In this document: positions 1 to 64,000 of the stretch, in pieces
Position numbering within the stretch: the first letter of the stretch is position 1
Layout: each line of letters starts with the position of its first letter
Assembly (NCBI GenBank): GCA_023489335.1
Contig: JAMDCP010000014.1
Coordinates: forward strand, 1 to 64,000
From: Deltaproteobacteria bacterium
Lineage (GTDB): Bacteria > SZUA-79 > Acidulodesulfobacterales > Acidulodesulfobacteraceae
Direction of reading: 5' to 3'
DNA length: 64,000 nt
Notes under the pieces: model-generated
The model's input: the letters and a program-made list of their open reading frames with translations, nothing else
What the model was told of the DNA's origin: nothing
Databases searched by the model: none
Position numbers and translations under genes: made by a program

Positions 1-2
1 AA

Positions 3-272
3 ATATCCACTATGATAGAGGCGCAGGTTGTGCATGTTTTTCCAAACGGCAATCTGGAAGTTAAAGGCGAAAGAGAGGTCTCTATTAACGGGGAAACAAG
101 ATATATTTTAATTAAAGGCATTGTCAGGCCGATAGACATTTCTCCGGGCAACACCGTTCTTTCAAGTCAAATTGCCGACCCAAGAATATGGATAAACGGA
201 GAGGGTCCAGTAAAATGGCAGCAAAGGCCGGGGTGGCTGTACCATATATTGAACTTTATATGGCCATTTTAA
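3..272 (+). CDS. flgH: Flagellar L-ring protein FlgH, C-terminal part
   Basis: FlgH is an outer-membrane lipoprotein that forms the L-ring around the flagellar rod. Only the last 90 or so residues are present. The frame is open to the left edge, so the gene starts outside the window and the ATG at 12 is internal. The visible part has the family's typical end: a PNGNL turn, the VNGE strand, a VRP-DISP segment, an SSQIADPRI stretch, then an RPGW motif and a WPF terminus. Full-length FlgH is usually about 220-230 residues. It lies 50 bases before flgI, the normal ring-gene order. Confidence 0.93.
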   Translation: MSTMIEAQVVHVFPNGNLEVKGEREVSINGETRYILIKGIVRPIDISPGNTVLSSQIADPRIWINGEGPVKWQQRPGWLYHILNFIWPF

Positions 273-322
273 TATAACATAAGTTTCTGCCCTTTTTTAT
301 GGGTGGGGCATGAGGATATTAA

Positions 323-1381
323 ATGAATAAAAACATATTTTTAATACCCGTATTATTTTTGATGGGTATAATAATTATAAATTTAAAACCAAATTTTTCC
401 TATGCGGCCAAAATCGGCAACATTACATCTATTTACGGCGCAATGAGCAATCCAATCGTGGGCTACGGTCTTGTTGTCGGACTCGACGGAACAGGAGACC
501 AGTGGGGCGTTAATGTTACGCAGCAGAGCATTGTTACTATGCTGTCCAAATTAGGCATTAATACCGACCAGGCCTCTCTTTATGAAATAAGAGACACTGC
601 GGCGGTTATGGTTACCGCGGAGCTTCCTCCGTTTGCCATTCCCGGCCAAAAAATAACCGTTACGGTGGGTTCTATCGGAAATGCGCAAAGTTTGCAGGGA
701 GGAATTTTATTAATGACGCCGCTAAAGGGACCAAACGGGAAGGTTTATGCGCTTGCCCAGGGAAGCGTATCAACCGGCGGAAATGTCTCAACCGATAATG
801 TATTACCGCTCCCGGGTTATATTCCCGTGTCCCAAAATTTTCAAACATCCGGCATTATAGATAACGGCGGAATAATAGAAAAAGGGGTTTCAATAGGGTT
901 AAATTCATTTAATTCCATAAGGTTAATCCTTAAAAATCCAAGTTTTACCACGGCATCGAGGGTAGCCTCGGCCATAAATGCAAAATTTGGAAAGGGTATC
1001 TCGAAACCATTAAATTCCACTCAAGTAGAGGTCTTAGTTCCTGCCCAATACAAAGGGAATGTTGCAGAGTATGTATCCATTGTTAATGCAATTAGCGTAA
1101 AAACGCATTCAAGGGCGGTTATAGTCATTAATGAACGCTCCGGGACCGTCGTAATGGGCGGCAATATAGAGATAAATCCGGTGGCGATATCCAATAGAAA
1201 CATAACGCTTAAAATTAATAAAAAAAGAGTGCCAAACACATTTTTTTTAAAAAATGGCTTAACGGTGACCCAGCTTGTTAAAGCCTTAAATGCGGTCGGG
1301 GCATCTACTTCGAGTATTGTATCGATATTAGAATCCATTAAAGCCGCAGGAGCTCTTTCGGCGCAAATTAAGATAATATAA
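323..1381 (+). CDS. flgI: Flagellar P-ring protein FlgI
   Basis: FlgI is a periplasmic protein that polymerises into the P-ring in the peptidoglycan layer and acts as a bushing for the rod. At 352 residues it has near-normal family length. An N-terminal signal peptide (hydrophobic core about residues 5-21, probable cleavage after SYA near 28) precedes the conserved start of the mature protein, with a GYGLVVGLDGTGD motif. The C-terminal part contains INERSGTVVMGG and a VTQLVKALNAVGA segment, both characteristic. It follows flgH, and flgJ, often next in other bacteria, is instead about 10 kb downstream. Confidence 0.97.
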   Translation: MNKNIFLIPVLFLMGIIIINLKPNFSYAAKIGNITSIYGAMSNPIVGYGLVVGLDGTGDQWGVNVTQQSIVTMLSKLGINTDQASLYEIRDTAAVMVTAELPPFAIPGQKITVTVGSIGNAQSLQGGILLMTPLKGPNGKVYALAQGSVSTGGNVSTDNVLPLPGYIPVSQNFQTSGIIDNGGIIEKGVSIGLNSFNSIRLILKNPSFTTASRVASAINAKFGKGISKPLNSTQVEVLVPAQYKGNVAEYVSIVNAISVKTHSRAVIVINERSGTVVMGGNIEINPVAISNRNITLKINKKRVPNTFFLKNGLTVTQLVKALNAVGASTSSIVSILESIKAAGALSAQIKII

Positions 1382-1398
1382 GGGAGTAAAAGAAATAT

Positions 1399-1426
1399 TA
1401 AAGATTTTATTTAAAAATGACGATTG
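1399..1426 (+). promoter_or_regulatory. Weak candidate flagellar sigma-28 promoter before flgM
   Basis: The 114-base gap between flgI and flgM contains TAAAGATT (1399-1406), 12 bases, then GACGATTG (1419-1426). The FliA consensus is TAAAGTTT, 11 bases, GCCGATAA. The -35 part matches at 7 of 8 positions, but the -10 part matches at only 5 of 8. Location in front of an flgM-flgN-flgK-flgL run is where a late-class flagellar promoter would be expected. This is a pattern match only. Confidence 0.28.
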
Positions 1427-1495
1427 TTATATGCGTAATTAAGCCCTCGTTAATTAATTACCGAATAATACAAAAATAAAAATAAGGATAAGCAT

Positions 1496-1786
1496 ATGAC
1501 AATTCAGATTACAAATGTTCCGCCCGTTGTTAGCGATACACAGGGACAGGACAACAAAAAAAAATTAGAGGTAAATTTAAAAACCGGACAAAATGCCGGG
1601 GATGAGGTTAATATATCCGATAGCGCAAGTTTTGCCAGCAATTTGAAAAGTTCGGTAGATTCGGCATCGGCGGCGGGTCCTGCAAAACTGGGCGGCATTA
1701 AACAGCAGGTAGCTTCGGGAAATTACTGGAATAGTTCTAAAATAGCCGAAGGCTTACTTAATAATTTAGCTATAACCAATGAATAA
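1496..1786 (+). CDS. flgM: FlgM-like anti-sigma-28 factor
   Basis: FlgM binds the flagellar sigma factor FliA until the hook is complete and FlgM is exported. This 96-residue protein has the usual size and layout: a polar, probably disordered N-terminal half with a VNISDSASFASNL segment (family: V-x-[IL]-S-x-x-[AG]), then a C-terminal sigma-binding part with KQQVASGNYW and a KIAEGLLNN helix resembling the I-x-x-G-x-Y...I-A-x-x-[LM] pattern. Position between flgI and flgN-flgK supports the call. Overall similarity in this family is low, so the assignment rests on the C-terminal pattern and context. Confidence 0.78.
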   Translation: MTIQITNVPPVVSDTQGQDNKKKLEVNLKTGQNAGDEVNISDSASFASNLKSSVDSASAAGPAKLGGIKQQVASGNYWNSSKIAEGLLNNLAITNE

Positions 1787-1808
1787 TATAGACTAATTTT
1801 ATAACTTT

Positions 1809-2252
1809 ATGGAAAATTTAGCTGAAAATAAAAAGCATTTTGACGGATTGCTTGAAATTATTTTAAGATTAAAAAAAGAACTTAACGAATCTTATTTAAT
1901 CTTAAAGTCCGATTTTAATCCTCTTAAAAACATCGATGCTTTTAACGATAAGAGAAAAATATTAAATGAATTAACCTTAAAGTTAAAAGAATTTGCTTTG
2001 ATAGAGCAGGTTCAAGACAATGAAGAATTAGCCGATATTAAAAAAAGACTCAAGGCTGAAATCTTTGAAATAATAAATATAAACGAGGCATTTTCGGGAT
2101 TGGTTAAAAAAAATATGTATTATAATCAGCTTACAATATCTTTCATTACCGATATATTTCATAAAAATTCTATTTATAACAAAGCCGGCGAAACTAATTC
2201 AAACTTTTCTCCGTTAAAAAATGTTTTAATGGGATCTGGTCTCAAAATTTAA
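1809..2252 (+). CDS. flgN: FlgN-like flagellar export chaperone
   Basis: FlgN is a cytoplasmic helical chaperone that escorts the hook-associated proteins FlgK and FlgL to the export gate. This 147-residue product is almost entirely predicted helix, rich in Lys, Glu, Leu and Ile, with no signal peptide. It sits directly upstream of flgK (15-base gap) and after flgM, the standard flgM-flgN-flgK arrangement. There are no invariant catalytic residues to check in this family, so the call depends on size, composition and position. The gene begins 22 bases after flgM without an obvious Shine-Dalgarno, which may mean translational coupling. Confidence 0.7.
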   Translation: MENLAENKKHFDGLLEIILRLKKELNESYLILKSDFNPLKNIDAFNDKRKILNELTLKLKEFALIEQVQDNEELADIKKRLKAEIFEIININEAFSGLVKKNMYYNQLTISFITDIFHKNSIYNKAGETNSNFSPLKNVLMGSGLKI

Positions 2253-2267
2253 CAAAGGGTAATTAAA

Positions 2268-4328
2268 ATGCTTACGATAAACAACATATTCGATATCGCC
2301 AATTCGGCTATGACGACCAATCAGGCGGCTATGAACACAGTGAGCCAGAATGTTGCAAATGTCAATACCCCTTTTTACAATAATGAAACCCCGATTTTAA
2401 GCGAGGCTCCCGCCGTTGTCGGAGCGCCGTACACTTACGGAACAGGGGTTAATTTAACGCAGGTTCAAAGGAGCACAAATGCTTTCGTTCAGTCCGAGGT
2501 CAACAACGAAACAACCCAGAATAGCTATTATACTAATTTGTATCAGGGTTTAAATCAGATTCAAAACCTTTTTAACGACCAGTCTGGCTCGGGTTTTAGC
2601 TCGGCTATTTCCAAATTTTTCAACGACTTTCAAAATGTTGCCAACAACCCGTCCAATACGGCTCAAAGAACAGCGCTTCTTTCCGATGCAAAATCATTAG
2701 CGGGCGATATAAACAATTCTTATACCACCATAATGAATTCCGTTTCGCAGACAAATACATCTATTAACGGTGTTATACCGGAAATTAACAGCCTGTCTTC
2801 GCAGATTGCATCGCTTAATAAGCAGGTTACATACGCCCAGAATGCAGGAAGCAATGCCAACGAACTTAGAGATGAAAGAATGAACGCAATAAATCAACTC
2901 TCTAAATTAGTCAATATTTCTTATTATGAAAATAATAACGGCAAAATTAACATTTCGATCGGAGGCACGCCCCTTGTTTTAAGCGATTCATCGTTTAATC
3001 TTTCAACCAAAATTAATAGCGGAAATGTCAGCTCTTTAAATATAATGTGGAACGGTCCCGCGGGCTCCATGCAGGATATTACCCAAAATGTTACGGGGGG
3101 CAGTCTGGGCGCATATGTTAATTTTGAACAGTCTGCGGCGCCGTCTTACATAAATCAGCTAAACTCGTTATCCGCCGCAATAACCGATAATGTTAACTCT
3201 TTGCAATATAACGGGTATGGCCTTGACGGTTCGACCGGAAATTACTTTTTTAATCCGAACTTGACGACTTCTGCCGGCAGCGGTGTTACGGACGCAACTA
3301 TTAATACGGGATATGTTACCGACCCGTCTAAACTAACGGGGGATAAATATTCTATTTCGACAACCGGCGGAGGTATTTTCACCGTTACTGACAACACAAC
3401 CGGTCAAACAGTCATAAATAGCCAAACTATAACCCCCGCTACGAATAAATACGGTCAAAATGTCTATACGCTTAACTTTGGCGGGGTATCCGTTAATATT
3501 ACTTCGACTTCAACTTCAGGGGCGGCGCCGGTGAGCGGCGATACCTTTTCCGTCAATGAATTAACGACAAATCCTGCATTTACTATGTCCGTCAATCCAA
3601 ACTTGTCAACTTCTCAGGTCGCTGCGGCGTCCGCCGTTGCAACCGCCGTTAATCCGAATAATACTGGAAATGCAACCATAAGCGCAGGTTCGCTTGTTAA
3701 CCCGTATGGGGATAGCAGTGCCGGAGGGGGGTATTCGATAGTATATAATTCTACCGGTGGCACCTTTACCGTTACCAACCAGACAGCTAATTATACGGAA
3801 ACTATTACGCCTACAGTTACTACCAATTCATCGGGACAGAAGGTTTACTCCATTTTTTTTGGAAATAACGGAAGCAATACCAATTCTGCACCGCCGCAAT
3901 ATTTTCATGTTAATATTACGGGAACACCCTCAAACGGCGATTCTTTTACGGCAAATGTCTTAACATCCGGTCTAAGCCTCACGCAAATGAATTCCATCGG
4001 TCTTTCCGGCAATAACGAAAATGCCCTTAGTCTTGCGGCGCTTCAAAACAATAATGTGCCTATTAACGGGACTAACACGACTATTTCAACCTATTATTCG
4101 GGCATTGTTTCAAATATCGGCACTCAGGCTCAAAGCGCAAATACTAATTATACAAATTCAAGTTCGGTTCTGACTAATTTGCAAAATCAGTTGTCGTCAT
4201 CCGTCGGGGTAAATATGAACAAGCAGATGACGGACCTTGTCAATTATCAAAATTCTTATCAGGCGGCGGCAGCTATAACGCATTCCGCGGAGGCTATTAT
4301 GACGGCGCTTCTCAGTATAGTTCCGTAA
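2268..4328 (+). CDS. flgK: Hook-associated protein 1, FlgK
   Basis: FlgK forms the first hook-filament junction ring. The N-terminus (SAMTTNQAAMNTVSQNVANVNTP, split here as SAMTTNQAAM and SQNVANVNTP) is the classic axial-protein start, and the C-terminus (VNMNKQMTDLVNYQNSYQ region, about 648-665) is the matching axial helix. At 686 residues it is longer than the common 450-620. The excess lies in the variable middle: two similar beta-rich modules at about residues 357-431 and 486-565 share a YSI...GG-FTVT...T-ITP...GQ-VY-I-FG...V-NIT...GD-F pattern. A clear AAAGGG ribosome site precedes the ATG. Confidence 0.95.
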   Translation: MLTINNIFDIANSAMTTNQAAMNTVSQNVANVNTPFYNNETPILSEAPAVVGAPYTYGTGVNLTQVQRSTNAFVQSEVNNETTQNSYYTNLYQGLNQIQNLFNDQSGSGFSSAISKFFNDFQNVANNPSNTAQRTALLSDAKSLAGDINNSYTTIMNSVSQTNTSINGVIPEINSLSSQIASLNKQVTYAQNAGSNANELRDERMNAINQLSKLVNISYYENNNGKINISIGGTPLVLSDSSFNLSTKINSGNVSSLNIMWNGPAGSMQDITQNVTGGSLGAYVNFEQSAAPSYINQLNSLSAAITDNVNSLQYNGYGLDGSTGNYFFNPNLTTSAGSGVTDATINTGYVTDPSKLTGDKYSISTTGGGIFTVTDNTTGQTVINSQTITPATNKYGQNVYTLNFGGVSVNITSTSTSGAAPVSGDTFSVNELTTNPAFTMSVNPNLSTSQVAAASAVATAVNPNNTGNATISAGSLVNPYGDSSAGGGYSIVYNSTGGTFTVTNQTANYTETITPTVTTNSSGQKVYSIFFGNNGSNTNSAPPQYFHVNITGTPSNGDSFTANVLTSGLSLTQMNSIGLSGNNENALSLAALQNNNVPINGTNTTISTYYSGIVSNIGTQAQSANTNYTNSSSVLTNLQNQLSSSVGVNMNKQMTDLVNYQNSYQAAAAITHSAEAIMTALLSIVP

Positions 4329-4359
4329 TTAGAAAGATTTTATTATAAATACCCCGTCA

Positions 4360-4400
4360 GTCTGCCTGCGGCAGACCGCCACCCCTTTTGAAAAAAGGGG
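4360..4400. repeat. Pair of short intergenic palindromes (REP-like)
   Basis: Two perfect hairpins stand side by side between flgK and flgL. GTCTGCC and GGCAGAC (4360-4366, 4370-4376) are separated by 3 bases. CCCCTTTT and AAAAGGGG (4382-4389, 4393-4400) are also separated by 3 bases. There is no T-tract after either, so they are not obvious terminators. Paired GC-rich palindromes in an AT-rich intergenic gap resemble dispersed repetitive extragenic elements. They might stabilise the flgK transcript end or lower flgL read-through; that is inference. Confidence 0.6.
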
Positions 4401-4433
4401 AATTAAAGACAAAAGAAAAAGTGAGGTATAAAA

Positions 4434-5414
4434 ATGATTCAGATAACAGATAACATGATATACAACAACATTAATAACGAGCTATTAAATCAATCAACCC
4501 AGATTTATAACCTTCAGGATGAAATATCCAGCGGTTTGCAGATAAACTATCCGCAGGATAATCCCGCAGGCATGGTCAATGTCCTTTCTTACAAAAATAG
4601 CACTTCGCTTATTAATCAATATAATTCGAATGTCAATCTTGCCAATGAGATTTCATCTTTGGCATCATCTACCCTAAACAATGTCATCGGGGTCGTAAAT
4701 CAGGCTAAAACCCTTGCAATAGAAATGGCAAACGGCGGAACATCGGCGTCTAATGAGTCCGGTGCGGCACAGGAGGTTAAACAAATTATAAACGAACTTT
4801 TGCAATCGTCCGATACTTCTTATAACGGCCAGAATATTTTTACGGGGGAAAATCTATCGCAAACCCAGGCTTACACATCCTCTCAAGCCTTTTATAATGT
4901 TACTTCGCCTAACGGAACCGTAACCAAGGTCAATTACAATCTTTATACTTATGCGGGGACGGATGTTAACCAGAGATACCAGATTACTCAAAACGAGACG
5001 ATTGCGCCGTCGCTTACCGCGGACAGCATTTTCGGCAATGACCAGCCCCAACCCTCAACGGCGCCATATAATCCGTCGGGATTAATCTCGGTTCTTTCGC
5101 TTTTTCAATCAGAGCTCTCAAACGGAGTTTATCAAAACGATTCTCAAAATATAATAAGCGGTATAAATAATGGTTTAAACCAGATATTATCTGCGCAATC
5201 AACCCTTGGAACAAAGGTACAAAGATTAAACGAACAATCCACAAGTTATCAAACGGTATTATCAAATATTACCCAACTTCTGGGACAAACGGAAAATGTC
5301 AATATTCCGAAAGCTATAACAAGCCTTACCCAGGCGCAGGATTCATATCAGGCGACACTCCAAACGGCGGCAGGTATTACTCAATTAACCCCGATGCTGT
5401 TAAAATATTTATAG
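4434..5414 (+). CDS. flgL: Hook-associated protein 3, FlgL
   Basis: FlgL is the second junction protein between hook and filament and belongs to the flagellin superfamily. The N-terminus ([18 protein letters not shown], then [17 protein letters not shown]) shows the typical flagellin-type helix followed by the S-G-x-x-[IV]-x-x-x-x-D-[DN]-P signature. The C-terminal helix ([19 protein letters not shown], residues about 296-314) pairs with it in the filament core. Length 326 residues is normal. A GAGG ribosome site sits 7 bases before the ATG. It lies between flgK and csrA on the same strand. Confidence 0.93.
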
Positions 5415-5443
5415 TAAATGAATTATTAAGCCAACCAAGGTAT

Positions 5444-5680
5444 ATGCTTATTTTATCCCGAAAAGAGGGTGAAAGTATAAAAATCGGCGATAATATCACT
5501 GTCGAAATTATTTCTATTAGAGGCGGAACAGTTAAGATAGGAATAAACGCACCCGCGAATATAGACATTTTTAGAAAAGAGCTTTATGATAGCATTAAAA
5601 ATGAAAATATAATAGCATCCAATGTAAATTCTGACATTATCTCGAATCTAAACGATATGTTTAATAAAGATAAGAAATAA
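5444..5680 (+). CDS. csrA: Carbon storage regulator CsrA
   Basis: CsrA is a small dimeric RNA-binding protein that represses translation by covering GGA-containing ribosome sites; flagellin mRNA is a classic target when csrA sits in flagellar operons. The product starts [11 protein letters not shown] and contains the core [10 protein letters not shown] and the conserved Arg in IFRKEL, the main RNA contact. Length is 78 residues, with a somewhat longer acidic or Asn-rich C-terminal tail than Escherichia coli CsrA (61). It is followed at once by fliW, its protein antagonist. Confidence 0.96.
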
Positions 5681-5719
5681 TAATTATATTAATTAACAAT
5701 GTGAGCAGAGGTTTTATAG

Positions 5720-6193
5720 GTGAATAGCGAAAGTGAAATTTTAGTAAAAAGCGTTTACTATCCGCAAGGGTTAGCCGTTGAGAAGTCAAAAATTATAGAA
5801 TTCGTTAAGCCTATACTTGGCTTTGACACATTTAAAAATTTTTGTATTTTAAATATAGATAAAGAAAAAAATGTTCCGTTTTTTATTTTGCAAAGCATAG
5901 AAAATGAGAAATTATGCTTCATTATTACCGATCCAAACTTATTTTTTAAAGATTATAGCGTTCAGATTACGGATGAGGAAAAAAACTTGTTAAGCCTTGA
6001 TAATAAAGCCGATGCGATAATATTTGTAATAGCCACGCTGTCTTCCGATTTTTCCTCTTCGACGGTAAACTTAAAAGGTCCCATCGTTATAAATATAAAA
6101 AATAACAGGGCCCTGCAAACGGTTTTAAACAACGATATATATTCGGTAAGGCAGAAACTTTCTATTAAAAAAAATGAAGTAATCCCGGGTTAA
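5720..6193 (+). CDS. fliW: Flagellar assembly factor FliW
   Basis: FliW binds flagellin and also CsrA. When flagellin is exported, FliW is freed and relieves or imposes CsrA control, giving feedback on filament synthesis. The product (157 residues) has the family pattern: a GLAVEKSKIIEFVKPILGF start, hydrophobic beta strands, FFILQSIE, a FIITDP segment and an IVINIKNNRALQTV region near the C-terminus. The start is GTG at 5720, chosen because AGAGG lies 7 bases upstream. Neither flagellin nor fliD is in the window, so the cognate target gene is elsewhere. Confidence 0.9.
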   Translation: MNSESEILVKSVYYPQGLAVEKSKIIEFVKPILGFDTFKNFCILNIDKEKNVPFFILQSIENEKLCFIITDPNLFFKDYSVQITDEEKNLLSLDNKADAIIFVIATLSSDFSSSTVNLKGPIVINIKNNRALQTVLNNDIYSVRQKLSIKKNEVIPG

Positions 6194-6215
6194 AGGTTTG
6201 GCTAATCTTATGATT

Positions 6216-7247
6216 TCAGGCCCTTTCTCTCTTATCTATAACCACCTGGGATCCAATCCTTTCTTTGGCGGAAGACTTAAGAGCCGAGGTTATTTCGCTA
6301 ATTTGTCCATAATGCGTAATCTTTTTATTTGCATTTGGAATTATTGAAATAGACAGGCTCATTATCGGGAATTGCCTTAATATTTTTTGCCTGTCGTAAG
6401 CCTCTATGCAGCCTCTTTCTTTGTCGGTATTATCGTAAAAGGAGAGTATTATCCTGTCAAAATTATATATAATGGCGTTTGCTATATCCAGCGCATCGCC
6501 CGGATGAGAAACCACGGTAAAGTCGTCGCCGCCGATATGCCCGACAAGCACATATTTTTCGATATCCCTTTTGCGTGTTTTGGATATGTCATATACAGTT
6601 GTAGCGATAAGCCTCGAGGTCATCATAATCACTTCATCGCCCCTGGCAAACCCATATTTGTCGTTATACGATTTAAAATTATCGATATCTATATATGAAA
6701 AAGAAAAATCTATATTTTCATCTATTTTATTTTTAATCGACCCCATTATCGACGAGTTTCCGGGCAATTTTGTGAGCGGATTGGCATCGAGAGCAGATTT
6801 AGAAGAACACAAAATACTGTTAATTTTATATGAAATTTCACCCGTTGATAACGGTTCTTTAATGTAATCCTTTAAATAATACTTTGAGTTTCGCAGGCCT
6901 ATAGACCCGTCTTTAATAGTTTCAAAATTAAAATTAGCCGGTAATACGAAAAGTATCGGGATATTGCTAAGCATATTGTCAAGCTGCATATCGTTTATCA
7001 ATTTAAGTTGATTCCCGTATGAGCCTGACGATTCTTGAAAGTTATCATTCCCGCGGGGGTATCCCTGCAAGTGAAGGTTTTCTATGCCGATTACGATTAA
7101 CTGCGGCGGCGAAGCATATACGGAATAGTAGGCTTGATTAAAAGACTCGAATATTTTAAAGCTATACCCCTTAAGTTCGCCGGGAATAATTTCTTTATAT
7201 TTAGAGTCTTTGTTTAAAACGAGAAAAATTTTTATATTTGTCTTCAT
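6216..7247 (-). CDS. GGDEF diguanylate cyclase with degenerate receiver-like N-terminus
   Basis: Residues 1-150 look like a receiver fold but lack the normal phospho-acceptor pattern. Residues about 155-343 form a GGDEF domain that makes c-di-GMP from two GTP. The active-site loop reads GGDDF (239-243), a tolerated variant, and the metal-binding strand has SYIDIDNFKSYND (184-196), so it is probably active. Residues 58-80 are an apparent insertion in the receiver-like part encoded by a GC-rich palindromic DNA piece (see findings). The gene ends 22 bases from the convergent fliW and lies downstream of the HDOD gene, so it probably belongs to that minus-strand transcript. Confidence 0.85.
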   Translation of the reverse strand: MKTNIKIFLVLNKDSKYKEIIPGELKGYSFKIFESFNQAYYSVYASPPQLIVIGIENLHLQGYPRGNDNFQESSGSYGNQLKLINDMQLDNMLSNIPILFVLPANFNFETIKDGSIGLRNSKYYLKDYIKEPLSTGEISYKINSILCSSKSALDANPLTKLPGNSSIMGSIKNKIDENIDFSFSYIDIDNFKSYNDKYGFARGDEVIMMTSRLIATTVYDISKTRKRDIEKYVLVGHIGGDDFTVVSHPGDALDIANAIIYNFDRIILSFYDNTDKERGCIEAYDRQKILRQFPIMSLSISIIPNANKKITHYGQISEITSALKSSAKERIGSQVVIDKRERA

Positions 7248-7272
7248 TGTACCCGCGAATTAAAAGTTTTAA

Positions 7273-8166
7273 CTAATCGAAGACATAAAGCTCTTCCTTG
7301 AAGGAATATATTTCTTCTATTATGTTTCTTATGAAATCTATATCTATGCCGAGTATTTCGAAGACCTCCCCGTTTAGCCTTTCGACATAAGGACTTCCAG
7401 AAAATCCTATGCCGAGCGATTTTGTTAAAAAGTCGGCGAGATTTATTATTGCCGTTTCTACCTTAAATTCATCCGCCAGCGCTAAATTGTGGTGATACTT
7501 TATTGGAAAATATATGGAGGGCGGCAGATGCCATTCTTTAATGAGGGCGTAACCCAAATAATCGTGAGAAGTATTAAAATTTTTATATTCGATATCTATT
7601 AACGATATATTATCATATTTGGCGGTATCTATAACCTTTTTAAAATCGTTTTTAAATGTAGTCGCTATTATAACCTTTCCAATGTCGTGGAGAAGAGCCG
7701 CCGAAAATACCAAATCCCCATCTATTATGTACTTTTTTTTATTTCCGTTTGAAATAAGTCTTTTTTTGTCTTTATTTAATGTCCCGGCTATATACTTAGC
7801 TGTGAAGGCGCAAAAAAGGCTATGCTCCCATAGCCCTTCCATCGATTCCTTCATTGCGGTAAATACCGATGTGGAAATTACTATGCTTTTTAAAACATTA
7901 GCGCCCAACAAAACGATGGCGTGATTTAAATTATATATTCTTTGAGAAAATCCGTAAAAAGGGGAATTGACTATTTTTAAGATTCGAGCCGAAAGGCTTA
8001 AATCCTTTGTCATCAATTCCCCGATATATTTTACGGAAAAAGTGTCATCCTCCATCAAATCCGTAATTTTGCTAATAATCTTCGGTAATGTAGGAATACT
8101 ATCGGTTTTTTGGATAGTTGACATTAATTCGTCTAATCTATCTACATTTTTTTGCCTGTATTCCAT
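7273..8166 (-). CDS. HDOD domain protein
   Basis: HDOD proteins are helical relatives of HD phosphohydrolases that act as signalling adaptors, often around motility, chemotaxis and c-di-GMP networks. The product (297 residues) has the family start: about 15 residues in, IPTLPKIISKI, then the PFYGFSQRIYNLNHAIVLLG segment split at the conserved NSPFYG and AIVLLG motifs. It also keeps ALLHDIGKV near residue 157, which is unusual because many HDOD proteins have lost the HD pair; residual hydrolase activity cannot be excluded. The GGDEF gene follows 25 bases downstream and a small gene precedes it by 13 bases, suggesting one operon. Confidence 0.85.
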   Translation of the reverse strand: MEYRQKNVDRLDELMSTIQKTDSIPTLPKIISKITDLMEDDTFSVKYIGELMTKDLSLSARILKIVNSPFYGFSQRIYNLNHAIVLLGANVLKSIVISTSVFTAMKESMEGLWEHSLFCAFTAKYIAGTLNKDKKRLISNGNKKKYIIDGDLVFSAALLHDIGKVIIATTFKNDFKKVIDTAKYDNISLIDIEYKNFNTSHDYLGYALIKEWHLPPSIYFPIKYHHNLALADEFKVETAIINLADFLTKSLGIGFSGSPYVERLNGEVFEILGIDIDFIRNIIEEIYSFKEELYVFD

Positions 8167-8179
8167 ATTTATAAATGTC

Positions 8180-8539
8180 TTAGAGTATTTGTTTTACGAT
8201 AACGGCTTTTATGATTTCTTTGATTTCATCCATTAATTTGTCGCCTTTAACCTTTTCGAATCTTTTTTCTAATAAAAAAATTGTGCTTTGCCGGATTTGC
8301 ATCTCTTTTTTAATATAATCCTTATTTTGTGTAATGTTTTTATCGCCCTGTTCCCTGTTTTTTTCTATAAATACAAAGTTTTTCTCGATTTCTCCGGCAA
8401 ACTTTGTATTTTTAATCTTATTTATAAGTTTTTCATTTAAAACCGTTCCCTTTTTAAGTATTAACACGCCGTTGCCTGAGAGAATATCTCTTCCCAAAAT
8501 ATCCCCGGTTTTTAATTCGGAGGACAAGACCTTTTCCAT
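8180..8539 (-). CDS. Small protein resembling the N-terminal module of HD-GYP proteins
   Basis: The first 50 residues (LKTGDILGRDILSGNG, LILKKGTVLNEKLINKIKN) match the short beta module often found in front of HD-GYP phosphodiesterases (pattern: L-x-x-G-x-x-L-x-x-D...G-x-x-L-L-x-K-G-x-x-[LI]). Here the HD-GYP domain is missing and the remaining 70 residues are charged helix. It is the first gene of a minus-strand run with the HDOD and GGDEF genes. A role as a partner or regulatory stub in that c-di-GMP group is inferred. It is not a proven family member. Confidence 0.55.
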   Translation of the reverse strand: MEKVLSSELKTGDILGRDILSGNGVLILKKGTVLNEKLINKIKNTKFAGEIEKNFVFIEKNREQGDKNITQNKDYIKKEMQIRQSTIFLLEKRFEKVKGDKLMDEIKEIIKAVIVKQIL

Positions 8540-8718
8540 AGCAGTCCTTAAACTTTTTATTGATGTTACCTTCCCGCAGCCGTTTCCGGGCGGGGATAAA
8601 ATTAATTATAATTGCCCTGACAATTTTAATTGATTGCTTGAATTAAACAATGTTTTATTATAATATATAACAAAGAAAAAGTTCAAACATTTTTTATAAT
8701 TCTTAACGTCTTTTTTGT

Positions 8719-9063
8719 ATGAAAAATTCTATCGATTTAAAAATTAGAATTGCAAATAAAATTCTTGTAATAAATAAATACATACTCCTTGCCCTTCTTG
8801 AAAAGAGAGAGAAAATTGGCGATATTGCGCGGGTATTCGATAGAAAACTTTTTTTTACCAAGATTTTTTCAAAAATACCTGCCGTTTTTAACGATAACAA
8901 AATACCTATCCTGAAAAAAAAACTTATCGAAATAACGGAGCTTGAAAAGGTTATCCTAGATATTTTAATGGCAAGGAAGGAGGAAGCGGGCGAGAAAATT
9001 AAATTTTTTCAAAAGATTACCGTTGCAATTAAAGCATATAAATTGAACAATATAGTAAAATAA
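8719..9063 (+). CDS. Small helical protein of unknown function, flagellar context
   Basis: The 114-residue product is basic, helical and rich in Lys, Ile and Leu, with no signal peptide or cysteine. The second half (ITELEKVILDILMARKEEAG) resembles the helical pattern of FlgN/FliT-type flagellar chaperones, but the match is too weak to assign. It lies 179 bases from the divergent HDOD-group operon and 21 bases before the PilZ gene, so the two are likely cotranscribed. Options are a flagellar export chaperone or a partner of the PilZ protein. Confidence 0.5.
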   Translation: MKNSIDLKIRIANKILVINKYILLALLEKREKIGDIARVFDRKLFFTKIFSKIPAVFNDNKIPILKKKLIEITELEKVILDILMARKEEAGEKIKFFQKITVAIKAYKLNNIVK

Positions 9064-9084
9064 CAAAGTATATGGATAATATAT

Positions 9085-10005
9085 ATGGATAATTTAGAAA
9101 ACTATTTTTATAACAATCAGGAAATAGTTTTTCGAATGCCTCAAAAAGCCTATAAAGGATTTATATCTAATATCGAAGAAGACTATTTATATATTATTCT
9201 TTACGCATCCTTTACGGAAAAAAGGGTATTTGAGTTTAATGAAGCGGGTTACGATATTAATGCCGATATAAATTTAATTAATAGCTCTAAAGATAATACT
9301 TTAATATATCAAGATATCGATTCGACATATCTATTTAAACTTTTAGTTAATAGCGTGGTCAGGAGCGCCGGTAGTATTACGGTAAAAGTTCAGATACCTG
9401 AATTATTATCCAGGAGGGAAGGAAGAGAATTTTTAAGAATATCGACGCACCTTCAATTTATTTATGAAGAAATACAGGTTAAAGAGTTTCTTGATATTAA
9501 AGATGAGTACATATCTAAACCATCATTTTCGACATCCGTTTACGGAATTTATAATTTAGCCGCTCCTAAAATTTATCAGCCATCTGCCGCTGCGGAAGGG
9601 CAAGAAGTACCGGTTAATCCCCGTCTTGAGAAGCTCTTAGTTGCCATAAACAGTAAATTAGATGTTATACTGTCGCTGCTTAACCCCGAGGCATCTATTT
9701 TTGCCAATATCAAGGAAAGGAAGGTTTCTATCAGCGGGTCTGGAATTATGTTTAGCGAGCCGCAAGACCAGTGCATTTCGAATGCGGAATGTTTAAAACA
9801 GGGGAGCGTTATTAAAATTACGATGTTATTCCCGACCGTTCCCCAGTTTATGATAAAGGCTATAGCCCAGGTTGTGAAGGTTGAGAAAGATGCCGGATAT
9901 AATATCGCCTGCAAATTTATTGCGATAAATGAATCCGACAGGGATGAGATAATAAAATTCACATTGGATAAACAAAGGCAGCAGATTAAGAATCCTGCCT
10001 CTTAA
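9085..10005 (+). CDS. PilZ-domain c-di-GMP receptor protein
   Basis: A 306-residue cytoplasmic protein. The N-terminal 100 residues form a beta-rich, YcgR-N-like domain. The c-di-GMP-binding arginine cluster is at R110, R111 and R114 (SRREGREFLRIS). The second PilZ motif, normally [DN]-x-S-x-x-G, appears at 215-220 as SISGSG, with Ser for the usual Asp/Asn. Between the two motifs is an unusually long stretch that includes a LEKLLVAINSKLDVILSLL helix, as in some deltaproteobacterial PilZ proteins. The location beside motAB suggests a brake or modulator of the flagellar motor, by analogy with YcgR. Confidence 0.75.
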   Translation: MDNLENYFYNNQEIVFRMPQKAYKGFISNIEEDYLYIILYASFTEKRVFEFNEAGYDINADINLINSSKDNTLIYQDIDSTYLFKLLVNSVVRSAGSITVKVQIPELLSRREGREFLRISTHLQFIYEEIQVKEFLDIKDEYISKPSFSTSVYGIYNLAAPKIYQPSAAAEGQEVPVNPRLEKLLVAINSKLDVILSLLNPEASIFANIKERKVSISGSGIMFSEPQDQCISNAECLKQGSVIKITMLFPTVPQFMIKAIAQVVKVEKDAGYNIACKFIAINESDRDEIIKFTLDKQRQQIKNPAS

Positions 10006-10018
10006 CCATATTCAAGAT

Positions 10019-10813
10019 TTACGATTTTGGCAGTTCATTATTCAAGAAGGTGGAGAGAACGACGATGTTAACCCTTCTGTTAAGAGCCCTTCCCTGAGCC
10101 GTTTTATTCGTTGCCACCGGCCTGTACTTTCCATATCCCGCAGCCGAAAGCCTTGTCGGCGGGAAATTCACCCGTTTGATAAAAAACCTTAAAACACTGA
10201 CCGCCCTCGCTGTTGAAAGCATCCAGTTATTAGGGTATTTAACCGTGTGAATAGGGGTCGAATCGGTATAGCCCTCTATGGCAATATTATTTTTCTCTTT
10301 CAGTAATTCGGATGCGATTGTGCTTAAAAGGGGATGAAATTCTTTTAGTATTCTTGCGCTGCCGGACTTAAAAAAGCTTGAACCCTTAAGGGATATAACT
10401 AATCCCCTCGTTGATTTATAAATCCTTAAGCTTGATTTGTAAGCGCTGTTGCTGGAAACAAAGGCTTTTATCTTTCCTTCTATGTTATTAAAAACTTTAA
10501 CCTCGCGTCTTTCCGCTTTAATTAATTTTTTATTAGATTGTGAAACCTTAAAGGTTGAGGGGGCGACTCTGGTAACGATAAGTTTTGGCGTGGATGCTAT
10601 ATTGGGTTTAGATTTTGAAACGGTAATAAATTTATTTGCCCCAAAAGCCTGTTGAATAGATATGGCAAGCTCTTTAAGCCTGACATTGTTAACCTTTGAT
10701 ATGGCAAACATTACTATAAAAAACGACAAAAGGGTGGTTAAAAAATCTCCGTAGCTTATCATCCATCTTTCTTTGTTTGTACCTTCCTCAGTCTTTTTCT
10801 TTCTTTTTCTCAA
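10019..10813 (-). CDS. motB: Flagellar motor stator protein MotB
   Basis: MotB anchors the stator to peptidoglycan and carries the proton- or sodium-binding Asp. The N-terminus has a positively charged stretch, then RWMISYGDFLTTLLSFFIVMF, in which the Asp of YGDF is the ion-binding residue in the single membrane span. The C-terminal OmpA-type domain shows IEGYTDSTPI, the NWMLSTARAVSV helix and GRALNRRVNIVV, the peptidoglycan-binding signature. Length is 264 residues. The start is TTG at 10813, with GGGGAAG upstream, one base after the motA stop. Confidence 0.95.
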   Translation of the reverse strand: MRKRKKKTEEGTNKERWMISYGDFLTTLLSFFIVMFAISKVNNVRLKELAISIQQAFGANKFITVSKSKPNIASTPKLIVTRVAPSTFKVSQSNKKLIKAERREVKVFNNIEGKIKAFVSSNSAYKSSLRIYKSTRGLVISLKGSSFFKSGSARILKEFHPLLSTIASELLKEKNNIAIEGYTDSTPIHTVKYPNNWMLSTARAVSVLRFFIKRVNFPPTRLSAAGYGKYRPVATNKTAQGRALNRRVNIVVLSTFLNNELPKS

Positions 10814-10814
10814 C

Positions 10815-11597
10815 TTACTTCCCCTGATTTTTTTCCTCGTACATCCTTTTTTGGCTCTCGTTTAAAAACGATTTCAGTTTTTCTTCTATCAGCCTTGGGT
10901 TTTCACCGTTTTGAATGGACTCTATGCCCATTAGTATCAGTTCGTTCCTCAGGACTTTTGCTCTTAAATTAATCTTAAGTTTGCTCGATATGGGAAATAA
11001 AATTGTGTTAGCAAAGGCAAGGCCGTAAAGGGTTGCGGTAAAAGCCACGGCGATGCCTGCCCCAAGCCTGTTAGGATTGTTTAGATGCTGCATAACATGG
11101 ATAAGTCCAAGGACGGCTCCGATTATACCGAGGGTTGGAGAGTATCCCCCGGCCTGCTCGAAAATTTTTACGCTTTCGTCCCCGACATCTTCGATGTTAG
11201 ATAGCTCGGTTTCCATAATTTCCGTTACAACATGCGGGTCTATTCCATCGACTACTAATGATAACGCCTTTTTTATGAATAGGTCTGACGAGGCTTCTAT
11301 ATCCGATTCTAAGGCAAGCACGCCGTTTTTTCTCGCTTTTGCGGCATAATTGATTAATTCCGAAATAGTATTTTCATAATCGACTTTTTTAAAAAAAATT
11401 ACTTCCTTAGCGGATATCATAGCCCGTTTTAAATTTTCCATAGGATTTCCGGCAATTGTTGCGCCCGCGGTTCCAAGTATGACTATGACAAAACCAATTG
11501 GATCTATCAGCTGCATTAAATTGGAACCCTGTAGGAAATTCCCGAATATTATGCCGCCAACCCCAAGAATAAAGCCTATGATAGATGCTAAATCCAT
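10815..11597 (-). CDS. motA: Flagellar motor stator protein MotA
   Basis: MotA forms the pentameric ion-conducting ring around MotB in the inner membrane. At 260 residues it is of the shorter PomA/MotP type. It begins ASIIGFILGVGGIIFG, has the second span (DPIGFVIVILGTAGA), a cytoplasmic loop, and the third and fourth spans with GGYSPTLGIIGAVLGLIHVM and AVAFTATLYGLAFAN, where the conserved prolines and the Tyr-Gly lie. It is the first gene of motAB, which reads away from the flgJ operon. An extended -10 element lies about 45 bases upstream. Confidence 0.95.
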   Translation of the reverse strand: MDLASIIGFILGVGGIIFGNFLQGSNLMQLIDPIGFVIVILGTAGATIAGNPMENLKRAMISAKEVIFFKKVDYENTISELINYAAKARKNGVLALESDIEASSDLFIKKALSLVVDGIDPHVVTEIMETELSNIEDVGDESVKIFEQAGGYSPTLGIIGAVLGLIHVMQHLNNPNRLGAGIAVAFTATLYGLAFANTILFPISSKLKINLRAKVLRNELILMGIESIQNGENPRLIEEKLKSFLNESQKRMYEEKNQGK

Positions 11598-11641
11598 ACC
11601 TTATATTTATTTATTTATGTTTTTTGAAATATTTTCTTAAA

Positions 11642-11650
11642 ATTATAACA
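11642..11650 (-). promoter_or_regulatory. Extended -10 promoter candidate for motAB
   Basis: On the minus strand the sequence reads TGTTATAAT, a perfect extended -10 element (TG, one base, TATAAT), 45 bases upstream of the motA start. No good -35 box lies 17 bases further up, which is typical of extended -10 promoters. The rest of the 247-base divergent gap (11598-11844) is AT-rich. It also holds a small inverted repeat, ATTGCA and TGCAAT at about 11699-11719, which could be an operator. Confidence 0.45.
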
Positions 11651-11792
11651 CAAGATTTAAATAATTATTATCCCTTTTTATATTTTTTATATGATGGATT
11701 GCACATAATTAATGCAATTATTTAATTATATACTAATTATTCTTTAAAATCATTTATTTTATTCATTAAATATAGAACTAATAATTTGATTA

Positions 11793-11801
11793 TGATATAA
11801 T
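11793..11801 (+). promoter_or_regulatory. Extended -10 promoter candidate for flgJ-fliI
   Basis: The sequence TGATATAAT is a perfect extended -10 (TG, one base, TATAAT), 43 bases before the flgJ start codon in the divergent region shared with motAB. There is no convincing -35 hexamer and no recognisable sigma-54 or sigma-28 pattern nearby, suggesting housekeeping-type transcription of these flagellar genes. Confidence 0.45.
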
Positions 11802-11844
11802 TCTACTGTATTAAATTAGGTTAATATCAAACGAAAAAAAGTTT

Positions 11845-12744
11845 ATGAATAATTTTAAAGCCGTTACGGACGCCGTTAATTCCAATAATGCCGCCCCTGA
11901 TAAGGCGGCGCAGCAAAAAGATAAGATTTCGCCGCAAGATTTAAATAAAATCAAGCTTGTAGCCACAAAATTCGAAGCGCTATTTTTGGATATGATTTTT
12001 AATTCTATGGCTAAAGAGGTTGATAAAGGTTCTTTTATAGATCGCGGCGAAGGGTATAAAATATTCAATTCGCTTTTTTACGAAGCTATTGCGAATAATG
12101 AAACCTACGGAAATGGGATAGGCATAGCAAAAATGATAGTGGATTATTTTAAGGAGCATCCGTCTTTAATAAATGGCATCTCCGCAAAAGGCGCAACCCC
12201 CTCTTTAGATAAACTTTCCAATACAAACGATATATTTCAAGCATATAAACTTTTATCCAAATCAGACAATGGTTTTAACCCGTCTTCCTTTCAAAATAAA
12301 ACGGATATTGCCGCCTATAACGGCAATAATAGTCAAAATTACGGGAACGAATATATTACCGTAAGCGAACTGGCAAAAAAAGCCTCGGAAATTTACGGTG
12401 TTCCTTATAATCTAATAAAAGCCGTTATAAAGACGGAATCAGGTTTTAATCCTTATGCTATTTCGAATAAAGGCGCAATAGGACTTATGCAGCTTATGCC
12501 GGGGACGGCAAGCGACCTTGGGGTTGACCCGTATAACCCCGCCTACAATGTTTTGGGCGGAACATTATACTTAAAAAAACTATTAAACCTTTATAACGGA
12601 AATGTCGAATTTGCCCTTGCCGCTTATAACGCAGGGGTTGAAAATGTAAGCAAATATAACGGGATACCGCCATTCGAGGAAACCCAAAATTATGTTAAAA
12701 CCGTTTTAAGTTATTACGACGAATATAATAACCCCAAATCATGA
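11845..12744 (+). CDS. flgJ: FlgJ rod-binding domain fused to a lytic transglycosylase (SLT) domain
   Basis: Residues about 30-105 form the FlgJ rod-capping domain ([16 protein letters not shown], then [16 protein letters not shown] and GIGIAKMI). Residues about 170-299 form a soluble lytic transglycosylase domain: [19 protein letters not shown] with catalytic Glu198, [10 protein letters not shown], and the AAYNAG motif. In beta- and gammaproteobacterial FlgJ the second domain is a glucosaminidase. Here a different peptidoglycan-cutting enzyme is fused, probably to open the wall for the rod. There is no signal peptide, in keeping with export through the flagellar apparatus. fliI follows 10 bases later. 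Confidence 0.92.
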
Positions 12745-12754
12745 TGGCGGCGGT

Positions 12755-14077
12755 ATGGGTAAAATTATTAATTTAAAAGAATATAACGGCCTTCTTAAAA
12801 GCGTCGATAGGTTTATTATTAAGGGCAAGTTAACAAAGGCCGTGGGACTTGTTCTCGAAGTCAAACACCCTGTGCTTTCCATAGGAAAGATTTGTAAAAT
12901 TCAAAGTAAAAATCCGGCTAAAAGAGGATGCGTTCTGGCGGAGGTCATAGGTTTTAATAACGATAAGGCGATACTTATGCCGTACGGGGATATTAGCGGA
13001 ATAAGTTTAGAAAGCGAAGTGATTTTGCTTGACGAAGAAGAGAAATTTCCGGCAGGACCGGAACTGAAGGGCAGGGTTTTAGATCCGTTTGGCAACCCTT
13101 TAGACGATAAGGGTAAAATAACTTGCGGGGACTTTGCAAAAATATTTAACGACCCGCCGCCGCCGCTTTCAAGAAAAAGAATACAGGAAGTCATGGATGT
13201 GGGAGTGAGGGCGATAAATTCTTTCCTTACAATTTGCAAAGGGCAGAGAATTGGAATTTTTGCAGGCTCGGGTGTGGGTAAAAGCACTCTTCTGGGAATG
13301 GTTACAAAAAATTCAAATGCGGATATTAATGTTGTCGCTTTAATCGGCGAAAGAGGGAGAGAGGTCAAAGAGTTTGTCGAAAAGAACCTTGGGGAAGAGG
13401 GATTAAAAAAATCTGTTGTTATTGTTGCAACATCCGATAAGTCTCCCCTCATAAGATTAAGAGGGGCGTTTGCCGCAACGGCAATTGCCGAATATTTTAG
13501 GGATAAGGGATTAGATGTTTTATTTTTAATGGATTCGATAACAAGGTTTGCAATGGCTTCCCGGGAAGTGGGCTTGTCCGCGGGCGAACCCCCTACGGTC
13601 AGGGGCTATACCCCGTCGGTTTTCGCCGTTTTGCCGAAACTTCTCGAAAGGGCGGCTAATTCCGATAAAGGCAGCATTACAGGTATTTATACCGTTTTAG
13701 TAGAAGGCGACGATATGAACGAGCCTATTTCCGATACGGCGAGGTCGATATTAGACGGACACATAGTGCTTTCGAGGAAAATTGCGGAAAACGGCATTTT
13801 TCCCGCTATAGATATACTTAACAGCATATCCAGAGTGATGCCCGATGTAATTTCGGAAAACCATTTACTTAAAGCGAGGGAAGTATTAAAAGTAGCCTCG
13901 GAATACAGGGTAAACGAGGACCTTATTAATATCGGCGCCTACTCGAAGGGTACGAACGAGAAAATCGATTTTGCAATCGACCATATGGAAAAAATAGAAA
14001 ATTATATAAGGCAAACCCCAAATGAAAAATATTCCTTCGAAGACAGCTTAGAAGGGCTTAGCACTTTATTAGATTAA
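12755..14077 (+). CDS. fliI: Flagellar export ATPase FliI
   Basis: FliI is the F1-beta-like hexameric ATPase that energises flagellar protein export. The Walker A loop is AGSGVGKST (170-178); Walker B is the LFLMDSITRFA region near 248-258, followed by the family signature SAGEPPTVRGYTPSVFAVLP (split at GEPPT and RGYTPS). The DPPPP...R linker before the ATPase core and the 440-residue length are typical. It is coupled to flgJ rather than to fliH or fliJ, which are not in the window. Confidence 0.96.
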   Translation: MGKIINLKEYNGLLKSVDRFIIKGKLTKAVGLVLEVKHPVLSIGKICKIQSKNPAKRGCVLAEVIGFNNDKAILMPYGDISGISLESEVILLDEEEKFPAGPELKGRVLDPFGNPLDDKGKITCGDFAKIFNDPPPPLSRKRIQEVMDVGVRAINSFLTICKGQRIGIFAGSGVGKSTLLGMVTKNSNADINVVALIGERGREVKEFVEKNLGEEGLKKSVVIVATSDKSPLIRLRGAFAATAIAEYFRDKGLDVLFLMDSITRFAMASREVGLSAGEPPTVRGYTPSVFAVLPKLLERAANSDKGSITGIYTVLVEGDDMNEPISDTARSILDGHIVLSRKIAENGIFPAIDILNSISRVMPDVISENHLLKAREVLKVASEYRVNEDLINIGAYSKGTNEKIDFAIDHMEKIENYIRQTPNEKYSFEDSLEGLSTLLD

Positions 14078-14093
14078 GATTAATCAATAGCTA

Positions 14094-14179
14094 ACATTAC
14101 TGGATTCCTGCCATCTTTGCCTGCATCAAAGGCATGCTTTGATGGGCGCATGCAAAGACATGCAGGAATCCAGTAATGT
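14094..14179. repeat. 86-bp nested inverted repeat (small dispersed-element type)
   Basis: The outer arms are perfect 18-mers (14094-14111 and 14162-14179, beginning ACATTACTGGATTCCTGC). Inside are two further matching pairs: TCTTTGC (14114-14120) with GCAAAGA (14152-14158), and CATCAAAG (14124-14131) with CTTTGATG (14137-14144). The whole block could fold as one long imperfect hairpin. It fills the gap between fliI and mqnC, has no coding capacity and no T-tract, and resembles short non-autonomous palindromic repeats that spread in some proteobacteria. Confidence 0.75.
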
Positions 14180-14199
14180 AGGATTAGGGATTTTTATTT

Positions 14200-15258
14200 A
14201 TGAATAAGACTTTAACGGCGGCTTCTTATCCAAGAATAGGCAAAGAACAGGCGATTGATCTTTTTAAGAATAAAAGCATTCTCGGACTTGGAAAGATGGC
14301 GGATGCGATAAGAAAAGACAAGCATCCCCAAAATGTGGTTACATTTATAATCGATAGGAATATTAACTATACCAATATTTGCATATCTGAGTGTAAATTT
14401 TGCGCTTTTTACAGAAAGCCTCACGATAACGGTTCTTATATACTGACAAAAGATGAAATTTTTGAAAAAATTCAGGAAACAATCGGTTTAGGCGGAACCC
14501 AAATTTTGTTGCAGGGAGGATTAAATCCCAATATTGAATTTGATTATTATTTAAATCTTTTATGTGCAATTAAGGAAAAATTTAATATTCATATACATGC
14601 CTTTTCCCCTCCCGAAATTTTTCACTTAGCGGATGCCAATAATATTACCGTCAAAGAAACTATTCTTCTTTTAAAAGATGCGGGGCTGGATTCCATTCCC
14701 GGCGGCGGCGCTGAAATATTAGTCGATAGGGTGAGAAAAAAGATAAGCCCTAATAAAATAAGCAGCGAAAAATGGCTTGAGGTGATGGAAGAAGCCCATA
14801 ACGCAGGTTTGCATTCATCTGCCACAATGATGTTTGGCACCATAGAAACGGATGAAGAGATTATAGAGCATCTCTTTAAATTACGCAATCTTCAAGATAA
14901 AACAGGCGGCTTCAGGGCATTCATCCCATGGAGTTTTCAAAGCAAACATACAAAATTAAATCCCAGAGGCGTGTATGGACAATATTATCTTAAAGTACTT
15001 GCAATTTCCAGGATAGTCCTCGATAATTTTGACAACATTCAGTCCTCATGGGTCACGCAGGGAGCAAAAATGGGGCAGGTTGCGTTAAGTTTTGGCGCAA
15101 ACGATATGGGTTCGACGATGATAGAAGAAAATGTCGTTAAAGCGGCAGGGACTCAAAATGTTATGGTTGACGAAAAATTTATGGTAAAGCTTATTAAAGA
15201 TGCAGGATTTATTCCCGCCCAGAGATTTAATAGCTATGATATAGTAAAATTTTATTAA
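14200..15258 (+). CDS. mqnC: Cyclic dehypoxanthinyl futalosine synthase MqnC
   Basis: MqnC is a radical SAM enzyme that cyclises dehypoxanthine futalosine in the futalosine route to menaquinone. The 4Fe-4S cysteines are C61, C65 and C68 (CISECKFC). The family-specific parts are IHAFSPPEIFHLA, SIPGGGAEIL, SATMMFGTIET, FRAFIPWSFQ and the GANDMGSTMIEENVV region. These distinguish it from MqnE and from CofH, which has PGTAAEIL and GGTLMEE instead (compare the gene at 52.2-53.3 kb). At 352 residues the length is normal. It appears to be transcribed alone; mqnA, mqnB, mqnD and mqnE are not in the window. Confidence 0.88.
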   Translation: MNKTLTAASYPRIGKEQAIDLFKNKSILGLGKMADAIRKDKHPQNVVTFIIDRNINYTNICISECKFCAFYRKPHDNGSYILTKDEIFEKIQETIGLGGTQILLQGGLNPNIEFDYYLNLLCAIKEKFNIHIHAFSPPEIFHLADANNITVKETILLLKDAGLDSIPGGGAEILVDRVRKKISPNKISSEKWLEVMEEAHNAGLHSSATMMFGTIETDEEIIEHLFKLRNLQDKTGGFRAFIPWSFQSKHTKLNPRGVYGQYYLKVLAISRIVLDNFDNIQSSWVTQGAKMGQVALSFGANDMGSTMIEENVVKAAGTQNVMVDEKFMVKLIKDAGFIPAQRFNSYDIVKFY

Positions 15259-15287
15259 ATTATATTGGATAATTTTATAAAAAAGTA

Positions 15288-15296
15288 TGTTATAAT
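15288..15296 (+). promoter_or_regulatory. Extended -10 promoter candidate for the DksA-like gene
   Basis: TGTTATAAT, a perfect extended -10 element, lies about 80 bases before the likely start of the zinc-finger gene. A TTGGAT hexamer at 15265-15270 is too far (20 bases) to be an ideal -35. The 3' neighbourhood is AT-rich. Confidence 0.4.
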
Positions 15297-15377
15297 AAAT
15301 ACCTTAATCCATTATTTTAAGTTAATTTAGATTTAGCAAGTTATTCAATATCCTTAAAAGAAAAGGAGTTGTTGCCT

Positions 15378-15743
15378 TTGAATGAAGAAAAGCTGTTGTG
15401 TTTTAAAAACATCCTTAGCAAAAAATTAGAGATGCTGCTTGACGAAGCCCTTAAGACCGTGGGTACTATGTCAAAAGAAGATGATAATTTTCCGGATCCG
15501 ACCGATAGGGCTACTTTAGAATCCGATAGAAATTTTGAACTTCGCATCAGGGATAGGGAAAGAAAGCTTATATCAAAAATAAAAGAGGCGTTAGAAAGGA
15601 TAGAAAACGGAACTTACGGCATTTGTGCGGAATGCGGGGAAGAAATATCGGAAAAAAGGTTAGAATCGCGGCCTGAAACCACGATGTGTATTATATGCAA
15701 GACAAAAGAAGAAGAACTTGAAAAAAAATCCAATATTTCATAA
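15378..15743 (+). CDS. DksA/TraR-family zinc-finger protein
   Basis: DksA-type proteins bind in the secondary channel of RNA polymerase and modulate transcription, often with ppGpp. The protein has an N-terminal helical hairpin with acidic residues, then a four-cysteine zinc finger: CAECGEEISEKRLESRP followed by CIIC (CxxC, 17 residues, CxxC). It is about 121 residues long, shorter than Escherichia coli DksA (151) but normal for many RNAP-binding relatives. The start is uncertain: TTG codons occur at 15369, 15372 and 15378, and the last is preferred because AAGGAG ends 9 bases before it. glgA follows 53 bases later. Confidence 0.85.
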   Translation: MNEEKLLCFKNILSKKLEMLLDEALKTVGTMSKEDDNFPDPTDRATLESDRNFELRIRDRERKLISKIKEALERIENGTYGICAECGEEISEKRLESRPETTMCIICKTKEEELEKKSNIS

Positions 15744-15796
15744 ATGTTGAAGCGGGCTATCCGCCCTTGGAATTTCTTGAAAGGGGAGAATGATTT

Positions 15797-17293
15797 ATGA
15801 ATGTCCTGTTTATGAGTTCGGAGTTTTTTCCTTTCGCCAAGACAGGCGGTCTTGCCGATGTTTCCGAAGCTATCGCCGTAAATTTAGTTAAAAAGGGGAT
15901 AAATGTTACTGCATGTCTTCCTTACTATAACCAGGTTCAAAAGCAAAATTTAAGAATGACGGGGAAAATTCTTAAAATGGAAATAGAAATTTCCCGGGAA
16001 TGCGTTAAAATATTCGAAGATAAAAAGAACATAGCAAAGGAATTAAAAGTTTTTGACATCCTTCCTTACAAATACAAAGGCGTAAATGTATATTTTTTTA
16101 AAAACGATTATCTTTTCAATAGAGAGTTTATATACGGATTTGCAGGTAAAGATTACGAGGATAATTTCTTAAGATTTTCCCTGTTTTGCCAGATCAGCCT
16201 TGCTTTTTTTAAAGATAATAACATAAAATTCGATATTATCCATGCCAATGATTGGCAAACCTCTTTAGTCCCGGTTTTTTCAAAATTCAAATTTAAATTG
16301 CCTTCTAAAATTTTACTTACAATCCATAATCTTGGTTATCAGGGAATATTTCCAAAAGAACAATTTCTTTGCACGGGTATTAATGAAAGCTTATTTAATC
16401 CCCAAGGTTTGGAGCATGCAGGAAAGATTAACCTGCTTAAAGGCGGCATAGAATTTAGCGATATGGTTAACACCGTAAGTAAAAAATATTCCGAGGAAAT
16501 TCAAACGGAAGAGTTTGGTTTTGGTTTATCGGGAGTTCTTAAAAATAAAGGGAATGTATATGGGATATTAAACGGTATAGATTATGACGAATGGAATCCG
16601 GGGGCAGATAAATATATTCACAAAAATTATAGCGCCGAAAATTTTAAAACAGGCAAAAAGTCGTGCAAAAGGGACCTGCTTAATTTGTTTTTTGGCAAAG
16701 AAAAGTCAAAGCCGCTTCTTGACAGGCCTTTATTGGGCGTGATTTCAAGACTGGAAGGTCAAAAAGGCTTTGATATTTTTATAAAAATCATTGACCGTTT
16801 GGTTAAAAAAGGGTGTATAATCGCAGTTCTTGGGGAGGGGGAAAGAGAGCTTGAGGACGAATTTAAAAAAATTGGGGAAACATATCCGGGCAATGTTTCC
16901 GTTAAAATTATTTACGATAATTCAATAGCCCACAAAATAGAGGCGGGAAGCGATTTTTTAATTATGCCTTCAAAATACGAACCTTGCGGCCTCAACCAGA
17001 TGTACAGCATGAAATACGGAACTATTCCAATAGTCCGCGCCACAGGCGGTTTAGACGATACTATCATAGGCTATGACGGTTCAAATGTTGCTGCCGCAAC
17101 GGGATTTAAGTTTTATAAATTTGACGCGTCCGAACTGGAAAAAACTATTTTAAATGCGGTCGATATTTATTATAATGATAAAAAAACATTGGGTAACATT
17201 ATAACAAACGCTATGAATTTAAATCTTTCATGGGATAAAAGAATCGACGATTATATATCCCTTTATAACGATATGTTAAACATTAAACATTAA
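15797..17293 (+). CDS. glgA: Glycogen synthase GlgA (GT5 family)
   Basis: GlgA transfers glucose from ADP-glucose to growing alpha-1,4-glucan. The N-terminal KTGGLADV motif (Lys15) binds ADP-glucose. HANDWQTSLVP and the C-terminal GT-B signature (MPSKYEPCGLNQMYSMKYGTIPIVRATGGL region, about residues 392-421) with the catalytic Glu are intact. Length 498 residues is typical. A strong AGGGGAG ribosome site precedes the ATG. The stop codon falls inside a five-copy heptamer repeat, so slippage could change the last residues. The GH57 enzyme at 31-33 kb may act on the same polymer. Confidence 0.95.
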   Translation: MNVLFMSSEFFPFAKTGGLADVSEAIAVNLVKKGINVTACLPYYNQVQKQNLRMTGKILKMEIEISRECVKIFEDKKNIAKELKVFDILPYKYKGVNVYFFKNDYLFNREFIYGFAGKDYEDNFLRFSLFCQISLAFFKDNNIKFDIIHANDWQTSLVPVFSKFKFKLPSKILLTIHNLGYQGIFPKEQFLCTGINESLFNPQGLEHAGKINLLKGGIEFSDMVNTVSKKYSEEIQTEEFGFGLSGVLKNKGNVYGILNGIDYDEWNPGADKYIHKNYSAENFKTGKKSCKRDLLNLFFGKEKSKPLLDRPLLGVISRLEGQKGFDIFIKIIDRLVKKGCIIAVLGEGERELEDEFKKIGETYPGNVSVKIIYDNSIAHKIEAGSDFLIMPSKYEPCGLNQMYSMKYGTIPIVRATGGLDDTIIGYDGSNVAAATGFKFYKFDASELEKTILNAVDIYYNDKKTLGNIITNAMNLNLSWDKRIDDYISLYNDMLNIKH

Positions 17294-17315
17294 ACATTAA
17301 ACATTAAACATTAAA
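17281..17315 (+). repeat. Tandem heptamer repeat, five copies of CATTAAA
   Basis: Five exact head-to-tail copies of the 7-base unit CATTAAA. The glgA stop codon is read in the second copy, and the rest lie between glgA and the next gene. As 7 is not a multiple of 3, gain or loss of a unit upstream of the stop would shift the frame, but every frame through the repeat meets TAA quickly. A simple slippage-prone microsatellite. Confidence 0.9.
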
Positions 17316-17338
17316 TGCCGTATTAAATATTGGGAAAT

Positions 17339-17917
17339 ATGTTAAGTTCTATTTTGGAAAACCAAAACTATAATATGCCTGAGCCGATTTTAACCTGTAT
17401 GGGTAATAACGCAAGCTTGGGCGTTAATCCGCCCGTTAGCTTTACCTCCCACGGCGCGGTTTCCGGCTCCAATATACTTATCGCGGACGATAACTCGGTA
17501 AATGCCAATCTGATGAAAGCAATTTTAGAATCTACGGGAGAAAGGTTTAATATTACTATTGTAAACGACGGCAAAGAGGCGCTCGATATGATTTCGTCAA
17601 GTATAAATTTTGATTTAATGATACTTGATATTATGATGCCGAAGGTTAACGGCCTTGAAGTCCTAAAGGAATTGCGTAGAGAGGATAAAAATATGGGGTC
17701 AGCGCAAACCCGGCGCAATTGCAATTTTCCCGTTATGATTGTGAGCGCTTTAACAGACCCCCGGACGGTTGCCCAGGGCATTGAGATGGGGGCGAACGAT
17801 TATATGGTAAAGCCGATTTCCAAAGATGTCTTTAAAGCTAAAGTTGTTTTTTTGATAAATCAAAAAAAGATGTATGACGCACTAATTAATCCGACCCGCA
17901 AGGACAACAGCGAATAA
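17339..17917 (+). CDS. Response regulator, single receiver domain with N-terminal extension
   Basis: A receiver domain covers about residues 45-185: ILIADDNSVNANLM with the acidic pair, LMILDIMMPKVNG with the phospho-acceptor Asp, VSAL as the switch Thr/Ser region, and MVKPIS with the conserved Lys. The first 45 residues are a non-conserved extension, and the receiver carries a short insertion (GSAQTRRN) before the fourth strand. There is no output domain. It precedes the large hybrid kinase by 34 bases and probably acts with it. The ATG at 17339 is preferred over TTG at 17330 because GGGA lies just upstream. Confidence 0.85.
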   Translation: MLSSILENQNYNMPEPILTCMGNNASLGVNPPVSFTSHGAVSGSNILIADDNSVNANLMKAILESTGERFNITIVNDGKEALDMISSSINFDLMILDIMMPKVNGLEVLKELRREDKNMGSAQTRRNCNFPVMIVSALTDPRTVAQGIEMGANDYMVKPISKDVFKAKVVFLINQKKMYDALINPTRKDNSE

Positions 17918-17951
17918 AAATTTTAATATTATAAGGAGAAACTTAGTTTTT

Positions 17952-20933
17952 TTGAAAAAAAATAATTTTATAAAACGCGAGTTAGGCGGAGCTTATGGCG
18001 CCATGGCAAAAATCCTGATTTACGGCGGGGGAAATGCCGCTAAGACAATGATAGACATGCTTGAAAGCGATAAAAACATCGATATTATCGCTCTTGTTGC
18101 CAGAGATTTAAACAAAGAGGGCGCAATTTTCGCAAAGGAAAGGGGTATTAAATGTTTTTCAAGCATTAAAGAAGTGCTTAACGGCGGGCTTGATTTCAAT
18201 ATCATATTTAATTTAACGGGAAACCCGCGGTCGTCTCTTCCAGAGCTTAAAGAGCTTGCGGACAACGGCGTAGAGATTATAAATTCCGTCAGCGCCAAGT
18301 TAATTTACGACCTTCTTTACGACAGGCATAAAAGCCACATCGATAAAGAAACTATAATTAAACAGTTAAGGGAACAAAAGGCATATTTTCAAAATATTCT
18401 CGACGATTCTTTCGATATGATTGTAGTTACCGATGAACATGGCAATATTACCGAATTTAATAAAGGCGGCGAAAAGATATTAGGATATCCAAAAAAAGAG
18501 ATAATAGGTAAAAAAGCCGCAGATTTATATGTAAATCCTGAAGAAAGGGATGATATTCTTTCAAAGCTGAAAAAAGACCACTTCGTTGCAAATTATGAAA
18601 CTGTTTTACAAAGAAAAGATAAAAGCCTTGCGGATATATCCCTTACAATATCACGCATTTTGAATAAAGACGGCGATATAATCGGAACAATCGGTATTTC
18701 TAAAGATATTACGGAAAAAAAGCTATATGAAGTGGAGCTTAAAGAGCTTAACGAAAACCTTGAAAACAAGGTTATGGAAAGGACAAAGCAGATTGAGGAA
18801 AGCAATAAGGAGCTTGCCAGGGCAAACGAGCTTAAATCAAAATTTATCGCAAACATGTCGCACGAACTCAGGACCCCGCTTAATGCCATTATAGGTTATT
18901 CCGACCTTCTCGTAGAGTCGGAAGAAATTACAGATAAACATAAGCAGTACATAAATAATATTCTCATTTCAGGCAAACACTTGCTCCAGCTTATAAACAA
19001 CATATTAGATATAGCAAAAATAGAAGCGGGAAGATTTTCGCTGGAATATTCTATATTTTCGTTAAAAGATGCGCTTGACGAAGTTATATCGGTTTTAAAA
19101 TCCCTTGCGGATAAAAAGAATATATCTATTAATGTGGATTATGATTGTGGTTATGATTATAAAATATATGCCGATAGAATAAAATTCAAACAAATAATTT
19201 ATAACTTATTAAGCAATGCAATTAAATTTTCTTTTGAAAATACCGAAATTAATGTTGCCTGCAAGAATATTCCGCAGGCCTTGGACATTGAGACAACCCC
19301 CAATTTTAAGCCTCAAAACAATAGTAAATTAGCAGGAGATAAAATCTTCGAATATTTCCAGATGGATGTTATAAATCATGGTATCGGCATTGAAGGTAGC
19401 TTTAGAAAAAATATTTTTGAGGAATTTATTCAGGCCGACAACAATTATTCAAGGCAATATGAAGGCACAGGCCTTGGGCTTTCTTTGACAAAAAAAATAA
19501 TCGAACTTCACGGCGGACATATACATTTTGAATCCACCCCAAATGAAATCACTAATTTTTCATTTATAATTCCAAATACATTCGATGCCGAAGTAATACC
19601 GATAGAACCTGCCGAACAGGAAAAGACTTTAATAACAATGGATTCAAAGTCCTTTTTTAGGAATAACAATATTAAAAGAAACAAGCCGCTTGTTCTTGTC
19701 GCTGAAGACGATAGGGCAACTTCGGAACTATTTACGATTAATCTTGTAAATTCGGGGTATTCCGTTGCACATGCGTACGACGGTATCGAGGCTGTCGAAA
19801 AAACTAAATCCTTAAAACCGTTTGCCGTCCTTCTCGATATAATGATACCAAAAAAAGACGGATGGGAGATTTTAAGCGAATTAAAATCGGATAGGGATAC
19901 AAAAAATATACCCGTAATTATAACAAGCGTAATCGATAATAAAGACCTCGGATTTGCTCTGGGAGCTACGGATTACCTCATAAAGCCTATTGACAAAGAA
20001 ACCCTGATTTATACGCTATCCCAGTTTACTCTTACTTCAAAAAGAAAAAGAAGGCAGGTAAATATTTTATTGATAGACGATGATCCAATCGTCCATAAAA
20101 TGATAGAAAAAATCCTTGTTCCCGAAGGTTTTAATCTTCTTAATGCCTATAACGGAGAAGAGGGGCTTAAAATGGCGATAGAACTTAAGCCGGATTTAAT
20201 CCTGTTAGATTTAATTATGCCCGATATCGACGGATTCGAAGTTGCCGAGAACATTAAAAAGCACCCTATTTCTGCTCAAATCCCCATTTTTATTATAACC
20301 TCAAAGGATCTGTCTATCGAAGAAAGGCTGAGGCTTTCCGGCAACATCGAAAGGATAATCGGCAAAAAAGCCTTTTCAGCCGAAGAACTCAGCCGGCAGG
20401 TAAGGGAACTGGAACTTATATATCCGCAAAAGGCGGGACTTTTTGATGAAATTACGGGACTGTTAGACCATAACTATTTTAATATAAGGCTTGCTCAGGA
20501 GATTAACAGGGCTAAAAGGTATAATATAGCATTCAGCGTGGTCTTTTTAGATATCGATAATTTTAAAGAGTATGCCGACATAGTCGGTAATTTCCATTCC
20601 GATATAGCCCTTAAAAAGATCGCGGACACTCTAAAAAAATATTTAAGAGGCTCCGATGTAGTGGCGAGATTTGGTTATGATGAATTTGCCCTTATACTTA
20701 ATAATACTTTGAAAGAACCGGCAACTTATGTTGCAAATCGATTTTGTTCCATTATTAGAGACTACCCCTTTTATAAAGAAGAGGAACTTAAGTCGAAAAA
20801 ATTGACGGCCTCGTTTGTTGTTGCCTCATTTCCAAAAGACGGGGATTCTCCGGAGGAACTTATTTCCAAAATCTACAATAGATTATGCGATGTTAAAAAT
20901 TCGGGCGGCGGAGCGGTGATAGAAGTAAGCTGA
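17952..20933 (+). CDS. Hybrid signalling protein: Rossmann-like, PAS, histidine kinase, two receivers, GGDEF-like
   Basis: Domains in order: a Rossmann-like NAD-binding fold (about 18-125, ILIYGGGNAAKTMIDML and VARD), PAS (143-257), HisKA with H-box His304 (NMSHELRTPLNAIIGY), HATPase (about 405-545), receiver 1 (580-690, Asp629), receiver 2 (703-820, Asp753), and a C-terminal GGDEF-like domain (about 830-993). Two key sites are altered: the G1-box Asp of the kinase is Asn475 (VINHGIGI), and the cyclase motif reads GYDEF (908-912). The start is TTG at 17952 (AAGGAG upstream) or ATG at 18003. Two single receivers flank it, forming a phosphorelay cluster. The Rossmann part suggests a nucleotide or redox signal; that is inference. 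Confidence 0.88.
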   Translation: MKKNNFIKRELGGAYGAMAKILIYGGGNAAKTMIDMLESDKNIDIIALVARDLNKEGAIFAKERGIKCFSSIKEVLNGGLDFNIIFNLTGNPRSSLPELKELADNGVEIINSVSAKLIYDLLYDRHKSHIDKETIIKQLREQKAYFQNILDDSFDMIVVTDEHGNITEFNKGGEKILGYPKKEIIGKKAADLYVNPEERDDILSKLKKDHFVANYETVLQRKDKSLADISLTISRILNKDGDIIGTIGISKDITEKKLYEVELKELNENLENKVMERTKQIEESNKELARANELKSKFIANMSHELRTPLNAIIGYSDLLVESEEITDKHKQYINNILISGKHLLQLINNILDIAKIEAGRFSLEYSIFSLKDALDEVISVLKSLADKKNISINVDYDCGYDYKIYADRIKFKQIIYNLLSNAIKFSFENTEINVACKNIPQALDIETTPNFKPQNNSKLAGDKIFEYFQMDVINHGIGIEGSFRKNIFEEFIQADNNYSRQYEGTGLGLSLTKKIIELHGGHIHFESTPNEITNFSFIIPNTFDAEVIPIEPAEQEKTLITMDSKSFFRNNNIKRNKPLVLVAEDDRATSELFTINLVNSGYSVAHAYDGIEAVEKTKSLKPFAVLLDIMIPKKDGWEILSELKSDRDTKNIPVIITSVIDNKDLGFALGATDYLIKPIDKETLIYTLSQFTLTSKRKRRQVNILLIDDDPIVHKMIEKILVPEGFNLLNAYNGEEGLKMAIELKPDLILLDLIMPDIDGFEVAENIKKHPISAQIPIFIITSKDLSIEERLRLSGNIERIIGKKAFSAEELSRQVRELELIYPQKAGLFDEITGLLDHNYFNIRLAQEINRAKRYNIAFSVVFLDIDNFKEYADIVGNFHSDIALKKIADTLKKYLRGSDVVARFGYDEFALILNNTLKEPATYVANRFCSIIRDYPFYKEEELKSKKLTASFVVASFPKDGDSPEELISKIYNRLCDVKNSGGGAVIEVS

Positions 20934-20960
20934 TTTAAATAATTTTACCAATTATGAATT

Positions 20961-21347
20961 ATGGCTGCAAAAAATAACAGGCAATGGAAGATTCTTATTG
21001 TCGAAGACAATAAGATTAATATGGATCTTTTAATAGCGATTCTCGAGCCTTTTAATTTTAACATAATAACGGCGCTCGATGGATACGAGGCTATAAAAAA
21101 AGCCGATGAAAACCCAGACTTATCTTTAATTTTGCTTGACATAGGCCTTCCGGGAATAGACGGCATCGAAGTATTTAAAAGGCTTAAATATACGGATGCA
21201 ACGAAAAATATACCCGTTATTGCCGTTACGGCACACGCTATGGCAGGCAACCGGGAACACCTTTTGTCGTTAGGCTTTAACGATTTTGTCGAAAAACCTA
21301 TCGACAGAAAGATACTTTATGAAAAAATTAGAGGTTATATAAAATAA
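20961..21347 (+). CDS. Single-domain response regulator (DivK/CheY type)
   Basis: A 128-residue receiver with nothing else attached: ILIVEDNKINMDLL, phospho-acceptor Asp in LILLDIGLPGIDG, switch Thr in VTAHAM and Lys in VEKPID. The sequence style (EDNKINMDLL, TAHAMAGNRE) is that of receivers detached from hybrid kinases such as DivK. It lies 27 bases after the hybrid kinase and is likely its phospho-partner. The thioesterase gene starts 3 bases after its stop. Confidence 0.9.
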   Translation: MAAKNNRQWKILIVEDNKINMDLLIAILEPFNFNIITALDGYEAIKKADENPDLSLILLDIGLPGIDGIEVFKRLKYTDATKNIPVIAVTAHAMAGNREHLLSLGFNDFVEKPIDRKILYEKIRGYIK

Positions 21348-21350
21348 AAT

Positions 21351-21806
21351 TTGGCTGACGATTTTAAATTTTATACAGAATTAATAGTCCGCTATGAAGA
21401 AACGGATGCGATGTCGGTCGTCTATTACGGCAAATACTTCGTTTACTTTGAAGTGGCGAGAACGGAATATCTTAAAAATATCGGTTATAACTATGTAAAT
21501 ATAGAACGGGACGGATTTTATTTTGTCGTTGCGGAATCTAACTGTAAATATTTTAGTCCGGCAAGATACGACGATGATTTAAAAATTTTTGCAAAAATAG
21601 AATACATCAAAAATTCGAGTTTTAATTTTTTATATAATATTGTTAAAGTTGAAAAAGGCGAAAATAAAAATGGAAATTCAAAAGGGCCTGATGTAAATAT
21701 AGCAAAAGGCAATACCGTTCTGGTCTGCGTGGACAATGTCGATTTCAGGCCGCGTAGAATCCCCGATTATCTCAGAAGGGCGATACAAAACTTTGAGGGT
21801 TTTTAA
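21351..21806 (+). CDS. YbgC/4-hydroxybenzoyl-CoA-type thioesterase (hotdog fold)
   Basis: The product hydrolyses acyl-CoA or acyl-carrier thioesters by family; the substrate is unknown. The active-site strand and helix RYEETDAMSVVYYGKYFVYFE keep the Asp and the Y-x-x-Y/F pattern of YbgC-type enzymes (usual form: V-Y-Y-[EG]-D-T-D-x-x-G-V-V-Y-x-x-x-Y). Length 151 residues. The start is TTG at 21351, because no ATG lies upstream of the conserved motif. It is tightly packed between the response regulator and the DnaJ-like gene. In Tol-Pal operons ybgC precedes tolQ, but no tol genes are seen here. Confidence 0.85.
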   Translation: MADDFKFYTELIVRYEETDAMSVVYYGKYFVYFEVARTEYLKNIGYNYVNIERDGFYFVVAESNCKYFSPARYDDDLKIFAKIEYIKNSSFNFLYNIVKVEKGENKNGNSKGPDVNIAKGNTVLVCVDNVDFRPRRIPDYLRRAIQNFEGF

Positions 21807-21817
21807 ATCGATTTTAT

Positions 21818-22612
21818 ATGAAGGACTACTATTCGATTTTAGAAATTCAGGAAAATGCCAGCGAAGCATTAATTAAAAGCCAGTATAAAAGGCTTGCATC
21901 CATATACCATCCGGATAAAAATCCGAACAATGTCGATAAGTTTCTGGATTTGAACGAGGCTTACAAAACATTGATGAACCGGGCGCTCAGGGAATCCTAC
22001 GATAAGGATTTTAGAGAATTTAATAATTTAAAAAAATCCCAATCGGGGGATAAAATTATTCCTTACAGGACAAGGCTGAGGGACGGCGGAAATGTCAATA
22101 TAGAGATAGATTTCACAGATGATGTTATAAAATCAAAGGATGAGGAATTTATTAATAAAACCGTGACATTGCAAAGGCATATAAAATGCCCCGACTGCGG
22201 CGGGGAAGGCAGTGAAAGAGGCACGCTGAAGGCAGTCTGCCCCCAATGTAACGGTTCGGGCACTGTTAAAAACAATAGTACAAAGATTAACGAGGTTTGC
22301 CAGAATTGCAGCGGATACGGCGATATATTCTTATATAAATGCAAAATATGCAACGGCATGGGCAGAATAAAGGCATCAGAAGAAATTACGCTGGAGTTTA
22401 AAAAGGATGACATATTAAGCAGCGGCGCCACAAACGGCAACGATAATAATAGAATTATAATATTTAGCGGCAGGGGAGACGACGGAGTTTTTGGCGGAAA
22501 AAACGGAGACCTGACGGTTTCGGTTAAGATTGACGATGATATTTTAAATAAGATAAATAATAGTAATAGCGGTTTTTTTCGCAAGCTGTTATTTTTTAAA
22601 AAAATAAATTAG
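21818..22612 (+). CDS. Short DnaJ-like co-chaperone (J domain plus zinc finger)
   Basis: Residues 1-65 are a J domain with the HPD motif (YHPDKNP), which stimulates DnaK ATPase. A four-repeat zinc finger follows: CPDCGGEG, CPQCNGSG, CQNCSGYG and CKICNGMG. Part of the first substrate-binding barrel follows, with GGKNGDLTV. The second barrel, the dimerisation region and the Gly/Phe linker are missing or very short: 264 residues against about 370 in standard DnaJ. It is therefore a specialised paralogue rather than the main DnaJ. No dnaK or grpE is near. Confidence 0.85.
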   Translation: MKDYYSILEIQENASEALIKSQYKRLASIYHPDKNPNNVDKFLDLNEAYKTLMNRALRESYDKDFREFNNLKKSQSGDKIIPYRTRLRDGGNVNIEIDFTDDVIKSKDEEFINKTVTLQRHIKCPDCGGEGSERGTLKAVCPQCNGSGTVKNNSTKINEVCQNCSGYGDIFLYKCKICNGMGRIKASEEITLEFKKDDILSSGATNGNDNNRIIIFSGRGDDGVFGGKNGDLTVSVKIDDDILNKINNSNSGFFRKLLFFKKIN

Positions 22613-22630
22613 ATATTATTTATGGATATT

Positions 22631-23683
22631 TTATATATATATCAATGCGCAGGTTAATAGCGCCGAGTAAAAAACAATAAGAAGGGCAGAGGTTAATTCC
22701 ATAATTCTAACCGCATCTATAATATTTTCCCTGTTTACGGCCCCGTAATTTTCGAATCCCATAACCGGCCTTTTGCTTTCAATGCCCCCGTAATAATTCA
22801 CCCCGCCCAATTTTACGTTTAGCGCGCCGGCCACGATAGATTCAAGCTGTCCGCCGTTAGGGCTGGGATGGTTTTTTCTAAATTTAATCCATGATTTAAA
22901 AGCATCTTTGAAACGGCAATTATTTACCGCCAAACCCAAAAAAAATGTCGATATAAGCATAAAAATTGCAGTTATTCTGAAAGGAATATAGTTAAGCGCA
23001 TCGTCCAAGCGCGCCGAAAACTTGCCGAATTTTTCATATTTTTCGTTTTTATATCCTGTTAATGAATCCAAAAGGTTTGCGCTTTTATAGATAACCGCCG
23101 AGAGAATGCCGAAAGCGGTTGCGAAATAATAGCCGGTGAAATAAATTTTAGTAAAATTTAATATGAATAATCCGGCGATTAATCCGGCCGTGAAATAAAA
23201 GATAACCGAACCTATGCCGTCGCCGGTATTTTCCGAAACGGATTCGACGACCGCCCGGGAAATTTCAGATTCATTTAAATTACCGTTATCTCTGCCTGCA
23301 AGGGAGAGGAGGTTTTTTCTTGCGCCGCCGATATCGTTTGCATTTAATAACCTGTATATTTTTATGCTTTCATGCCTCAAGCCGCCGACAGAAAGAAAAG
23401 AGAGAAGAATATATACCGAAAAGGAATAAAATAATATAGGGGAAATCTTAAAGGTTGTAAAATCGATTAGCGTAAAAATTACCGTGATTATAAAAATGGT
23501 AAAAACATTAAACAGCGCCCCTGAAAAAAATCCATTCGAAATTCCGTAAAATATCTTTTCTAAAAAACCCGAAATATGCCCCATTATGTTTAACGGATGC
23601 ATCTGATACCGGACGGAGCCTATATATAATTCTAATAAAAAGGCTGCCGGAAGGGGAATTAAAATGTAATAATAAGAGGCCAA
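22631..23683 (-). CDS. cbiB: Adenosylcobinamide-phosphate synthase CbiB/CobD
   Basis: This membrane enzyme attaches the aminopropanol arm to adenosylcobyric acid in cobalamin synthesis. Family motifs: an N-terminal membrane segment then SVRYQMHPLNIMG (usual G-D-P-x-x-x-P-H-P-V), SVSENTGDGIGSVIFYF (usual S-V-E-N-x-x-D-x-x-x-x-P-L-F-Y), and SPNGGQLESIVAGALNVKLGG. Length 350 residues with several hydrophobic segments. The start is TTG at 23683, 4 bases after the BI-1 gene's stop, so the two are probably cotranscribed. No other cob/cbi genes are in the window, but two B12-type radical SAM users are plausible clients. Confidence 0.88.
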   Translation of the reverse strand: MASYYYILIPLPAAFLLELYIGSVRYQMHPLNIMGHISGFLEKIFYGISNGFFSGALFNVFTIFIITVIFTLIDFTTFKISPILFYSFSVYILLSFLSVGGLRHESIKIYRLLNANDIGGARKNLLSLAGRDNGNLNESEISRAVVESVSENTGDGIGSVIFYFTAGLIAGLFILNFTKIYFTGYYFATAFGILSAVIYKSANLLDSLTGYKNEKYEKFGKFSARLDDALNYIPFRITAIFMLISTFFLGLAVNNCRFKDAFKSWIKFRKNHPSPNGGQLESIVAGALNVKLGGVNYYGGIESKRPVMGFENYGAVNRENIIDAVRIMELTSALLIVFYSALLTCALIYI

Positions 23684-23687
23684 CCTA

Positions 23688-24386
23688 TTAATCTCTTCTC
23701 TGGCCGAACAGGTTTAAAAGCATTAAAAACAGGTTAATAAAATCTAAATATAAAGTTAAAGCGCCCATAACGGTTTCTTTTCTTTCATCGAAAGAGCCGC
23801 TTAAATATATCTGTTTAAGTTTTTGCATATCATAAGCGGTTAAACCTAAAAATATAACAACCCCAAGTATCGATATGACATACATTAGCATGGAACTATG
23901 AAGGAAAAAATTTACGAACATTGCGATTATAATTGCAAATAATCCCACCATCATGAAATTGCCCATTTCGGTTAAGTCTCTTTTGGTGGTATAACCTAAA
24001 AACGCCAGCAAGCCGAATGATGCGGCGGTAATAAAAAATACCTCGCCGATAGATTGATTCGTGTAAACTAAAAAAATAAAAGAAAATGTAATGCCGGTTA
24101 AGGCGGAATATAATAAGAATATTACCTCGCTGACGGCGGCGGGAAGCCTGTTTATTCCAAATGATAATCCCAATACGGCGGCAAGTTGAAGTCCGATTAA
24201 TAAATAAAACACTAAAACATGGGTATAAAGATATTGGACGACGGGCTTGTCCATCGCAATAAGGTAAGAAATTACGCCTGTTATTGCAAGTCCTGAAGTC
24301 ATCCATGTAAAAACGCCCCTGAAAAAATCGGACAGGCCTTCTGCTGCGTTTTCCCGCGTTCCCGTAATATCGTAACCGTAATCCAT
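23688..24386 (-). CDS. Bax inhibitor-1 family membrane protein (YbhL type)
   Basis: A 232-residue inner-membrane protein with about seven hydrophobic helices. Family features include the N-terminal FFRGVFTWMTSGLAITG segment, LYSALTGITFSFIF, and the C-terminal acidic/aromatic patch GALTLYLDFINLFLMLL, where the conserved Asp of the proposed calcium or proton-sensing pair lies. Members such as YbhL and YetJ are linked to stress and calcium leak; the role here is unknown. A strong AAGGAGG ribosome site lies before the ATG. It is divergent from the K+ channel gene. Confidence 0.92.
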   Translation of the reverse strand: MDYGYDITGTRENAAEGLSDFFRGVFTWMTSGLAITGVISYLIAMDKPVVQYLYTHVLVFYLLIGLQLAAVLGLSFGINRLPAAVSEVIFLLYSALTGITFSFIFLVYTNQSIGEVFFITAASFGLLAFLGYTTKRDLTEMGNFMMVGLFAIIIAMFVNFFLHSSMLMYVISILGVVIFLGLTAYDMQKLKQIYLSGSFDERKETVMGALTLYLDFINLFLMLLNLFGQRRD

Positions 24387-24542
24387 TTATTTTCTTCCTC
24401 CTTATTTGCTCAAAACGGTTTAATAAAAATATTGTAAAATAAAAATGCGGCAAAATCAAGTTGCAAATTAAATTGAATTGAATTAAATTAAGTATTATAG
24501 ATTAACTTTTTTAATTTAAAGAAGAATTTCGGGTTTGGAATA

Positions 24543-25535
24543 ATGTTTAATGTCCTTTTAAATTTTTTTCGTAAATTTAATATAATAACCTCAAAACATA
24601 AATCCGACATCTTACGAATTCTTTTTATCCTTGTAACTATTCTTTTAGTATTTGCATATCTTTTTAGTTATTATGAAAAGATTTCGTTCTTTAAATCCTT
24701 TTATTGGGCGGTTACTACCGCCACAACGGTGGGTTACGGAGATGTAACGCCGACGAATAATGCAGGCAGGGTTATTGCCATGGGGCTTATGATTGCGGGG
24801 ATTGGCGCTTTAGGGCTGTTTTTAGCCACAATTTCGTCGATTATGTTTGATTTTAAAATTGGGAGGGTATTTGGAACAATGGAAAGCCACTTTTTTAAAA
24901 ATCATATAGTAATTCTGGGGTACAGCGATTTAATTAAAACCTCGTTGGACGGCATATTAAAAGAAGGCGAGAATGTGACCTTAGTTGCGGAGATTGAAAA
25001 AGCCCCCGCGGATAATGTCAATTTAGTATTTATTAAAGGAAACATTGCCGATGAAAATATTATAAAAAAAGCAAACCTTAAAAGTGCAAAGCTCTGCATT
25101 ATTTCAGATGAGGACGATTCAAAATCGTTAATAGCGGGGGTAGCGGTCAGGGCCGATGCCGGCTATAAAGATTTATATATAATTGCCCTGATCCATAAAA
25201 AAGAAATTGCAAAGGCATTGAAAGAAATAGGCGTAAACGAGGTGTTCGCATCCGGCTCGTTTTCAAGCAAGGTCCTTGCAAAGTCTATTAAATTTAGGGG
25301 CGCCTCCAAGTTCTTCGACCAGCTTCTGGATGAAAATTTTAAAGAAGGATTATTGGAAAAAGCTGTTCCAAAAGATATTACAGGCAGAGGTTTTTATGAA
25401 GCCATAAAATATTTTAAGGAAAACAAAGATGAAATAATCGTGGGGGTAAAAAGAGAAAATAATATAATAATTAACCCTGATAGCGCTTTCAGCCTTAAAA
25501 CGGACGATAAAATTATTTTAATAGGCAAAAAATAA
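24543..25535 (+). CDS. Two-helix K+ channel with RCK (TrkA-N/TrkA-C) domains
   Basis: Two membrane helices (about 24-43 and 78-100) flank a pore loop with the potassium selectivity filter TVGYGD (62-67). A cytoplasmic RCK domain follows (about 119-235, HIVILGYSDL, then an IISDEDDSKSLIAG segment) and a TrkA-C domain closes the protein (about 250-330, ending IILIGKK). This is the MthK/Kch layout, with gating by ions or nucleotides bound to the RCK ring. Length 330 residues. It is transcribed alone, divergent from the BI-1 gene, and borders the GC-rich island. Confidence 0.93.
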   Translation: MFNVLLNFFRKFNIITSKHKSDILRILFILVTILLVFAYLFSYYEKISFFKSFYWAVTTATTVGYGDVTPTNNAGRVIAMGLMIAGIGALGLFLATISSIMFDFKIGRVFGTMESHFFKNHIVILGYSDLIKTSLDGILKEGENVTLVAEIEKAPADNVNLVFIKGNIADENIIKKANLKSAKLCIISDEDDSKSLIAGVAVRADAGYKDLYIIALIHKKEIAKALKEIGVNEVFASGSFSSKVLAKSIKFRGASKFFDQLLDENFKEGLLEKAVPKDITGRGFYEAIKYFKENKDEIIVGVKRENNIIINPDSAFSLKTDDKIILIGKK

Positions 25536-25602
25536 AAAACTTTTTGCAAAGCATACGGCTTCCCCTTAATTTACTTATCGATGTTATCGGCATGCGCTCG
25601 GA

Positions 25603-27318
25603 TTAGCTTGCCGAAGGAAGTTTCCATATCGATGCCGTAAACCATTTTTTCAGCTGTTCGCAAGCCTGGGGCCGGCTGATATAATAGCCCTGAGCCTCGT
25701 CGCAGCCGAGGGCGGCGAGGGCATCAAATATTTCCTTAGTCTCCACGCCTTCGGCGACTACGCGTATGCCGAATGTATGCCCGATATCAATCACTGAGCG
25801 CACTATCATCGCGTCGTTTTTGTCGTTCAGCATGTTGGTAACGAACGATTTGTCGATTTTAATCTCGTTGACTGGCAGGCGCTTGAGGTTGGCGAGAGAA
25901 GTATAGCCGGTGCCGAAGTCGTCGATAGAGAGATAGATGCCCATGCGGCTCAATGTCGCCAGATTCTCCTCGGCGCGCTTCGGATCAAGCATGATAGCGC
26001 TTTCGGTGATTTCCATGGTCAACCGGCCCGGTTCGGCGCCGGTGATTTTGAGCATATTTTCGATCACTTCCGGCAGATGTTTGTCATGCAGCGATCGCGC
26101 CGAAAAATTCACGCTTATCCGAAGCCGGATACCTTCACGGCGGGCCCCTTGGCAATGATTCAATGCATCCGACAACACCCAGCGGGTCAGCGGATCCATG
26201 AGCCCCGTGTTTTCACAGATCGTGATGAATTTATCGGGCATCAGCAAGCCGAGGCGCGGATGCTGCCAGCGTACCAAGGCCTCGGTGCCGACGATGCGTC
26301 CTGTCGCAATCTCCACCTTGGGCTGAAAATGGAGCAGAAGTTGGCCGCGGTCGATAGCGTCGCGCAGTTCCGCCATGAGACTGAGCCTCTCGGAGCTGTA
26401 CGAGTTGTATTCCGGCGCATAGACGGCGTAGCCGCTCATCATTTGCTTGGAGCGGTACATTGCGATGTCCGCCCGTTGCAGGAGCGTCTCCTCGTCAGCA
26501 TGGTCGGGCCAGAGTGCGGCGCCGATGCTGGCTTCAACCGCGATAGGGATTTCATCTATCATGAACGGCGCTTCCAGAATGTTCTGTGTCTTCTTGACGA
26601 ACTGTTCGAGGTCGTCGGCCGAAGCAAGCCGGGGCAGCAGGATGCCGAACTCGTCGCAGCCGAGGCGAGCGACAAGTTCGTGCCCGGAAAGAGCGCTGCG
26701 CAGGCGCGCACCGACCTGCCGCAGCAGGGTATCCCCGCTGACGTATCCGAGCGTATTGTTGACATCCTTGAAACGGTCGATGTCCATGAGCAGCAGCGCG
26801 ACAGGATGATGTTCCCGCAGTCCTACCGCAACGGCTTCCCTGATATATTCGATGAACCGGGCGCGATTCGGCAGTTCGGTAACCGGGTCGGTATAGGCGA
26901 GCTTGCGTATAGTTTCCTCGTCCTGCCGGTGCTTCCGGCGCACGGCTGCATCCCTCAGTTCGCGCTCTACGGCTGGCACAAGCCGTTTCAGGTTGCCTTT
27001 AAGGATGTAATCGTGCGCTCCGGCTTTCATAGCGACCACCGCGCGGTCCTCGCCGATTGTGCCGGAAACGATAATGAAAGGCAGGTCGAGCCCAGTATTG
27101 CGCATCAGTGCTAACGCATCGAAGGCGTTGAAGTGCGGCATGGTATAATCGGCGAACACAATATCCCATGTATGAGCGGAAAGCTCGGCACTCATCGCTT
27201 CGGGCGTTTCGACACGGGCATGGGCAGGGTCGTAACCGCCATGCCGCAGTTCGCGCAACAGCAGTTCGGCGTCGTCCTCCGAGTCCTCTACGATTAGCGT
27301 GCGCAACGGTTTTGTCAT
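25603..27318 (-). CDS. Response regulator with GGDEF and EAL domains (c-di-GMP phosphodiesterase)
   Basis: Domains: receiver (1-125; VEDSEDDAELLLREL and ADYTMP), GGDEF (about 140-300) and EAL (about 315-565). The EAL domain looks complete: EALVRW, ITESAIM, DDFGTGYTSL, KIDKSFV and AEGVET. The GGDEF loop reads GCDEF, so cyclase activity is doubtful and the net effect is probably c-di-GMP breakdown. It overlaps the preceding receiver gene by 4 bases (ATGA). The DNA is far richer in G+C than the surroundings, with matching codon use. It is the last gene of the foreign-looking sensory operon. Confidence 0.92.
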   Translation of the reverse strand: MTKPLRTLIVEDSEDDAELLLRELRHGGYDPAHARVETPEAMSAELSAHTWDIVFADYTMPHFNAFDALALMRNTGLDLPFIIVSGTIGEDRAVVAMKAGAHDYILKGNLKRLVPAVERELRDAAVRRKHRQDEETIRKLAYTDPVTELPNRARFIEYIREAVAVGLREHHPVALLLMDIDRFKDVNNTLGYVSGDTLLRQVGARLRSALSGHELVARLGCDEFGILLPRLASADDLEQFVKKTQNILEAPFMIDEIPIAVEASIGAALWPDHADEETLLQRADIAMYRSKQMMSGYAVYAPEYNSYSSERLSLMAELRDAIDRGQLLLHFQPKVEIATGRIVGTEALVRWQHPRLGLLMPDKFITICENTGLMDPLTRWVLSDALNHCQGARREGIRLRISVNFSARSLHDKHLPEVIENMLKITGAEPGRLTMEITESAIMLDPKRAEENLATLSRMGIYLSIDDFGTGYTSLANLKRLPVNEIKIDKSFVTNMLNDKNDAMIVRSVIDIGHTFGIRVVAEGVETKEIFDALAALGCDEAQGYYISRPQACEQLKKWFTASIWKLPSAS

Positions 27319-27752
27319 GGCCGCCCTCCCTGTCCGGGCATTTCATTCAGTACCAGCCAGTATAGACCCAGTTGTCGCACCGCCTCAAGGAACTGGTCGA
27401 AATTTACGGGTTTGCGGATGTAGCTGTTAGCGCCGAGACGATAGCCGTTGACGATGTCCTGTTCCTCTTTGGAGGAAGTAAGTATCACGACCGGCTGCGT
27501 GCGTGTGCGCTCGTCGCCGCGCAGGCGCTGCAAAACATCCAGACCGCTGACCTTGGGTAGTTTCAGGTCTAACAGCACTACGGCCGGCGTCAGGTTCATA
27601 GCAGCGTTTGTGCCGAAGAAATAATCGAGAGCCTCCTGCCCGTCACGCGCCACCGTCACTTCGTTCGCGATATTGTTTTTTTTCAGCGCACGCAAAGTCA
27701 GAGCCTCATCGTCGGGATTGTCCTCGACCAACAAAATAGTTTTCAATTCCAT
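27315..27752 (-). CDS. Rcp1-type response regulator
   Basis: A 145-residue single receiver: ILLVEDNPDDEALTLRAL, the long helix-loop FGTNAAMNLTPAVVLLDLKLP with the phospho-acceptor Asp, and LTSSKEEQDI with the YRLGANSYIRKPV end. The EDNPDDE start and the Y-x-x-G-A-N-S-Y-[IV]-x-K-P-V ending are typical of receivers paired with phytochrome-like or PAS histidine kinases. The upstream histidine kinase (51-base gap) is the obvious partner and the downstream EAL protein a possible second receiver. GC-rich like its neighbours. Confidence 0.92.
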   Translation of the reverse strand: MELKTILLVEDNPDDEALTLRALKKNNIANEVTVARDGQEALDYFFGTNAAMNLTPAVVLLDLKLPKVSGLDVLQRLRGDERTRTQPVVILTSSKEEQDIVNGYRLGANSYIRKPVNFDQFLEAVRQLGLYWLVLNEMPGQGGRP

Positions 27753-27803
27753 GTTCTCTCCTCAATATATTTTAGTTATAGTTTTGCTTTTCATGTTTTC
27801 TCC

Positions 27804-28859
27804 TCAGGCGTTTTGGTTAGACGGCAGTGCGAAATAGAACGTCGCGCCCTGATTGACGGCGCCCTCTGCCCAGACCCGGCCGCCGTGGCGGCGGATGATG
27901 CGCTGCACGGTGGCAAGTCCAATGCCTGTGCCGGGGAACTCACTCGTCGTATGCAGGCGCTGGAATGCGCCGAAGAGCTTGTTGACATAGGTCATGTCGA
28001 AACCAACGCCGTTGTCACGCACAAAGAATACACGCACGTCGCCGTCGCACATGGCTCCCAGTTCGATACGCGCCTCCGGCTGCCGCCCGGTAAACTTCCA
28101 TGCGTTGGCGAGCAGGTTCACAAGCGCAATCCTCAGCAGATTATGGTCGCCCTCTGCCATCAGGTCCGGTTGAATGGATACTTCGACTTGACGCAGGGGT
28201 TCGGCGCGCCGCAGGTCCGCAATCGCGGACTCTGCCAGCATGCTTATGTCCACAGTTTCGAAGCGCATCTCCGTACGCGTCAGGCGTGAGAGTTGCAGTA
28301 TGTCGTCAATCAATTCCGCCATTCGCTGCGTGCCGGCACGCACCCGTTCAAGGTAGTAGCGGCCCTGCTCGTCGAGCCTGTCGGGATAGTCTTCTATCAG
28401 CGCCTGGCTGAATCCGTCGATGGCGCGCAGCGGCGCACGCAGGTCATGCGAGACGGAGTAGCTGAATACCTCAAGTTCTTTGTTAGCGGCCTCAAGCGCC
28501 TCTTCCATCCGCTTGCGCTCGGCGATCTCCCTAACCAATTCATGATTGGTTCGCTCGGCATTGTTCTTTTCGGTCTTGAGGTCATCAAGGATATTAAAAG
28601 TTGCCTTCTGCATAGATTCCAGCCGCGCCTTCTCGACGGCGGAATCTTCCATGATGTTGAGAAGTGCCTTCTGTGTTGCTTTGAGTCTGAACTTTTCAGT
28701 CTCTGCATCCTCGAGGATGTTCTGTATCGCCTTCTGGGTGTTCCGGAGACGTATCTTTTCCTCGCTGAAGTCGCCGAGAATATTGAGGATGGCCTTAGCG
28801 TAACTGCCGGAGTCGATTGGCAGGTCATGACCGGCGATTGTTGTTATGCCGGCGCTCAC
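27804..28859 (-). CDS. Histidine kinase with four 21-residue signalling-helix repeats
   Basis: Residues 22-105 are four consecutive 21-residue units of the form KA-x-x-N-[IL]-[LM]-x-D-x-x-x-E-K-x-x-x-x-x-x-Q, a likely coiled-coil rod. A linker (EIAERKRMEEAL) and a phytochrome-type HisKA with H-box His138 (SYSVSHDLRAPLRAIDGF) follow, then a complete ATPase with LVNLLANAWKF, VRDNGVGFDM and GTGIGLATV. There are no membrane helices and no sensor domain of its own. The start ATG overlaps the stop of the PAS gene by 4 bases, so the PAS protein may provide the sensing part. GC-rich island gene. Confidence 0.93.
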   Translation of the reverse strand: MSAGITTIAGHDLPIDSGSYAKAILNILGDFSEEKIRLRNTQKAIQNILEDAETEKFRLKATQKALLNIMEDSAVEKARLESMQKATFNILDDLKTEKNNAERTNHELVREIAERKRMEEALEAANKELEVFSYSVSHDLRAPLRAIDGFSQALIEDYPDRLDEQGRYYLERVRAGTQRMAELIDDILQLSRLTRTEMRFETVDISMLAESAIADLRRAEPLRQVEVSIQPDLMAEGDHNLLRIALVNLLANAWKFTGRQPEARIELGAMCDGDVRVFFVRDNGVGFDMTYVNKLFGAFQRLHTTSEFPGTGIGLATVQRIIRRHGGRVWAEGAVNQGATFYFALPSNQNA

Positions 28860-29473
28860 GGCAACCTCCCTTCCCCAGGGATAGTTTTTTTTAGTTCCTC
28901 TATTTCCTTTTTTAGTTCCTCTATTTCCTTCTTTAGTTCAATCATTTTCAGCTCGCGTCCGACGGTAAGTGTCTGGAATCGTTCAAGTTCCGCAAGCCTC
29001 TCCAGCTCTTTAGTCCGCTGTTCGGCGATCTGGGCTTCGGCCTTTTTTTGATCTGTCACATCGCGTGCCGCGGCGAATACCCCGAGGACATTTCCCTGTA
29101 CATCCTTATACACCGAGGCATTATATAGGACGTCCGTTAGCCGTCCGTCCTTATGGCGGATAGTCAGAGGGTAGTCGGTAACAAAACCATTGGCAAAGAC
29201 TTGGCGGTAACCTTCACGAGCCTTATCCGGCTCGGTGAAATAGTTGGAAAAATCCGTTCCGATGAGTTTCTCCCGGGGAATACCCGTTACTTTGATAGTG
29301 GCTGCATTGACGTCGGTTATCTTTCCATCAGGACTGATGGTAACGAGGGGGTCAAGACTCGCCTCGATGAGGCTGCGGGCATATTGGGAGGCTTGCTTTT
29401 GCTCGGTCACATCTCGTGCCGCCGCACTACCTCCGACCCGTTCCTCTTTAAAAACTTTTGCGGTAGTATTCAT
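28856..29473 (-). CDS. PAS-domain protein with coiled-coil tail, probable split or truncated sensor
   Basis: A full PAS domain spans about residues 33-155 (SLIEASLDPLVTISPDGKI...YNASVYKDVQGNVLGVFAAARDVTDQ). The first 30 residues contain AAARDVTEQKQA, which is the end of another PAS-PAC unit, so the protein looks like a longer multi-PAS sensor whose N-terminal part was lost. The tail has heptads with the unit EIEELKK repeated, encoded by a 21-base tandem DNA repeat (about 28885-28940). A strong GGAGGTGAT ribosome site and a sigma-70-like promoter precede it. It is the first gene of the GC-rich operon and overlaps the kinase gene. Confidence 0.85.
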   Translation of the reverse strand: MNTTAKVFKEERVGGSAAARDVTEQKQASQYARSLIEASLDPLVTISPDGKITDVNAATIKVTGIPREKLIGTDFSNYFTEPDKAREGYRQVFANGFVTDYPLTIRHKDGRLTDVLYNASVYKDVQGNVLGVFAAARDVTDQKKAEAQIAEQRTKELERLAELERFQTLTVGRELKMIELKKEIEELKKEIEELKKTIPGEGRLP

Positions 29474-29516
29474 AAATCACCTCCATTTTTTAAACATATT
29501 ATTACTTTTCATTATG

Positions 29517-29544
29517 AATATATCGTAAAAAAAAAATTAGTCAA
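29517..29544 (-). promoter_or_regulatory. Sigma-70-like promoter of the GC-rich sensory operon
   Basis: On the minus strand TTGACT (29544-29539) and TATATT (29522-29517) are separated by 16 bases that include a run of ten T. The PAS gene's GGAGGTGAT ribosome site and ATG follow about 45 bases downstream. This is the best -35/-10 pair seen in the window. Confidence 0.55.
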
Positions 29545-29547
29545 GCT

Positions 29548-29585
29548 GATGCAACATCTGCTGTAACAGTTTAATGCAACAGTTG
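29548..29585. promoter_or_regulatory. Cluster of three short palindromes, possible operator
   Basis: Three small inverted repeats lie in a row just upstream of the promoter: GATGCAACATC (29548-29558), CTGTAACAG (29561-29569) and CAACAGTTG (29577-29585). Two of them share TGCAACA. The arrangement resembles an operator array for a dimeric regulator of the PAS-kinase operon. There is no direct evidence. Confidence 0.3.
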
Positions 29586-29594
29586 AAAAATAAA

Positions 29595-29603
29595 GGGGGG
29601 GGG
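29595..29603. repeat. Run of nine G
   Basis: Nine consecutive G in an otherwise AT-rich intergenic stretch (29474-29771) between the foreign sensory operon and the DUF3108 gene. Such tracts are prone to slippage. It is not inside a gene. The rest of this 298-base gap holds the promoter and palindromes listed separately, and nothing else recognisable. Confidence 0.85.
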
Positions 29604-29771
29604 CGGTTAGCCGGGTTTTTTGATGAAATCAACAGCAGTTTGCATAAATGTCCTGAAAATATGTTAAAATATTTTTAATCCTAAATATAACTTGTAAATA
29701 AAATTAAATAAAATACTTTAATCTCTATTATGTAACCGTTGGTATTTATTAAAAATAAATGTAAATTATTA

Positions 29772-30800
29772 ATGGGACATAAAATTAAAAAAAATTATAG
29801 ATTTACGGGTTCAATCCCTTTAATATTTTTCTTCATTGCCGTTTTAACTTCTTTAATTCCGTGCGGAAATTTACCGTCTTCCGCCGCACGGCTGCCAGGC
29901 TGGGGACATAATAAGCATAATAAGAAAGATAAGGCATTAGCGATACTCATAAAAAAAGCATACGGCCAGAGGGAGAAACTCAGGAAAAATTTGGCGGCAA
30001 ACGTTAACGGTTATGAATTTCCTCCGCTGGGAACTCTTACGTACGAGATTACCTACATGGACTGGATAAAGGCAGGCACGGCGGTTCTTTCCGCAAAGCC
30101 TGGATATTTTCACGATAAAAGAGTCATTATATTAAAAGCCAAAGCTAACAGCGCAAGCTGGATGAATTTTTTATACTTTGTCAACGACTATACCACCAGT
30201 TATTTCTCGAAGGCGCATTTATACCCTTATTTTCTGTCCATGGTCAGACATGAAGGATGGCGCAACGACTATATGGAGGAATGGCTTAACATCGGCGGCC
30301 ACAATTCCTTAAACGATTCATTAATTCCTGCGGATAATGTTCAAACGGTTTTTGCCGCATTAAATAATAAGAAATTTACCGCCGCACTTTATAAATTTAA
30401 AACATACAGTTCCGTGGCATTAATGAAGGATAAAATAAATTCTCCTTTCAAAGCATTCGTTTCATATAAGGATTCCCAGGATAGTTTAAGCTCTTTATAT
30501 TATTTAAGAATGTTCGATTTAAAAGAGGGGAGAGACTACTATATCCCCGTATTCAACCACAGGAAAAGATACATAGTACTTATTAAGGCGATGGGTTACT
30601 ATATAGTAAATACCCCAGCAGGAAAATTTAATTGCATCAAATTAAAGGTTTATCTGAATTTTAACGGGGTTTTTGTCCATAAGGGCGCCCTGGATATATA
30701 TGTAACACGGGGAGACGGGCATATACCGGTTTATCTTGTTGCACGCGTATCCATCGGCTTTGCATCGGCCATTCTTATTAAAAAGAATTTAACTCCATAA
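29772..30800 (+). CDS. Exported DUF3108-like protein
   Basis: About 342 residues with an N-terminal membrane or signal segment (IPLIFFFIAVLTSLIPCG). The middle and C-terminal parts follow the DUF3108 pattern: GTLTYEITYMDWIKAGTAVL, a beta-strand array, SWMNFLYFVNDYTTSY, then YYIPVFNHRKRY, NTPAGKFNCIKLKV and a final IPVYLVARVSIGFASAIL. DUF3108 proteins are periplasmic or outer-membrane beta proteins of unknown function. The ATG at 29772 is chosen over an upstream TTG at 29739 because it places the positively charged residues right before the hydrophobic core. Confidence 0.8.
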   Translation: MGHKIKKNYRFTGSIPLIFFFIAVLTSLIPCGNLPSSAARLPGWGHNKHNKKDKALAILIKKAYGQREKLRKNLAANVNGYEFPPLGTLTYEITYMDWIKAGTAVLSAKPGYFHDKRVIILKAKANSASWMNFLYFVNDYTTSYFSKAHLYPYFLSMVRHEGWRNDYMEEWLNIGGHNSLNDSLIPADNVQTVFAALNNKKFTAALYKFKTYSSVALMKDKINSPFKAFVSYKDSQDSLSSLYYLRMFDLKEGRDYYIPVFNHRKRYIVLIKAMGYYIVNTPAGKFNCIKLKVYLNFNGVFVHKGALDIYVTRGDGHIPVYLVARVSIGFASAILIKKNLTP

Positions 30801-30852
30801 AAAATAAAAAAGCCGGGCGTGCTTGCGTTTTATTCCGCATTTAGTTTACATA

Positions 30853-30899
30853 ATGTTCCTTATGGGACATAATATTTATTTTACGATAGGCGCCTATCG
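30853..30899. terminator. Two hairpins between convergent genes
   Basis: The gap between the DUF3108 gene and the convergent GH57 gene contains ATGTTCC/GGGACAT (30853-30870, one wobble pair) and a perfect 16-base palindrome CGATAGGCGCCTATCG (30884-30899). Neither is followed by a long T-run, so intrinsic termination is only possible, not clear. Position between convergent stops favours a bidirectional transcript-end role. Confidence 0.4.
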
Positions 30900-30910
30900 G
30901 CAATTTTGGG

Positions 30911-33310
30911 TCATACGAGCCAGTTAATAATTTCGAAGTTTTTACCGGGAACTATTGCCTCAAAATAACCATTGACGGGAAAACGCTCTATTTCCTCAAG
31001 AGGATTGTTTTTATAAGTTAGAGTTACATAAAAATCGATTGGATTAAGCGGACTTACATTGAGAAGCGAAATTGGGACCGACATCTCGAGAACATTTTTA
31101 AAAACGGCTTTTATTCCATATTTTTGTTTTTGTAATGAATTATCGGCATCATTAAGCGTCCCTGCCGATACCGATAAATTTGATGAATTTTTTTTATAAA
31201 ATTCCTGATTAATTACAAACTTTGCAGGATTTATAAATTCTATTTTTAATATCTTATCCTGTAAATCCTGATCTTCCTTTTTTAAGAAATCGAATCTCAT
31301 AAAAAAGGTAGTCTCATTAAATCCGTAAAAAAGTTTTCTTATAAATCTATCCGTATGAGCCATTGCCTTTCCTGCCAAAACACTCGGAAAATAAACTGCG
31401 CTCCCAAGCCACTCGAAATAATTATCTATAAAGCCGTCTATTTTTGGATTTATAAAAGATACCATATCCAATCTCGGCCTAATCACTCTTTTTTCTTCGA
31501 TTATAGGAATATAATAATCGTCGGGGGGATTATCGTTTAAAAACTTATAAACATTTATAAGGTGTGTTCTGTACAACTGGTCATATTCTTCATCTATTCC
31601 CGATGTCCTGTCTTCTCCGTACCACCAGTTATAATCGCTGCCCTCGGAAATATAAATTTGCTCCCATGCCATTCTTAAACCCCTGTCGTCAAATATCTTG
31701 CCCTGCTTTTGTATGGTGTTATGTCTCTGCGCATATAATTTCGACTTATCAATCAGATAATCTCTTGTTTTTGATAATAAATCCCATGCTTTATTGTCTT
31801 CACTATCCCCTATCCATATTCTAAAGTTATGATTAATCCATGAACCGGGATAAATAGTAGGGATATTATAAATCTTCGAGAAATCAAAATCTTGAGGGGA
31901 TTTCCATTTAACATCAAGAAATTCATGGGTTTTGCTGTCAGTGCTTCCGCCGTTTCCATTTAGAGCATCAGCGGCATTTAGCGTTTTTTCCAGCTTCCCT
32001 AAATACCCGCTTACCGTCATGGTATTTATTATTCGAGCGTTTTCTTCGTTCGATAACCCCTCATAAAGATAGTTAAAAAAGTCATAACCGTTATTTTTAT
32101 AATATTCCCATGCATTTTCACCGTCTAATATTATCGGGATAACTGCTAAACCATTTTCATTATAATTTTGAAGACTTATCGCTATATTCTTAATGTTATT
32201 TATTAAGTCATCGGCCGCTGCTCCGGGTTTATAGCTTGAGTATTTAAATCCAATTAAGTCGGAAAGCCCTTTATCCCTAAAAAACATATATAAATATCCG
32301 TTATCTCTTTTAATCGCGTAAGGCCTATAAAGCAGCTTCCTGTTGTTCAAATCGGCAAAGTTAAGCCCTATGGAGTTTGAAAGTATCTCTTCGTCCGTTG
32401 CTATCCATTTTATATTATTATCTATAAAAAGTTTTAAGGTTTTCTCGCTGACGCTTCCTTCGGACGGCCACATTCCCTCTACTTTATAATTTAATTTTTC
32501 GCTAAAGTAATTTATTGCGCTTTTAATCTGATAATCGGCATCTTCAGGGTGCCTGAACGGCTGTGGAAGTTTTAAGCTGCCGTTGCCATGGAAACCCGCA
32601 ATATTAGTATCGCATAACAGGGGTAATATGGGGTGATAATAAGGGCTTGCAGAAAGTTCGATTTGACCTTTGCCTGCGAGTTCCGTTAACAACGGAAATA
32701 TTCTGTTTAATATCCCGGGTATTTTTTCATTTATTAATTTATCTTTTTCGAATTCCGTAAAGTTTTTGTCCTTATTTTTAAGACCCGTAAGAAATTCATC
32801 CGAATTTATCGAAACCGGGTCTATCCACAGCATATTAAACAAAACGATTATATCTATATAATCCTGGGAGCTAAATAATTCTATTTTTTCTTCATCGCCG
32901 AGGGTTTCTCTCGCGCATGCATCCTTTAATGTATAATAAAGCCGCTTAAATCTATTGCTTTTTTCTAAAAAGTTATTGCTTGACGAACACGCCGGGAAAA
33001 ATTTTTCTATAATAAATAATTTATCTTCCTCGGATAATTCGGATAATTTTTTATTTGATATATTCAAAAATCTCTCTTTCCCGAGCGCATCCCTGTATCC
33101 GGTGTTATATTCATCCAATTGGCTGATTAATGAAGGGGAATAATTAAATGTGGCGTGAACTTTTGGAAAATTTTTGAGGACAGCCCCCATAAAATAATAG
33201 TCTTTGGTGGCATGAAGCCTTGCCCATGGCATCAATATTTCACCTGTGAAATTATCTTTATAATAAGGCTGGTGAAAATGCCATAGAAATAATACATTTA
33301 CAGAGTTCAT
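30911..33310 (-). CDS. Glycoside hydrolase family 57 (alpha-amylase/amylopullulanase type)
   Basis: GH57 enzymes cleave alpha-glucans by a retaining mechanism. Conserved regions: HFHQPYY with HQP at 13-15, the catalytic nucleophile Glu284 in MWPSEGSVSE, and the acid/base Asp396 in ILDGENAWEYY. Substrate-side residues such as GFHGNGSLKLPQPFRH also fit. At 799 residues it has a long C-terminal extension (about 560-799) with beta-rich segments of the amylopullulanase style. There is no signal peptide, so it is probably cytoplasmic, where it could degrade the glycogen made by GlgA. It lies at the head of a minus-strand stretch, 38 bases from the TPR gene upstream. Confidence 0.93.
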   Translation of the reverse strand: MNSVNVLFLWHFHQPYYKDNFTGEILMPWARLHATKDYYFMGAVLKNFPKVHATFNYSPSLISQLDEYNTGYRDALGKERFLNISNKKLSELSEEDKLFIIEKFFPACSSSNNFLEKSNRFKRLYYTLKDACARETLGDEEKIELFSSQDYIDIIVLFNMLWIDPVSINSDEFLTGLKNKDKNFTEFEKDKLINEKIPGILNRIFPLLTELAGKGQIELSASPYYHPILPLLCDTNIAGFHGNGSLKLPQPFRHPEDADYQIKSAINYFSEKLNYKVEGMWPSEGSVSEKTLKLFIDNNIKWIATDEEILSNSIGLNFADLNNRKLLYRPYAIKRDNGYLYMFFRDKGLSDLIGFKYSSYKPGAAADDLINNIKNIAISLQNYNENGLAVIPIILDGENAWEYYKNNGYDFFNYLYEGLSNEENARIINTMTVSGYLGKLEKTLNAADALNGNGGSTDSKTHEFLDVKWKSPQDFDFSKIYNIPTIYPGSWINHNFRIWIGDSEDNKAWDLLSKTRDYLIDKSKLYAQRHNTIQKQGKIFDDRGLRMAWEQIYISEGSDYNWWYGEDRTSGIDEEYDQLYRTHLINVYKFLNDNPPDDYYIPIIEEKRVIRPRLDMVSFINPKIDGFIDNYFEWLGSAVYFPSVLAGKAMAHTDRFIRKLFYGFNETTFFMRFDFLKKEDQDLQDKILKIEFINPAKFVINQEFYKKNSSNLSVSAGTLNDADNSLQKQKYGIKAVFKNVLEMSVPISLLNVSPLNPIDFYVTLTYKNNPLEEIERFPVNGYFEAIVPGKNFEIINWLV

Positions 33311-33348
33311 CTATTCCGTATTTATATTTTTACAGGAAATTTTTAATT

Positions 33349-33984
33349 TTATGAGTTGAGTTGAATAAGGTTTTCTATATATCCCCTATCCTTAGTTATG
33401 GCATCGTTTGTCAGCATTGTTTTATAAATTGCTATAGCCTTTTTTGGTTCTTTGATTTGAGTATAAAGGGATGCCTCCTCCAGCAGGGCATATTCCTGCA
33501 ATTTAATATTATCGACCTTCGCCATATTAGAAAAATAAATTATAGCATTATCGTAATTTTTTTGAAGCATGGAGATAGTAGCCATGTTGCTATAGGCGAA
33601 ATAGGATAGGTTATTCGAATCCGGTTTGGGATAAATTTTAGTGTATTCGGTCAAATAAGATAGCGCTTTTTTAAGTTTTCCGATTCTCATATAAGCAAGT
33701 CCCAGATAAAACTTGGAAACCTTATATGCATGTGTTCCGTTATATTTATTTTTAAGTCTTTTAAAGTAAGAAACGGACCCGATAAGAACCTTTTGATTTT
33801 TACCGTTAAAAGACATATAAAGCCTTACGCCTTTCCATAGTAATTTATTGGCATTTTCATTTCTTTTGTAATTATAATATCTGAAACCAAATACTCCTCC
33901 CGCTATTAAGACTATAATTACAAGACCTGTTATAAGCAATAGTTTGTTCCTGACAAAAAAGCCTTCGAAATCTATTCCATCCAT
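33349..33984 (-). CDS. Membrane-anchored TPR protein (YfgM-like)
   Basis: One N-terminal membrane helix (about 14-33, LLLITGLVIIVLIAGGVFGF) is followed by TPR repeats in the periplasm: SKFYLGLAYMRIGKLKKALSYL, AYSNMATISMLQKNYDNAI and LLEEASLYTQIKEPKKAIAIY. Length 211 residues and this layout match YfgM, which assists periplasmic chaperones and the Sec translocon. The family is identified from architecture only. Confidence 0.75.
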   Translation of the reverse strand: MDGIDFEGFFVRNKLLLITGLVIIVLIAGGVFGFRYYNYKRNENANKLLWKGVRLYMSFNGKNQKVLIGSVSYFKRLKNKYNGTHAYKVSKFYLGLAYMRIGKLKKALSYLTEYTKIYPKPDSNNLSYFAYSNMATISMLQKNYDNAIIYFSNMAKVDNIKLQEYALLEEASLYTQIKEPKKAIAIYKTMLTNDAITKDRGYIENLIQLNS

Positions 33985-34047
33985 AATAAAACCTTTTAAC
34001 CCCTTTTTTATTAAACAAATTAATTTATAATATATAGCCTATAGCCG

Positions 34048-34713
34048 TTATATTTTATATTTTTTTAACAAAGTCATTGCATTTTCTTTTAATTTGTCGA
34101 GTTCTTCTTTAGTTAATCCAGCCCCCAACCCGACATTATTATATTTTGTTTCGTCCAAAATGTCCGAAGGCGAATGGGCATCGCTCGAGATAATAAGCCC
34201 TGCCCCAAACCTTTTAGCTATATTGGCAATATGCCCGTTTGCGAGACAGTGCCCCTTTCTGTACGAAAGTTCCAAATAAATGCCGTTTTCCTTTGCTAAT
34301 TTTACCTCGTCTTCCGTAATTAAGCCTGGATGGGACAGTATATCGATATCCCCTTCTAATGCCGCTAAATTTGTTCCCTTTTCCACCGGCTCGCTAAGCG
34401 TTTCGCCGTGGACGACAACAATCAACGCGCCTGATTTTCTTGCAAGATTAACGGCATCTTTTATAAGTGCAGGCGGAACATGGGTTATCTCTACACCCGG
34501 CAGGACCCTGAATTTATTATTCTTCCCGTATAGTAAATTTATCTTTTCACAAATTTTTTTAATATTCGATAAATTAAGTTCTATATTGGAAAAATCGGCA
34601 TGGTCGGTAATTGCAAGAGCGTATGCCCCGCAATATTTAGCCCTTCTAATTAATTCGGCGGGAACGAGTTCCCCGTCCGAGAAAATGGTGTGCGTATGAA
34701 AATCCGCTATCAT
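34048..34713 (-). CDS. PHP-domain phosphoesterase
   Basis: PHP enzymes are metal-dependent phosphoesterases. Metal-binding motifs are present: DFHTHTIFSDG at the N-terminus, TDHADF (residues about 37-42), GVEITHV, DILSHPGLI, and a C-terminal SSDAHSP. Length 221 residues resembles the YcdX/histidinol-phosphatase-like group. The substrate is unknown. Its start overlaps the miaB stop by 4 bases (ATGA), so the two are translationally coupled. Confidence 0.88.
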   Translation of the reverse strand: MIADFHTHTIFSDGELVPAELIRRAKYCGAYALAITDHADFSNIELNLSNIKKICEKINLLYGKNNKFRVLPGVEITHVPPALIKDAVNLARKSGALIVVVHGETLSEPVEKGTNLAALEGDIDILSHPGLITEDEVKLAKENGIYLELSYRKGHCLANGHIANIAKRFGAGLIISSDAHSPSDILDETKYNNVGLGAGLTKEELDKLKENAMTLLKKYKI

Positions 34714-35918
34714 AATGGCTGGTAGCCTCCCCGCAAGCTCTTGATTTCCTTCTGTTTTTGAAATACTCTTTCAAGCCTTTCTTTTTTAACTTCTAAAGGA
34801 ACATCGTCGTTAAATTCTAAAGCTTTAGTGAACGGCCTGGGCGAATATTTAAACCCGAATATAAAATCAAATTTAACCTCGTCCATTAAAGAAAGGGTCA
34901 TTTCGAAGTCTTCATCGGTTTCACCGGGGAAACCGACTATTATATCGGTTGAGAAGGCGGCATCCGGACACTTTTTTCTAAGTTTTTCTATAAGGTTTAA
35001 ATAATCCCGTCTGATATAGCCCCTGTTCATAGCGGAAAGTATTCTATCCGAACCGGCTTGAACGGGAAGATGAATGTTTTTTGAAATCTTATCGTTTGCG
35101 GAAATCAATTCTATTAATTTATCGTTAAAATCCTTAGGATGGGATGTTAAAAATTTTATTTTTTTAATGCCGTCTATTTTTGTCAACGACTCAAGCATAT
35201 AAGAAAAATCTTTTTTATTTTTCTTATTAACATCGTCGGGAGACAAATAAGAGTTCACATTCTGGCCTAAAAGAAGAAGCTCTCCCACCCCTTTGTCCGC
35301 ATATCTTTTTGCGCTATTATATATTATTTTAAAGGGTATCGACCTTTCTTTTCCTCTTACAAACGGAACTATGCAATAGGAACAAAAATTATTGCACCCC
35401 TCGATAATCTTAATTGTTGCGAAGCCGCTATCTATCTTTTTATTATAAAAATATTCTTCGACTAAATTAAAATTTTGATAGTCGTCTTCTGCTGTTGCCT
35501 TAAGTTCTTCCTTAAACCCATTACCCTTTATACCGCCATTATAATTCTTTTCGAGATTACCGGCAAGAATCTCCGGAATAGATAATATTTCATCTGGAGC
35601 AAAACAATAATCTGCTGGTATATCGGCATTATTAATGTTAACCCCGAACTCTTTTTTTAGTTTAATCTGCTTTGCAAAGCAGCCCGCAAGGACTATTTTT
35701 TTATCGCCCTTTAATCTGCCAATCTCCGAAACAACCTTATGGTCGGCATTATCCCGGACGCTGCAGGTATTAAGAATAACAATATCGGCATCTTTAATAG
35801 AGCCTGCTTTATCGAATCCGTTTTTTAAAAGGCCGTCTTCGATTAAGCCGGAGTCATGAAAATTCATCTGGCAGCCGTAAGTCTTTATAAAAACCCTATT
35901 TTTTTTAACGCCTTCCAT
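34710..35918 (-). CDS. miaB: tRNA-2-methylthio-N6-dimethylallyladenosine synthase MiaB, TRAM domain absent
   Basis: MiaB is a radical SAM methylthiotransferase acting on A37 of tRNAs. The N-terminal UPF0004 domain has its three cysteines (KTYGCQMNFHDSG, LNTCSVRDNA, LAGCFAKQ), and the radical SAM motif is CNNFCSYC followed by PFVRGKERS. About 402 residues are present. The C-terminal TRAM domain that normally follows FQKQ-x-I is missing: the protein stops at GGYQPL and the PHP gene begins at once. The ATG at 35918 is chosen because upstream in-frame residues (YIDSRPRGNDF) are encoded by a palindromic repeat, not conserved protein. Confidence 0.9.
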   Translation of the reverse strand: MEGVKKNRVFIKTYGCQMNFHDSGLIEDGLLKNGFDKAGSIKDADIVILNTCSVRDNADHKVVSEIGRLKGDKKIVLAGCFAKQIKLKKEFGVNINNADIPADYCFAPDEILSIPEILAGNLEKNYNGGIKGNGFKEELKATAEDDYQNFNLVEEYFYNKKIDSGFATIKIIEGCNNFCSYCIVPFVRGKERSIPFKIIYNSAKRYADKGVGELLLLGQNVNSYLSPDDVNKKNKKDFSYMLESLTKIDGIKKIKFLTSHPKDFNDKLIELISANDKISKNIHLPVQAGSDRILSAMNRGYIRRDYLNLIEKLRKKCPDAAFSTDIIVGFPGETDEDFEMTLSLMDEVKFDFIFGFKYSPRPFTKALEFNDDVPLEVKKERLERVFQKQKEIKSLRGGYQPL

Positions 35919-35924
35919 AAAGTC

Positions 35925-35944
35925 ATTCCCGCGTGGGCGGGAAT
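35925..35944. repeat. Short GC-rich palindromic repeat before miaB
   Basis: ATTCCCGC and GCGGGAAT, eight-base perfect arms with a four-base loop, lie in the gap between the HU-family gene and miaB. When read in the miaB frame this piece encodes DSRPRGND, a signature of widespread dispersed proteobacterial repeats that are often mis-annotated as protein. A related fragment occurs inside the GGDEF gene (about 7046-7069). Confidence 0.6.
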
Positions 35945-35982
35945 CTATATAATAAATTTTTATATTCCATAGCTTGATGTTT

Positions 35983-36276
35983 TTAAGATGGCCGGTCATT
36001 CTCCTTAATAAGATTGTTTTTGTAAATCTTACTCATCTTAAAAAAGGGGGCTAATTTATTTTGGACCCCGATGCTTTCCCCTGTTTTTGGGTTTCTCCCC
36101 GTATATGAATTATACTCCTTGACGCTGAAGCTTCCAAAACCCCTGATTTCAACCCTTTTTTTCTGAATCAAAGCTTCTTTTATCGCATCGAGTATTGTAT
36201 TTACGACAGCCCCGGATATTTTAATGGAGATATTATTTTCTTTCGCAAATTTTTCAATAAAATCGGCTTTATTCAT
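35983..36276 (-). CDS. HU/IHF-family DNA-binding protein
   Basis: A 97-residue histone-like protein that bends DNA as a dimer. The start NKADFIEKFAKE and the arm region EIRGFGSFSVKEYNSYTGRNPKTGESI are the family signature (G-F-G-x-F-x-x-x-x-R-x-x-R-N-P-x-T-G). It is nearer to IHF-like sequences in length and C-terminus than to a strict HU, so alpha or beta type cannot be decided. GAGAGG lies upstream of the ATG. A GC-rich hairpin repeat follows its stop codon. Confidence 0.93.
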   Translation of the reverse strand: MNKADFIEKFAKENNISIKISGAVVNTILDAIKEALIQKKRVEIRGFGSFSVKEYNSYTGRNPKTGESIGVQNKLAPFFKMSKIYKNNLIKENDRPS

Positions 36277-36358
36277 TAAAAACCTCTCTAAAATTACCCT
36301 ATTAAATTATTATATAAATTGCATAAGTTTATTTTTTCTACTAAGAGTTTTTAGTCTA

Positions 36359-38491
36359 TCATATAAGAACATCGGGGTCAACATCTATAATGATTTTTTG
36401 GGATGAAAAATATTTGGATAAGCGCGGATTTTGTTTTAAAATATTTATTAATTTATGAAGATTAGACATTCCGCCGGACGACTTTAGTATCGATTGATAC
36501 CTGAAATTATTTTCTATTTTTTCGATTGGGCAGGGAGACGGCCCCAGAACCGATATATTTGCAAATCCGTTTAATTTAATTATTTCATCGATGGTTTTTC
36601 TTAAACTTTGCGCTTTTTCTTTAAGCTTGCCCAGGTTTTTATCGAAGAGCCTTATTGCCGCTATTTTTGAATATGGCGGATAATTATATTCTTTTCTTAT
36701 TTCAAGCTCTTTTTCGTAAAAACCGACTACATCGTGCCTGGCTGCGTAACGCAATACATAGTTGTCCGCTATAAAAGTCTGAATTACGATACTTCCAGGG
36801 TGGCTGCCCCTTCCCGCTCTTCCCGAAACCTGCGTTAATACCTGAAACGCCTTCTCGGCGCTCCTAAAATCGGGAATATTTAACAAACTGTCCGCTAAAA
36901 TTACAACGACAAGCCCGACATCCGGAAAATCATGTCCTTTAGTAATAATTTGAGTTCCTATAAGTATATCTATTTCTTTTCCCCGCATTTTTCTAAATAT
37001 GTCTAAGCCCCTTTTTTGGCTTTTTACGATATCCGAGTCAATCCTCTCGACCTTAATATTATCGCTAAATACCTGTTTTATATTATCTTCCAATTTTTGA
37101 ACACCCACGCCGTACGGTTCGATATTGTCGCTTCCGCACTCAGGGCATAATTTGGGAACACCTTCTTGATAGTTGCAGTAGTGGCATTTTAAAACCCCGT
37201 TTTCTTCTGTAATTTTATTGTGTTCTTTGTGATAAACCAGCGATATAGCGCAATTTTTACAAAAAAACTGATGCCCGCACGATGTGCAAATTAAAAATGT
37301 AGAAAATCCCCTCCTGTTTAAAAAAAGTATTACCTGCCTTTTTTTATCTATATTGTCTTTTATAAACAAGGTGGACTGATTGGATATAATTTTATCTTTA
37401 AATTCTCTTTTCCCTGAATTTTTAAATTCATTTTTTAAATCTACTATATGTACTTCGGGCATAGATTTTCCTGTTATTCTATTTTTTATATAAATGTATT
37501 CATATTTTTTAAGTTCCTTTGCATTATAATAAGATTCAAGGGCAGGGGTTGCCGAACCTAAGACACAAACCGCCGGAGCCTTTTTTGAAATCATAACGGC
37601 AACATCCCTCGCATTATATAAAAGTCCTGCCTGTTGTTTATAAGAGCTGTCGTGCTCCTCGTCCACTATGATAAGGCCGGAATTTTTTAACGGTGCGAAA
37701 ATAGCCGATCTCGCGCCTAAAATCAATTTAATATCCCCGTTTATTATCTTAAACCAGTTGACCAATTTTTCTTTTTTGGAAATCTTGCTATGAAATACCG
37801 CAAATCTATTTTCTTCAACCAGCTTTTTAAATCTATTTTTTATCAGATGTATAAATTGATTAGTGATAAATATTTCTGGAACAATTATAATAACTTGCTT
37901 ATTTAAATTTAAAGCAAATTCTAATAAATTAAAATAAATCTCGGTTTTACCGCTTGCGGTAACGCCATGGAGTAAAAATGTTTTGTAAATGCCGCCTTCC
38001 ATAGCCTCCTTGATTATGTTTATCGAATTTATCTGGTCTTTTGTAAGCCTGTAAGGAATATCGGAAATACCGGCTCCACCTTTACTATCATAATTTTCTT
38101 TACCGCTATTTTTATTGTTGTTTGCCTCTTCATAATATTTATCTAAGAGGTTAAAGTGTTTTATATCTATGGATGGCAATGCCGTTTCGAAAACCCTCGA
38201 TATATTTTCATGATAATATGAGGACAGAAAGCTATATATGTCTTTGTGGGATTCTTTAAAAAAAGAGGCTTTCGAAAGTTGATGTATTTCTTTAAATTTG
38301 ATATTTTTTAATTCGGCTGAGCCTACTTGGGTTTTTGCTTTAAGATTATAGATATAACCATAAGCCGTTCTGTTTTTTAAAGGCACCAAAACGGCTTTAC
38401 CTGCTTCAGCAGCGTTTTTAAATTCTTCGGGTACCAGATAACTAAATTTAATATCGGTTCCGCTTTTTGGGATGACTATGTCGGCTATCAT
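36359..38491 (-). CDS. priA: Primosomal protein N', helicase PriA
   Basis: PriA reloads the replisome at stalled forks. The Walker A motif is GVTASGKT (176-183), the DEAH-like box is DEEHDSSYK, and the helicase core continues with ATPALESYY and the C-terminal GRAGRGSHPG. The zinc module has paired cysteines (CTSCGHQFFCKNCAISL and CHYC...CPECGS). Length 710 residues is normal. It lies between the HU-family gene and a radical SAM gene on the same strand; a hairpin separates it from the latter. Confidence 0.95.
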   Translation of the reverse strand: MIADIVIPKSGTDIKFSYLVPEEFKNAAEAGKAVLVPLKNRTAYGYIYNLKAKTQVGSAELKNIKFKEIHQLSKASFFKESHKDIYSFLSSYYHENISRVFETALPSIDIKHFNLLDKYYEEANNNKNSGKENYDSKGGAGISDIPYRLTKDQINSINIIKEAMEGGIYKTFLLHGVTASGKTEIYFNLLEFALNLNKQVIIIVPEIFITNQFIHLIKNRFKKLVEENRFAVFHSKISKKEKLVNWFKIINGDIKLILGARSAIFAPLKNSGLIIVDEEHDSSYKQQAGLLYNARDVAVMISKKAPAVCVLGSATPALESYYNAKELKKYEYIYIKNRITGKSMPEVHIVDLKNEFKNSGKREFKDKIISNQSTLFIKDNIDKKRQVILFLNRRGFSTFLICTSCGHQFFCKNCAISLVYHKEHNKITEENGVLKCHYCNYQEGVPKLCPECGSDNIEPYGVGVQKLEDNIKQVFSDNIKVERIDSDIVKSQKRGLDIFRKMRGKEIDILIGTQIITKGHDFPDVGLVVVILADSLLNIPDFRSAEKAFQVLTQVSGRAGRGSHPGSIVIQTFIADNYVLRYAARHDVVGFYEKELEIRKEYNYPPYSKIAAIRLFDKNLGKLKEKAQSLRKTIDEIIKLNGFANISVLGPSPCPIEKIENNFRYQSILKSSGGMSNLHKLINILKQNPRLSKYFSSQKIIIDVDPDVLI

Positions 38492-38551
38492 AGTTTTATA
38501 TTATAACCTGCCTCAAGGCAAATAAAAACAAAAAAAGCGCCTCTCAAACAA

Positions 38552-38591
38552 ACAGGGTGGCATATCCCCTATTCCGGACATGTCACCCTGT
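38552..38591 (-). terminator. Inverted repeat between the radical SAM gene and priA, possible terminator
   Basis: Twelve-base arms with one mismatch (38552-38563 ACAGGGTGGCAT and 38580-38591 ATGTCACCCTGT) flank a 16-base loop. On the minus strand it follows the radical SAM stop codon and is followed at some distance by T-rich sequence, so it may end that transcript or attenuate priA. The first T-run is not adjacent, hence low confidence. Confidence 0.4.
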
Positions 38592-38622
38592 CATATTTGT
38601 ATATATAACCTAATCCCTATTT

Positions 38623-40080
38623 TTATTGAACTTTTGTTTCCTTCTTTATGGTTTTTCCGCCTTCCAAAGGATAGAAACTCCTTCTGTAATAATCATCTTC
38701 ATTTAATTCGATCTTTTTTCCGTCATGGGTATAGAAAAATTTGCCGTTGCCATACTCTTCTTTCCAAACCTCATCGGCAATCCTTCCATAGCTTTGCGAA
38801 TATGTGTCCATTTCATCCTTTAGTTCCGATATAATGGAATCGCCCCCTTCCTGCGTCGCTTTTGCACCCCCTTCGGCGACAACCTTCCGCAATATGTGAG
38901 GATGGTCTATGATCATGCAGGGGCGAAGCCTGTTTCTAATATCCATTTGCTCTTTTCTAATGGATTTGAAGTACATGGAATTAAGTATTTCTTCCATCGA
39001 TTTATCAAATATGTTATCCGCGGCAAATTGGGCAAAGACGCACGGTTCCACCCCGCCGTTAGCGTTTATATGAAGATACACTCTGCCGCCGGAAAGACAG
39101 CCGTGCGAAAGAATGCCGTCATTCCAGAAGTCGGCAACGACTATCGGCTTATTCTCCCTTATCTCGGCCACCCTTTTTCTTCGATAATTTCTCTGTTCCG
39201 CCGTCGGCATAAGGTTCATATCCGGTTCGCGGCCGATAGGAATATAGTTAAAATACCAGCCGAGAAAGCACCCCTGTTTAATGTAAAAGTCTATAAATTC
39301 ATCGCTAACTATTACATTATTATTAAACCTTGTGGCCGTCGCCGAAAACCCAAAAAGCATTCCGTTGTCTTTAAGGTAATTCATTGCCGAAACAACCTTC
39401 TTGAAATGCCCTTTCCCCCTTCTTTCATCGGTCTCGTCTTCAAAACCCTCGACGCTGATGCATGGAAAAACATTGCCCATATTGGCAAGCCTTTCAGCCA
39501 TTTTTCCATCGATTAACGAACCGTTTGTATAAACTTGAAAATAGCAGTCGCTATTTTTTTCGATTACATCCAGAATATCTTTTCTTACAAACGGCTCCCC
39601 GCCGGAGAATGTATAGAAAAATATCCCGAAACTTTTACCTTCCTCGATAATTTGGTTGATTTTTTCGTATGAAAGCATATCCCTTCTTGCGTAGTTTGCG
39701 GAATAACAGCCGTAGCATTTTAAATTGCAGTGCATCGTCGGGCTTATAACATAAAAAAGGGGCGGATAAAACCCGTTCCTTTCAATAAACTCTTTTCTTT
39801 TTTCGCCGCTTAACAGTAAAAAATTAGAAATAAAATTGTCCAAAATCCCCTTTTTAACATTTTTAGAGAGATATGGAAGTTTTCTTTTTAAGTTTATAAA
39901 AATATGGTCGAAAAATATTTTACCTGCGGGAGCTTTAAAGTTATTTAATTTATCGGAAATCTTGATTATCGTTTCGTCGGTTAGTTTTGGAATAATATAA
40001 TTGCTTGCGAGATAAAGAGTATTCCTTACAACTGCGCTCTTAACCCTTATTCTTAACGATGATGACTCAATCATGTGCAT
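38623..40080 (-). CDS. Radical SAM protein with SPASM-like C-terminal region, function unknown
   Basis: The core motif CNLKCYGCYSANYA binds the 4Fe-4S cluster and SAM, with SGGEPFVRKDI after it. A SPASM-like region follows (CLSGGRVYLHINANGGVEPCVFAQ and a later Cys-Met-Ile-Ile-Asp-His-Pro), which would hold a second cluster. The protein is 485 residues long, with a long N-terminal helical part before the radical SAM core and a C-terminal tail rich in Tyr and charged residues. Relatives are typical of anaerobic bacteria. No precursor peptide gene is seen next to it, so a peptide-maturase role is not supported. Confidence 0.8.
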   Translation of the reverse strand: MHMIESSSLRIRVKSAVVRNTLYLASNYIIPKLTDETIIKISDKLNNFKAPAGKIFFDHIFINLKRKLPYLSKNVKKGILDNFISNFLLLSGEKRKEFIERNGFYPPLFYVISPTMHCNLKCYGCYSANYARRDMLSYEKINQIIEEGKSFGIFFYTFSGGEPFVRKDILDVIEKNSDCYFQVYTNGSLIDGKMAERLANMGNVFPCISVEGFEDETDERRGKGHFKKVVSAMNYLKDNGMLFGFSATATRFNNNVIVSDEFIDFYIKQGCFLGWYFNYIPIGREPDMNLMPTAEQRNYRRKRVAEIRENKPIVVADFWNDGILSHGCLSGGRVYLHINANGGVEPCVFAQFAADNIFDKSMEEILNSMYFKSIRKEQMDIRNRLRPCMIIDHPHILRKVVAEGGAKATQEGGDSIISELKDEMDTYSQSYGRIADEVWKEEYGNGKFFYTHDGKKIELNEDDYYRRSFYPLEGGKTIKKETKVQ

Positions 40081-40346
40081 CCCCCTATAATAATTAATAT
40101 TACACTTAATTCAATATTATTTTAATATTATATTTTATGTTATAAATATTATTTTTATTTTTGGAGTTTTTTAAATATTTTACCGCTTTAATGTTTTTGA
40201 ATTATCACCCCCCCCATTTTTGAAGTTTTTCTTATCTAAATTTAAGTTAATTTAATATATTTACCGGATAAATTTTTTTAAAACCCGTTCTTTGCCCGCT
40301 AAATAAATTTTACCACGATAATATAAAAAGTCAAAAATATGTGAAT

Positions 40347-41384
40347 CTAAATTTGATTGAGCATATATTTTTCTAAAAATTTATATATGTTTTCAGCATA
40401 ATTAAAGGCTTTTTCATTTTTAATATTAACGCCTGTTTTAATGTTATTAACCGTTATATCGCCTAAAACCAACCTGAACGCCGATGACCATGCGCACGAA
40501 GTAAATTTATTATTGTAGCCCCCGCCCCCAAGCCATATTTTATTTACATTTTTTTCATTAATATTTTTTATTACATTTAAATAACCTTTTAAAGATAAAT
40601 TAATATGGGACAATAAATCGAATTTTGATGTATCCGCCCCTATTTGCGCCACTATTACATCAGGTTTAAACCTGTAGAAAACGGCATCAAATACTTTTGT
40701 AAAATTAGTGATATAGGTATAATCATCGGTTCCGGGATAAAGGGGAAAATTAACCGAACCTTTTTCTTCGACATAACCCTCTGCGGGAAATAAAAAATCG
40801 CCGCTTTCATGGAAAGACAATATTAATAAATCTTTTTTGTTTTTTAAATCTTTAAAAGCATCCGCTACGCCGTCGCAAAAATGCGCATCGATATCAACAT
40901 ATAAAACTCTCTTTCCATATTTCAATAGTCTTAATATCGCATAGACGGGGTCATTTACATAACAAAATCCCCAGGCATAATTTTTTTTTGCGTGATGCAG
41001 TCCTCCCGGAAAATAAAACACATCCGAATAATTTTCTTTAACAATTAAATCGGCGGCTAAATTAACTGCCCCTATATGAATGCTTGAGGTGGTAAAAATT
41101 CCTTTAAAATAGGGATTATCAGTGGTTCCTATCCCGTATTTTTTTGGGACATATTTTGTTTCATCTTTTTCTGTATCGTAAAGATATTGGATATAATCAG
41201 CGTCATGATATAAACTCATATCGGACAGGGCAGCCGGCAAAGCGACAAAGCTATCGTAAACTCCTTTAGAGTATTTTTTAATTCTTTGCATCGTAAAAAT
41301 GATTCTTTCCCTCTTTAAAGGATGGTAAGAGGCATATTTATATTTTTCTAATTCTTTATTGTATAAAAGAGCTATTTTTTTCAT
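40347..41384 (-). CDS. Histone deacetylase-family protein (AcuC-like)
   Basis: The zinc-dependent deacetylase fold is clear: the active-site His pair is H130-H131 (GGLHHAKKNYAWGFCYVND), the zinc ligands Asp166 and His168 are in DIDAHFCDG, a third Asp lies in IGADTSKFD, and GGGGYN carries the catalytic Tyr. Family members remove acetyl groups from proteins such as acetyl-CoA synthetase, or act on polyamines. At 345 residues it is close to AcuC. The MFS gene upstream is 31 bases away. The 266-base gap after the radical SAM gene holds only AT-rich sequence and a run of eight C. Confidence 0.9.
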   Translation of the reverse strand: MKKIALLYNKELEKYKYASYHPLKRERIIFTMQRIKKYSKGVYDSFVALPAALSDMSLYHDADYIQYLYDTEKDETKYVPKKYGIGTTDNPYFKGIFTTSSIHIGAVNLAADLIVKENYSDVFYFPGGLHHAKKNYAWGFCYVNDPVYAILRLLKYGKRVLYVDIDAHFCDGVADAFKDLKNKKDLLILSFHESGDFLFPAEGYVEEKGSVNFPLYPGTDDYTYITNFTKVFDAVFYRFKPDVIVAQIGADTSKFDLLSHINLSLKGYLNVIKNINEKNVNKIWLGGGGYNNKFTSCAWSSAFRLVLGDITVNNIKTGVNIKNEKAFNYAENIYKFLEKYMLNQI

Positions 41385-41415
41385 TTTCTATTCTTATATT
41401 CTTTTATTTATGATT

Positions 41416-42663
41416 TTAAAGGCTGGATTTTGAAGAAAAAATAATTAAAGAGGCGGCTAAACTTAATATTGCGGCATATAAATATGAATAACTGGCGGAG
41501 GCATAATAAAGAAGCCCCATAAGGATATTTCCACCGAATAACCCTAAACTTCTTGCGGCGGTGAGCGATCCCATTCCTCTTCCTATTGTCTCGTTTTTGA
41601 CGATTAAACTAATTGCAGTAGGTTCTATAGTTTCTATAATGCCCAGAGATATTCCAAGAATGGCAACGCAAATGTAGTACAATAAAGGATTTAAAGAAAA
41701 TGCAAATATCAACGCCATACCAAGAGAACCTGCAAAAGTAAGAAAATAACCGAAACCAAGTTTATTAATAGTTTTAGCTATTGTTTTTCCGGCAACCAGG
41801 CCTGTTAGCGCCGTGCAGATAAAAAATAAAACATATGAAAGAATACCCAAAGCATCATTTTTAGAGGATTCGGCTATAGTTAAAATCGGAAATCCAAAGC
41901 TGAAAGAACTAAAGCCGTATAAAGAAGTCGCAATTAAAATCTTTTTAAATAAATTTTCATTTGAATCGCTATTTTTTTTATCTAAACCCGCATTATCGTT
42001 TGGTTTGTTATTGCCGCCTTTATTGATAGCGGCATTCTTTTCAGGATTATTATTTATACCGCTTTTTCCGCCGTCATTGGGATTGTTGGCTAATTTTTTC
42101 TTTGAAATCAATGTTAAAAAAAGAGTTGAGATTAGTAAAGGGATAGTAGTCATTAATAAGATATATTTTAAAGGAACATGATAAGTAAATAGAATTAACG
42201 CATAAATACCCGCGAGGAATCCTCCTCCCTGATCAAGCGCATGCAAAAAACCAAAAGCTTTTCCGTAAAATTCTTTTAGGACAGACCTTGAAAGCAGGAC
42301 CCTTCTTGAAGGAGACCTGAAATTTCTTGCCCACCATCCCGTTGAAAAGAATGCAACCGCTTCCGCGGGATAGAGGCTGAATCCTGTAAAGGATAGAAGA
42401 GGTATTAAAAGATTGCCTATGATTGTAATTTTTTTATGGCCGAATTTATCTCCCGCCCTTCCGCCGAAATAACCGAAAAAAGCCCCTATTCCATAACTTA
42501 TTGCAGAAGCAATGCCGAAATAGATGACGGAACTATGCAGGTCTAAAACCAGGAATATCGGAAATATTACCAGAACGGCCTGATAGCCTAAATCGGCAAA
42601 AAACGCCGATAACGATATAAAAAGAACATTACTGTTTAACCATTTTTTTTCAGAACCTCTCAT
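41416..42663 (-). CDS. MFS transporter
   Basis: Twelve hydrophobic segments and MFS loop patterns (GYFGGRAGDKFGHKKITIIGN in the second loop, split as GGRAGDKFGHKK). A long hydrophilic stretch between helices 6 and 7 is rich in Asn, Lys and Gly (about residues 205-240). The substrate cannot be deduced. About 415 residues if started at the ATG at 42663, chosen because AGGGGG lies just upstream. The alternative ATG at 42699 has no ribosome site and would add 12 polar residues. The deacetylase-family gene is 31 bases downstream. Confidence 0.85.
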   Translation of the reverse strand: MRGSEKKWLNSNVLFISLSAFFADLGYQAVLVIFPIFLVLDLHSSVIYFGIASAISYGIGAFFGYFGGRAGDKFGHKKITIIGNLLIPLLSFTGFSLYPAEAVAFFSTGWWARNFRSPSRRVLLSRSVLKEFYGKAFGFLHALDQGGGFLAGIYALILFTYHVPLKYILLMTTIPLLISTLFLTLISKKKLANNPNDGGKSGINNNPEKNAAINKGGNNKPNDNAGLDKKNSDSNENLFKKILIATSLYGFSSFSFGFPILTIAESSKNDALGILSYVLFFICTALTGLVAGKTIAKTINKLGFGYFLTFAGSLGMALIFAFSLNPLLYYICVAILGISLGIIETIEPTAISLIVKNETIGRGMGSLTAARSLGLFGGNILMGLLYYASASYSYLYAAILSLAASLIIFSSKSSL

Positions 42664-42872
42664 ATCCCCCTTATTTTTATAATTATCGTGCTTCCACATT
42701 TACAGTTGTGTTGTTATTTATTGCGTATATATTAATATTTTTATGCCCAAAACTCAAGGACTGGAGTGAAGCAATTTTTGGTATTTGCATTTTTAAGGAT
42801 TTTTTGCGATAATGATACTTTAGAATTGAGCGAAACTTAATTCGAAATGAGTACGACATATCTTTGTAAAGT

Positions 42873-42948
42873 GGGGGGTTAGCCCAGTTGGTAGAGCGAC
42901 GCCTTCGCATGGCGTAGGCCGCGGGTTCGAGTCCCGTGCCCTCCACCA
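42873..42948 (+). tRNA. tRNA-Ala, anticodon CGC
   Basis: A complete cloverleaf can be drawn: acceptor 42873-42879 with 42938-42944, D arm 42882-42897, anticodon arm 42899-42915 (ACGCC/GGCGT) with loop TTCGCAT, a five-base variable loop, and a T arm with GTTCGAGTC. The anticodon is CGC, reading GCG (Ala). The acceptor has the G3-U70 pair that identifies alanine tRNAs. CCA is encoded at 42946-42948. The D stem has one C-A mismatch. It stands alone, with no neighbouring tRNA. Confidence 0.95.
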
Positions 42949-42956
42949 CTTAAAAA

Positions 42957-43247
42957 TTATAAACCGCGCTTAAAATTTGCGCTCCCGTTTTCGGCCGCGT
43001 ATTTCAATAATATTTTTAACGATAAGATATCGGTTTTGATATTATCGGCTTCGCTTTCCTTTTCCTTTCTTTCTATTTTTTCGTAGGCAAACTTTTTCAA
43101 TGCGATTTCTATTTCGGCTTCGATTTCTTTTTTGTTTTTGTCAAAAAATTCTCTGCCGGTTTTGCCGATGATTTCCCCGACTTGTTTTTCCAATTCTTTT
43201 TTTTCTTTCTCCAGTTCGTTTATTTCTTTGGATAAATCTGTTTCCAT
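42957..43247 (-). CDS. Small coiled-coil protein of unknown function
   Basis: A 96-residue, highly charged, Glu/Lys-rich product (METDLSKEINELEKEKKELE, then EIEAEIEIALKKFAYEKIE) that is probably one long coiled coil. No cysteines, no membrane segment and no recognised family. The start at 43247 is supported by GGAG nine bases upstream; a longer frame to 43319 would add residues with no ribosome site. It lies 8 bases after the oppositely oriented tRNA-Ala and 97 bases from the hemL stop. Confidence 0.55.
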   Translation of the reverse strand: METDLSKEINELEKEKKELEKQVGEIIGKTGREFFDKNKKEIEAEIEIALKKFAYEKIERKEKESEADNIKTDILSLKILLKYAAENGSANFKRGL

Positions 43248-43344
43248 TTTTATCGTCTCCGTATGGGTTATTTTAATGTCCTGTATCGTTTGGGTAAAAA
43301 GGCAGGCAATATTCGGCAAATATTATTAGATTAACGGATATCCG

Positions 43345-44631
43345 CTATATTGTTTCTTTAATAGCTTTTACAATAATGCCGGTGGTTTTATCCAAATCTG
43401 CCCGCGTATGTTTTGAACTTAAAAACATTGCTTCATATTGCGATGGAGCTATAAATAATCCTTGATTTAGCACATTGCCGAAAAATTTTTTAAATAGATT
43501 TGTGTCGGATTTCATTACATCTTCAAAATTATTAACATTCCCTCTTTTAAAAAATATTGTAAGCAAGGAAGATATAGAATTTATCGTTATTTTATCGTCA
43601 AAATTTTTAAGTTCGCCCCTTAAACTTTTAACCAAATAATCTGTAGCTTCGTTTGCCTTAGACACTGCATCGTCTTCTTCCATGGCTTTTATAGTCGCCA
43701 TACCTGCGGCTACGCATATAGGATTACCGGAAAGCGTTCCAGCCTGATATACCGGACCGGACGGCGAAAGATATTCCATTATATCCCTTCTTCCGCCGAA
43801 AGCGCCTATTGGAAGTCCTCCGCCGATGATTTTACCGAGGCAGGTAATATCGGGTTTTAAATTAAACAAACCCTGGGCGCCTCCTAATGATAGCCTAAAA
43901 CCAGTTATAACCTCATCAAATATAATCAATCCGCCGTTTTCATGGGTTAAATCTATCAAACCTTTTAAAAAACCTTCCTCAGGCAAAACGACCCCCATAT
44001 TTGCGGCAACAGGTTCTATTATAACAGCCGCTATTTCCCTCTTGTTGTTAGAAAAAAGTGTTTTTACGGAATCTAAGTCGTTATAAACCGCAACCAGAGT
44101 ATCTGCGGAAACGCATTCGGCAACTCCCGACGATGACGGAACTGATGTCGTTAATGCTCCCGAACCTGCCTTTACAAGCATTGAATCGGAATGACCATGG
44201 TAGCATCCCTCAAATTTTATGATTTTATCTCTTTTTGTAAAACCCCTTGCAAGCCTTATTGCGCTCATAACCGCTTCCGTTCCCGAATTAACGAGCCTTA
44301 TCATCTCGACGGATGGGAAATGCCTGTTAATTAAACCCGCGAGTTCTATCTCGCCTTCGGTGGTAGCCCCGAAACTGAATCCGTTTACAGAGGCATCCGT
44401 TATAGCTTTAATCACACGCTTATCGCTATGCCCCAAAATCATGGGTCCGTAAGACATTACATAGTCGATATATTCGTTTCCGTCTATATCGTAAATTTTG
44501 CTTCCTTCCGCTCTTTGTACAACAACAGGGGAAAGGCCGACCGACTTAAATGCGCGCACAGGGCTGTTGACGCCCCCGGGCATCACGGCTTCGGCAATTT
44601 TAATAATATTAAGACTATTATCGCGGTTCAT
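43345..44631 (-). CDS. hemL: Glutamate-1-semialdehyde 2,1-aminomutase HemL
   Basis: HemL makes 5-aminolevulinate for tetrapyrrole synthesis from glutamate-1-semialdehyde with PLP. The N-terminus PGGVNSPVRAFKSVG, SGTEAVMSAIRLARGFT and KFEGCYHGH are typical. The PLP lysine is in CLGKIIGGGLP, and IIFDEVITGFR precedes it. Length 428 residues is standard. Its start overlaps the stop of the upstream alpha/beta-hydrolase gene by 4 bases (ATGA). Tetrapyrroles would feed the cytochrome c encoded nearby and the cobalamin pathway. Confidence 0.97.
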   Translation of the reverse strand: MNRDNSLNIIKIAEAVMPGGVNSPVRAFKSVGLSPVVVQRAEGSKIYDIDGNEYIDYVMSYGPMILGHSDKRVIKAITDASVNGFSFGATTEGEIELAGLINRHFPSVEMIRLVNSGTEAVMSAIRLARGFTKRDKIIKFEGCYHGHSDSMLVKAGSGALTTSVPSSSGVAECVSADTLVAVYNDLDSVKTLFSNNKREIAAVIIEPVAANMGVVLPEEGFLKGLIDLTHENGGLIIFDEVITGFRLSLGGAQGLFNLKPDITCLGKIIGGGLPIGAFGGRRDIMEYLSPSGPVYQAGTLSGNPICVAAGMATIKAMEEDDAVSKANEATDYLVKSLRGELKNFDDKITINSISSLLTIFFKRGNVNNFEDVMKSDTNLFKKFFGNVLNQGLFIAPSQYEAMFLSSKHTRADLDKTTGIIVKAIKETI

Positions 44632-45719
44632 AAAATTTTCCTTTCATTCTTTTTATCTATTTTGTTAATATTACTCGGTTTTATTGTTTTTGGCAGATAT
44701 GGGGCAAAAAACTTAAATACCTCTTCGTTCCAGCCCGGTAAAACAACATGTCCGCTATTTTTTGCAATAAATAATTGCTTTTTGGACTTAATTAGTTTAT
44801 ACACGGCAAAACTACCCTTAGGCGGACAGTCTTCATCTTTAAGCCCTATTCCGACAAGAACGGGCGCTTTTATCCAGCTCGCAAAATGCTTCGCATCGAC
44901 ATAGTAAAGCGACCCCATAACCTTAGCCCTGTCTTTCGGATATTTTTTTAAAAACGCTTTAACTTCCATATACGGCCCCATTTTGGCAAGGGGCATCTGC
45001 ACGGGAATATCGCTTAAAAACGGAACATCTCCCGCCGCCGCCGTGATGTGATGATCTATTGCGGCATCTATTAAAGAAAGTCCTCCGCCCATGCTCCCGC
45101 CTGTTACAAATATATATTTTGAGTTTATGCTCCTATAATGCTCAAGAAACCTTAGCGATGCAAGCGAATCCATTACAATTTTTACCATTGAAAATGTCTT
45201 CACACGAAGAATGCCGTCCGTCATAAGCCCGGGAAAACCGGGATTATAAACTGCCCTGCTTCTCCCGTGCCCCCTTAAATCGATGGAAAGCGCGCCGTAA
45301 CCCCTTCTTGCAAAGAAGTGCGCCCAGCCCGGTGTTCCGTAAGAACCGTAACCGTGCAATAAAAGAACCCCCGGATACTTTTTCCCTTTAACGCCGTAAG
45401 GAATGGCAAAATAACCTTTAAGTCGCAACCCGTCGTAAGAGGTTAGCGTCAAATCGTATGTTTCAATTTTATTTATCCTGTCGTTATAAAGCGGTTTTAG
45501 AGTATATAAAACCTTTTCTTTGCGAAGGTTCTTATACATGCCGCGCCAGAACTTTTTAAACTTTTGGTATTTGGTAAGTTTTATTCTTTCGATATTATTC
45601 GAAACTTTATTAATGGGTTTATAAGATTTATTGGTGCTTGAGAAATTTCTGTATAAAAAAATCGAAATCACAAAAATAACTGCTGCAAGTAGCAGTATAT
45701 AAAATATTTTATTTTTCAT
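44628..45719 (-). CDS. Alpha/beta-hydrolase, membrane-anchored (acetyl xylan esterase/dienelactone hydrolase-like)
   Basis: A single N-terminal hydrophobic helix (FYILLLAAVIFVISIFL) suggests a membrane anchor with a periplasmic enzyme. The fold shows GVLLLHGYGSYG, SIDLRGHGRS, the nucleophile elbow GGSMGGG (Ser) and a C-terminal GHVVLPG with the catalytic His. Length 363 residues. It resembles secreted esterases of the AXE1 group; the substrate is unknown. The 4-base overlap with hemL is odd for its likely function and may only reflect compact packing. Confidence 0.8.
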   Translation of the reverse strand: MKNKIFYILLLAAVIFVISIFLYRNFSSTNKSYKPINKVSNNIERIKLTKYQKFKKFWRGMYKNLRKEKVLYTLKPLYNDRINKIETYDLTLTSYDGLRLKGYFAIPYGVKGKKYPGVLLLHGYGSYGTPGWAHFFARRGYGALSIDLRGHGRSRAVYNPGFPGLMTDGILRVKTFSMVKIVMDSLASLRFLEHYRSINSKYIFVTGGSMGGGLSLIDAAIDHHITAAAGDVPFLSDIPVQMPLAKMGPYMEVKAFLKKYPKDRAKVMGSLYYVDAKHFASWIKAPVLVGIGLKDEDCPPKGSFAVYKLIKSKKQLFIAKNSGHVVLPGWNEEVFKFFAPYLPKTIKPSNINKIDKKNERKIL

Positions 45720-45734
45720 AGTTTTCTATATGCC

Positions 45735-45780
45735 ATAAAAATAGGCATCTTTTCGGCTTAACTCAAAAAGATGCCTATTC
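45735..45780 (-). terminator. Rho-independent terminator after the cytochrome c gene
   Basis: Perfect 14-base arms (45740-45753 and 45766-45779, AATAGGCATCTTTT type) with a 12-base loop. On the minus strand the stem is followed by TTTTAT. It lies just downstream of the cytochrome gene stop and upstream of the hydrolase gene, so it separates the two transcripts. Confidence 0.8.
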
Positions 45781-45802
45781 ATAGATATTATTTAAGTTAA
45801 AT

Positions 45803-46258
45803 TTATTTTAATGATTCGAGATACTCGGCCACTGTTTTAAGCTGCGCATTATTCAGATTGTGGTTTGGCATCATTGTATTGGGATTATGAACCTTTGGGG
45901 TGTTGATTTGCACTTCGAGCCAGTGAACAGACCTGCCTTTGGTTCCTTCATTCGATAAACTCGGCCCTATTGAACCGCCTTTGCCGTTTATTACATGGCA
46001 GCCAGTGCAACCTTGAGCATTAATAATTTTCATTGCAGCGGCTTCTAAATTCTTTGAAACAGGCTTGCTTGAAGCTTTAGTTGATGCCTTTGCGGCTGGA
46101 GCAGCTGTCGTACTCGGGGCAAGCGCCGTTGGCGCGGCAGTTGTTTTTGCCGCAGGTTTTGGCGGGGATGGCTTTTGAGCGCATCCGTAAAGCCCTACGC
46201 CGATAAATAATAAAAATAAAGCGGTAAATAAAACGGTTAATCCTTTTCTTGCTTTCAA
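45803..46258 (-). CDS. Monohaem cytochrome c lipoprotein
   Basis: A lipoprotein signal (Cys26 in LYGC) is followed by an Ala/Pro/Thr/Lys-rich linker (about 28-70) and then a class I cytochrome c domain. Haem is bound at CTGCH (84-88), and MMPNHNL supplies the likely Met ligand near the C-terminus. At 151 residues, it would carry electrons on the outer or inner membrane surface. It has its own terminator and appears to be a single-gene unit. Confidence 0.92.
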   Translation of the reverse strand: MKARKGLTVLFTALFLLFIGVGLYGCAQKPSPPKPAAKTTAAPTALAPSTTAAPAAKASTKASSKPVSKNLEAAAMKIINAQGCTGCHVINGKGGSIGPSLSNEGTKGRSVHWLEVQINTPKVHNPNTMMPNHNLNNAQLKTVAEYLESLK

Positions 46259-46352
46259 GGTTTTTTCCTCCCTAAATTTTTAAAATTAATAAAATAAAAT
46301 TTTATAAACATCAATTTTAAATATATTATATTTATTTAATTTTTTGTCAAGT

Positions 46353-48650
46353 TTAAATTTTAAAGCCTGCTTCCACTTCCATAATATCCAGAATTTTCAA
46401 TCCATCGGGCAGAAAATAATTAATTAAACCCTTTAAATTATCCACCCCGCCAGGCGGCTTATTTTTTATTTTAACCGTCAAATATAAATTATCGCTTTCG
46501 CTCATAAACGGTATCGGATTAGAATAGCTGACTTTTGGCCTTGGGCTGAATCTCGATTCTTTATAGGCGATAGGAAGTTTTACAATTCTAAAAACCCTTA
46601 GCAGTATTTTGGCGGTCTCCAGATGCCCGAGATATCTTATGGCCCCCCTCTTCGAATATTTAATTAAAAGTTTAGAGGTGGTCTCTTTTTCTGGCGCAGT
46701 TATACCCTTGTCATTTTTTTGTTTTTTATGGATTTTAACATTTTTCGCCGGAGGTGAATAAATCGGGCTTATCTCTTCAAAGTCGCAAACCCCGCACAAA
46801 TAACAAACCTTTCTGCAATTTTCCGTCGATAAGCTCTCTTCTTTGCTCTGTTTTTTAATGCCGCCTGTTCCGGTTATAACATCCGAACTAAAATTATAAA
46901 TCGAAGCCGCATTCTGTTTATAGGCTTTTTTAAACTCGGTTTTAAGATAATCTTTTTTAACCAATATATCTATAAAATCCCATGGTAAAGCCTCATTTAA
47001 GTCCTTTTCATCGTAAAGATATTGGTTTATTATATTGCCGCAGCTTACATTATCAAATGAATTTAACGCCTTGAGCCACGCATCGTAATTAAACAATTTC
47101 ATTTCGCTGTCATAAACTGCCCCAAATTTATAAGCCTTATAAATAATTTTAGAGGTAAACCCGTCGCCCCTCGAAATTAGCCCCTCTATAAAGCTGACCT
47201 TCGGGTCTTGATACCTCAGATTTACATTTATTGGTTTTAATAACCTTTTTAAATAGTTAATCTTAAAATTAAGCTCGGACGCTTTATTTATGGGATGCCA
47301 TTGAAAAGGGGTATGCGGTTTAGGAACGAAGTTATTGACATTAACCGTTATATTTAAGCCTTTCGAAACCCTTTTTATCTTTAAAATCAAGTCCCTGATG
47401 CCGTCGATATCGGAAATTCTTTCGTAAGGCAGACCGATCATAAAATATAATTTAAGGCTTTTAAATCCCCGTTTCGATAAATTTTCAACCTCTTCGAGCA
47501 AGTCGTATTCCGATATATTTTTATTTATTATATCTCTAAGCCTTTGAGTTCCGGCCTCCGGGGCAAGGGTAAAATTAGTCTTTTTAACCTCTGCCGTTTT
47601 TTCCAGAATATTTTCGCTGAGGGAACCTATTCTCATAGAGGGAAAAGACATCGATACCCGCATGTCTTCGCTTAGGTGCGATAATTCGTCCAATAAACCG
47701 TTAATGTCGGAATAGTCGCCCGTCGATAGGGACGATAATGAAATTTCATCAAGTCCCGTATCCTCAATGCCCTTTTTTATTACTTCCACAATCGTATCCT
47801 TTCTTCTTTCCCTGACGGGCCTATAAATATAGCCGGCCTGACAAAACCTGCATCCAGATGAACAACCCCTTGCTATCTCAACCGAAAACCTGTTATGCAC
47901 GGTTTCTATTAGCGGAACAATATTTTTTTTAACATAACCCATCAAATTTAAGTCATAACATATTGCTTTTTTTACATTTTTTGAATAACCAGGAACATAC
48001 ACACCTCTTATTTTGGCAAGCTCTTTTTTTATATAGTCTTTAAAATCTTTTTCGGCGATAAATCCGTTTTTAAGGTCATTTTTAACCCTTAAAACCGTAT
48101 CGCAAACCAAAACCGTTGCAATCTCGCCGTCCCCTATTATAAAAAAATCCATGAAATCGTTTAACGGTAATGGATTGAAAGCACACGGTCCGCCCGCCCC
48201 GATTAACGGATGGCTAAATTCCCTGTCCTTCGAGAAAATAGGAATACCGGACAATTCCAGCATAAATAATATATTAGTGTAGGAAAGTTCATATTGAAGG
48301 GAAAACCCTACAATATCGAATTCTTTTATATCTTCAAACGATTCCAATGAAAAAAGGGGTATTTTGTTTTCTTTTAGTTTTGAGCTCATATCGGGATAAG
48401 GCAAATAAACCCTTTCGCATGCTATATAATCTTTTGAGTTTAATATATCGTAAATAATTCCCATTCCGATATGGCTCATCCCCAGTTCATAAAAATCAGG
48501 AAATGCAAGCGCATACTTAACGGGCATTTTTTTAATGTCCTTTTTTGAAATACCCTGTTCGATGCCTAAATATCTGATTGGCTTTTGGACAAAGGGAAAG
48601 ATGTTATCATTTAATTTGCCGAATAATCTTGATTTATTCATTTTAACCAT
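46353..48650 (-). CDS. B12-binding-type radical SAM protein fused to DUF2344 (TIGR03960-like)
   Basis: Three parts: an N-terminal Rossmann-like, cobalamin-binding-type domain (KYALAFPDFYELGMSHIGM), a radical SAM core with CSSGCRFCQAGYIYRPVRERR, and a C-terminal DUF2344 domain from about residue 655 (LIKYSKRGAIRYLGHLET, then SRFSPRPKVSYSNPIP). Proteins with this fused layout are widespread and often linked to ribosome or RNase E/G loci, but their reaction is not established. At 765 residues it has family length. It is divergent from the M50 protease gene, 55 bases away. Confidence 0.85.
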   Translation of the reverse strand: MVKMNKSRLFGKLNDNIFPFVQKPIRYLGIEQGISKKDIKKMPVKYALAFPDFYELGMSHIGMGIIYDILNSKDYIACERVYLPYPDMSSKLKENKIPLFSLESFEDIKEFDIVGFSLQYELSYTNILFMLELSGIPIFSKDREFSHPLIGAGGPCAFNPLPLNDFMDFFIIGDGEIATVLVCDTVLRVKNDLKNGFIAEKDFKDYIKKELAKIRGVYVPGYSKNVKKAICYDLNLMGYVKKNIVPLIETVHNRFSVEIARGCSSGCRFCQAGYIYRPVRERRKDTIVEVIKKGIEDTGLDEISLSSLSTGDYSDINGLLDELSHLSEDMRVSMSFPSMRIGSLSENILEKTAEVKKTNFTLAPEAGTQRLRDIINKNISEYDLLEEVENLSKRGFKSLKLYFMIGLPYERISDIDGIRDLILKIKRVSKGLNITVNVNNFVPKPHTPFQWHPINKASELNFKINYLKRLLKPINVNLRYQDPKVSFIEGLISRGDGFTSKIIYKAYKFGAVYDSEMKLFNYDAWLKALNSFDNVSCGNIINQYLYDEKDLNEALPWDFIDILVKKDYLKTEFKKAYKQNAASIYNFSSDVITGTGGIKKQSKEESLSTENCRKVCYLCGVCDFEEISPIYSPPAKNVKIHKKQKNDKGITAPEKETTSKLLIKYSKRGAIRYLGHLETAKILLRVFRIVKLPIAYKESRFSPRPKVSYSNPIPFMSESDNLYLTVKIKNKPPGGVDNLKGLINYFLPDGLKILDIMEVEAGFKI

Positions 48651-48705
48651 TATATAATAAAAGGAAATATTTTAAAAATAATAACATTTAAACCTAATAA
48701 ACCTG

Positions 48706-49416
48706 ATGAACAATGCCATCCAGATTATCGTAATTGCAATCATTCCCGTTTTATTTGCAATAATATTGCACGAAGTTTCACACGGCTATGTAGCGCATAT
48801 CTTCGGCGACGATACCGCAAAGAATGCAGGCAGATTAACTCTTAATCCCATAAAACATATAGACCCTTTCGGGACAATTTTACTTCCTTTGCTTTTAATT
48901 CTTTTGGGTTCGCCCTTTCTATTCGGTTATGCAAAACCTGTTCCGGTGAATTTCAACGGACTTAAAAATCCAAAAAGGGATACGGGATTTGTTGCGGCCG
49001 CAGGTCCGGTTACCAACTTTTTACTTGCGCTAATCTCATTCATATTCTTAAAAATAATTCTCGCAAATTTCCCTATAATGAATATTTACCTCGCTTATTT
49101 TATAAGCCATTTTAAATTCCAGGCAGTAACCGGAGGGGTATTTTTTAAATTTTTCATCTATCCGGTAACATTTATGCTTTTTATCGGTATAATGATAAAT
49201 CTTGTCCTTGGAGTATTTAATCTGATACCGATTCCGCCGCTGGACGGCGGAAGAGTTGCGGTCAGCCTCCTGCCTGCGCCGTTTTCGGATTACTTAAGCA
49301 GGATTGAACCATTTGGAATATTCATAATCCTTATATTATTGCTGATAAATCCGGGGAACTTTTTGGGTGTTTTATTTAATTTTATCGTAAATAATATAGT
49401 TTTAAGAAATTTATAA
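48706..49416 (+). CDS. Site-2-type zinc protease (M50 family)
   Basis: An integral membrane metalloprotease with about six hydrophobic segments. The zinc motif is HEVSH (His22, Glu23, His26), followed by AGRLTLNPIKHIDPFGTI, and the third ligand region NLIPIPPLDGGRVAVSLL is intact. Length 236 residues is that of the small, PDZ-free group. Targets are unknown; regulated intramembrane proteolysis is the general role. It is followed 47 bases later by scpA, an association seen in many bacteria. Confidence 0.93.
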   Translation: MNNAIQIIVIAIIPVLFAIILHEVSHGYVAHIFGDDTAKNAGRLTLNPIKHIDPFGTILLPLLLILLGSPFLFGYAKPVPVNFNGLKNPKRDTGFVAAAGPVTNFLLALISFIFLKIILANFPIMNIYLAYFISHFKFQAVTGGVFFKFFIYPVTFMLFIGIMINLVLGVFNLIPIPPLDGGRVAVSLLPAPFSDYLSRIEPFGIFIILILLLINPGNFLGVLFNFIVNNIVLRNL

Positions 49417-49463
49417 TATATATAATAATATGTATAATATAAATTAAAAAGTTAAATCCTCAT

Positions 49464-50315
49464 ATGTCATCACAGGGCAAGGAACCCGCAACCCCAAGCA
49501 CTAATGTTAATTTAAATAATGTAAGCCTTCAAGCCTACGACGGCCCGTTAGATTTGCTTCTATCCCTTATAAAAAAAAACAAAATAAACATTTACGACAT
49601 TCCTATCATAGAAATTACAAGTCAATATTTAAATGCGCTCGGGCTTAACGAGGAGGAGGCGTCCGCTTCTTTGCCAAGTTTTAATCTGGATTCAAGCGGA
49701 GATTTTATCGTTATGGCGGCCCAGCTTATATATATTAAATCACTGATGCTTTTACCGTCTTATTACGATAAAGAGAAAAATATGGCGGGGGAAGAAGATA
49801 TAGACCCAAGAACCGAACTTGCCAATATGCTTATAGAGTATCAGAAGGTTAAGGAGGTCGCCTCTTTTTTGGATAACAGGCCTATTTTGGGCCGCGATGT
49901 GTTTGAAATTAATATATTTCGTAAAGATAAGCCATTTGAACCCGAACAGGAAAAATCAAAAGAAATCCTTTTTGAAGCAAACATTTTCATTCTTTCCGAG
50001 TATTTTTATTATAAAATAACCGAAGCTAAAAAAAGGATAAATACATACGAGATAACAAAAGAGCACTTTTCCATTAAAGATAAAATTATCGAGATAATGG
50101 AAAGATTTAGCATAGTCGAAAGAATTATATTTTCGGGGCTTATGAAAGAAGTTACCTCTAAGGATGAGTTATTCACCTATTTTCTGGCCATCCTTGAGAT
50201 GTCAAGATTGGTCTTAATAAATTTAGATCAGATGCAGCCGTTTGGCGAAATATATATATCTCCCGTTGCCGGCAGCGTTTTAAATTATAAGCCAAAAATT
50301 ATTAATATAATGTAA
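49464..50315 (+). CDS. scpA: Segregation and condensation protein A (ScpA)
   Basis: ScpA is the kleisin of the SMC complex that organises chromosomes. N-terminal helices (LQAYDGPLDLLLSLIKKNKINIYDIPI, split here as AYDGPLDLLLSLI and INIYDIPIIEIT) contact the SMC neck, and the C-terminal winged helix (FTYFLAILEMSRLVLINLDQ) contacts the SMC head. Length 283 residues. scpB, which usually follows, is absent: the next gene, rluB, is convergent and its stop codon abuts the scpA stop with no spacer. Confidence 0.93.
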   Translation: MSSQGKEPATPSTNVNLNNVSLQAYDGPLDLLLSLIKKNKINIYDIPIIEITSQYLNALGLNEEEASASLPSFNLDSSGDFIVMAAQLIYIKSLMLLPSYYDKEKNMAGEEDIDPRTELANMLIEYQKVKEVASFLDNRPILGRDVFEINIFRKDKPFEPEQEKSKEILFEANIFILSEYFYYKITEAKKRINTYEITKEHFSIKDKIIEIMERFSIVERIIFSGLMKEVTSKDELFTYFLAILEMSRLVLINLDQMQPFGEIYISPVAGSVLNYKPKIINIM

Positions 50316-51101
50316 TTACTCATTAATTTTCTTTTTAAATATCAGCTCGGCAACTTTTTTATTTAATATCCTATATTGTCCCGAGGGTAAATCCCCGATA
50401 TAAAGCCCGCCGATGCCAACCCTTTTAAGCATCATAATTTTAAGATTGAAAAACTCCAAAAGCCTCCTTATCTCCCTATTCTTTCCATGATTTAAACTTA
50501 TAGATAGAATAAACTTTCCCGATTTTTTATTTACGACTCTGACATCCTGAGGTTTCATTAAACCCGTTTCTTCAAGATTTATTCCTTTTTTTATTTTTTT
50601 TAGAAGTTCATCCGTAAGTTCGCCCTTTACCTCGACTATATAAGACTTAACGACATTAAATTTTGGATGGGTTGCCTTATATGTAAAATCACCGTCGTTG
50701 GTTAGTAAAAGCAAGCCCTCGCTCATAAAATCAAGCCTGCCCACCGGGAATATATGTTTATGGCTTAAAGTCTCCTTTTTAATTAATTCCATTACCGTTT
50801 TAAAACCCGACTCGGATTTTACGGCTGTAATATAGCCCTGAGGCTTGTTTAACATTATGTAAACAGGTGGTTCCGCCTTATAAACGATTTTTTTTCCGTC
50901 AAAGCTTACTTCGTCGCCGGTATTTACAAATGTTGCAAGGTTTTTAACGCTTTTACCGTTTATAATAATCCTGCCTTCTTTTATTATACCGTCAGCTTCC
51001 CTTCTTGAAACGCCGGTTCTTGCCGCAAGAAATTTATTTAATCTTAAACCCTGCTGCATCAAACCGGATTTTTTTACGGTTTTAGGCTTTTTTTCTATCA
51101 A
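50316..51101 (-). CDS. rluB: 23S rRNA pseudouridine synthase, RluB/RsuA type
   Basis: An S4 RNA-binding domain ([22 protein letters not shown]) is followed by the catalytic domain with [20 protein letters not shown], in which Asp is the nucleophile, and a C-terminal [11 protein letters not shown] motif. Length 261 residues fits RluB. The start overlaps thiG by 4 bases (ATGA), so it appears to be translated from the tail of the thiamine operon. In many bacteria it follows scpB; here it faces scpA instead. Choice of RluB over RluE/RsuA is by overall resemblance only. Confidence 0.85.
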
Positions 51102-51904
51102 AATACGATTCCCTCCATTTGCGTCGAGGCTTGTGCATAAAGTTTCATAGGAATGCGGCCGGATAAATACGCAAGCCTGCCCGCTTCTACCCCTTGCTTC
51201 ATTGCAAGCGCCATTTTTACGGGATTATTCGCTCCGGCTATTGCAGTATTAATAAGAATTCCGTCAACGCCGAGTTCCATCGTCTTACAGGCATCGGACG
51301 CCGTCCCGACCCCGGCATCTACTATGACCGGCACGGAAACCGTCTCTTTTATTATTTTGATATTATAAGGATTTCTAATTCCTAAACCGGAACCGATAGG
51401 CGAAGCAAGCGGCATAACAACGGGGCACCCTATATCCTCGAGTTTTTTAGCCAAAACAGGATCGTCCATCATATACGGCATAACCGTAAAACCCTCTTTT
51501 ACCAAGATTTTTGCAGCCTTAATTAACTCCTCGTTATCGGGATAAAGAGTTTTTGCATCGCCGATGACTTCAAGCTTAACTAAGTCTGTCTTAAAGACTT
51601 CAAGCTCCCTTGTAAGCATTAAGGTGTTAACGGCATCCTCCGCTGTATAACACCCTGCCGTGTTCGGCAAAAGCGTAAACCTGTCTAAGTCGATATACGA
51701 CAGCATATTGTCCTTTGCGTTGAAATCGATTCTTCTGACCGCCACTGTTATAATCTCCGCACCAGAGGCAATTGCCGAGTCTTTCATAATTTGAAAATCG
51801 GGATACTTCCCTGTTCCGACTATAAGCCGCGATTTAAATGTATATTTTCCAATCTTTAATCCGTCGTCCATTAAATAGTTATTATTGCCTGCATCATTAT
51901 TCAT
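51098..51904 (-). CDS. thiG: Thiazole synthase ThiG
   Basis: ThiG condenses 1-deoxy-xylulose 5-phosphate, ThiS-thiocarboxylate and dehydroglycine into the thiazole of thiamine. Diagnostic sequence: [25 protein letters not shown], the Schiff-base lysine in [27 protein letters not shown] and [14 protein letters not shown]. Length 268 residues is normal. It follows thiS by 49 bases and precedes rluB in one minus-strand run governed by an upstream TPP riboswitch. No other thi gene (thiF, thiC, thiD or thiE) is in the window. Confidence 0.96.
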
Positions 51905-51953
51905 TTTGAAACCCTCCGATTATTTTCGATATCTTTATTAATATTTGAATATT

Positions 51954-52154
51954 TTAACCGCCGGGCGCAATGCTCACCAAATCCACCTTATCGTCTTCCT
52001 TCAAGATGAACCCTGCATAACCGCTTTTTGGCACGATTTCTTTATTAACTGCAACGGCGGTACTTTTAATATCCAATTTAAAATTATCTATAAGAAGCCT
52101 TACAGATAGATTTTCCGCAACCTCAAATTCTTTTCCGTTAATATATAGCTTCAT
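51954..52154 (-). CDS. thiS: Sulfur carrier protein ThiS
   Basis: A 66-residue ubiquitin-like protein ending in Gly-Gly (SIAPGG), the residue pair that is adenylated and thiocarboxylated before sulfur transfer to ThiG. The start LYINGKEFEVAENLSVRLLI and the NKEIVPKSGY loop are typical. It begins 6 bases after the radical SAM gene stop and is clearly part of the same operon. Confidence 0.93.
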   Translation of the reverse strand: MKLYINGKEFEVAENLSVRLLIDNFKLDIKSTAVAVNKEIVPKSGYAGFILKEDDKVDLVSIAPGG

Positions 52155-52160
52155 ATTATT

Positions 52161-53261
52161 TCAAATAAAATCGTTATTAAAAAATTCAATATAGTTATAT
52201 AATGTATCCCTTCTTACGGGAATTTTTCCGGCTCCGCCGATTAATTTCTTTATTTGTTCTTCAGGCAAATATTCGCCGAATTCCCCTCCTGCGCTTTTGG
52301 TGATATTTTCTTCCATTAAAGTCCCGCCAAAATCGTTAACGCCGCATTCAAGAGATTTTAATGCAGCGGGGACGCCGATTTTAGGCCAGCTTGTCTGAAT
52401 ATTTTTGATATTATCCAGATAAAGCCTTAAAATGGCATAAAACTTAAATACTTTATCCTGCACCAATGTTGAATCTACCTTTTTTCTGAGAGATGTTTTG
52501 TATGAAATAAACGGTAATGTAATAAATTCCGTAAACCCGTTTGTTTCATCCTGAATTTGCCTTATTAAACTCAAATGATAAACTATATCGAGGTTTGATT
52601 CGATATGGCCGAAAAGAATAGTAGCGGAGGTTTTAATACCCATTTTATGGGCCGTTTTTATAATTTCGACCCAGACATCGGTATTTATTTTTTCGGGGCA
52701 GATTTTACCTCTTGTTTCTTGCGCTAAAATCTCCGCCGCAGTTCCGGGCATCGAGTTTAAACCCGATTCAACCAATTTTGAAATAACAAACTCAATCGAC
52801 ATACCGGCAGTTTTTGAAATCTCGAATATCTCCTGCGGTGAAAATGCGTGAATATGTAAATCGGGGAAGTTATCCCTGACGATTTTAATTAGATTAAAGT
52901 AGTAATCCGGCTTTAATTTAGGATTTATGCCGCCCGTTACGCATATTTCATCTATACCTATCTTTTTTCCTTCCGAAATCTTTTCGAGTATCCTATCGTA
53001 ATCCAACAAAAATGCATCTTTAGACCTTTCGGTTCTTTTATATCCGCAGAACTTGCAATTTAAACCGCATATGTTTGTAAAGTTAATGTTCCTATTGACG
53101 ACAAATGATACCATATTGGAATTAATTTTTTGATTTTTTATGTCGGCAATGTGAATAATATCACGCCCTCCCTCTTTTTCTTCCAGTAGGCAAAGAAGTT
53201 CCTCGTCATTGATTCTTTCAAAAGATAAAGCCTTTTCAAGTACGGAATTTAATTTAGCCAT
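52161..53261 (-). CDS. CofH-like radical SAM enzyme in the thiamine operon, candidate dehydroglycine-forming tyrosine lyase
   Basis: About 366 residues; the 4Fe-4S cysteines are C65, C69 and C72 (CGLNCKFC). Motifs point to the CofH branch of the CofH/MqnC/MqnE family: NRNINFTNIC, IHAFSPQEIFE, SMPGTAAEIL, TSATILFGHIES, GVNDFGGTLMEENI and GAGKIPVRRDTLYN. CofH cleaves tyrosine and releases dehydroglycine, as ThiH does. The gene is directly upstream of thiS (6 bases) and thiG, under a TPP riboswitch. A role in supplying dehydroglycine for thiazole is inferred. Starts at 53282 (TTG), 53276 or 53261 are possible; the last fits the family start best. No clear ribosome site. Confidence 0.82.
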   Translation of the reverse strand: MAKLNSVLEKALSFERINDEELLCLLEEKEGGRDIIHIADIKNQKINSNMVSFVVNRNINFTNICGLNCKFCGYKRTERSKDAFLLDYDRILEKISEGKKIGIDEICVTGGINPKLKPDYYFNLIKIVRDNFPDLHIHAFSPQEIFEISKTAGMSIEFVISKLVESGLNSMPGTAAEILAQETRGKICPEKINTDVWVEIIKTAHKMGIKTSATILFGHIESNLDIVYHLSLIRQIQDETNGFTEFITLPFISYKTSLRKKVDSTLVQDKVFKFYAILRLYLDNIKNIQTSWPKIGVPAALKSLECGVNDFGGTLMEENITKSAGGEFGEYLPEEQIKKLIGGAGKIPVRRDTLYNYIEFFNNDFI

Positions 53262-53353
53262 ACATTTGTAGCGCATAGTCAAAGACCATGCTTTATTATC
53301 AAATTATTTAAATAAAATATTTTTAGGAGAATAAGCTTAGCGGCAAAGGAAAG

Positions 53354-53382
53354 AGAAAAACGGCAGTCTTAAACTGCGCCCA
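53354..53382 (-). terminator. Possible riboswitch-controlled terminator
   Basis: Downstream of the TPP aptamer on the minus strand, GCAGT and ACTGC (53363-53377) form a short stem, followed by CCG and a run of five T. A second small hairpin, CGCC/GGCG, overlaps just before it. The arrangement after an aptamer fits transcriptional control, but the stem is short. Confidence 0.35.
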
Positions 53383-53426
53383 TGGCGGTTTATACGCTAA
53401 CAATATCTTAATCTTAACGCTTTTTT

Positions 53427-53551
53427 ACTTCCCTACGCCGGCATTATCCGTATTCAGGTTCAAAGGGTTGCGAGTTAAAGGCTTGTTTGTTATTTAATCT
53501 AACCAAACCTGCCGTAACTCGACTCTCAGCCAGATTATTAACGGCACCCCT
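53427..53551 (-). promoter_or_regulatory. TPP (thiamine pyrophosphate) riboswitch
   Basis: On the minus strand the THI-box elements appear in order: a GGGGTGCC start, GGCTGAGAGT, the ACCCTTTGAACCTG core, CGGATAATGCCGGCGTAGGGAAGT (read as GGATAATGCCGGCG and TAGGGAAG). A variable helix sits between the first and last parts. TPP binding normally switches off the downstream genes. It lies in the roughly 300-base leader of the CofH-like gene and thiSG. Apart from the aptamer and a possible terminator, the leader holds nothing recognisable. Confidence 0.95.
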
Positions 53552-53589
53552 AATTTTAACATTGTTTAAATCTACTTATATATTATAAC

Positions 53590-54348
53590 CTATTTAATAA
53601 CCCCAATCAAGAAATTCTTATGTTTGTTATTATAGACTTTTACGCATGCCACCTTTACGGTTAAAATATCATTTTTCGCCGTTAAAGGAACAAAATAGTA
53701 TTCCAAAAGGACCGATTTTTTAATATGTCCAAATGTTCCGGTTCTTTTATTTATGAAATTTTCAGCCTTATTTTCCGGCATAGTTAAAAAATTAAAATCT
53801 CCCGCATTTTTATGGACAACGGTTAGATTATGAAACAGGTAATATATGTTGCCATGTTTTGTTTTGATAAAATTAATGTTCCTGCGGGTTTTCATCCTAT
53901 TTTTTATAATCTTATCCGACATGTAATATGTTAGATAAAACCCCTGCTTTTTAAAATTATAACTGCTGATGTCGGCCCTGATATATTCTTTAAAATACTT
54001 TACCGAACTTACGAACTTCATTAACTTTTCTAATTTTTGTTTATCCTTATAAAAAAGTTTTTTCCATAAAAACGAATTATACCTGTCATGCATATATTGA
54101 GCAGGATTGACAATCTTTATGTATGTCGTAATATCGTTTTTATTTATCGGCTGGTTTGCGGCTTTTAAATATAGAGCGTAAATAATCGGATCGGAGGCGT
54201 AAACGCCATGGCAGACTCCGGTGTCTGTACCAGCAAAAGCCCTATTATCAAATGCTATACTTAAAATCGAAACATTCAAAACGGCCGTTAAGAATAAAAA
54301 AGCCGCCCAAAACACCATTTCCCTTGTTCTGCCGATTTCTCCTTTCAT
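53590..54348 (-). CDS. Exported protein of unknown function at the end of the secretion locus
   Basis: A 252-residue product with a signal peptide (VFWAAFLFLTAVLNVSILSIAF, probable cleavage after AFA near 39). The mature part is basic, with many Tyr, Lys and Asn residues and one visible Cys early (GVCHGVY). No family was recognised; the second half is probably beta-rich. A strong GGGAGG site precedes the ATG. It is the last gene of the minus-strand cluster, 116 bases from the lytic transglycosylase gene. It may be a periplasmic accessory or an exported substrate of the type IV system; this is inference. Confidence 0.6.
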   Translation of the reverse strand: MKGEIGRTREMVFWAAFLFLTAVLNVSILSIAFDNRAFAGTDTGVCHGVYASDPIIYALYLKAANQPINKNDITTYIKIVNPAQYMHDRYNSFLWKKLFYKDKQKLEKLMKFVSSVKYFKEYIRADISSYNFKKQGFYLTYYMSDKIIKNRMKTRRNINFIKTKHGNIYYLFHNLTVVHKNAGDFNFLTMPENKAENFINKRTGTFGHIKKSVLLEYYFVPLTAKNDILTVKVACVKVYNNKHKNFLIGVIK

Positions 54349-54464
54349 ACCCGCATCCTCCCTCTCATAGCATAATTTTTATTTTTTCAAAATATCATAA
54401 AGTATAAATTAATTATTTTTAGTTAATTTTAATAAAATAGTCAAACCTTGTCAAATTTTAAATA

Positions 54465-55025
54465 CTAATGCCCTAATAATTTTATATAAAAATCATAATA
54501 TTTATAAACCCTCATTATATAAATTTCCGTCTGCCTGTAAGGCGGGATAATAAATTCTCTGCGGTTTTTTGCATATATTGTTTTAACGGAGTCGGGACCT
54601 GCGTTATAGCATGCTAAAGCGGGAACAGGTCTATAACCGAACATCGTCAGGCAATAGCGCAAATATTTGGCGCCGGCAATTATGTTTATCAAAGGATTAA
54701 AGGCATTTAAATTCATGGTTTTTGCCGTATCCGGCATAATTTGCATAAGCCCGACCGCCCCCTTAGAACTTGCCGCATAAATATTGAAGCCGCTTTCCGC
54801 CCTCATCACCGCAATAAGAAAGGGAAGTGGTATGCCGTATTTATTCGATGCAAATACTATTGTTTTATCAAACAATTTATGAGAAAATTTATACTCTTTT
54901 TTAGAAAATCCAAACCCGTAGGAAACACGAGCTAAAAATATATAATTTAAAAAAATAACAAGCCAAAACAGCGCTACGAATATCGATTTTTTTTCTAAAA
55001 AAAATCTAATGTTAAAATTTTTCAT
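54465..55025 (-). CDS. Lytic transglycosylase (SLT family, VirB1-like)
   Basis: A membrane anchor or signal (FVALFWLVIFLNYIFLA) is followed by an SLT domain: GIPLPFLIAVMRAESGFN with the catalytic Glu, GAVGLMQIMPDTA, and ACYNAGPDSV. About 186 residues. Such enzymes locally open peptidoglycan for type IV secretion assembly, the role of VirB1. The start at 55025 is chosen because the longer frame to 55088 overlaps the upstream lipoprotein gene and adds no conserved residues. Confidence 0.85.
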   Translation of the reverse strand: MKNFNIRFFLEKKSIFVALFWLVIFLNYIFLARVSYGFGFSKKEYKFSHKLFDKTIVFASNKYGIPLPFLIAVMRAESGFNIYAASSKGAVGLMQIMPDTAKTMNLNAFNPLINIIAGAKYLRYCLTMFGYRPVPALACYNAGPDSVKTIYAKNRREFIIPPYRQTEIYIMRVYKYYDFYIKLLGH

Positions 55026-55044
55026 TGCGCGCTTAACCTTAAGG

Positions 55045-55737
55045 TTAAAATTTATAAACCAATTTATCGAGTTTATTATTGCCGTCATAATTTATATAAG
55101 CGGCAAGCCTTATTTTTGATAAATCCTTCTGCGCCAAAAATATCGTTTCGCCAGTGATTTTATTGAAACTGCCCAAAAGCATTTTATCTTTCAGATTTGA
55201 CTTAAAGGGCAATCCTTTGGCGCCGCTTTTTGATTTTTTAAATAATTCTATTTGGCAGTTAACCGTTTTATTCGATAAATTTATTATGGAAAAATTTATT
55301 AATTCAAAAATCCCTTCGATTCGAACAGATTTAATCATCAGCTTAAATTTTCCATTTTGACTTTTAACTATTTTACCGATGCGTATTTTGTAATTATTTA
55401 ACATTTTATGTTTTTTTAAAGATATGTTTGAATTTGAAATAAATGCGGGATAAAGCAAAGGTTTTAATTTTACGGAATGTTTATTTTGCTTTTTTTTATT
55501 TTTCCCGTTTAATATATTTTTGATTTTATTATCCGGTATATTGTTTAATTTAAAAGAATCTCTCAAAACCTCTTTTTTCAATTTGTCCGCGCCCCTATAA
55601 TCATCGTAATGCCTTAAGCCAAAACTTGGAGCATTTTGGGCGCATCCAGACAGCAGGCAAATAATTAATGTATTACTTAATAAATATATTACTAAGTATT
55701 TATATTTATAAAATTTATTTAATTTATTATATTTCAT
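55045..55737 (-). CDS. Lipoprotein of the type IV secretion locus
   Basis: A 230-residue product with a lipobox (LLSGC, Cys32). The mature part is basic; a C-terminal region has alternating hydrophobic strands (IGKIVKSQNGKFKLMIKS) compatible with an outer-membrane core component such as VirB7/TraV or an associated lipoprotein. No family could be assigned. It sits between the VirB9-like and VirB1-like genes, where the lipoprotein of the outer-membrane core complex is often encoded. Confidence 0.6.
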   Translation of the reverse strand: MKYNKLNKFYKYKYLVIYLLSNTLIICLLSGCAQNAPSFGLRHYDDYRGADKLKKEVLRDSFKLNNIPDNKIKNILNGKNKKKQNKHSVKLKPLLYPAFISNSNISLKKHKMLNNYKIRIGKIVKSQNGKFKLMIKSVRIEGIFELINFSIINLSNKTVNCQIELFKKSKSGAKGLPFKSNLKDKMLLGSFNKITGETIFLAQKDLSKIRLAAYINYDGNNKLDKLVYKF

Positions 55738-55772
55738 AATTTATAATTTTTTCACCTGCCGGTTTTTAGTTT

Positions 55773-56759
55773 TTAATTGTTTAATATATTGTCTATCCTT
55801 AACCTAACGAGTTTTCCGTTAACAAGGGTATGGATGGATAATTTGAGGTTATATCCTGCTCCAATTTTAGATTTTTTAAAAATAATCACATTTCTTACGA
55901 TTTTATAAGGCATGTACTCAGTATTATGCGGGGTATGGTTTATAATATATATCTCTTTAAAAACATTTGGATTATAACCGTTAAAAAAACTTCCGCCCTC
56001 CCCCTCGTAAAGGTATATGTTGCGTATAAAAAACGGTTTATTGTTATTATTGGTTATCTGATATTCGAGATAATAAATCGACTTTATATGGCTTATAGAA
56101 ATAACGGTTAATGTTAAGCCAAATTTTCTCGATATTTTGTTTATTTTTAATCTGTTAACTAAAAGTATTAAATTCATAACCTCTTTCCTTTCTTTTATTA
56201 GCTTAATCTGTTTTTCATTTAATATCGCAAACTTAGATTTATATTTTTGCAGTAAAGCCGTTTTTAATTTATCTATTTTGCTTTCGATATAATTAGAGGC
56301 AAAAACATTTTTTAATGTATTTGCAAGGTTAAGATTGTATGTGACGAGCCTTGAGCTTTTTATTCTTAGAAGTATATTTATAAGGCCGTATTTGGTAAAT
56401 ATCTCGAGATTGCTTGTCGTGCCGGTGTCATATGTTATGGGTTTAATAAATATCCGCCTTCCCACGACCTGCTCCGAAAATGCCCCCGTATTGCCCATAG
56501 CGACATCCAGCGGAATTGTCGGAAGCGTAACGACGCTGACATATCCTAGGGCGGTGTTAAGTTTATATATAACCCCAGATTTTATGTCTAATTTATGGAT
56601 TAGAAACCTGTTTTTAAAGCTATATTTTTTAATATTCGAATAACTTGCGGCGTTCGCAATGCCGCCGCAATGGGTACAATAATTTAAAATAAACAATGAA
56701 AACGCTAATGCCGTTAAAAATAAACCGATAATTTTACATTTACCCCTATTTTTAAACAT
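55773..56759 (-). CDS. VirB9/TrbG-like outer-membrane core protein
   Basis: A signal peptide (LFLTALAFSLFILNY) precedes a domain with the VirB9/CagX style: LNTALGYVSVVTLPTIPLDVAMGN, then VGRRIFIKPITYDTGTTSNL and an LVTYNL strand. The C-terminal half, beta-rich with FFIRNIYLYEG and YNLKLSIHTLVNGKLVRL, resembles the channel-forming part. Length 328 residues. VirB9 binds VirB7 and VirB10 in the core complex. AAGGGG lies upstream of the ATG. Confidence 0.78.
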   Translation of the reverse strand: MFKNRGKCKIIGLFLTALAFSLFILNYCTHCGGIANAASYSNIKKYSFKNRFLIHKLDIKSGVIYKLNTALGYVSVVTLPTIPLDVAMGNTGAFSEQVVGRRIFIKPITYDTGTTSNLEIFTKYGLINILLRIKSSRLVTYNLNLANTLKNVFASNYIESKIDKLKTALLQKYKSKFAILNEKQIKLIKERKEVMNLILLVNRLKINKISRKFGLTLTVISISHIKSIYYLEYQITNNNNKPFFIRNIYLYEGEGGSFFNGYNPNVFKEIYIINHTPHNTEYMPYKIVRNVIIFKKSKIGAGYNLKLSIHTLVNGKLVRLRIDNILNN

Positions 56760-56800
56760 GTTTTACCCCTTTTCTACTATTTTTTTTTTCCATTAATAGC

Positions 56801-57139
56801 CTAAACCCCATTCCCATTTTCTCCATTCTCACCATTTTCTCTATATTTTTCTAATTTATTATGCATTTTAAGCTTTGAACCTGTCAGCCTTATCTCAAAA
56901 ATTCGGACATATAAACTGTGCGCCCCTGCGAAAAACATAAAAAGATTTGCGGCGTAAAGAATTACGACTACAGGATACCTTTTAAAAGAGTAGCCGATAA
57001 ACAGGTAAAAAGAATTAACGGTATATTTAAAATCATAATTGGTAAAATAAAAAAGAACAAATAATCCGCTAAAAACAAGGAAAATTAATTCAAAAATATC
57101 GAACTCATAACCATATCCAAATCCATTCGTATTTTTCAT
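56801..57139 (-). CDS. Small two-span membrane protein
   Basis: A 112-residue protein with two hydrophobic segments (LIFLVFSGLFVLFYF and VVILYAANLFMFFAGA) and a charged C-terminus whose last residues are an Asn-Gly-Glu repeat encoded by a short tandem DNA repeat. It overlaps the virD4-like gene by 4 bases (ATGA) and so is translationally coupled to it. No family was recognised; a coupling-protein partner or small inner-membrane component is a guess. Confidence 0.55.
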   Translation of the reverse strand: MKNTNGFGYGYEFDIFELIFLVFSGLFVLFYFTNYDFKYTVNSFYLFIGYSFKRYPVVVILYAANLFMFFAGAHSLYVRIFEIRLTGSKLKMHNKLEKYRENGENGENGNGV

Positions 57140-58914
57140 TGTTCGAAATAGCTTTTTAATTTTGGTTTATAAATCGGGTGAAGATAGACAATGCCCGGTC
57201 CTTTTATCCCATTGCCCGAATATATCCTGTAAATAGCCTGATTTAATTTTAAATCGGCAAAATCATTCGTATCGAAAGAAGGCATTTTTTCATATGTCCT
57301 GGTTGTGCCCTGCGAAATAGTGTTGTCTTCAGATAGGAGTCCGCCGACATACGGGTTGAACCTGGCTCCGTCGTCCTGCTCCGTTATATTTTCCGTTATT
57401 TTTAACTTATATTCCTTGTCGCATATCTTCGAAGCCTTTTCCCTCGAATAGTCGTCGCTTAATGAAAGCCATATGGAAGACCTTATGTTGCCGATCAATG
57501 AGTTAATCTTTTCTTCAGACCCTAATTTTAACTTTAAAGAACTGTAACCCTGCGTAAGAACTATGTTTATTGCCTTTGATTGCCTGCATCGTGCAAAAAA
57601 TTCCGCGTCAGATTCAATATCTCCAGATGTTACATAATTTTGATATTCGTCGCATATAAAGACCACAGGTCTTTTAAGATTAACGGCGCTGTCCACTGCC
57701 GCGTTATAAACCCTGTTTAAAACCGTCCTGAAATAGTCAAGTTTAAGCATAATGCCGATTGCCTTGCCCGTTAAACCATATTTGGATTCAGGCATTCTTA
57801 AGATGACTATTTTCCCGTTATTTATCACATCTTGAAAGCCGGGAAAATTTAGTTTTTCTTCGGGCGAGCAAAATGTTTCCTTGTACAGGGGTTTTATAAA
57901 ATCGGAACAAACCCTCATGGATTCGCTTTTTATTATCGCCTTTGTCCTTTCGTCGAGCCCGAAAAAATCGCCGCCGGTAAAATATGCCGCAGCAAGCCTT
58001 ATTTCATCCGCGCATCCTTCTTTTTCGTTTATCAAATTGCCGGCATATTCGAGCATATTTTTTAATTTTATTTCATCCGCAATAATCTCATATATATCGC
58101 TCAATGTTACATAGCCAAAGCACGACCTTATTAAACCGATAGAGTTTGCGAGCAGGTTGATAGATTTATCCTTCCAGTAGCTATCCTGCCTTCCATCGTT
58201 CGAATTCATATTCTCTATAACGGAATACAGCCTTTCGGCAATAACTTTAGCGTCTAAATGCGGATAATGTATCGGATTAAAATAATAACCAGAGCCGGGC
58301 TCGATTATAACAATATCCCTTTGCCTGCCGTTTCTTTCGAGAATTCTTACCGCCTCCTTCCAAAAGTCGCCTTTTACATCGAGTATAAGCCCCCCGATCT
58401 TTTCAGTCTCCACCCTTTTTTTACAATTTACCAATTGGTCAAAAAATGGATATGCGCAAGCGGTTGTTTTGCCCGTTCCCGTTGCTCCAAAAATAATTAG
58501 CCCGGTATAAAGGCCGTTTTTATCCATAATAAGCCATTCAGGCTTCTCCTTTCTGCTCCCGTCCCTATTATGAACTTCCCCGATCACAAGTTGAAAATCA
58601 TCATATTCCGGCCATGAGGGTTCATATTTCCTTGAAAATTTTTTAACATTTTTGTTTTTATTCTCCGGCTTGAAATATAAATACTTGTTATAAAGCATAT
58701 TCGAAAATGTATAAGCCGAAATAAACCATGTTGCGAGCGGCGTTAAAATAAAAAAGAACCGGACATATTTAAAATAATCAAAGTAATAAGCTATACTTTT
58801 GTCCGAAAAAAAATTTGAAATTATAAAGGTATAAAACAGCTCAAACCCGCATATTAAAATGGATATGCCAAATTTTACAATTAATCCGTTATTGTTTTTA
58901 TTCAGTTTATTCAA
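57136..58914 (-). CDS. VirD4/TraD-like type IV coupling ATPase
   Basis: Two N-terminal membrane segments (about 15-32 and 52-70) are followed by a cytoplasmic motor with Walker A GATGTGKT (143-150) and Walker B in RPVVFICDEYQNY. The C-terminal part has the TraD/TraG-type AR-x-[QR] motif (FARCRQSKAINIVLTQGYSSL). Length 592 residues is typical. It recruits substrates to the secretion channel. It overlaps the RavA-like gene upstream by 8 bases and uses a TTG start. No relaxase was found in the window, so whether DNA or protein is moved is open. Confidence 0.92.
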   Translation of the reverse strand: MNKLNKNNNGLIVKFGISILICGFELFYTFIISNFFSDKSIAYYFDYFKYVRFFFILTPLATWFISAYTFSNMLYNKYLYFKPENKNKNVKKFSRKYEPSWPEYDDFQLVIGEVHNRDGSRKEKPEWLIMDKNGLYTGLIIFGATGTGKTTACAYPFFDQLVNCKKRVETEKIGGLILDVKGDFWKEAVRILERNGRQRDIVIIEPGSGYYFNPIHYPHLDAKVIAERLYSVIENMNSNDGRQDSYWKDKSINLLANSIGLIRSCFGYVTLSDIYEIIADEIKLKNMLEYAGNLINEKEGCADEIRLAAAYFTGGDFFGLDERTKAIIKSESMRVCSDFIKPLYKETFCSPEEKLNFPGFQDVINNGKIVILRMPESKYGLTGKAIGIMLKLDYFRTVLNRVYNAAVDSAVNLKRPVVFICDEYQNYVTSGDIESDAEFFARCRQSKAINIVLTQGYSSLKLKLGSEEKINSLIGNIRSSIWLSLSDDYSREKASKICDKEYKLKITENITEQDDGARFNPYVGGLLSEDNTISQGTTRTYEKMPSFDTNDFADLKLNQAIYRIYSGNGIKGPGIVYLHPIYKPKLKSYFEQ

Positions 58915-59806
58915 ATTGTTGCGCCGTGAGCCTTTTAATAATATTTTTTACCGCCCTGATATCCGAATAATATGTCCACAAAGAAGATTCCAGAATCTTA
59001 ATGTCTTCGGTTTTAACAAAATCTCTCCCGTTTAAAAAGGCATTAACCTTTATTATTCTAATTACCTCCTTCCACCGCCTATCGGAGACGATAACCTGTT
59101 TGTTTTTCAGCTCTTCCCTTATTTCATATAAGACATTAAAAATATCGTCCGAAAAATAGACGCCGCCTGCGGCAATGGTTAAAAGATTTATATCCACAAG
59201 GTTTAATCCAATATTTTGGAAATCATAATCGTCTTGTATTTCTAATAATTTCTTAAAATTACCCTTTTCATTTATCGGCAATATTTCCTTGCGAAATAAA
59301 AACCTGTCATAGAGCGGCAAAAGATTTTCATTTGATGATTTATCGGGCTTTTCGTTCGAGGTTGCAAAAAGGCTTATTAAAGGGATTTTATGCGGTTCGG
59401 GCGCATATATTACCCTTTCGTTCATAATAGCAAGAAGCGAGTTTAGCGTGTGGTGCGGTCCCTTAAAAAATTCATCTATCAAAGCTATGTCACAATTGTC
59501 GATACCTATTTTATTTTTAGTATTTTTAGATAATAGGTCGTTTATATCCGTTGCCGGCGTCATCTGAAAATCGAACAGCTTAAGGCCGTGTATGTGTTTT
59601 GCCAGCGCTTTTAATATAGCGGTTTTGGCAAGCCCCGGCTCTCCTATTAATATCGAATGTTTTTTTGATAGAATAGCCAATATAATAATATCTACCGCCT
59701 CCTTCCTTTCTAAAAATTGCGAGTTAAGGCAGGTTTTAATTCCGCCTATCTTTTCCATAATTAGTTCTATTTTTCCATTGTTATTGTATGCTCTACTCTG
59801 TATCAA
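58907..59806 (-). CDS. RavA/MoxR-type AAA+ ATPase in the type IV secretion locus
   Basis: A compact 299-residue AAA+ protein. Walker A is GEPGLAKT (55-62) and Walker B is ALIDEFFKG (108-116), followed by the family motif LNSLLAIMNERVIYAPEPHK and the sensor segment FATSNEKPDKSS. The form PLYDRFLFR and the wording near Walker B place it in the RavA branch of MoxR ATPases, which normally work with a VWA-domain partner; none is encoded here. It starts at TTG (59806) with GGAGG upstream and overlaps the coupling ATPase gene. Confidence 0.9.
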   Translation of the reverse strand: MIQSRAYNNNGKIELIMEKIGGIKTCLNSQFLERKEAVDIIILAILSKKHSILIGEPGLAKTAILKALAKHIHGLKLFDFQMTPATDINDLLSKNTKNKIGIDNCDIALIDEFFKGPHHTLNSLLAIMNERVIYAPEPHKIPLISLFATSNEKPDKSSNENLLPLYDRFLFRKEILPINEKGNFKKLLEIQDDYDFQNIGLNLVDINLLTIAAGGVYFSDDIFNVLYEIREELKNKQVIVSDRRWKEVIRIIKVNAFLNGRDFVKTEDIKILESSLWTYYSDIRAVKNIIKRLTAQQFE

Positions 59807-59828
59807 TTGCGCCTCCGCCCCGCATTTC

Positions 59829-61034
59829 TTATTTTATTTTTATATATGCCGGTTTAAGAAACATTATCTTTATCGGCGTATCTTTGGGCAAGGTTATGCT
59901 GATGTTTTGATTTGAATCTGCATAATTATTTATCCCGTTTTGAGCTTGATTAAGCTCATTTTGAGCCACATTCTCCCTTATTTGGTTTTGAAAAGTATAA
60001 GGATTTGAGGAATTTATTCCGGAACCCCCTCCGACAAAAATAGACGCCGCCCCGATAACGCCCTGAGCTATGGATGTAAGAATATTTCCGGCGTAATGAT
60101 AATGCACATCTCCCTTGATTCCTCCCGAACCGTCCGGCATCATTGCAATGGCATCTATGCTAACCTCTTCCCCGCTTCTTTTTATAATTTTATCGAACGA
60201 AATATTTAGCCTGTTCAATGAATGTTTAACGCTTACTATTCCAAAAAATTTATCCCCCTTTTTCAATCCTGCTTTCCCACGATAATAGTAGCTATTGGAC
60301 AATATTGCTATAATAGGAACCCCTGTATTATAAGAAAATATCTTATATTTTGTGTAGGCGCTTACAACTGTTCCCTGCGGAATAACGATGCCTTTATCGC
60401 GGTTATTATTATTTTGTTTTGGCGGCGCAGGGTTATAATCCTCAGTTTTAACGGGACGGCCGCCTTCCCTTATTCCTCTCTCCCTGTCTAAAATACCTTT
60501 GCCGTAGCTTGCCTCAACAAAAACAACCATCTTTTTGTTTATTTGAGGCATAGCGCTAAGCGTATTTTGTTCCGCGTTATTTTGCCCATAAATGCCGTTA
60601 TTCTTTGAATTTTTATTTAATTTAATATTCTGGTTTAGCTTTTTCATCTCTTTATTGAATTTAGCGTTAAACTTAGCCGGCTTTCTTGGCATATCCGCCT
60701 TACCCCCTTTTTTATCCGCATAATTAAAAACGGAAGGAGAAAATCTTTTTTGGTATTTTAGCGTTTTATCTTTATAAGGATTAAGAACCGATTTTTTATC
60801 TTTGCTTATATCTTTAGGCGATTTATGAAAAAATAAAAATTTTAATACCAAAATTATAGCTATTAAAAAAACTATGACAACCAGCGGAAGTTTAAAAAAT
60901 TTTAAAAAGTCTTTATCGAAAAATTTATTCTTTTCCGCAATGCCCGCATTGTAAACATCGGGCGCCCCGGGTTCGGTTTGATCCAAATCCTCTTCCCTTA
61001 CAATATGGGGATTGTCCTTATTTATTTTATCCAT
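59829..61034 (-). CDS. VirB10/TrbI-like protein
   Basis: VirB10 spans the envelope and links inner-membrane energy to the outer-membrane pore. A short cytoplasmic head, one membrane helix (about 49-67), a Lys/Asn-rich periplasmic stretch with few hydrophobics (about 75-215), and a C-terminal TrbI domain: VIPQGTVVSAYTKYKIFSYNTGVPIIAIL and KKGDKFFGIVSVKHSLNRLNI, then SIDAIAMMPDGSGGIKGDV. Length 401 residues. Confidence 0.93.
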   Translation of the reverse strand: MDKINKDNPHIVREEDLDQTEPGAPDVYNAGIAEKNKFFDKDFLKFFKLPLVVIVFLIAIILVLKFLFFHKSPKDISKDKKSVLNPYKDKTLKYQKRFSPSVFNYADKKGGKADMPRKPAKFNAKFNKEMKKLNQNIKLNKNSKNNGIYGQNNAEQNTLSAMPQINKKMVVFVEASYGKGILDRERGIREGGRPVKTEDYNPAPPKQNNNNRDKGIVIPQGTVVSAYTKYKIFSYNTGVPIIAILSNSYYYRGKAGLKKGDKFFGIVSVKHSLNRLNISFDKIIKRSGEEVSIDAIAMMPDGSGGIKGDVHYHYAGNILTSIAQGVIGAASIFVGGGSGINSSNPYTFQNQIRENVAQNELNQAQNGINNYADSNQNISITLPKDTPIKIMFLKPAYIKIK

Positions 61035-61040
61035 GCCTGC

Positions 61041-61718
61041 TCAGGCGCCTCCCAGTTTTAAACTGCTAAAATAAACTACTTCCAGTCCAAAAGGGTATTG
61101 CGCGCTTCTTTTTATCCTTTTAAGTATCAATTTATCTTCGTACGCCGCGTTGTTTTTAATATTCGGGGCGGTATCGGAAATAACCGTTCTAACGATATAA
61201 AGTTTTAATTCGTCATGGTTAACCGTTTGCCTTATTAATTTTATCTTTTTAAATCTAATTATAGATGTGATATTAGCTTTTTCCATTTTCTGGATAAAAT
61301 TATCTTTCACGATCATTTTAAGGGTTTTTTCTCCGTAACCGGGCGACATCCTATTTAACGCCCTCGAAAGCTCGGTTTTTATCATTAATGAATTAAAACC
61401 CGTAAACTCTCTTACAAAGCTTTTGGAAAAATATACTATTTCACCCATGCCGACCCGGTTATTAAACGGTAAATTCCTTAAAACCCTTGCATTCCCTGCG
61501 CTATTAACCCTTATAACTATCGGAACCCTGTTTATTTTATATGTGTAAAAAGATGTAAAAAGCGCACCTATTAAAATTAAAGACATTAAAAGTATTACAA
61601 CTTTAAGCGCGGCGTTTTGGGATTCCAGATCGCCCCAAATCTCGTAGAAAAGCCTGCCGTTTCTTTTTTTAATATCGTCTTTTAAATTTAAAAGATTTCC
61701 CATGTTGCCCCATTTCAA
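61041..61718 (-). CDS. VirB8/TrbF-like inner-membrane protein
   Basis: One N-terminal membrane helix (about 37-57, ALKVVILLMSLILIGALFTSF) with a periplasmic NTF2-like domain of about 165 residues. The pattern of strands and helices and the position between VirB6-like and VirB10-like genes match VirB8. Length is 225 residues from ATG 61718; ATG 61703 (MGNLLNLKDD) is an alternative. VirB8 is an assembly factor that contacts VirB6 and VirB10. Confidence 0.8.
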   Translation of the reverse strand: MKWGNMGNLLNLKDDIKKRNGRLFYEIWGDLESQNAALKVVILLMSLILIGALFTSFYTYKINRVPIVIRVNSAGNARVLRNLPFNNRVGMGEIVYFSKSFVREFTGFNSLMIKTELSRALNRMSPGYGEKTLKMIVKDNFIQKMEKANITSIIRFKKIKLIRQTVNHDELKLYIVRTVISDTAPNIKNNAAYEDKLILKRIKRSAQYPFGLEVVYFSSLKLGGA

Positions 61719-61734
61719 TAATTATTCAGACTTA

Positions 61735-62880
61735 TCATCTAATCCTAAAATTTCCGGTCTTAACGGCTATACTTTTAAACGGTCTCGATATTGCTTGAAT
61801 TCTTTCATGGGCGTCATTGCTTATACCCTCGAATAATTTTCCTACAAAATACGGAACGGTAATATTGATAAGTATCATCACGATAAAAATAGTTACGGCC
61901 TCGGCAAATGTGAAAACTCCCAGTATATTACCTATTCCGGTTTCGGAAGACGGGATATTAATAGATACGATTTTTCCTAATACGGTAAAAAATATAAGCT
62001 GTTCCAATGCCGCCATAACCCCCCAGAATGAAATTTCGATAAACATTTTCATCCATTTTCCAAAGATGCCCCTTGTATATGGTATGGTTTCAAACCCAAG
62101 TATAATCGGGCATATGGAAAACAATAACCCCAGAAGTATCAACTGAACTAATGCCATAATAAGTTGTATGATTAAATAAAAGAGGTTGAATAAAAACCAC
62201 AATATCCCCATGAGTATAGTTCCCGTTATTGCGTGAACCGCGCCTGCAAACCACGACACTGGGTTTAAATTCCAGCCGCTCTTAATGGAAGCGGTTCCAT
62301 TTGACGAAACGGTCGGAATCGACACATTATGAAGACTGCCCGAAATAGAAGAAACTATTTGCGAAACCGATTCGCCTATGCTATATACATTTTGTTTTAA
62401 AAGATAAAGCTGGAGCCTGTCCGCAAGAGTCAAAATTACCTGGGCGAAGTTTGAAAAACCAACCTGTTTCCATGATAAAAAAGCTATGGCGATAAGCCCC
62501 GTTCTTAAAAATAAGCCGTAATAACTGAAAGATTTATCCATTAACTCCGACCTGTAGCCTTCAAAAAAGGATAACACAATCCCTAAAGCAAACAAAAAAT
62601 AAAACATATAAGATATAAAATTGCTCATCGTAGAATTACTATCAAGCGCGGGCGGAATAGAATCTATCGAAAGTATGTTAAAATCCTGCCCGTTGCTCAG
62701 TTTAGATATGGATAGAGACGACTCGTTTATACTTGAACCTGCGCTTCCTTCATTTGCGCTGCTTGTTGACGGAGTTGGTGCTGGCGCTGGTGCGGCTGCC
62801 CTTGCAGATTCGCATAAAGCAAAATTCATAACGGTAATTATAATGGTTATAACCGTCAAATACAGTAAAATCTTCCCCAT
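61735..62880 (-). CDS. VirB6/TrbL-like polytopic membrane protein
   Basis: A signal-like N-terminus (YLTVITIIITVMNFALCESARA), an Ala/Pro/Ser-rich linker, then about six membrane spans (for example ILMGILWFLFNLFYLIIQLIMAL and LLGLLFSICPIILGF), with a conserved WF-x-G-type region before them. This is the layout of TrbL, the P-type VirB6 homologue. About 381 residues from the ATG at 62880, which AGGAG precedes by 7 bases; the longer frame has no ribosome site. Confidence 0.88.
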   Translation of the reverse strand: MGKILLYLTVITIIITVMNFALCESARAAAPAPAPTPSTSSANEGSAGSSINESSLSISKLSNGQDFNILSIDSIPPALDSNSTMSNFISYMFYFLFALGIVLSFFEGYRSELMDKSFSYYGLFLRTGLIAIAFLSWKQVGFSNFAQVILTLADRLQLYLLKQNVYSIGESVSQIVSSISGSLHNVSIPTVSSNGTASIKSGWNLNPVSWFAGAVHAITGTILMGILWFLFNLFYLIIQLIMALVQLILLGLLFSICPIILGFETIPYTRGIFGKWMKMFIEISFWGVMAALEQLIFFTVLGKIVSINIPSSETGIGNILGVFTFAEAVTIFIVMILINITVPYFVGKLFEGISNDAHERIQAISRPFKSIAVKTGNFRIR

Positions 62881-62906
62881 TCTATACTCCTGCGCATTCT
62901 GAATAA

Positions 62907-64000
62907 TCACAGCGTCGTTTTATTATAAAAATTCATGCCCGGAATATTATTGCTTTGAGGCAAAATAATCGCCCCTACATGCTCTTTTTTAATCTCGCTT
63001 GCCGACCTGGACAATTCCATCTGTTTTAACTGGCTTTCGATATATCCAAGGTTTTTTAAATTCGCGGCGTCTTCCTCTGCTATTAAGGTTAAAACCGAAC
63101 TCTGATATGAATAATAATTAGTGCTGTTATTTAATGCTCCGCTTGTTATTTCATTCATAAATCCATCCCCTTCAAGCTCGGCTTTGTGAGCCCTTGCGGC
63201 AGAAACACCCGCATTATAAAGATTTGAAGAAGCCGCATCAATCACAAATCCGTTCACCAAATCCGTGCATCCCGCCGTGTAATTTCCCTTACCGTCAAGA
63301 TAATAACCGTTGTCATAGGAAGCGCAATTTATCGCAGGACTAATCTTTCCGCTATTTCCGTCGGCATTATAAACAGCTCCGCCCGTAAATTGCTTCGATT
63401 CGCTTTCGAGGCCGCTTCTATTCAATATTTCCGTGCCTGGCGTAGAAATACCCGAAATAAAATCCTGAGGGTTATAGGAATTACCTTTATTATTGAGGTT
63501 TTGAAACTCCGACTCTTCTATATTAATACCGGAAATCAAATTTTGGGGCGAAGAAACATAAACATCGCTTTGCGTTAATTCTTGAGGAATTTGGCTAAAG
63601 GCGTTGTTTATCCGATTATTTAAGTTATTTACATTATTTACGGCATTTTCGACCGAATTAACCAGATGCCCCAATTTATCATAATTAATTATGATATTTT
63701 GATACTGCTCCTGCATTTTTGACACATCCGCCGTCAACTTATCTGCGGTTGCCATTGCCTCGGACATGCCGGGCCCTGGATTAAAAAGCGGTCCGCCGGA
63801 GGCTCCGGGGGCATAACCAAGCGTTCCCGCAAGACCCTGCAGCGCCGAAAAAGCCCCGCCTGCCGCGGTCTCGACGGACTGAATCTGGGTAGAAATAGCG
63901 CCGATGTCCGGCAACGGAATGCCCATAGAGTAAGCTGCTCCAAGATATGCGGCGATAATAATTGTTACGGCCGCCGTAAAAGACGCTAAAACATTAAAAT
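62907..64000 (-). CDS. VirB5/TrbJ-like protein, start outside the window
   Basis: The frame has no stop up to the right edge. Upstream of the ATG at 63926 it encodes a signal-peptide-like stretch (LASFTAAVTIIIAAYLGAAYS), so the true start lies beyond 64000 and that ATG is probably the first residue after signal cleavage. The body has a helical coiled-coil part (QNIIINYDKLGHLVNSVENA, then a run of Asn-rich heptads), two cysteines (CASYDN...GCTDL) and a helical C-terminal part, as in TrbJ. It precedes the VirB6-like gene, the usual P-type order. The family assignment is moderate. Confidence 0.7.
   Translation of the reverse strand, partial: FNVLASFTAAVTIIIAAYLGAAYSMGIPLPDIGAISTQIQSVETAAGGAFSALQGLAGTLGYAPGASGGPLFNPGPGMSEAMATADKLTADVSKMQEQYQNIIINYDKLGHLVNSVENAVNNVNNLNNRINNAFSQIPQELTQSDVYVSSPQNLISGINIEESEFQNLNNKGNSYNPQDFISGISTPGTEILNRSGLESESKQFTGGAVYNADGNSGKISPAINCASYDNGYYLDGKGNYTAGCTDLVNGFVIDAASSNLYNAGVSAARAHKAELEGDGFMNEITSGALNNSTNYYSYQSSVLTLIAEEDAANLKNLGYIESQLKQMELSRSASEIKKEHVGAIILPQSNNIPGMNFYNKTTL

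Follow-up and report, generated by a model that had tools for sequence, protein, structure and literature searches.

A CofH-type radical SAM gene in a TPP riboswitch-linked thiS-thiG operon: a candidate dehydroglycine supplier for thiamine synthesis

Which enzyme supplies ThiG with dehydroglycine where thiS and thiG are accompanied by a CofH-type radical SAM gene and neither thiH nor thiO is visible? The question arises from an operon on the minus strand (53610-51098) of the DNA analyzed here (referred to as the window, i.e., the whole stretch of 64,000 nucleotides), in which a promoter-like site, a TPP aptamer, a terminator-like hairpin, the CofH-type gene, thiS, and thiG follow one another in this order (Table 1). 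Thiamine, F420, and menaquinone synthesis are three separately studied pathways with related radical SAM chemistry, and the first-pass annotation had suggested that a CofH-family enzyme took over the ThiH step in this operon. Based on comparative genomics, we regard such a takeover as probable (about 0.8): ThiG would receive its dehydroglycine from a CofH-lineage radical SAM enzyme that cleaves tyrosine, in place of ThiH or ThiO. A familiar reaction of an established pathway would then be carried by a different enzyme lineage, and a search of the open-access literature yielded no previous description of a CofH-type enzyme acting in thiamine synthesis.

Operon layout and riboswitch

The first-pass annotation had described a complete THI-box ahead of a radical SAM gene with CofH-type motifs, followed by thiS and thiG. 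All of these elements were recovered: the RF00059 covariance model matches the whole aptamer (full length 1-105, 54.0 bits, E = 5.9e-10), the three genes match TIGR03551, TIGR01683, and PF05690 respectively, and the quoted motifs are present in the sequence. The aptamer score is 0.3 bit below the curated gathering score of RF00059 (54.3), probably due to the long P3 extension; the default Rfam search missed the aptamer, and absence of the riboswitch was ruled out, this being a threshold effect only. Aptamers of the same operon from other genera of the family reach 62-76 bits, above gathering, and 17 of the 19 family genomes searched have a TPP riboswitch ahead of the thi operon, before whichever gene opens it. 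Thiamine pyrophosphate would act through this riboswitch to turn the operon off, probably by transcription termination, with the terminator-like hairpin between aptamer and radical SAM gene as the candidate expression platform. The promoter-like site is weak evidence, as 2.1 such sites are expected by chance in the region.

The open frame of the CofH-type gene extends to a TTG start (53282), which probably makes the protein too long, and the ATG at 53261 best fits the family alignment; residue numbers given below are counted from the TTG. At the other end of the operon, thiG shares its last 4 bases with a pseudouridine synthase gene, and a similar gene also lies 3' of thiG in another genome of the family (G007, L071).

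Table 1. Features of the thi operon and two further genes of the window
Feature	Position	Strand	Evidence
Promoter-like site TTGATT-17-TATAAT, upstream of aptamer	53582..53610	-	consensus scan, 10/12 matches
TPP riboswitch aptamer (THI element), long P3 arm	53413..53561	-	Rfam RF00059
Terminator-like hairpin with U-tract, candidate expression platform	53353..53377 (hairpin 53377-53363)	-	1 found vs 0.3 expected in shuffles
CofH-type radical SAM protein, 366 aa from ATG 53261	52161..53261	-	TIGR03551 410.7 bits (cut-off 374.1), PF19288 CofH_C, PF04055
thiS, sulfur carrier, C-terminal GG	51954..52154	-	TIGR01683 60.3 bits (cut-off 37.45)
thiG, thiazole synthase	51098..51904	-	PF05690 364 bits
Pseudouridine synthase gene	50316-51101	-	
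mqnC	14215-15255	+	

Identity of the CofH-type protein

The protein carries the CxxxCxxC motif (C72, C76, and C79) and consists of a Radical_SAM and a CofH_C domain. It scores above the cut-off of the NCBI CofH model and falls 0.2 bit short of the stricter equivalog NF005609, while it is far from being assigned to ThiH (TIGR02351, 30.9 bits against a cut-off of 380) and below the cut-offs for MqnC (TIGR03699, 369 bits against 428) and MqnE (TIGR03700, 328 bits against 435). BATS, the C-terminal domain of ThiH, was not found in it by Pfam. Its AlphaFold model (pLDDT 93) has MqnE (6xig, TM 0.91) as the nearest solved fold, with ThiH (7pd1) much further away (TM 0.73, 13% identity). The protein shares with ThiH the radical SAM barrel and a place in an operon with thiS-thiG and differs from it in sequence and in its C-terminal end; it resembles CofH (or the C-terminal half of FbiC) in sequence family, in the residues that set CofH apart from MqnC/MqnE, and in fold.

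As a member of the TIGR00423 subfamily with a fold closest to MqnE, the protein might instead be a paralog from the menaquinone (futalosine) pathway, or a radical SAM enzyme that feeds thiazole synthesis from another substrate (e.g., a different amino acid), and the AU test does not reject its grouping with MqnC/MqnE apart from CofH (p = 0.38). We consider this highly improbable given the distance to both Mqn cut-offs and the presence of a true MqnC (499 bits, cut-off 428) and a true MqnE (463 bits, cut-off 435) in the same genome, so that the menaquinone roles are already filled (this mqnC lies in the window, 37 kb from the thi operon). Further, its residues are of the CofH type and not of the Mqn type: all seven positions that mark CofH versus MqnC/MqnE are kept (F68, C114, T181, E252, K301, L322, and G336).

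In the tree, the CofH-type proteins of the family group together (100/100) on a long stem. They fall with CofH where MqnC/MqnE branch off (100/98) but stand apart from the CofG-linked sequences. This does not cleanly match the firm placement within F420-linked CofH that the first-pass annotation had named as counter-evidence, the family being a separate long-stem lineage. A quick CofG-rooted tree puts the family clade inside archaeal-type CofH, and a monophyletic CofH that excludes the family clade is not rejected by the AU test (p = 0.384). With more genomes included, a stand-alone CofH without CofG nearby (L284/L308, G070:C15:281898-282956) becomes the sister of the family clade (97/74). The genome that encodes it also has a thiS-thiG-thiE-thiC operon (L307), and no thiH was found in the 12 kb around that thiS-thiG pair. 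The tree points to a CofH-like origin of the family's protein, either from within F420-linked CofH or from beside it (AU p = 0.38), and recruitment of the enzyme from F420 biology, as considered in the first-pass annotation, is plausible.

Conservation in the family and the missing suppliers

The arrangement seen in the window recurs throughout its bacterial family. An ortholog of the CofH-type protein (66-86% identity) is encoded in 27 of 30 family genomes, and thiG is present in exactly the same 27, with G001, G021, and G027 lacking both. The CofH-type gene adjoins the thiS-thiG pair in 26 of these 27, in one of two gene orders (cofH-thiS-thiG or thiS-thiG-cofH); the exception is G007, where it lies about 37 kb from thiS-thiG on the same contig. 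The first-pass annotation saw no thiH or thiO, and indeed neither was found above its family cut-off in the window or the rest of the source genome (a draft, 92% complete), nor was ThiH found in any of the 30 family genomes or ThiO (TIGR02352) in any of the 19 tested. The rest of the thiamine pathway is at least partly there, as thiC and a thiE-thiC pair. A second ThiC-like gene (L272, G000:C1:196022-197257) directly follows cobalamin genes (cobS- and cobB-like) and is kept in nearly all family genomes searched; it scores above the ThiC cut-off and below the BzaB cut-off, and its product is perhaps a BzaF-type enzyme that makes benzimidazole, the lower ligand of B12.

The grouping of the family clade with CofH in the tree and the score above the CofH model cut-off would also be expected of an ordinary CofH that makes the 4-hydroxybenzyl-diaminouracil precursor of FO/F420, with its location in the thi operon being incidental. 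However, among the 19 family genomes tested no CofG was found above cut-off (the best match of the CofG model in the source genome is the CofH-like protein itself) and CofD had no match at all, though the CofH-type gene itself is conserved. Known F420 synthesis is therefore excluded, and the full F420 pathway that the first-pass annotation had raised as a counter-indication did not turn up. Control by TPP and the strict linkage to thiG also argue against an ordinary CofH, as do six positions that are near-invariant in F420-linked CofH but carry other, fixed residues in the family (R50N, F81Y, A105G, Q116T, T219S, and V300P), and we give this explanation very little weight. Diaminouracil is the second substrate normally held by CofH, and the pattern of kept and changed residues is compatible with an enzyme that still handles tyrosine but treats the second substrate differently. 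Pro300 is also found in the thi-linked CofH of an unrelated genome (G085, discussed below) and in a thaumarchaeal CofH (L084:468-1445) whose contig ends too early to show its upstream context; since the latter has it too, Pro300 was dropped as a strict marker of thi function.

The takeover of the ThiH step by the CofH-lineage enzyme is thus supported by the HMM assignment together with the absence of ThiH (0/30) and of ThiO, CofG, and CofD (0/19 each above cut-off), the co-occurrence with thiG (27/27), the linkage to the TPP riboswitch, and the occupied MqnC and MqnE slots. The ThiG partner adds to this picture. ThiGs encoded next to ThiH form a clade of their own (99, 24/28 rows), and the ThiG of the window falls outside it, among those tied to ThiO or to no local supplier. 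Hence, it is probable that no ThiH came along with this ThiG and that the family never had ThiH beside it. Instead, the CofH-type enzyme may have replaced ThiO, with which it would share the role of dehydroglycine supply and the type of ThiG partner, although ThiO is an unrelated, oxygen-dependent flavoenzyme.

Proposed chemistry and occurrence outside the family

In CofH, the 5'-deoxyadenosyl radical that the enzyme generates is reported to take a hydrogen from the amine of tyrosine, which then fragments and leaves a p-hydroxybenzyl radical (PMC8498797). The point of attack is the same in ThiH, which passes dehydroglycine to ThiG, and HydG is likewise a tyrosine lyase making dehydroglycine (PMC9046217), although it is distant in sequence and feeds hydrogenase maturation. 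As CofH and ThiH attack the same atom, the replacement would need no new reaction, only release of the by-product to ThiG; no documentation of a CofH releasing dehydroglycine to another protein was found in the literature consulted. We infer the following sequence of steps: the CofH-type enzyme would use the 5'-deoxyadenosyl radical to cleave the Calpha-Cbeta bond of L-tyrosine and would hand the resulting dehydroglycine (2-iminoacetate) to ThiG, which would combine it with DXP and ThiS-bound sulfur into thiazole phosphate. The 4-hydroxybenzyl half may leave as p-cresol or enter an adduct.

Adduct formation is central to a dual use of the enzyme, in which the diaminouracil adduct would still be made (and used elsewhere or wasted) and ThiG would draw on the dehydroglycine by-product. 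Such an arrangement agrees with the CofH-specific residues being kept and with tyrosine fragmenting on CofH before the radical adds to diaminouracil (PMC8498797), but the six changed positions suggest altered contacts with the second substrate, and there is no CofG to take up the adduct. Dual use is therefore rated unlikely, if somewhat less so than either of the alternatives discussed above. If the preferred reading of a dedicated tyrosine lyase is true, a CofH regulated and inherited with thiazole synthesis would be a natural swap of tyrosine lyases, a gap in the reconstruction of vitamin B1 synthesis would be closed, and HMM annotation as "F420 CofH" could mislead.

Two surveys looked beyond the family. 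Among the 80 nearest CofH-type loci in named genomes, the five from the window's family all have thiS-thiG, and none of the other 75 does, many of these lying directly 3' of a CofG-like gene. Among 93 thiG loci from other families, the neighbors of thiG include ThiH (24), a ThiO-type oxidase (12), a HydG-type protein (3), and CofH (1). Numerous thiG loci elsewhere lack both ThiH and ThiO in their vicinity, so that the family is not alone in having no known supplier close to thiG, and Geobacter species without thiH have been described (PMC545781).

The single CofH case (L223/L278, G085:C328:332-3055) has the order thiG-thiE-cofH and belongs to a genome unrelated to the window's family, this genome being the only one of its phylum in the comparison set. 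This genome also carries a separate CofG-CofH fusion (L295, C202), and ThiH had no match in it. Its thi-linked CofH falls in the bacterial CofH group of the tree, away from the window's clade, and would therefore be an independent case; recruitment of CofH to thiamine synthesis may thus have recurred. We tentatively suggest, as a possibility somewhat short of even odds, that the CofH lineage is a third, recurrent dehydroglycine supplier for thiamine, fixed in the family studied here, independent in at least one other lineage (G085), and perhaps represented by unlinked stand-alone CofH in anaerobes whose thiG lacks a known supplier.

An MqnE near thiG in one locus (L191) was dismissed as a link, being a single case on the opposite strand and 2.7 kb off. 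In three families, HydG-type proteins are encoded no more than a few kb from thiG (L195, L209, and L261), with those of L195 and L261 scoring above the HydG cut-off.
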